From: a virus
Length of the DNA stretch: 21,362 bases
Virus record (IMG/VR): IMGVR_UViG_3300030103_000375
Coordinates: 1-21,362 of that record
Reading direction: 5' to 3' (one strand)
Shown here: in pieces, positions 1 through 21,362 of the stretch
Position numbering within the stretch: position 1 is the first letter of the stretch
Layout: every line of letters begins with the position of its first letter
Notes under the pieces: model-generated
What the model saw: only the letters and a program-made list of their open reading frames with translations
Databases searched by the model: none
What the model was told of the DNA's origin: nothing
Position numbers and translations under genes: made by a program

Positions 1-440
1 TCAAGAACAAGTTCTTAGTTAAACTTTTAAAATCAAAAGGTTTAAAAGGACAAGAGTTAGAACAGACTCTGAAAGATATATCAGGTAATGATGGGTCAGT
101 AGAGGATTTGAGTATACTAACAGATGATGAGAAGGAAGTATTTAAAACTGCTAATGAGATAAATCAGATATGGGTAGTTGAACATGCTTACAAAAGACAA
201 GAGTTTATCTGTCAAGCACAATCAGTTAATCTATTTTTTACTTTACCAAAAGCAACAGAAGACCAAGACATACATGATGATTACATGCAGTATGTCAATG
301 ATGTACATTGGTATGGTATGAATAAATTAAAATCGCTGTATTACTTTAGGTCTAATGCAGCAAGAAACGTAGAGAATGTTAACATTAAAGTTCCAAGGAT
401 TCGTTTAGATGAGGTGGACTGTATAGCCTGTGAGGGGTAA
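1..440 (+). CDS. nrdA: Ribonucleoside-diphosphate reductase alpha subunit, C-terminal part (5' end outside window)
   Basis: This is the 3' end of a class I ribonucleotide reductase large subunit, which reduces ribonucleoside diphosphates to deoxy forms in the cytoplasm for phage DNA synthesis. The frame is open from base 3 to the TAA at 438-440, giving about 145 residues. The block NQIWVVEHAYKRQEFICQAQ, followed by SVNLFF, YVNDVHWYGMNKLKSLYY and FRSNAARN, matches the C-terminal part of NrdA proteins. The chain ends in CIACEG: a CxxC pair at the extreme C terminus is the expected redox-active tail that re-reduces the active site through thioredoxin or glutaredoxin. The catalytic barrel lies upstream of the window. 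nrdB follows at 788 after two small genes, supporting the call. The TTG at 108 is internal and not a real start. Confidence 0.9.
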   Translation, partial: KNKFLVKLLKSKGLKGQELEQTLKDISGNDGSVEDLSILTDDEKEVFKTANEINQIWVVEHAYKRQEFICQAQSVNLFFTLPKATEDQDIHDDYMQYVNDVHWYGMNKLKSLYYFRSNAARNVENVNIKVPRIRLDEVDCIACEG

Positions 441-442
441 TT

Positions 443-586
443 ATGAATTGTTATCATTGTAATACAAAATTAATATGGGGTGGAGACCACGACATAGAAG
501 ATGAGAATGAAGACTACAGTATTGTTAGTAATCTTTCTTGTCCTAAGTGTGGTTCTTTTGTAGAAGTTTATTTACCAAAGGAGTAA
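443..586 (+). CDS. 47-aa zinc-ribbon protein between nrdA and nrdB
   Basis: A short ORF starts with ATG two bases after the nrdA stop and is preceded by the purine-rich GAGGGG at 432-437. The protein has two CxxC knuckles, C3-x2-C6 (CYHC) and C33-x2-C36 (CPKC), separated by a very acidic linker (HDIEDENEDY). This is the layout of a single zinc ribbon. Its function is not known; an accessory or nucleic-acid-binding role is possible. The next gene starts two bases after its stop, so it is translated within the nrd operon. Its position, start signal and four paired cysteines make it a real gene. I recall similar small zinc ribbons in marine phages, but this was not checked by search. Confidence 0.8.
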   Translation: MNCYHCNTKLIWGGDHDIEDENEDYSIVSNLSCPKCGSFVEVYLPKE

Positions 587-588
587 TT

Positions 589-807
589 ATGATAAAAGAA
601 AAATTATATAATGCTTTGTATGATAGATATAAAGCAAGACAATCAGAAGCTTTGTGTAATATTCAAATGTATTTTAGAGAAGGAGTAGGTGTAGCTGACC
701 ATCCTGATTTAGTAGATACAGTTGATAAATTATTTGAAGATTACGCAGAGGCAACAGAAAATTTAAAATTATTAGAGGAGAATAAATATGAGTTTGTTGG
801 GCAATAG
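589..807 (+). CDS. 72-aa conserved phage hypothetical protein upstream of nrdB
   Basis: I do not recognise a function. The ATG at 589 follows a good ribosome binding site (AAAGGAG at 577-583) and gives a 72-residue, acidic, probably all-helical protein with the segment FREGVGVADHPDLVDTVDKL. The frame is open further upstream, but the longer version would begin inside the zinc-ribbon gene without a binding site, so ATG 589 is preferred. The 3' end overlaps the start of nrdB by 20 nt, which suggests translational coupling. It lies wholly inside the ribonucleotide reductase operon. An accessory role in nucleotide metabolism is only an inference from position. Confidence 0.75.
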   Translation: MIKEKLYNALYDRYKARQSEALCNIQMYFREGVGVADHPDLVDTVDKLFEDYAEATENLKLLEENKYEFVGQ

Positions 808-1762
808 AGATTATTATAAACCGTTTGAATATCCATGGATGTTTGATTACTATGTATTACAGAATCAAATGCATTGGATGCCAGAGTCTGTGCCTTTACA
901 TACAGATGTAAAAGACTGGCAAGAACTTACAGACACAGAAAAGAATTTATTAACACAGATATTTAGATTGTTTACTCAATCGGATGTTGATGTGGCTAGT
1001 GGTTATATAGATAAGTATATGCCTATCTTTAAAAAACCGGAAGCAAGAATGATGATGTCTTCTTTTGCTAACATGGAATCAATCCATCAACATGCTTACA
1101 GTTTACTACTTGATACTGTTGGTATGCCTGAATTAGAATATAAAGCATTTGCTGACTACGAAGAGATGGCAGACAAGCATGACTACGTTGGTAACTTTAA
1201 ACCTAGTAAAGCTAAAAGAGAAACTATAGCAAAGACTCTTGCTGTTTATTCTGCTTTTACAGAAGGACTACAACTCTTCAGTAGCTTTGCAATCCTATTA
1301 AACTTTCCAAGGTTCGGTAGAATGAAAGGCATGGGACAGATAGTTACTTATTCTATTCGTGATGAGTCTATGCACGTTGAAGCTATGACTAAACTATTTA
1401 GAGAGTTTATAAAAGAGAACGTAGATATATGGACAGATGATTTTAAGAAAGAACTTTATGACATCTGTAGAGAGATGGTAACATTAGAAGATAAGTTTTT
1501 AGATTTAGTATTTGAGATGGGTGACATACAAGGACTAACTAAAAAAGATATGTACGCTTACAATAGATACATAGCTGATAGAAGATTACTACAACTTGGT
1601 TTGAAAACTAATTATGACCAAAGAGAGAATCCTTTAGGTTGGTTGGATGAAGTAACTGGTGTCGAACATCAAAACTTTTTTGAAGGACGTGCTACTACTT
1701 ACATGAAAGCTGGACTTAGAGGTAGACAAGATAACATAACATTTGCAGGATTTGAAGAATGA
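788..1762 (+). CDS. nrdB: Ribonucleoside-diphosphate reductase beta subunit (class I, tyrosyl-radical type)
   Basis: This 324-residue protein is the small subunit of class I ribonucleotide reductase, which houses the dinuclear metal site and radical and pairs with NrdA. By comparison with E. coli NrdB the metal ligands can be picked out: D66 (QSDVDVA), E97 and H100 (ESIHQHAY), E159 (FTEGLQLF), E193 and H196 (RDESMHV). Y104, seven residues after E97, sits where E. coli Y122 carries the radical, so this is a tyrosyl-radical enzyme and not a Phe-substituted class Ic type. Length fits phage and bacterial NrdB of 320-375 aa. AGAGGAG at 773-779 serves the ATG at 788. The stop overlaps the cytochrome start by 4 nt (ATGA). 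Confidence 0.95.
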   Translation: MSLLGNRDYYKPFEYPWMFDYYVLQNQMHWMPESVPLHTDVKDWQELTDTEKNLLTQIFRLFTQSDVDVASGYIDKYMPIFKKPEARMMMSSFANMESIHQHAYSLLLDTVGMPELEYKAFADYEEMADKHDYVGNFKPSKAKRETIAKTLAVYSAFTEGLQLFSSFAILLNFPRFGRMKGMGQIVTYSIRDESMHVEAMTKLFREFIKENVDIWTDDFKKELYDICREMVTLEDKFLDLVFEMGDIQGLTKKDMYAYNRYIADRRLLQLGLKTNYDQRENPLGWLDEVTGVEHQNFFEGRATTYMKAGLRGRQDNITFAGFEE

Positions 1763-2202
1763 ATGATATGTTTGGTTATGTAATAGGAATCTTTGGGTTT
1801 CTTTTTGGTATATTAGTTCTTACATATGACAACTTAGAGTATAAAGGTTATTCAAGTGCTCATAGTTGTTCAGGTGATTGTTATATTAAATATGTCGAAG
1901 AACATGGAACATCTGTAGAAATAGAACAAAGAAAAAAAGAAATAGCAAAGGCAGATGAGTTTAGTTCTATAAGAGGCTTATGGTCAGGATGTGCTGCTTG
2001 TCATGGTCAAGACGGTCAAGGTATGGGTGCATTCCCTAAACTTGCAGGGCAAACATCTGATTATATAAGTCAAAGATTATATGCATATAAAAATAGAGAA
2101 CAAATTGGTGCTATGTCATCAACTATGTGGGCACAAGCTGGAATGTTAAGTGACCAAGATATTAAGTTAATAAGTAAATTTATAGAGGAAGGTATAAACT
2201 AA
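1759..2202 (+). CDS. Membrane-anchored c-type cytochrome (class I, c553-like), phage-encoded
   Basis: This 147-residue protein has an N-terminal membrane anchor (about residues 5-23) and a soluble C-terminal cytochrome c domain (about 72-147). The heme-attachment motif CAACH is at residues 78-82, followed by GQDGQGMGAFPKLAGQ, typical of c553-like monoheme cytochromes. The distal methionine ligand is probably M119 or M123 in the stretch before LSDQDIKLISKFI. A second cysteine pair, C37 and C41, lies just after the anchor in a charged linker and is not a heme site. It would act on the periplasmic face as a one-electron carrier and would need the host cytochrome c maturation machinery. Its ATG overlaps the nrdB stop by 4 nt, so it is co-translated with ribonucleotide reductase. 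Its electron partners cannot be told from sequence. Confidence 0.88.
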   Translation: MNDMFGYVIGIFGFLFGILVLTYDNLEYKGYSSAHSCSGDCYIKYVEEHGTSVEIEQRKKEIAKADEFSSIRGLWSGCAACHGQDGQGMGAFPKLAGQTSDYISQRLYAYKNREQIGAMSSTMWAQAGMLSDQDIKLISKFIEEGIN

Positions 2203-2426
2203 TGAAACAGAAAGAAGCAACTCTGTTAGGATATAAAGTATTATATAGTAGAACTGGTAAGTTAATTACTGAGAGAGTTTCTACAGATATTAAAGAATTA
2301 AAACCTTATTTTAGTCCAGAAGAGTATGCAACATTACAAACTGTGGTGCGTGAAGGTACAAGAAAGCTCGATGAGATACATAATTACATCGAAGCTAACC
2401 TAAATGCTCGAATTATGACAGATTAG
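2202..2426 (+). CDS. 74-aa hypothetical protein, last gene of the nrd-cytochrome operon
   Basis: I do not recognise this gene. Its ATG shares one base with the cytochrome stop codon (TAATG) and GAGGAAGG lies at 2185-2192. The 74-residue protein is charged, with a short N-terminal beta-like part (LLGYKVLYS) and a helical C-terminal half containing FSPEEYATLQTVVREG. There is no signal peptide, membrane segment or cysteine. It closes the plus-strand operon; the next 120 bases are non-coding and then genes run in the opposite direction. Confidence 0.7.
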   Translation: MKQKEATLLGYKVLYSRTGKLITERVSTDIKELKPYFSPEEYATLQTVVREGTRKLDEIHNYIEANLNARIMTD

Positions 2427-2443
2427 AGAAAATTGACCTCACC

Positions 2444-2521
2444 AGATGCTCTGTATTGCATTATCTGATAGTACCTAATGCGATAGGTATCGTAAGACTG
2501 ATATTTTAATACAGAGCTTCT
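2444..2521. other. Long imperfect inverted repeat in the convergent intergenic gap
   Basis: The 123-base gap 2427-2549 separates the plus-strand nrd operon from minus-strand hsp20. It holds a 14-nt inverted repeat with one mismatch: 2444-2457 (AGATGCTCTGTATT) pairs with 2508-2521 (AATACAGAGCTTCT); the inner ten pairs are perfect. Inside, 2471-2477 pairs with 2484-2490 (GTACCTA/TAGGTAT, one G-U) around a 6-nt loop, and TATC at 2462-2465 can pair with GATA at 2500-2503. An alternative hairpin is GCATTA/TAATGC at 2458-2463 and 2476-2481. Neither flank has a run of T, so it is not a textbook Rho-independent terminator. A bidirectional terminator, RNA stabiliser or structured RNA are the options. 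A smaller palindrome, TAGCTA-TAAT-TAGCTA at 2541-2556, spans the hsp20 stop codon. Confidence 0.5.
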
Positions 2522-2549
2522 CCGTGCCTCTGAGAGGATTTAGCTATAA

Positions 2550-2963
2550 TTAGCTAGATATACGTATCTTTTTAGGCTTTTCTTCCTCTGGAATGTTCTT
2601 TTCCAGTTCAATCACCAAGATACCATCAACAACTACTGCATCTTTTACTTCAACATACTCTGCTAGAGCAAATGTTTTAGTGAAGTCTTTTTCAGATATA
2701 CCCTTATGGATATATTCTACTCCTTTCTTCTCATCTGTTTGTACAGCAGATACAGTAAGTGTTTTATCTTTAACCTCAACATCAATGTCTTCGACTTTAA
2801 ATCCTGCCATTGCTATTTCGATTCGATATGTCTCACCTGATTTAACTATGTTATAAGGTGGATAGTTTGTTTGAGGTATTGATGCTCTTTGAAGTGTATC
2901 AAAGATTTCATCAAACCCAACTGAGAACGGACTGAATTGTCCAAATGCTTTTAAATGTGTCAT
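2550..2963 (-). CDS. hsp20: Small heat-shock protein of the Hsp20 / alpha-crystallin family (IbpA-like)
   Basis: This 137-residue protein is an ATP-independent holdase chaperone that binds unfolding proteins in the cytoplasm. The alpha-crystallin domain spans about residues 34-122, opening with NYPPYNI and containing YRIEIAMAGF and the closing AVVVDGILVIEL, the usual A-x(n)-GxL signature. The C-terminal extension carries the I-x-I oligomerisation motif (I133-R-I135). Length fits bacterial IbpA-type proteins. Hsp20 genes are known in marine phages, where a role in virion assembly or host proteostasis has been proposed. The start ATG is preceded by AAGGAG. It has its own perfect sigma-70 promoter and a probable RNA thermometer, and no clear terminator separates it from the cyclase gene, so late read-through is also possible. 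Confidence 0.95.
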   Translation of the reverse strand: MTHLKAFGQFSPFSVGFDEIFDTLQRASIPQTNYPPYNIVKSGETYRIEIAMAGFKVEDIDVEVKDKTLTVSAVQTDEKKGVEYIHKGISEKDFTKTFALAEYVEVKDAVVVDGILVIELEKNIPEEEKPKKIRISS

Positions 2964-2965
2964 AT

Positions 2966-2988
2966 TAACTCCTTAATAAAGCAAGTTA
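2966..2988 (-). promoter_or_regulatory. ROSE-like RNA thermometer hairpin over the hsp20 ribosome binding site
   Basis: In the minus-strand transcript, UAACUUGCU (2988-2980) can pair with AGGAGUUA (2973-2966) around the 6-nt loop UUAUUA. The pairs are U-A, A-U, A-U, C-G, U-A, U-G, a bulged G (2982), C-G and U-A. The bulged-G UUGCU opposite AGGA is the hallmark of ROSE elements, known RNA thermometers of bacterial small heat-shock genes. The hairpin buries the Shine-Dalgarno sequence three bases before the start codon. A second small hairpin lies upstream (GAGTG at 3013-3009 with CACTC at 2995-2991). The leader is about 52 nt, shorter than typical ROSE leaders. The pairing is read directly; thermal switching is inferred. 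Confidence 0.7.
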
Positions 2989-3021
2989 TTGAGTGCCGAC
3001 CATTCGCACACTCTTACTTAT

Positions 3022-3050
3022 ATTATAGAGTCTTATTTATGTTTTGTCAA
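3022..3050 (-). promoter_or_regulatory. Perfect consensus sigma-70 promoter for hsp20
   Basis: On the minus strand TTGACA (3050-3045) is followed, after exactly 17 bases, by TATAAT (3027-3022). Both hexamers and the spacing match the optimum for the housekeeping sigma factor. Transcription would start near 3015, giving a leader of about 52 nt before the hsp20 ATG. The -35 box lies inside the cyclase coding sequence, where it encodes a Leu-Thr pair near the C terminus. No heat-shock (sigma-32) or extended -10 signature is seen. The promoter lets host RNA polymerase transcribe hsp20 independently of the late operon. Confidence 0.88.
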
Positions 3051-4784
3051 GTCTATTGTAGTATATATTTCTACTGGCTCTGCTATCCCTTTCATTGCTA
3101 TAGGGTCTAGTTTAATTAGAGGTATGTCTGTTTGTTGTGCAGTATTCTTAGCTATAACTATGTCTTCTCCTACAGCCTTACAACTACTCTCACATCGAGC
3201 TGCAAGATTTACATCTGCACCTATAGCAGTATAATCAAACCTATCTTCTGAACCACAGTTACCTAGCATCACGATACCCGAATTGATTCCTATACCAATT
3301 TCAATACCTAAGTCTGCCTCTTGCATCTTTTCTTTTATTTCTATAGCTGTAAGGATTGCTCTATCTTCGTGCATATCAACATCTATAGGTGCGTTAAAGA
3401 TTGCCATCATTGCATCACCTATATATTTATCAACCATACCACCGTACTTCTTAACTGCATTAGCTTGTATGGTTAATGTCTTGTTCATTAACTCTGTCAC
3501 CTGTTCTGGTTCTAATTGTTCTGATAAGTTTGTGAAGCCTCTGACATCAGTAAACAGCATGGTACAATACTTTCTCTCACCACCTAACTTTAACAGTTCA
3601 GGATTATCTTGTAATTGTTTTACTTGCCTTGGGTCTAGGTAATGTTCAAACTGTTTCTTGATTTGTTGTCTTAGTTTGTATTGCTCTCTGAATCTTAGAT
3701 AGAATTGTTGTAATGACAAAAGTGTCATACATGTCATACTCCATGTGACATCAACTAAAAAGCCTCGTGATATTAAATAGTAACCGAGTCCACCCATCGA
3801 CAGTATCAGCGTACTTGCCAATGATGCACCCATAGTAATACCAAAATGATTTATCACGAAGACGATTAAAAATCCTGAAATGCATAATAAAATAAGTTCT
3901 ATAAATAATCTATAATCTGGAATCTGAGGAGAGTCTATTAAAATACTTTCAGCTAAAGCTGCTTGTATCTTGTGAGGTTCTAATAGTCCCTTTGGTGTAG
4001 CTAACTGTGGCATTACACCGGCAGCAGTCACCCCAACAAAAACAAATGTACCTTCGACATCCATCTCTTCCAATGTTGTTTGTTTTGTATCTACCCAACT
4101 AATCCACTTCCTACCTAAACTATCTGTACTAATAGGTGGTAGACCTCTAGCTCTTATCATCTCTATACCATTCTCGTTGGTCTTTATCTGATAAGTGGTA
4201 GCACCGGCTAGAGTCTTTAATACTTCTGTACCAAAAGCAGCAACCCAACCATCAGGTGTTTGCTGTAGTAATGGTAATCTTCTTACAAGATTATCTACAT
4301 CTACTGGAGCAGATACAGCACCTTGCGTAGCTGATTCACTTAAAGGTTTTATATTCTGTAAAAATCCTTTTGCCTTTGGTAAGTCTACGTCTGGTCCAAG
4401 AATAACAGTACCATGAGTTTCTGGGTACATACCATTGTCAAACTCTGGCATAGCTAGTACACTTGATGCATAGCTTAATACATCTGCAAATATTTTATCA
4501 CCACCAAACCTATCATCTTGTGGAAATAATATTACCCAACCAACACCTAGTGCACCTTTGTTGAGTAAGTCAATATGAATACTTGCTAAGTCTTGACGAG
4601 GAAAAGGATAACCACCTTTGAGTTGTACATCTTCCTCTGTAATATTTAAAATAGTAAAATGACCTGAAGGCTCTGGTGTTTGTACTAAAGCATCAAAAGT
4701 TTTTAGTCTTAATACTTCTAATGGTGCAAAATTAAATAATAAAGGTAATGTTAGTAATCCTAGTAGTAAACTTGCGTATTTCAT
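3033..4784 (-). CDS. CHASE2-domain transmembrane class III nucleotide (adenylate/guanylate) cyclase
   Basis: This 583-residue inner-membrane protein should make cAMP (or cGMP) in the cytoplasm in response to an envelope signal. Order: N-terminal TM (about 4-20), extracytoplasmic CHASE2-like sensor (about 25-285), three TM helices (about 291-312, 315-338, 344-362), a linker, and a class III cyclase domain (about 398-560). Metal-binding D413 (LFTDVRGF) and D457 (KYIGDAMM), substrate-binding K453 and transition-state N526 and R530 (NLAAR) are present, so it looks active. The residue that is usually Asp or Thr beside Lys in adenylate cyclases is A523 (YTAIGADVN), so nucleotide choice is not certain. 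ATG 4784 shares one base with the upstream stop (TAATG); an in-frame TTG at 4790 is less likely. CHASE2 cyclases are often neighbours of FecR-domain genes in bacteria, as here. Confidence 0.9.
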   Translation of the reverse strand: MKYASLLLGLLTLPLLFNFAPLEVLRLKTFDALVQTPEPSGHFTILNITEEDVQLKGGYPFPRQDLASIHIDLLNKGALGVGWVILFPQDDRFGGDKIFADVLSYASSVLAMPEFDNGMYPETHGTVILGPDVDLPKAKGFLQNIKPLSESATQGAVSAPVDVDNLVRRLPLLQQTPDGWVAAFGTEVLKTLAGATTYQIKTNENGIEMIRARGLPPISTDSLGRKWISWVDTKQTTLEEMDVEGTFVFVGVTAAGVMPQLATPKGLLEPHKIQAALAESILIDSPQIPDYRLFIELILLCISGFLIVFVINHFGITMGASLASTLILSMGGLGYYLISRGFLVDVTWSMTCMTLLSLQQFYLRFREQYKLRQQIKKQFEHYLDPRQVKQLQDNPELLKLGGERKYCTMLFTDVRGFTNLSEQLEPEQVTELMNKTLTIQANAVKKYGGMVDKYIGDAMMAIFNAPIDVDMHEDRAILTAIEIKEKMQEADLGIEIGIGINSGIVMLGNCGSEDRFDYTAIGADVNLAARCESSCKAVGEDIVIAKNTAQQTDIPLIKLDPIAMKGIAEPVEIYTTIDLTKHK

Positions 4785-5239
4785 TAGCAAGGGACTCTTG
4801 AGCCATCAGCATAGAAGTTTATAGTACAAGAAGAAGTAGTATTAGTTATGTAAATATTTCTTACTACTGCTATACCTAAAGCTGTATTCATAAGAGTATA
4901 GCTATAAGTATTTAAATTTTCTCCAATCAATCCAGCAAATATAATTTTATGAACTACTAATTCTTCTAATGATGGTCTTTTACCTAATATACGATTAGCT
5001 TCTGATATGTTAGGATTTTTTAATCCTTCATAAGTTGTGTAAACATCTAAACCATTTAGTGTCCAATAAATAATTCTTTGCTTTCTCGTTGGAGGTTCTT
5101 TTATTTCTATAAAATTAAAGTTATCTCTAAACTTTTTTTCTAACTCTATAATCTCTTCATCTGGAATAGGTGGTAAAGTTAAATCTAACTCTGCATATAA
5201 TGGACTACATAATAATCCTAGTAATAATAATCTAATCAT
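4784..5239 (-). CDS. 151-aa secreted or membrane protein with a DUF5658-like core, between FecR and cyclase
   Basis: The protein has an N-terminal signal peptide (about residues 1-16, ending LYA) and an acidic proline-containing stretch. Its core resembles DUF5658-type membrane proteins: D65 and T68-T69 (LDVYTTYEG) followed by E80-A-N-R-I-L-G, with K98 nearby. Hydrophobic segments at about 95-106 and 116-132 could be membrane helices. The C-terminal tail carries C138 and the last residue C151, resembling the end of the curlin-like protein. ATG 5239 overlaps the FecR stop by 8 nt, and the stop shares a base with the cyclase ATG, so the three are translationally coupled. No biochemical role is known; linking the periplasmic FecR protein to the cyclase is inference from position. 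Confidence 0.72.
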   Translation of the reverse strand: MIRLLLLGLLCSPLYAELDLTLPPIPDEEIIELEKKFRDNFNFIEIKEPPTRKQRIIYWTLNGLDVYTTYEGLKNPNISEANRILGKRPSLEELVVHKIIFAGLIGENLNTYSYTLMNTALGIAVVRNIYITNTTSSCTINFYADGSRVPC

Positions 5240-6341
5240 TTTGTTTTATTGTTATGGTTGACGAGCTACCACCATTTACTATAATCTGTGTGCTCTTACC
5301 ATTTTGTATTAAGATAACAGTATAAGCATTACTCTTATCTAAATCTACTCTTACTGTATTTTCTAATGCTCTAACAAAAGTTATAGTATTATCTGTAGTA
5401 AAAGTATTTATCTGCGTATCAGGGTCAAACCCTAATGTTGTACCTTTTAAATCTAAATCAGCTTGAAGTAAAGTTTCAGTCTGGTCAAGCTCATTGACAT
5501 CTTGTATAATGTCAAGCAAGTCCTCTAAAAAATTTACGTCAAGGTAATTTATATCTAGCTCTGTAAATTCTAAATCATCATTAGCTAGATAGTCTATATC
5601 AAGGTCATCGAACCCCAGATAATCAACATCAAGTAAGTTATTACTACCACTTGACACACTCTCCTCACTAACATTTATATCCTCCTTTGGTGGATTAACA
5701 ATCAACATATTATCTATTAACTGTAATGTTATATCTAATATTACAGGCTTAGTAGGTTCAGTTTCAAACATAGAAACTGTAGTAGCTTGATAGGGTTGAT
5801 TAAGTATAACCTCACCTATTGCAGTAGCAACAACTATCTCACCACTTGGAGTACCATCATCTTTTGGTAATAGTATAATTAAACTTTCACCAAGTTCATT
5901 TACTGTTACTGTAAAATCTGTACCACGAATTGATACGTTTGCACTAGGAGTACTAATAGCAATGTTCTCTTTATTAATAGTATTTAATTTACCAGTAATA
6001 AATCTTGCTGTCCCACTTGCAAATTGCAAAGCCATCTTAGACTTTGATGGGTCAGGGTCATAGATAAACTCATCTATGAGTAACTGGGAATGTTCTGTTA
6101 ATCTAACCCTAGTATCATTAAGAAATGTTATACCAATCCTACCATTAGTAGTCTCAACATTATCATAACTTTCAATATCAAAAGATAAGGCAGCATCATA
6201 AGGTACATCCCTTACAATCCTGCCTATGCCTTTGAGTTCTGTTACGCTTCCAATACTAGCATCCGACTGCTGTGCCACCGTCATCTTGGATAACACACAC
6301 AGTACCAGAATCACCATTTGAAATAATCTTGAGCCAATCAC
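5232..6341 (-). CDS. Secreted FecR-domain protein with acidic repeats and a curlin-like C-terminal tail
   Basis: The GTG start (6341) gives 369 residues with a signal peptide (about 1-23, ending TVA before QQ). An ATG at 6317 would give a shorter signal lacking the N-terminal Arg. A FecR domain spans about 55-185, with TTNGRIGITFLNDTRVRL and the signature TPSANVSIRGTDFTV. The N-terminal anti-sigma domain of classic FecR is missing, so this is an exported FecR-type protein and probably not a sigma regulator. Residues 237-272 hold four LD[VI][DN][YF]L repeats in a very acidic stretch. The last 30 residues (VILIQNG, TQIIVNGG, STITIKQND) resemble the repeats of the adjacent curlin-like protein. 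The gene overlaps the curlin gene by 86 nt (62 from the ATG). FecR plus CHASE2 cyclase is a recurring bacterial pair. Confidence 0.82.
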   Translation of the reverse strand: MIGSRLFQMVILVLCVLSKMTVAQQSDASIGSVTELKGIGRIVRDVPYDAALSFDIESYDNVETTNGRIGITFLNDTRVRLTEHSQLLIDEFIYDPDPSKSKMALQFASGTARFITGKLNTINKENIAISTPSANVSIRGTDFTVTVNELGESLIILLPKDDGTPSGEIVVATAIGEVILNQPYQATTVSMFETEPTKPVILDITLQLIDNMLIVNPPKEDINVSEESVSSGSNNLLDVDYLGFDDLDIDYLANDDLEFTELDINYLDVNFLEDLLDIIQDVNELDQTETLLQADLDLKGTTLGFDPDTQINTFTTDNTITFVRALENTVRVDLDKSNAYTVILIQNGKSTQIIVNGGSSSTITIKQND

Positions 6342-6969
6342 TTGCTAATGTACTCTTTTGTTGTATATTAAAGGTTCTTGAATCTCCTGTTTGGTCTAAG
6401 TAAAAATAACCATCAGCATATCCATCACCATCATAATCTACAGTATTACTATCTCCATCTATGTCTACATAAGAAATAGCACCATCAACATCTATATCAA
6501 ATGTTAATGTATTACTACTTCCGTTGATAATCCAATCTAAATCTGTGTTACTTGCTAAAGCACTTGTAGCTAGATTTAGTTCAAATGTGTTACTGTCACC
6601 AGTAGCTTGTACATTTAAGTTAGAACCATCAGCACCATAGGTATCAGTAGGGTCAACCTGAATAGTAAATGCATTTGAGTTGCCATCAAAGTTAAAGTAA
6701 CCAACAATATTATCTCCTAGTATATCACCAAGAAATGTATTACTGTCACCTATTTGATTGATGTCAAGAGTCAAAGAAGAACCATCCAAATCTAATGGAT
6801 TAAGACTTCCAGCACTAGATTCCAGCCCACCTATAATGTTGCTTGAACCAAGTTGCTCTAAATCTATATTAGCACTATCACCTGATTGGTCAATATATAT
6901 TTCGTTGTCAGCCCCGTACAATGATGCACTCGACATCAGCACAAGGGTCATCAATTTTAATGTATTCAT
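6256..6969 (-). CDS. Curlin-repeat (CsgA/CsgB-like) secreted beta-solenoid protein
   Basis: The protein has 237 residues with a signal peptide (about 1-19, ending LYG). The mature part is about eight repeats of a curlin-like unit with core Q-x-G-[DS]-S-x-N: QSGDSAN (28-34), QLGSSN (39-44), QIGDSN (72-77), QATGDSN (121-127), QTGDSR (193-198). Degenerate copies lacking Gln include FDGNSN, INGSSN, IDGDSN and SNGDSG. It is rich in D, N, S, G and T and very acidic, fitting an extracellular beta-solenoid. It differs from CsgA in longer, uneven repeats and a C-terminal tail with C225 and terminal C237. With csgG and csgF immediately upstream, it is the obvious export substrate. Whether it forms amyloid fibres is not known. 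The start overlaps csgG by 62 nt and the end overlaps FecR. Confidence 0.8.
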   Translation of the reverse strand: MNTLKLMTLVLMSSASLYGADNEIYIDQSGDSANIDLEQLGSSNIIGGLESSAGSLNPLDLDGSSLTLDINQIGDSNTFLGDILGDNIVGYFNFDGNSNAFTIQVDPTDTYGADGSNLNVQATGDSNTFELNLATSALASNTDLDWIINGSSNTLTFDIDVDGAISYVDIDGDSNTVDYDGDGYADGYFYLDQTGDSRTFNIQQKSTLASDWLKIISNGDSGTVCVIQDDGGTAVGC

Positions 6970-7756
6970 ATTCCCAATACCCTCTTTCTATTCCTATTTC
7001 TATTAAATTAAAAACTGCTGTCTCTACTGCCTTTTGCAAAGCAATAGAGCCAACCTCGTTCTCAGCGATGCCTCCTTCTATTTCTACTAGTTCAGTACCA
7101 GCTTCAATAAACCGGAAGACATCTTGAGATACACTTGTAGATAAAATATTTTTAGACACCGTAGTCTCTAATAATATCTCACCTGTTGACACAGAAACTA
7201 ATCGCAATGATATAGTTACTACGTCTTCTCGGTACTGCTTAGTGTTACCTATTCCTAGATAACGAGCACCAAGACCACCAGATTGAATGTTTGTGTCATA
7301 ACTTATAACTCCACCTTGTACTATAAGACCAGCAAATAGTAAAGGTTGTAGTTTTAAATCTTCGTCAAAACTTTCTCTGGTTGACCGGATTAGTTGTCTT
7401 TCTTTGGTAAGATTATCTAACCCTACCCTTTCGACAACTCTAAAAAATTCACCATTAGCAGCATGTTTTAAAGCTCTGATAAGCAATGCTTCTGGAGCTT
7501 GGGTAACTGCTGTACTAAATAAAGCAAAGCTACTGTTACTCTTTCTTTGCCCTGTTAAGTCTTGAAAACTGTTAGCATATACTGCTATAATTGGTTTAAT
7601 TTTTGCAGGAGGTAAATCAGCTAACTCTTGAGATTGTAACTCTAATACGTTAGCAGGTTCTATATTTTGTGTTAAAACTAAATCTGTATTTTTACTTAAT
7701 ACTGCACAACCACTAAAAGCTGAAATCGCCAATAGGCAACTCAATAATTGTTTCAT
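6908..7756 (-). CDS. csgG: CsgG-like outer-membrane lipoprotein secretion pore (type VIII secretion)
   Basis: CsgG forms the outer-membrane nonameric channel that exports curli subunits. This 282-residue protein (E. coli CsgG is 277) has a lipoprotein signal ending SGC, with C17 the lipidation site. Blocks shared with E. coli CsgG include LFSTAVTQAP, VVERVGLDNL, LIRSTRE, SGGLGARYLGIG, VVTISLRLVSVSTGEIL and ILSTSV-DVFRFIE. The constriction loop differs: aligned from FSTAV, E. coli F56 is kept as F80, but N55 becomes L79 and Y51 is replaced by a small polar residue. A Cys-containing tail (PCADVEC) ends the protein. ATG 7756 is chosen over GTG 7765 because it starts a standard lipoprotein signal. 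It overlaps csgF by 44 nt and the curlin gene by 62 nt. Confidence 0.95.
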   Translation of the reverse strand: MKQLLSCLLAISAFSGCAVLSKNTDLVLTQNIEPANVLELQSQELADLPPAKIKPIIAVYANSFQDLTGQRKSNSSFALFSTAVTQAPEALLIRALKHAANGEFFRVVERVGLDNLTKERQLIRSTRESFDEDLKLQPLLFAGLIVQGGVISYDTNIQSGGLGARYLGIGNTKQYREDVVTISLRLVSVSTGEILLETTVSKNILSTSVSQDVFRFIEAGTELVEIEGGIAENEVGSIALQKAVETAVFNLIEIGIERGYWEYEYIKIDDPCADVECIIVRG

Positions 7757-8159
7757 TCCCGTCACTATCTACAATCCTTAATGTTATAATTCCATCTTCA
7801 ATACTATACTCAATAGTATTACCTTCTAATTCTAATATCCCATTTGTACTTGGAGTCTCACCAAATAAATTTTCTACTAGCTGTCTTGATAGTTGTGCAT
7901 ATATTCTAGACTCTAGGTTTCTTATAAACCTTGCTAATGTAGTGTTCTCTTTATCTCTTTCTATTTGTTCTTGGATAGCTTTTAATTCTTCTTTGATAGT
8001 CATCTTTCTTGAGAACTCTTGGTTTTCTATGGTAAGCCAATGTGCAGAAGTACCTATCCCACTAAAACTGGGATTCTTAAATTGATGTACCATTTCATCA
8101 GCTTTTATATCTGTTACTGCAAATAGTGCTAATAAAAATATACTTACTAATGTTGCCAT
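7713..8159 (-). CDS. csgF: CsgF-like curli assembly factor
   Basis: CsgF binds the CsgG pore with its N-terminal segment and couples secreted curlin to the cell surface. This 148-residue protein (E. coli CsgF is 138) has a signal peptide (about 1-20) and then the diagnostic N-terminal motif HQFKNPSFSG, matching FQFRNPNFGG of E. coli. A helical neck (about 50-100) and a beta-rich C-terminal head (about 108-148) follow, in the family order. ATG 8159 is preferred to an upstream in-frame start at 8180 because AAAGGA lies correctly before it and the signal peptide then starts at Met. csgG follows, overlapping by 44 nt. No csgE, csgC or csgD homologue is visible nearby. Confidence 0.9.
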   Translation of the reverse strand: MATLVSIFLLALFAVTDIKADEMVHQFKNPSFSGIGTSAHWLTIENQEFSRKMTIKEELKAIQEQIERDKENTTLARFIRNLESRIYAQLSRQLVENLFGETPSTNGILELEGNTIEYSIEDGIITLRIVDSDGNETIIELPIGDFSF

Positions 8160-8160
8160 T

Positions 8161-8511
8161 TCAATCCTTTCTTTGGTCATCTCTTTCTGCCTTTGCTATC
8201 TTTTCTATATCAATTAAATTTGGGACACCTAACAAAGTCTTTAACAATACATCTTGTCTAATACTTTGATTGTCCATTGCTCTTACTCTATCAATTAAAC
8301 TTACAATAATACCATATTGACTATCAAGTTTAGTTGACACCCTTTCTTCCATAGTGTCTAATGCAGTCTGCACTTTATCATCTAAGGTATCTAGTTTAGT
8401 TTCCATACCATCAATAATTCTATTGATAAGTTTCCAAACAAAAACACCTAGTCCTAAAGCTGCTGCAATAGGAAAACCTAACTCAGTTATTAGTGATACT
8501 GCCGACTCCAT
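8161..8511 (-). CDS. Single-TM coiled-coil membrane protein, probable lysis-associated
   Basis: This 116-residue protein has one N-terminal membrane helix (about 9-33, GFPIAAALGLGVFVWKLI) and a long heptad-like region (about 36-90, rich in D, E, K, L and M), ending with a charged tail. Its ATG shares a base with the holin stop and its stop lies one base before the csgF ATG. The architecture fits an inner-membrane spanin, a small holin or an antiholin, but no signature decides between them. Placement directly after lysozyme and holin supports a lysis role. It could instead be the first gene of the curli module. No overlapping Rz1-like lipoprotein is present. Confidence 0.65.
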   Translation of the reverse strand: MESAVSLITELGFPIAAALGLGVFVWKLINRIIDGMETKLDTLDDKVQTALDTMEERVSTKLDSQYGIIVSLIDRVRAMDNQSIRQDVLLKTLLGVPNLIDIEKIAKAERDDQRKD

Positions 8512-8981
8512 CAGTCTTGCTTATTAGAAGCTCCAAAGTAAAAACTAATAACAGCACTTGCTAAACCACCAAGATAACCTAACACTAGGTTTATTAGAGC
8601 CTCACTATTTTGCTCTGGTGGTTGTAGTGTTACTAAGAATATATAAGCTAAGAATCCACCTACTGTGGCTACACCCATAATTCTAGCTGTCCAGTCTTTT
8701 GAAAACTTACTTCTAGCATCTTGAGTGTCAGCTACTTCTAACTTGTATACATCCACATCAAGCTCTTTCATCTGTACTTCAAAAGCTTGTTCAGCTTTTT
8801 TAAGTTCTAGCATTTGTTCTGGTGTAGCTTCTGCTATACCCTTCTCTATTGCTTTAGGATTGTTAGGCACACCTAAAACTTCTGCTATCATATTAGCAGC
8901 CATACCACCCATAGGACCACCTAAAGCAGTACCTAGTGTTGGAGCTACAGCACCTACTACGTTTTTTAATAAATTTTTCAT
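8511..8981 (-). CDS. Three-TM holin of the GTA-holin type
   Basis: This 156-residue protein resembles the gene-transfer-agent/phage 3TM holin family, which permeabilises the inner membrane at lysis and releases cytoplasmic endolysin. It has an N-terminal Gly/Ala-rich hydrophobic segment (about 8-37), a charged middle region (about 40-96), then W97-TAR followed by two TM helices (about 100-119 and 129-150) and the ending FYFGASNKQD. The AAGGAT before the ATG is a suitable binding site. The start overlaps the 49-aa gene by 4 nt, and the stop shares a base with the next ATG. The lysozyme gene two genes upstream has no signal peptide, so a holin is required and this is the best candidate. Confidence 0.85.
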   Translation of the reverse strand: MKNLLKNVVGAVAPTLGTALGGPMGGMAANMIAEVLGVPNNPKAIEKGIAEATPEQMLELKKAEQAFEVQMKELDVDVYKLEVADTQDARSKFSKDWTARIMGVATVGGFLAYIFLVTLQPPEQNSEALINLVLGYLGGLASAVISFYFGASNKQD

Positions 8982-9127
8982 AATATATCCTTATATAATA
9001 TTTCTAATATTTGTTCAAACATGATTCTAAAATCTTGTAGTGTTACAAAAGCCATGTCTTGTTTGACTTGTGTTACCCTATAAGAATGGTAAGCATTTTC
9101 TAATTGCTTTTCAGTATACAGAATCAT
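8978..9127 (-). CDS. 49-aa small protein between lysozyme and holin
   Basis: The minus-strand frame from ATG 9127 to TGA 8978 exactly fills the gap between lysozyme and holin. It overlaps the lysozyme 3' end by 17 nt and the holin start by 4 nt (ATGA). The 49-residue product begins MILYTEKQLENAYHSYR and ends FEQILEILYKDIL. It is predicted helical and charged, with no membrane segment. The tight fit and coupled ends argue that it is translated, but the binding site before its ATG is weak. Function is not recognised; its position suggests a lysis-timing or virion-related accessory role, which is inference. Confidence 0.6.
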   Translation of the reverse strand: MILYTEKQLENAYHSYRVTQVKQDMAFVTLQDFRIMFEQILEILYKDIL

Positions 9128-9572
9128 TTTGCTGTAATACTAAATCTTGTAGTTCTTTACTACGTCTACCCACTTGACCAAACCAACGACTGTCTTCCAT
9201 TTGTCTAGCCATCTCATTCCAATCATGTTTCCTACAAGCTGCTAACATATTTTTAAATTTAGATAATCTTGTACCACCTAAATTAAAACACATATTAACT
9301 ATGACTCGTTGTATAGGTTCTGGTAAGTTTTTAAAATCTTCCTCACCTACTACATGTATAGCTTCTAATAAATGTTTATTAAAATCATTATCATAATACA
9401 TATCTACTACTTCTTGAGAAACAGCAGTACCAACTTCCCAAGAATACTCAGGGTCTTCTGGTTGGCATAGATGTCCAACACCAAGAGTTTTATAACCTAA
9501 ACTATCCATGTATATTTCTAACACTTCACCTTCGTGTCTTTTTATTTCAGCTTTGCATTGTTCTATGTTCAT
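9111..9572 (-). CDS. T4-type lysozyme endolysin (glycoside hydrolase family 24)
   Basis: This muramidase cleaves the N-acetylmuramic acid to N-acetylglucosamine bond of peptidoglycan. The catalytic triad is placed as in T4 lysozyme: E14 (RHEGE), D23 (YMDSLGY) and T29 (YKTLGVGH), with the same spacings of 9 and 6 residues as E11, D20 and T26. The C-terminal lobe has VNMCFNLGG and SRWFGQVGRRSKEL, matching the T4 blocks INMVFQMG and SRWYNQTPNRAKRV. Its 153 residues are close to T4's 164. There is no signal peptide, so it needs the holin downstream. AAGG lies 13 bases before the ATG, inside the end of the 1265-aa gene. Confidence 0.96.
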   Translation of the reverse strand: MNIEQCKAEIKRHEGEVLEIYMDSLGYKTLGVGHLCQPEDPEYSWEVGTAVSQEVVDMYYDNDFNKHLLEAIHVVGEEDFKNLPEPIQRVIVNMCFNLGGTRLSKFKNMLAACRKHDWNEMARQMEDSRWFGQVGRRSKELQDLVLQQNDSVY

Positions 9573-9574
9573 AA

Positions 9575-12500
9575 TTAATTTACCTTATATTTTTCTATAG
9601 CTTTTTGTCTTATTAATTCATTAATTTTGTTTGGGTCTCCTTGAGCTTCTTCATATATAGCAAACCCTATTTGATTATTTAATTCATCTAATGCTGAATC
9701 TTCTGGTCTTTCAAATGCTTGAATTTTTTCTCTAGCATATAAAGCAGTTTTTTGTAATCCTCGTTTAATAAATTTAGAATCTCCAACTCTAGAAGCATAT
9801 ATTTGATGTATAATATCATTAGTAGCAGGAGTTTTTCCATCTTGTAAATATCTAATACCACCTTTACTTTCTGGTCCTAGTTTTTGTCTTTGGTTTTTAG
9901 ATATTAATCCTTCATCTACTAACTGATTAACCATTTCAGCAGCTTCTTGTTCTATTCTTCTTGCATCAACATCTGTCATATCAAGATAATCTCTTAATCT
10001 ATTTATTATACCACCTTTATTTAATCCAAGTCTAGCCATTTGGTCAGAGTAAGGTGCTCCTGTAAAAGGGTCTACTCTATCTGCTGGGTTTTCTTTAGTG
10101 TCAGAAACTTCTGGTCCTGATACTAAACCACCTGTTGAATATAAAGGTATAAAAACTTCTTCTTTTTTTTCTTTAGTTTTTGTTTTTCTAGTTAAACCTA
10201 AAACTTTATCAGCTTCTCTAGCAGCAGACTTTATTTCTTTATAAGCTTCAGGATTTGTACTTCTTAATAAAGCAATTCCCGGAACTTCATCAACTGCAAA
10301 AGTTAATGGACCTGTCCAGTCATCAAATAATCTTAATATGTCATCAACTGCAGGACCTGTAAATCTTTGAGTAACAGACCTTATAAAATTATCATATTCT
10401 AAACCTTTTTGAGTTCTATATAATTGTTCAGTTGGTCCTAATAAACCTGTTCTAACTGCAGCATCTAAAACTTCATCTCCTATATCTTTTTCACCACTTT
10501 CAAGGTCTTCTAAATTTTGACCTTTACTTCTTAAAGTATTACCAAACATAGCTATCATTGTCATAGTAGTAACACCTGATAAAACTTGAGGAGTTCCTAC
10601 AAACTCTTTACCTCTAACATCTTTAGCTACTTCTCTAGCTGCATTTTTTAATACAGTATTACTAAAAGCAGTAGGGAAACCCATTAGACCAAAAGCCCAT
10701 CTTGTACTAGGCATTGAGTGCCACAAAGGTTTTTGGTTAGCTGCAGCAGTAGGGTTCATAATAACCTCATCTACATATCTTGCAGCACTAGGTAAAAAGT
10801 TTTCATCATAAAATTTACCAGAAGCTTTACCTCCAGATTGAACCCATCTTTTACCGGATATTACATCTACACCTAATTCTTTTAATTCGTTAGTAAGTCT
10901 TATTTTTCTTTTTGCAGAAATACTTTTATTTGTAGCAAGTTCATGTAAGTTTTCATATATCTTAGCTTTACCAACATTAAAACTTGTAAGCTGTACAAAT
11001 CTTGTCCAATCATGTAGAAAATTTATTTTAAAGAATTTATTTTGTGCTTGAGTTGCACGTCTTCCAAAACCTTGACCATACATAGCAAGAGACCTGTCTT
11101 CTCCAGCTCTATTCATAGCTCTGTTAAATCTGTTTAACTCTTTTAAAGATTCTGGTCTAGCATCTGCAATATCTTTTTTAACTACATCATTCCACCACAT
11201 CTTTCTGTAGTCTCCTGCAGTTTCCCAGAGTATTCTTATTCCTCCTTTATCTACACCAGACTCTGTTTTACCTTTTTGAAAAGTTTTTTTACCTGCTCCT
11301 CTAACTAAAGGAACAGCTACTTCTGATAAACTGGTTATAGTAGCAAGAGGCAGTAAAGCTAATTGATTTCCGACAACAGCAATATCTGATAAAGTTCTAC
11401 CAATAACATTATCTATTTGTTGAACTTGACCAGTAGTAACTAAGTAAATATCTTCTAATCTTTTGTATTCTTCTGATGTAAGTTTTTTACCTTTAGCAGC
11501 TAATTCTTCTTTTATAGGATTAATAAATCTTTTTACAAACTCATCTAAGTCTTCTCCTAGCCCAGCCTTTCTTTGAATAAAACTAGAAGATTGGTGTATA
11601 TAATCATTTAATAAATTTTCAACATTGTTATCTAAATAATCAACAATATTATTTTCATCTATATTTTTAAGAGTTCTTTCTTTTGTTAAACCGGGAGTAC
11701 GTTTTGAAAAATATGCTCCTCTGGTAGCTCCTTTACCAATAGTTGCTAATTCAGTATAGCTTTTACCAGTTACTGTAGAAGGATTAATTATTTCTTCTAA
11801 TAACTCTCTAACTTCATTATTAGTTTTTAAACCTTCTTTAGCTTTTAACTCTTTAACTAACTTACCTTCTATACCTTTATCCAAATTTTTTATTTCAGTC
11901 TTAACCTCTCCATAAGAAAAACCTCTAGGTAAATAATTTTTTATTAAACCAATTTCTAAACCTTCTCTCTTTGCATCGTTTCTAATTTCAGTCATTAGTT
12001 TTTTAATACTTTGACCGGCTGTTATTACATCGTCTGTTGTTTTATCTGTTAAGTTAAAAGCTTTTTCTAATTTAATTTGTCTTCCATCAACTGTAACAGT
12101 TTTCCTACCTGTTCTTAAATAGTAAGCTAATGCATTATTAACATTGTCTGCAATTCTTTGACGTTGAAAAAAACTTTGTCTTTCTGCTTTAGGAGCATCT
12201 TTAAATGGAATTTTAAAAAATGAATCTCTTGAACCTAATTTAGGAACTGTAACTGTGCCTTTAGTTTTTAATGGGTCTAAAATAGCTCTTAACTGTTCAC
12301 TTCTAAAACCTATTAAAGAGTTGACATCTTCATAAAAACTTCTGTTTGAAACTTTTTTAGCTATATCATAATCTTTTGCAGTTATACTTCTAGCTGCATC
12401 ATATCTAAAATACTTTACAAGTTTGTTAAGTGTAGGAGAAGCTTCCATTTTATCTAATAATAAAGCAGTAGGTTTATTTACAAAACCTGTAAGTTTTCTC

Positions 12501-13372
12501 ATATTAGGCGTAACGTAGTCTACTATAGCATCTTTTTTTTCTATTACTTTATCAATAGTACCTAACTTATAATCTTCGTTACCATCAATTCTTGCAGCTC
12601 TTCTATCAGCTATAGATTTATTAAACTTTGTATATCCTGCACCAGCTCCTCTTAAAACAGCAGGAATAGCTGCAGTTACAGCTCCCATGGTTAAACTTTC
12701 TTCAGGACTTACTTCTTCTCTTCTATCAGTATTTACATCTGCATGTTGTTTAGTAAAGTTTGCAGTACTACCATAGATAAAACCTTCTGTACTAGCAGCA
12801 ACAGTTTTAGCATTTTTACTCATAGGAGTTTTTATTTTTTGACCGGGAAGTTTAGCTACTCCTTTAGCAACACCTTCAGCTATTTCTTTATTAGCTAATT
12901 TTTTTAAACTAGACTGTACAGCTTTACCAGAAGCTATACGAGCTGCAGCAGAAGTTCCTCCAGTCCAAGGAATAAATAAAGCACTAGCTATCATAGTAGG
13001 GTCTGTTATAATTTCTTTAGTAACATTAGCACCTGCACGAACCCATTCACCAAAACCACCTATATCTGCATTATCAAATTTACTACGTAGATACTGATAA
13101 TCTGTTTTTTGTTGGTTAGTAAATTTACCACTATCAAAAACCATTTTAGTAGCATCAGCTAAATTATAATCAGCTCCTCTAAAATAACCAAATAAATCTC
13201 CAACAGTTTCTCCTTCTCCTAAAGATGTTAAAAATCTTTCTGTTACTTTATTAAATTCTTCATCTTTTCTTAAATCAGTAAGAGTGTATTTTTGTTGAGG
13301 AACATAACTAGACACAGTAAATGCGTTAGTATTTTGTTTGTATTTACTAAGGTCTCCAAATGTAGTAGGCAT
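9575..13372 (-). CDS. Large internal virion / DNA-ejection protein (1265 aa)
   Basis: This is probably the large ejectosome protein that leaves the capsid with the DNA, comparable in position and size to T7 gp16 (1318 aa); sequence homology to gp16 is not visible. No lytic transglycosylase motif is seen, so the muramidase activity of T7 gp16 appears absent. The protein is mostly helical and basic, with hydrophobic Gly/Ala segments near residues 126-142, 227-247, 655-690, 885-905 and 920-938, as expected for a membrane-inserting ejection protein. Near the C terminus a Gly-rich patch and ENPADRVDPFTGAPYSDQMA precede a helical tail; I recall this motif in marine podovirus proteins but did not check. 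It is followed by lysozyme two bases later. The start has only a weak binding site. Confidence 0.72.
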   Translation of the reverse strand: MPTTFGDLSKYKQNTNAFTVSSYVPQQKYTLTDLRKDEEFNKVTERFLTSLGEGETVGDLFGYFRGADYNLADATKMVFDSGKFTNQQKTDYQYLRSKFDNADIGGFGEWVRAGANVTKEIITDPTMIASALFIPWTGGTSAAARIASGKAVQSSLKKLANKEIAEGVAKGVAKLPGQKIKTPMSKNAKTVAASTEGFIYGSTANFTKQHADVNTDRREEVSPEESLTMGAVTAAIPAVLRGAGAGYTKFNKSIADRRAARIDGNEDYKLGTIDKVIEKKDAIVDYVTPNMRKLTGFVNKPTALLLDKMEASPTLNKLVKYFRYDAARSITAKDYDIAKKVSNRSFYEDVNSLIGFRSEQLRAILDPLKTKGTVTVPKLGSRDSFFKIPFKDAPKAERQSFFQRQRIADNVNNALAYYLRTGRKTVTVDGRQIKLEKAFNLTDKTTDDVITAGQSIKKLMTEIRNDAKREGLEIGLIKNYLPRGFSYGEVKTEIKNLDKGIEGKLVKELKAKEGLKTNNEVRELLEEIINPSTVTGKSYTELATIGKGATRGAYFSKRTPGLTKERTLKNIDENNIVDYLDNNVENLLNDYIHQSSSFIQRKAGLGEDLDEFVKRFINPIKEELAAKGKKLTSEEYKRLEDIYLVTTGQVQQIDNVIGRTLSDIAVVGNQLALLPLATITSLSEVAVPLVRGAGKKTFQKGKTESGVDKGGIRILWETAGDYRKMWWNDVVKKDIADARPESLKELNRFNRAMNRAGEDRSLAMYGQGFGRRATQAQNKFFKINFLHDWTRFVQLTSFNVGKAKIYENLHELATNKSISAKRKIRLTNELKELGVDVISGKRWVQSGGKASGKFYDENFLPSAARYVDEVIMNPTAAANQKPLWHSMPSTRWAFGLMGFPTAFSNTVLKNAAREVAKDVRGKEFVGTPQVLSGVTTMTMIAMFGNTLRSKGQNLEDLESGEKDIGDEVLDAAVRTGLLGPTEQLYRTQKGLEYDNFIRSVTQRFTGPAVDDILRLFDDWTGPLTFAVDEVPGIALLRSTNPEAYKEIKSAAREADKVLGLTRKTKTKEKKEEVFIPLYSTGGLVSGPEVSDTKENPADRVDPFTGAPYSDQMARLGLNKGGIINRLRDYLDMTDVDARRIEQEAAEMVNQLVDEGLISKNQRQKLGPESKGGIRYLQDGKTPATNDIIHQIYASRVGDSKFIKRGLQKTALYAREKIQAFERPEDSALDELNNQIGFAIYEEAQGDPNKINELIRQKAIEKYKVN

Positions 13373-13384
13373 GTAGGTTAATCC

Positions 13385-15148
13385 TTATTTATAAGTTACT
13401 GATGGAACCCATTTTAAAGTAGTTCTACCTTGGGCATCTTTTATTTCTTTAACTACAAATGAAACTGTAAAGTCTTCATCGTCTACATTATATTCTTTAC
13501 CAACTTTATCAGGTCTTAAAGTTTGTTTATTTCCTTCATCATCTTTATACTTTCTGTTTTGTAAATATTTATATTGATTTAAATTTTGAGCATGAATATT
13601 AGCATTATCTGGTATGATTGGTAAATTCTCTACATCTGGATTAACATATTCAATGCCATGAGTAGGAGTTTGAGTAGTAAATTGTCTTGCAATCCAACCT
13701 CTATTATAATCTTCTTTAGAACCTCCGGCTCCTATAGAAACTCCTTCTAATTGCATATCCATTGCAGTTTTTAAAGCTTCTATATCATCCATATCATATT
13801 TGTTCATAAGATGTGTTTTAGCTCTTATAACATTACTAACATAAACACTAGATAAACCTGTAGCATCCGTACCATCTGTACCAAAGTTACCATCTATCAT
13901 AGAAAGTTTTTTACTAACATCAGTTTCTTGACCTATTATTGAATTAATTTGAGAAACAACTTCTAATCTATTTTCTTTGTTTCTTATTTCTTCTACGGCA
14001 TTTATTTCATCTCTAGTTATACCCATACCTAAATCATATAAATCTCTTTCTTTAACTGTTAAGAAATCTGTTGGGTCCATATCAGGAGCATCTTCTCTGA
14101 TACGTTCTACTTTAACAAATGTAGAAACAAAATCTGATAAATTATTTTCTTGTATTTCATCAAGTTCTTTTATTTTACTAACTGTTAAACCTTTTCTATA
14201 CGCAGAAATAATATTATCTTCTAATTCTTGTGCTTCTTTTGAGCCTTCCATTATATCTTTAAATTGTGCATCTTCTATATATTTTAAAATAGCTTCATTA
14301 TCTTTAGTTAATTTCATACTTTTTGTTTCATATAAAAAACTATCTTTTTTTACTTCTTCTTCACCTTTTTGAACTTCTCTATTTATTAATTCTTCTTTAC
14401 CTTTAACTGTATCAAAATAAGGTATTTTTTCATCTTGTAATTTTCTTTTAGTTTCAGCTTTTTCTAATTCAATTAATAAATTAGCTTTTTTTTCTTCTCC
14501 TGTACCAAAAACTTTATTAAAAGCAGCTCTAACTAATCCTTTTTTAGTTGGGTCATCTTCAACAGCAGCTAATGCAGCTTTGTATGCTTCTTTTGCCGGT
14601 GCATTAAATTTTGTAAATGTTTGTATATAAACTGCTGGATTTTGACCTTGAGCCTCTATATATTTTTTAGCTAATATTCTTTTTTCTTCTAAAACATCCA
14701 TAGCACTATTATAACTATCAGAACTTAAATTAGACCTACTAATATTAGAATAAGGATTAACTCCTAATTTAGCTTGTAATTCTGTATCATTATTAAAAAA
14801 TTCTATAGCTTTTTTTTCTATATATGCATCAGGGTTTTCTTTATAACTTAAAAATTCATTTCTTTCTTTATTTTTACTAATAAAAATATCTTTATTATTT
14901 TCAAATATATCAGAATACTTTTCATTAGTTTCATTGATAGAATCTATAACACCTTGTTTTTGATTACGTTGTAGTACACCTAAACTTTCTAATACAGCAG
15001 AAGCTACCAAAGCTCTCTTAGCTTGTTTCTTATCTTCTTTATCTCTTCTAGCTAGTAAAGCACCAGCAACTTGACCAAACTCTGAACCAGATAAATAATC
15101 TGAACCACTTACTATTGGTTTAAATTGACTTTCAAATTCTTGTGCCAT
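13385..15148 (-). CDS. Internal virion protein, helical (587 aa)
   Basis: I do not recognise a named domain. The protein is highly charged, rich in Lys and Glu and almost entirely helical, with coiled-coil-like stretches (for example around residues 225-330), no signal peptide and no membrane helix. Size and position between a 241-aa and a 1265-aa virion protein match the middle ejection protein of T7-like phages (gp15). The ATG shares a base with the previous stop (TAATG) and AAAGGAG precedes it. The assignment rests on gene order and composition. A 12-base gap separates it from the 1265-aa gene. Confidence 0.65.
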   Translation of the reverse strand: MAQEFESQFKPIVSGSDYLSGSEFGQVAGALLARRDKEDKKQAKRALVASAVLESLGVLQRNQKQGVIDSINETNEKYSDIFENNKDIFISKNKERNEFLSYKENPDAYIEKKAIEFFNNDTELQAKLGVNPYSNISRSNLSSDSYNSAMDVLEEKRILAKKYIEAQGQNPAVYIQTFTKFNAPAKEAYKAALAAVEDDPTKKGLVRAAFNKVFGTGEEKKANLLIELEKAETKRKLQDEKIPYFDTVKGKEELINREVQKGEEEVKKDSFLYETKSMKLTKDNEAILKYIEDAQFKDIMEGSKEAQELEDNIISAYRKGLTVSKIKELDEIQENNLSDFVSTFVKVERIREDAPDMDPTDFLTVKERDLYDLGMGITRDEINAVEEIRNKENRLEVVSQINSIIGQETDVSKKLSMIDGNFGTDGTDATGLSSVYVSNVIRAKTHLMNKYDMDDIEALKTAMDMQLEGVSIGAGGSKEDYNRGWIARQFTTQTPTHGIEYVNPDVENLPIIPDNANIHAQNLNQYKYLQNRKYKDDEGNKQTLRPDKVGKEYNVDDEDFTVSFVVKEIKDAQGRTTLKWVPSVTYK

Positions 15149-15873
15149 TATGCTTCTCCTTTAGTTAATAAACTTCTAATCTCTGGACCTTGTTCTTTTA
15201 CCTTATCTAATATATTTCTAGGTACTACATTTTCATCTACTGTTGGTTTTAATTTTTTTGTAGTTTGATTTTTAATGTCAGAAACAGCAGTTCTAAATTC
15301 ATTAATTTTATTAGTCATTTCTTCAGCTTCATCTTCCTCATCAAACTCATCTAAATCATTACCTTCAATATTATATTTAATGTTTGCTTCTTCACCTATA
15401 GCCATAATAGTATACATAACAGGTTCTGCTAGTAACATCATATTATCAACACTAATATCTCCTTCAGTAAACTTAGCATATAATATAGCACTACCTATAT
15501 CACCTACTGCAGCACCATTAGCTAAAGCATTTACAATATTCTTTACAGCTTCTGGTTGCATTATCTCAGCTACAATAACATCTAAAGCTTCACGAGGATT
15601 AGTAAGTGTTGGAGGACTTTCCCAAGGATATGCACTCTCAGGACTATTAGTTAAACTTTGTCCCGGAATAGGTCTACCTTGTCCTGATAAATTAGTAAGC
15701 TCATCTAAACCTTTTTGACTAAATCTAGCTTCACCTCTTATCTTAGTACCTTTATCAGGTGCAATATCTTCTATATCAAATCCAGCATCTAAACCATCAA
15801 GAACTGCTAGACCTGCAGCCTCACTTATGTTATCAGATATTATAGGTCTTACTTGTCTATTTGGTTTTCCCAT
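15148..15873 (-). CDS. Virion-associated hypothetical protein (241 aa)
   Basis: The function is not recognised. The protein is acidic, with a disordered N-terminal part (about 1-85) holding the proline-rich GRPIPGQSLTNSPESAYP, a helical middle (about 85-165) and a very acidic patch (DLDEFDEEDEAEE, about 174-186). It sits within the run of ejection-type genes, overlapping the upstream gene by one base and sharing its stop with the next start. It is most likely a minor structural or ejection protein. There is no signal peptide or membrane helix. Confidence 0.62.
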   Translation of the reverse strand: MGKPNRQVRPIISDNISEAAGLAVLDGLDAGFDIEDIAPDKGTKIRGEARFSQKGLDELTNLSGQGRPIPGQSLTNSPESAYPWESPPTLTNPREALDVIVAEIMQPEAVKNIVNALANGAAVGDIGSAILYAKFTEGDISVDNMMLLAEPVMYTIMAIGEEANIKYNIEGNDLDEFDEEDEAEEMTNKINEFRTAVSDIKNQTTKKLKPTVDENVVPRNILDKVKEQGPEIRSLLTKGEA

Positions 15874-16853
15874 TATGCTACTCCTACTGTTTCTTGACTA
15901 TATAACTGTGAACCATACATACTACTTGGGTCAGCATTACCATATAAAGCTTGATTATAAATATCACTTACATTAATATTATTTTCAGAAGCATATATTC
16001 TTAGTGGGTCAAAAGCACCGGCTCTTTCTTGACCACCTGCACCTACTGATGTTCCAGTTGGGTCAGTCTCAGTAATTTTAGCCATAATTGCTCCTGTTGC
16101 TACATTTGTTGCTACGCTAGTTCCTACAGTTCTACCAAATTCACGAAGTCCTGTTAGTCCTGTTGATTGTGAACCTTTTACAGTAGTTCCTACTATAGCA
16201 TCAGAAGTAGTTCCTCTAGCAGCATCTACATCTGCCATAGTAAATGTACCTACTCCTCCTTGTGTATCTACATATGTTTGGGCTGCTCCTTGTAAAGCTG
16301 AAGAACCTTCTGCTGTTAATTGTGCAATATCTGATTCACTCATACCAGTCCTAGATAAAATATTTTTAGCTTGTTCATCACTTGTTACAAATCCTTTTGG
16401 ACTTCCAAATAATCCTTTTTCAACTCCAGTATCTGTTACAGATTTAGTTAAACCTGTAAAATCTGTAACTCCTCTTGCAATATTACCTGCACTACTACCA
16501 ACAGAAGCAAAAGGTTTAGCAGCAGTTTTTGTAAGAAAATTACCTGCTTGTGTAAAAAATTTAGCAGCTCCTGATTTACCAGCAGCACTACCAAATAGTG
16601 CACCACTACTTATAGTATTACTAGCATTCATTAACCAACCACCAAATCCAGTAGCAGTTCCTCCAGTAAATGCTCCAATAGCAGCACCTCCCGTGACTAT
16701 GGCAGCTCCAGCAATAGCAATAGCTTTAAGAATTTTACTAGAGCCAATTTTCTTGACTACTTTCTTAACTCCTTTAACTACTTTCTTAACTACCTTTTTT
16801 ACTTTGCTAGTAATCTTTTTAAAAGCTTTCTTTAATTTTTTAAATAATCCCAT
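15873..16853 (-). CDS. Virion protein with Lys-rich amphipathic N terminus (326 aa)
   Basis: The N-terminal 45 residues are extremely lysine-rich, with repeats of KK-V-V-K (KKVVKKVVKG). A hydrophobic Ala/Gly segment (about 45-68, ILKAIAIAGAAIVTGGAAIGAF) follows, then a Gly/Ser/Thr/Ala-rich low-complexity body. This arrangement of a basic amphipathic helix plus one membrane segment suggests a membrane-active ejection protein, in the place of T7 gp14 (196 aa), but no homology can be claimed. AAGG precedes the ATG. The basic tail could also bind DNA in the capsid. Its stop shares a base with the next ATG. Confidence 0.65.
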   Translation of the reverse strand: MGLFKKLKKAFKKITSKVKKVVKKVVKGVKKVVKKIGSSKILKAIAIAGAAIVTGGAAIGAFTGGTATGFGGWLMNASNTISSGALFGSAAGKSGAAKFFTQAGNFLTKTAAKPFASVGSSAGNIARGVTDFTGLTKSVTDTGVEKGLFGSPKGFVTSDEQAKNILSRTGMSESDIAQLTAEGSSALQGAAQTYVDTQGGVGTFTMADVDAARGTTSDAIVGTTVKGSQSTGLTGLREFGRTVGTSVATNVATGAIMAKITETDPTGTSVGAGGQERAGAFDPLRIYASENNINVSDIYNQALYGNADPSSMYGSQLYSQETVGVA

Positions 16854-16863
16854 AATCTATACC

Positions 16864-19800
16864 TTAACTTCCTGTTCCACCAGTTAATAATGTTATTAAT
16901 GATTTAATAGCAGTTAGACCAGAACCATACTTAGAAGGGTCTGAAGCTAACGCTGTGTTTACTAATGCTGATATTCTATTCTTTTCATTTTCACTTGACC
17001 TAAAATCATAATCAGCTTGGTCTCTTAATTCTTGCCATAAGAATGATTGTGCTGTTTGTGACATAGCAAAAGCATTCTGTGCATTTTGTGCATTAATTTG
17101 ATTTTGCATTGCAGTATTAGCAGTATTAACTTGTCTTCTCCATTGAGTATTAGATTGTTCTACTACTGCTTGGTTCTGTGCATTCCATTGATTTCTTGCA
17201 AAATCTTGATTAGAATTAAATTGGTCTATCTGTGTTGCTAACTGTGTATTAAACTTTTCAACATCAGCAGCTCTATTAGCATCTCTAGCTGCTGCTGCAT
17301 TAGTTTGTGTAGCATTAAACTGCTCCATTGAATTTAATTGAGTAGTATTATACTGTTCCATTTGAGCAGATAGACTCATCATAAACTGGTCTCGTTGTTG
17401 TTCATTAGTAGCATTAAATTGTCTTGATGCATTTTCAGCAGCTTCAGCAGATAATATTCTTTGCTGTTCTTGCTGTGCTCTCATCATATTAGCTTGTTGC
17501 TCATTATTCATGTTAGCCATATCCATAGTTAAAAAGTTTTTAGCATTTTGTACAGCTAATCTTTCTCTTGTTCCTAAGTTTGCTAAATCCATTGAAGCCA
17601 TAGCTGTAGCATTCTGCATAATAGCTTGTTGTTCTGCATTCATATCTGTAAGAGCTACAGTTTGCATAAACTTACTATTAGCTAATTCAACTTGTTGAGC
17701 TGCTGAAAACTTAGCCATATCCATATTAGCCTTAGTTGTAGCATTTTGTATAGCTGATTGTTGGTCAACATTAAGTTGAGCTAATCCCATTTGATTAGCT
17801 AACTGTGCTTGGAGCTGATTAGTCTGTAAAGTTTTATTAAGATTTGCAAGTTCTGTTTTTTCAGCATTACTTAATAATTCACTAGCAGCTAAATTACGAG
17901 AAGATAAATTAGCTAATCTCATTTGTTGTTCATTACTTAAATTAGCAAGTTCCATCTGCTGTTTAAATCCTTCATTTTTAGCAAGAAAATCAGCAGCAGT
18001 TTGCATTTCTAATATACGTTTTTGATTAACTGCAGCTTGATTAGCTCCTTCAACTTGTGCTTCTATTTGAAGCTCTGCCATATTTAGTTGTTGCTCATTA
18101 CCAAGTTCTTGCATATTTACTTGTTGTTGATTTTGAGAACGTACTAAAGCAGCTTGTTGTTCATTTTGTAAGTTAGCTAGTCTTGTTTGCTGTTGTTGTT
18201 CAGCAGTTGTCATCACAGCTTGTTGGTCAAACTGACTTTGCATAACTCTCATCTGTTGAGACATTTGAGCTGTTTGACTTGCAGCAGTTTGTCTATTAGA
18301 TAAGTTTTGTAATCTTAATTGTTGTTGTTGTGTAGCTTGTTGTAAGTTTGCTTGTTGTTCATTACTTAAGTTTTGAGCTGCTCTTTGCTGTAAAGCTTGT
18401 GCATTACTTTGTGCCATTGGTAAAGCACTTTGTACAATAGCATTAAACAATGCATCTCTACCTACAGTAGAAACAGCAATACCTCTAGCAGCCATAGCTT
18501 GATTAACTGTATCAACTGCTGGTCTTGCCCATCTAGGTATTTCACCATCTTCCATACCACCTAGTAATGTTTCCATTTGTGATGATACTAAAGCTTCTTG
18601 AGGCAAAGCAGCAACAGCAGCTTGTACTTCTACAGGTTGATTATCTATTTGAGCTTGAACTGTTGCAGGGTCTTGTACAACTGCAGCAGCTATCTCTGGT
18701 GGTAAGTCACCGACTACTTTTAACATATCTGCAGCAGCACCTTGAGCAGCTTTACCTTTTACTGGTCTTTGTTTAGCAGCTTTATAACCTACTGTTTCAT
18801 TAATAGCAGCAGCAACACCATCAGGAGCAGCTTCACCTAATATTGTTTGTCTTTCTTGTCTTTCAGCATCAGGAGTTATATTAACAGTTGGGTCATCTCC
18901 ATCTACTTCTTTTACTAAGTAATCATTATCTGGTCCTAAAACATCATCAACTCTTGTAGCTTCTGCAGCTTCAGCTTGTAATTCATCAACAGTTGCAAAT
19001 TTAACACCTGCTGTTATTTCACCGGGAGCTACGTCTTCTATACGTCTTGCTTCTCTTTCTCTTGCAGCTTGGACATCAGCAACTTCATCACTTACAAAAG
19101 CATCATATTTAGCTGCTTCTCTTTCTGCCGGAGTTGTTGCTGTAGTAGTAGTTCCTTCTCTAACTGCTTCTGGTCCAACTGGTTCAGCTTGTCTTTGTCC
19201 TACAGTTGTAGGCTCTGCCATTTTTATGATTTGTTGTTCTCTTATAGGCTCTCCTGTTTCAGGGTCTATACCCATTTGAACTGCATCAGGTAATTGTGCA
19301 GCTTTAGGAACTTCACCTCTTGCTGCAGCCTCTGCAGATTGTCTAGCAAAACTAGGTGTTTGAGTTTCTTCTTCTGATGTCTGTGAATCTTCATTTGTAG
19401 TATCATCACCTGTTCCAGTATCATCATCACCTGTTCCTGTATCATCATCACCTGTTCCTGTATCATCTGTATCATCATAATCATAATAATCATCATTTAA
19501 ATCATCACCATTTTGTTCTGTTGTACTTGTAACAGTTGTTTGTGTTCCACCCGGATTAAAAGGTACACCCGGTCCTACTGGACCTCCTCTTACTATATCT
19601 CCACCCGGTCCACCTATTGATATTGGTGGTACTGGTCTACCTACTACAGGTCCATCATTAACTGGTAAAGGTTGAACTTTTTCTAATGGTGGTTGTTTTG
19701 GAGGTGCTACTGGTCTACCTACACTTTTTGGAGGTGTCGGTTTTAAATTTACTTGTAAATTAGGACCTCTTGCTCTATGGTCAGTTAATCCACCACGTTG

Positions 19801-19890
19801 AGCTTTTACTCGTCCACCAGTACGCATATCTACTCTCTTATCAGTAGTAACTTTTTGTTTATATTGTTTTCTATTCTTTTTCTTTCCCAT
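16864..19890 (-). CDS. Large Q/N-rich repeat structural protein (1008 aa)
   Basis: Regions in order: a basic N terminus (1-45, GKKKNRKQYKQK); a proline/glycine-rich segment (about 48-115); an acidic low-complexity tract with TGTGDDD repeats (about 130-170); a helical Ala/Glu-rich region (170-470); a conserved-looking block with IPRWARPAVDTVNQAMAARG (about 465-490); then a long Gln/Asn-rich coiled region (about 500-930) with recurring L-x-N-L-x-N-E-Q-Q and M-D-[ML]-A-N units. The end contains TQWRRQVNTANTAMQNQ. I recall related proteins annotated as structural in marine podoviruses, unverified here. An extended helical virion or tail protein is the best reading. GAGG precedes the ATG, which shares a base with the previous stop. 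Confidence 0.72.
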   Translation of the reverse strand: MGKKKNRKQYKQKVTTDKRVDMRTGGRVKAQRGGLTDHRARGPNLQVNLKPTPPKSVGRPVAPPKQPPLEKVQPLPVNDGPVVGRPVPPISIGGPGGDIVRGGPVGPGVPFNPGGTQTTVTSTTEQNGDDLNDDYYDYDDTDDTGTGDDDTGTGDDDTGTGDDTTNEDSQTSEEETQTPSFARQSAEAAARGEVPKAAQLPDAVQMGIDPETGEPIREQQIIKMAEPTTVGQRQAEPVGPEAVREGTTTTATTPAEREAAKYDAFVSDEVADVQAAREREARRIEDVAPGEITAGVKFATVDELQAEAAEATRVDDVLGPDNDYLVKEVDGDDPTVNITPDAERQERQTILGEAAPDGVAAAINETVGYKAAKQRPVKGKAAQGAAADMLKVVGDLPPEIAAAVVQDPATVQAQIDNQPVEVQAAVAALPQEALVSSQMETLLGGMEDGEIPRWARPAVDTVNQAMAARGIAVSTVGRDALFNAIVQSALPMAQSNAQALQQRAAQNLSNEQQANLQQATQQQQLRLQNLSNRQTAASQTAQMSQQMRVMQSQFDQQAVMTTAEQQQQTRLANLQNEQQAALVRSQNQQQVNMQELGNEQQLNMAELQIEAQVEGANQAAVNQKRILEMQTAADFLAKNEGFKQQMELANLSNEQQMRLANLSSRNLAASELLSNAEKTELANLNKTLQTNQLQAQLANQMGLAQLNVDQQSAIQNATTKANMDMAKFSAAQQVELANSKFMQTVALTDMNAEQQAIMQNATAMASMDLANLGTRERLAVQNAKNFLTMDMANMNNEQQANMMRAQQEQQRILSAEAAENASRQFNATNEQQRDQFMMSLSAQMEQYNTTQLNSMEQFNATQTNAAAARDANRAADVEKFNTQLATQIDQFNSNQDFARNQWNAQNQAVVEQSNTQWRRQVNTANTAMQNQINAQNAQNAFAMSQTAQSFLWQELRDQADYDFRSSENEKNRISALVNTALASDPSKYGSGLTAIKSLITLLTGGTGS
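19409..19471. repeat. 21-bp tandem repeat encoding TGTGDDD units
   Basis: Three adjacent copies of a 21-bp unit beginning CCTGTTCC start at 19409, 19430 and 19451; the copies differ at a few positions and the last diverges at its end. They lie in frame within the 1008-aa gene, where each copy encodes seven residues of an acidic Thr/Gly/Asp tract. The in-frame period means copy number can change without breaking the protein. The following bases are rich in ATC/ATA and encode more Asp and Tyr. Confidence 0.85.
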
Positions 19891-20132
19891 TATTTTACCT
19901 CAAAGAGTTTGTCAACCTTTTCATGTAGTTTTTCTAATCTATCCATTAAGACATTCATTCCTTCTTTTACTTCTTGTTTGGTGACATAGTCTTTTGCAAT
20001 CTCTTCACGAGTCTTATTTAAAAGTATGTCTATTCTTTTTGCTTCGGCTTCGTTTCTACGAATACCGTAAAGCACCGGAGCTAACACCAATGTTATGAAG
20101 ATGTTCCAAAACAAATATGGTGTCAGTTCCAT
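19890..20132 (-). CDS. 80-aa single-TM coiled-coil protein
   Basis: One membrane helix (about residues 6-24, LFWNIFITLVLAPVLYG) is followed by a charged, heptad-like helix to the end (KLHEKVDKLFEVK). The design is like that of the 116-aa protein next to the holin, but no sequence similarity is evident. It lies between the tail-side genes and the 1008-aa structural gene, with its stop sharing a base with the next ATG. It could be a holin-like or spanin-like protein or a small virion membrane protein. Nothing in the sequence settles this, and its start has no strong binding site. Confidence 0.65.
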   Translation of the reverse strand: MELTPYLFWNIFITLVLAPVLYGIRRNEAEAKRIDILLNKTREEIAKDYVTKQEVKEGMNVLMDRLEKLHEKVDKLFEVK

Positions 20133-20138
20133 AGCTTA

Positions 20139-20483
20139 TTAACCGATTGTTTTAGTAACGGATGTAGGTGTAATCTTCTCAGCTATCTGTGCATCTAATC
20201 CAGCTTTTAAAGCTGTAACTTCGTCAGCACCTAAAGCAGCTTCAACCCAACCTTGAACATCACTAGCTTTTAAATCTGCAAAAGCTGTAAAGCTTGAAAG
20301 GTCTGAAGTGTCAACACCTTGTGAACCATAAGAAGTAGCAGCCCAGTTATTACCGTCACTATCCTTATTAGTATCATCAGTTGCTGTAAGTCTCCAATGT
20401 ACGTTGTAGACTACATCACTTTTACTATCTTTTGTAGGGTATGTATCAACTGTTGAAACATCCCAAGTATATCCTATTGCCAT
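20139..20483 (-). CDS. 114-aa small protein downstream of the tail fibre (DUF7936-like)
   Basis: The N-terminal half is beta-rich (YTWDVSTVDTYPT, VVYNVHWRLTATD) and the C-terminal half is a short helical segment ending in IAEKITPTSVTKTIG, with VQGWVEAALGADEV in between. This layout resembles small proteins often found beside tail genes in marine phages (DUF7936-like, from memory). AAAGGAG precedes the ATG, and its start lies one base after the tail-fibre stop. It is probably a minor virion or assembly protein, but its function is not known. Confidence 0.7.
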   Translation of the reverse strand: MAIGYTWDVSTVDTYPTKDSKSDVVYNVHWRLTATDDTNKDSDGNNWAATSYGSQGVDTSDLSSFTAFADLKASDVQGWVEAALGADEVTALKAGLDAQIAEKITPTSVTKTIG

Positions 20484-20484
20484 A

Positions 20485-21362
20485 TTATTCTCCTTTTAAA
20501 TTTGCAATTTCAGCTCGTAATGTTTCAATAGTATCTATTAAATCACTATAGCCGTCCATATCCTCTAGTCCTTTTGGACTATGTGAATCTTTTTTAAGTT
20601 TTTCTATTTGTTCTTGTTGTTCTTGCATTCCTTTAACAAGATGTGTAACAAGTTTACTATAATCCATTGAGTAGTAACCATCTTCGCCTTGATTTACTGC
20701 ATTTGGTACTAGCTTTTCAACTTCTTGTGCTATCAATCCTTCGTCTGCATGGTTATCAGCTTTCCAGTTATAAGCAACTGGGTTAAGATTATTGATTACA
20801 TCTAAACCTCTTGATGCACCTGTAACGTCTTTAAGTCTTGCATCAGATGATGTGTTATAGGTTACAGCATTAGTTGAGCTTTGATTAATAGAGCCAATCT
20901 GTGTACTGTTTCTTCTAAATACATATAATTCAGCTCCAGCAGAAGTACCATCCATATTTTGTTGTATGTTTATACCTGTTGACCCATGTTGAAAAGATAT
21001 ACCACCTACACCTTGATTGGTTGAAGTTCCTAAAAGGACATGTCCTGAAGAAGTAAGACGCATTCTTTCTGCATCAGCAGTAGCAAAGACTAATGTTGCG
21101 TTTGAAGCAACTGCACTATGTGAACCATTAGCACCAGAATATAAACTAAAGGCATTACCTATTTCTAAAAGTTGGTCATTTGCTGTGTTTGTTACTGATA
21201 AATATGATTCACCAGCTGCACGATGTAAATGTAATCCTGAAGTTAAACTTTGAGTTCCGATACCAACTCGTCCTGAATTATCTATACGCATTCTTTCTGT
21301 ATCGTTTGTAGCAAACACTAAAGGTAAGTTGGCTCTATGTTGAATAAAAGCACCTGTGCTAT
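20485..21362 (-). CDS. Tail fibre / spike protein with C-terminal S74 intramolecular chaperone (5' end outside window)
   Basis: The frame runs open through the right edge, so only the C-terminal 292 or so residues are seen. Two repeats of the pattern LVFAT-x-D-x-ERMR followed by SGxVxxGT are typical of trimeric phage fibres with a host-binding role. The C-terminal domain begins at SDARLKD and includes LIAQEVEKLVPNAV and YSMDYSKLVTHLVKG, the S74 peptidase (endosialidase-type) chaperone. The catalytic Ser (codon 20847-20845) and the Lys five residues later are both present, so the domain should trimerise the fibre and then cleave itself off. A coiled coil (EQQEQIEKLKK and a C-terminal helix) ends the protein. 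The GTG at 21318 is internal. Confidence 0.9.
   Translation of the reverse strand, partial: STGAFIQHRANLPLVFATNDTERMRIDNSGRVGIGTQSLTSGLHLHRAAGESYLSVTNTANDQLLEIGNAFSLYSGANGSHSAVASNATLVFATADAERMRLTSSGHVLLGTSTNQGVGGISFQHGSTGINIQQNMDGTSAGAELYVFRRNSTQIGSINQSSTNAVTYNTSSDARLKDVTGASRGLDVINNLNPVAYNWKADNHADEGLIAQEVEKLVPNAVNQGEDGYYSMDYSKLVTHLVKGMQEQQEQIEKLKKDSHSPKGLEDMDGYSDLIDTIETLRAEIANLKGE

Follow-up and report, generated by a model that had tools for sequence, protein, structure and literature searches.

A curli-export and cyclase cassette in a phage genome fragment

We analysed a 21,362-nt stretch of viral DNA (the window; positions 1 to 21,362 of IMG/VR record IMGVR_UViG_3300030103_000375) that contains a cassette of six overlapping minus-strand genes. 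In order, these encode CsgF, CsgG, a curlin-repeat protein, a FecR-domain protein, a 151-aa DUF5658-like protein, and a CHASE2 adenylate cyclase. All features located below are on the same strand. The six genes and their order are as given in the initial annotation, which placed the cassette at 3033-8159; the start is correct and the true span is 3033-8180. Three overlaps were also as described (CsgG/curlin, 62 nt; curlin/FecR, 86 nt; FecR/151-aa protein, 8 nt), and the other two depend on the start codon. CsgF and CsgG overlap by 53 nt from the first GTG of csgG, or by 44 nt if CsgG starts at Met4, and the 151-aa and cyclase genes overlap by 7 nt from a TTG or by 1 nt from the ATG at 4784.

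The nearest relatives of the window phage were HTVC103P, HTVC104P, and HTVC115P, judged by a structural protein, by RNR beta (72%), and by the polymerase found in a close relative (50%). The phage appears to be a further lineage with a type VIII secretion system (T8SS) module, nearest to HTVC103P and HTVC115P. It is a marine phage, and we infer that its host is probably SAR11.

The cassette lies between a heat-shock gene and a group of lysis-like genes. Beyond its 3' edge is hsp20 (2550-2963; Pfam HSP20, E 1.4e-18), which we used as an outer boundary marker, and between the cyclase gene and hsp20 is a perfect TTGACA-N17-TATAAT sequence (3022-3050). The same sequence is found 5' of hsp20 in HTVC115P, which has no cassette (L392, 5833-5861). 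Directly upstream of csgF is g116 (8161-8511), encoding a 116-aa small membrane/coiled-coil protein, followed by a gene for a 156-aa predicted membrane protein that is weakly holin-like (8511-8981; PHROG 1544 of unknown function, E 7.6e-27; PHROG holin, E 0.015) and by a phage lysozyme (endolysin) gene (9111-9572; Pfam Phage_lysozyme, E 1.2e-7; PHROG endolysin, 6e-17). The cassette directly adjoins these three genes in the window and in many relatives, and g116 adjoins the holin-like and lysozyme genes in curli-less loci too. By its position before csgF, g116 probably corresponds to the "histidine kinase" of the published T8SS module; none of 19 members matched a kinase model in Pfam, which casts doubt on that annotation rather than on membership in the module.

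CsgF (7713-8180; 155 aa) has a signal peptide and matches Pfam CsgF (E 1.5e-18) and PHROG 35372, with a dN/dS of 0.21. CsgG, the outer-membrane export pore (6908-7765; 285 aa; Pfam CsgG, E 1.3e-49), matches E. coli CsgG structures at 6.5e-69 as a profile, and its lipobox-like Cys20 is invariant across 14 aligned CsgGs. No CsgE gate was recognised by Pfam in the cassette, the window being a genome fragment.

The predicted export substrate is the 237-aa curlin-repeat protein (6256-6969). Its Q-x-G-x-x-N ladder is invariant, and the AF2 model is a beta-solenoid (pLDDT 80.8). The match to Pfam Curlin_rpt is below the cut-off in the window (E 0.013) and reaches 8.6e-6 in relatives. The CsgA fibril matched the model with a Z of 10.9 as one among many beta-helices, and a Foldseek search with the model gave beta-helix matches only, all insignificant. 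From the repeat ladder and the predicted beta-solenoid, this protein is a candidate curlin and may be amyloid-like.

FecR (5232-6341; 369 aa; Pfam FecR, E 2.8e-10) has at its N terminus a helix resembling a signal peptide and then, in turn, the FecR fold, an acidic disordered linker (about residues 212-293), and a C-terminal beta domain. The model matches the surface-signalling domain of PupR (Z 15.7), BDI_1681 (Z 14.6), and a "cell surface anchoring domain" (5ix9, Z 9.3); a search of PDB sequences with the FecR profile gave no useful match. The periplasmic FecR fold is shared with the FecR anti-sigma regulators, but the cassette FecRs lack the cytoplasmic anti-sigma part, with Pfam showing the FecR domain only, and neither the cassette nor the genes directly beside it include a recognised sigma-factor or TonB-receptor gene.

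The last strand of the C-terminal beta domain of FecR, TITIKQND, resembles those of curlin. A strand of this type was present in 133 of 134 phage FecR copies, which are mutually related and were scored on a motif of five residues. It was also present in two Caulobacteraceae loci (L163 and L165) and in L166 and L167, and was found in 0 of 10 non-curli bacterial FecRs and 30 of 1226 other ORFs. The Hyphomonas FecR (L164), which ends in FILE, is an exception. Comparison of the FecR and curlin profiles gave no match, so the proposed link between the two proteins comes from the terminal motif.

The 151-aa protein (4784-5239) is a small, optional component. DUF5658 was recognised in 6 of the 8 homologues, with a best E of 7e-6, and the protein was found as 16 ORFs among 163 sequences and is weakly constrained. 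Its rarity and the DUF5658 matches exclude it as a core part or a second curlin. Viral scans for this protein and for g116 were run with single sequences, as the alignments were too divergent.

The last gene encodes a 585-aa protein with a CHASE2 sensor and a class III adenylate cyclase domain (3033-4790; Pfam CHASE2, 1.3e-23; Guanylate_cyc, 3.4e-19). Its catalytic residues are D415, K455, D459, T521, N528, and R532, which we take, from CyaC, to be the two metal-binding Asp residues, the Lys and Thr/Ser that recognise adenine, and the Asn and Arg. Among 126 cyclases, both Asp residues, the Lys, and the Arg were conserved in all, and the Asn and the Ser/Thr in 125 each. An inactive cyclase, which would have spoken against the initial annotation, is thus not indicated, and the enzyme should, on its residues, make cAMP.

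The exporter, curlin, FecR, and sensor are inherited together

The order of the genes was repeated in nearly all of the approximately 160 viral loci inspected. Exporter, curlin, FecR, and cyclase were never found apart, either in CsgG-seeded (35/35) or in cyclase-seeded (22/22) viral loci with enough flanking sequence to be counted. The curli and FecR-cyclase halves were not found separated in related phages, and the predicted co-occurrence of six genes holds for these parts and fails for the optional 151-aa gene. The dN/dS was 0.17-0.21 in the five core genes versus 0.69 in the 151-aa gene. The recurrent order and low dN/dS are more than chance. In some relatives the cyclase gene has the opposite orientation, on the same strand as RNR, which counts against obligatory late co-expression and against the sensing model favoured below.

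FecR co-varied with the exporter and the sensor. Distance correlations were 0.86 for FecR and CsgG, 0.85 for FecR and the CHASE2 sensor, and 0.66 for FecR and curlin; the catalytic domain correlated at no more than 0.20 with every part, including its own sensor, and g116, which adjoins csgF, at only 0.21-0.26 with the other parts. The catalytic domain has been swapped: the window and L016 are 78% identical in the sensor and 42% in the catalytic domain, and L016 and L048 are 65% and 92% identical, respectively. The co-inherited unit is CsgF/CsgG-curlin-FecR-CHASE2, and the cyclase domain is the exchangeable output. The co-variation suggests that FecR is the link between export and sensor, and may in part be a product of linkage.

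The cassette is shared with pelagiphages and bacterial chromosomes

The system itself is not new, comparable operons having been described from phages in 2020-2022. Pelagiphage curli genes were reported by Zaragoza-Solas 2020 (PMC7029224), and HTVC023P-type and T4-like pelagiphages carry this module, FecR and cyclase included (Wittmers 2022, PMC9599517). The published module is csgF-csgG-csgA/B-FecR-(second csgA/B)-cyclase with one or two small genes ahead (PMC9599517, PMC7029224). FecR and an adenylate cyclase are linked to T8SS genes in the window as in that module, but the second-curlin slot holds the DUF5658-like protein. Our additions to those papers are the unbroken linkage, the bacterial operons, the co-variation of FecR together with the catalytic swap, and the cassette FecRs that have a curlin-like C-terminal strand and no anti-sigma domain.

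HTVC008M (NC_020484) and Melnitz (MZ577097; PMC9004378) have the same gene order as the window. Identities to the window were 46% (CsgG), 40% (FecR), and 34% (cyclase) for HTVC008M, and 42%, 38%, and 31% for Melnitz. Unlike in the window, the slot in these phages is filled by a curlin-like protein (441 or 341 aa), g116 is present as two tandem copies, and the catalytic domains are of other types. In the Melnitz cyclase the purine position is occupied by Asp and Asn528 is replaced by Ser, and the HTVC008M FecR is annotated merely as hypothetical.

Three alphaproteobacterial MAG chromosomes, from Hyphomonas TMED17 (L164) and Caulobacteraceae (L163 and L165), carry csgF-csgG-curlin-FecR-CHASE2 cyclase. 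As in the window, the genes are adjacent and overlapping, and CsgG falls in the same 100/99-supported clade, with the bacterial copies nested among phage copies; g116 and the DUF5658 gene were not recognised. These operons rule out that the curli-sensor combination was made by a phage. FecR and cyclase had been placed outside bacterial T8SS operons (PMC9599517), whereas the three MAG operons contain both. Canonical curli operons have homologous CsgF and CsgG, but FecR and cyclase were both absent nearby in 74 of the nearest 80 bacterial CsgG loci. The claim of a recurrent bacterial FecR-CHASE2 cyclase pair held up: 9 of 20 alphaproteobacterial CHASE2 cyclases had a FecR gene nearby, and two of these nine FecRs are giant exoproteins that resemble adhesins and contain cadherin/Ig or Calx-beta/VWA/RTX domains.

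Possible functions of the cassette

We believe, with a probability of roughly 0.4, that the cassette pairs a phage type VIII secretion (curli) module with a sensor that relays signals from the envelope into cAMP. We infer the following contacts and direction of signalling. CsgG and CsgF would form an outer-membrane pore and export the curlin-like protein. FecR would be exported to the periplasm, where its C-terminal strand could contact curlin, whether nascent, in the pore, or in fibres, and where the FecR domain could contact the periplasmic CHASE2 domain. The cyclase would then signal, by making cAMP in the infected cell, that export or assembly is in progress. The linkage, the co-variation of FecR, CsgG, and sensor, the catalytic swap with its conserved residues, the curlin-like end and signalling-type fold of FecR, and the recurrent bacterial FecR-CHASE2 pair favour export that is sensed through FecR and CHASE2 and reported as cAMP.

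The cassette might instead produce only a surface amyloid, with curli-like fibres on the infected cell serving in sibling capture, aggregation, or superinfection exclusion, FecR anchoring or nucleating them in the manner of CsgB, and the cyclase meeting a separate need. The known minimal set of CsgF, CsgG, and curlin is complete (PMC9599517, PMC7029224), FecR has a surface-anchoring-like domain as well as the curlin-like strand, and inversion can take the cyclase gene out of the operon. However, in all long loci the cyclase gene adjoins the rest of the cassette, and the CHASE2 sensor co-varies with FecR, and we consider this explanation possible but on the unlikely side. Melnitz cultures showed no clumping (PMC9004378), which counts against fibres and against export sensed through FecR too.

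The host seems to be without a cAMP system of its own. A cNMP-binding domain was absent from 233 of 247 SAR11-family genomes, and in 19 phage records no cNMP receptor was recognised, with one sub-threshold match. Of three matches in a search for SAR11-encoded cyclases, two were phage contigs in bins (L312 and L313) and the third was below the family cut-off. The cAMP output would therefore be without a known reader. These results give no support to the part of the initial model in which cAMP reprograms the host, and the timing of lysis that it offered as another example is likewise unsupported; its other part, sensing, is consistent with the co-variation of FecR with CsgG and with the sensor. 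It is doubtful, but conceivable, that FecR joins the exported amyloid by its C-terminal strand and reports assembly to the cyclase, with cAMP as a phage-private second messenger in a cAMP-less host.

An improbable alternative, proposed for Melnitz (PMC9004378), is that CsgG/CsgF is a gated outer-membrane pore that helps to time lysis in the manner of a pinholin or secretin. The neighbouring lysozyme, holin-like, and g116 genes, and g116 in curli-less lysis modules, fit this proposal. However, curlin and FecR are always retained under purifying selection and a bare pore needs neither, HTVC008M and Melnitz have no annotated lysis gene beside the cassette, and an outer-membrane pore should not serve as an inner-membrane holin. 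It is still less probable that the cyclase makes cAMP constitutively for host take-over or anti-defence and that the curli half is carried by linkage: strict conservation of the catalytic residues and free exchange of the catalytic domain would fit, but the sensor half has been conserved and varies in step with FecR and CsgG, and most host-family genomes lack a cNMP-binding domain. Import of iron complexes or cofactors through the pore, FecR being an iron regulator (an idea from PMC9599517), agrees with the FecR domain and the absence of a recognised CsgE gate, but is very improbable given a FecR without an anti-sigma domain and no recognised sigma-factor or TonB-receptor gene nearby, and it leaves curlin and cyclase unexplained.

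The data define a co-inherited unit with an exchangeable cyclase output, and the published "histidine kinase" is probably a misannotation. Why a phage should bring cAMP to bacteria in which almost no cAMP machinery is recognised is a sharp puzzle that can be put to the test, and the bacterial chromosomal versions could open the module to study in cultivable relatives. Curli-bearing phages are widespread in the ocean and were found at all 65 GOV2.0 stations (PMC9599517).

A curli cassette in a defined slot of the phage genome

All six genes claimed in the initial annotation were found by ORF and Pfam analysis on the minus strand of the 21.4-kb virus record (IMG/VR). They span 3033-8180 and run csgF, csgG, curlin, FecR, a 151-aa gene and the cyclase, and the claimed overlaps matched once the choice of start codon was allowed for. 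Directly upstream are a 116-aa gene (g116; 8161-8511), a 156-aa holin-like gene (8511-8981) and a lysozyme gene (9111-9572), all on the same strand. Downstream is hsp20, preceded by a perfect -35/-10 element that belongs to it. The identical element precedes hsp20 in HTVC115P, a cultured SAR11 phage in which 94 nt separate hsp20 from gp40, the gene of a large protein. Neither the cassette nor the lysis genes of the window were found in the 23 kb of HTVC115P examined, and a marginal g116-like match lay elsewhere. Because HTVC115P shares hsp20 and the promoter-like element and has no cassette in these 23 kb, we conclude that the cassette is an accessory block occupying a defined slot.

The host of the window phage is probably SAR11. 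RNR beta of the phage is 72% identical to that of HTVC115P, a structural protein is nearest to those of HTVC103P, HTVC104P and HTVC115P and next to that of HMO-2011, and the G+C content is 33.6%. These three phages, whose host is SAR11 strain HTCC7211, share 50% identity in DNA polymerase with a close relative, L091. For the more distant HTVC103P-related group, no hosts are known (PMC8528129).

The gene content of the cassette is already published and not new. Clusters of csgF and csgG were found in pelagimyophages (PMC7029224), Melnitz was described with a proposed role in lysis (PMC9004378), and csgF-csgG-csgA/B-FecR-(second csgA/B)-adenylate cyclase was reported in HTVC023P-type podophages and myophages as a module widespread and transcribed in the ocean (PMC9599517). 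The phage lineage that carries the cassette here seems to be new.

Two further genes were noted in the window. At 1759-2202 (+), sharing 4 nt with the end of RNR beta, is a c-type cytochrome gene, unusual for a phage (PF00034, E 5.5e-10; CxxCH; N-terminal membrane anchor). At 20485-21360 (-) is what is probably the end of a tail fibre; it carries an intramolecular chaperone domain, Peptidase_S74.

Exporter, FecR and sensor vary together

The cassette is real, conserved and under selection, and is of a kind already described. Viral loci were collected by profile searches with the best 80 per seed fetched, a sample biased to near relatives, and almost all had the same gene order. Among CsgG-seeded loci that extended 7.5 kb or more downstream, 35/35 had curlin, FecR and cyclase (same strand in 32, opposite in 3); among cyclase-seeded loci flanked by 6 kb or more on both sides, 22/22 had FecR and CsgG, bearing out the expected co-occurrence of exporter, curlin, FecR and cyclase. 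The cyclase was inverted, on the RNR strand, in L020, L023, L030 and L083-L087, and hsp20 separated it from FecR in L020 and L083-L087. The 151-aa gene had a dN/dS of 0.69 (Nei-Gojobori, gene overlaps uncorrected), compared with 0.16 for g116 and 0.17-0.21 for CsgF, CsgG, curlin, FecR and cyclase. A CsgG homologue also turned up in OR851715.1, a 1.5-kb 'Salmonella phage' record that is probably host DNA.

D415, K455, D459 and R532 were kept in 126/126 full-length phage cyclases and N528 in 125/126, with Ser/Thr at the purine position in 125/126. Judged by sequence, this set is the adenylate-cyclase pattern of CyaC-like enzymes, in which these residues have established roles.

The catalytic domain has been replaced under a conserved CHASE2 sensor. 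The window and L016 cyclases are 78% identical in the sensor and 42% in the catalytic domain; for L016 and L048 the values are 65% and 92%. Melnitz has yet another catalytic-domain type. Clean replacements were seen in L016, L020, L022-L024, L028, L031, L033, L034, L038, L042, L048, L078, L079, L125, L132 and L133. Across 57 non-redundant loci, amino-acid distances correlated at 0.86 for FecR-CsgG, 0.85 for FecR-sensor, 0.76 for CsgG-sensor and 0.66 for FecR-curlin. The catalytic domain reached at most 0.20 with any part, its own sensor included, and g116 0.21-0.26 with the other cassette parts; being neighbours is therefore not in itself enough to make parts correlate. It seems that selection holds exporter, FecR and sensor together, with any working cyclase tolerated.

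FecR, surface structures and cAMP

FecR and CHASE2 cyclases form a recurring bacterial pair, as had been proposed. Relatives of the CHASE2 cyclase (E <= 1e-80) occur in 119/385 alphaproteobacterial genomes, and in 20 regions examined around such cyclases a FecR gene was near 9 and curli genes near none. Two of these FecR proteins, each ~1,400 aa long, carry cadherin/Ig or Calx-beta/VWA/RTX domains and are adhesin-like exoproteins. The bacterial pair may be a general reporter on a surface structure; in the cassette, curlin provided in trans would take the place of that structure.

In the predicted structure of the window FecR (mean pLDDT 71.6), a helix resembling a signal peptide leads into a FecR fold, which an acidic, disordered linker connects to a beta domain at the C terminus; no anti-sigma domain is present. 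The modelled fold matches PupR (Z 15.7) and BDI_1681 (Z 14.6), and its first part matches 5ix9, 'Cell surface anchoring domain' (Z 9.3, 72/76 residues). A curlin-like strand ([IVLT]x[IVL]xQ, then 1-4 residues) forms the extreme C terminus of 133/134 phage FecRs, counted with a short motif in related sequences. The strand also ends the Caulobacteraceae FecRs and those of L166 and L167, with one bacterial exception (L164, Hyphomonas TMED17); it was found in 0/10 non-curli bacterial FecRs and 30/1226 background ORFs. Curlin proteins of HTVC008M and Melnitz have the same type of end. FecR and curlin showed no similarity at the profile level.

Of the secrete-and-sense idea, the sensing side gains support from these results and the host-output side loses it. 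We searched 247 genomes from the family of a Pelagibacter MAG for PF00027 and class III cyclases. PF00027 was found in 14/247, and in most of these it fell within a reading frame of 870 aa unlike CRP; 19 phage records gave nothing above threshold and one sub-threshold match. On this search for PF00027, the suggested action on cAMP regulation in the host has no known receptor. That export is sensed by FecR and CHASE2 and reported as cAMP is the reading that we tentatively favour, with a probability of roughly 0.4.

Class III cyclases occurred in 3/247 of these genomes: two on phage contigs (L312 and L313), the third below the family cut-off. These two contigs, in SAR11 MAG bins G694 and G729, carry a phage-type cyclase adjoining FecR or the 151-aa gene, and such phage contigs in bins call for caution in SAR11 signalling studies.

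The 151-aa gene and g116

The 151-aa protein is DUF5658-like (6/8 members match, best E 7e-6), and its gene accounts for 16 ORFs among 163 sequences. The slot between FecR and cyclase is empty in most relatives, and a curlin-like protein fills it in L141, L145, HTVC008M, Melnitz and L166. The gene is sometimes placed elsewhere, ahead of g116 (L023) or between g116 and csgF (L102). In L376, a similar gene (3525-3914) directly follows g116 at the contig end, the position of csgF in other relatives.

One or two 'histidine kinases' were reported always ahead of the module (PMC9599517). These are probably g116, which lies in the same place ahead of csgF; most podophage-type loci have a single copy of it and T4-like phages have two. 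No kinase model matched any of 19 g116 members, which speaks against a histidine kinase. The protein has a predicted membrane segment followed by a coil. In L351, L352, L354, L357, L359, L362, L363 and L382, the holin-like gene and a lysozyme come immediately after g116, and the locus contains no csgF. A small membrane protein belonging to the lysis region is the better interpretation of g116.

Bacterial chromosomal copies

A CsgG scan covered 84,980 bacterial and archaeal genomes, with the best 80 loci kept. Three of these had csgF-csgG-curlin-FecR-CHASE2 cyclase amid cellular genes, in Hyphomonas TMED17 (705-kb contig) and two Caulobacteraceae MAGs; 74 had neither FecR nor cyclase. L166, L167, L168 and L184 appear to be binned phage contigs. 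The CsgG tree grouped all cassette copies in one clade (support 100/99) apart from canonical curli. The bacterial copies nested within it, so transfer could have run in either direction. Within the respective families, CsgF similar to the cassette type was seen only in G001 (of 105 genomes) and only in G002 and G003 (of 199). A second csgF copy in a Caulobacteraceae MAG (G002:C1:6517-6836) is broken by in-frame stops and is perhaps from a decayed second cassette.
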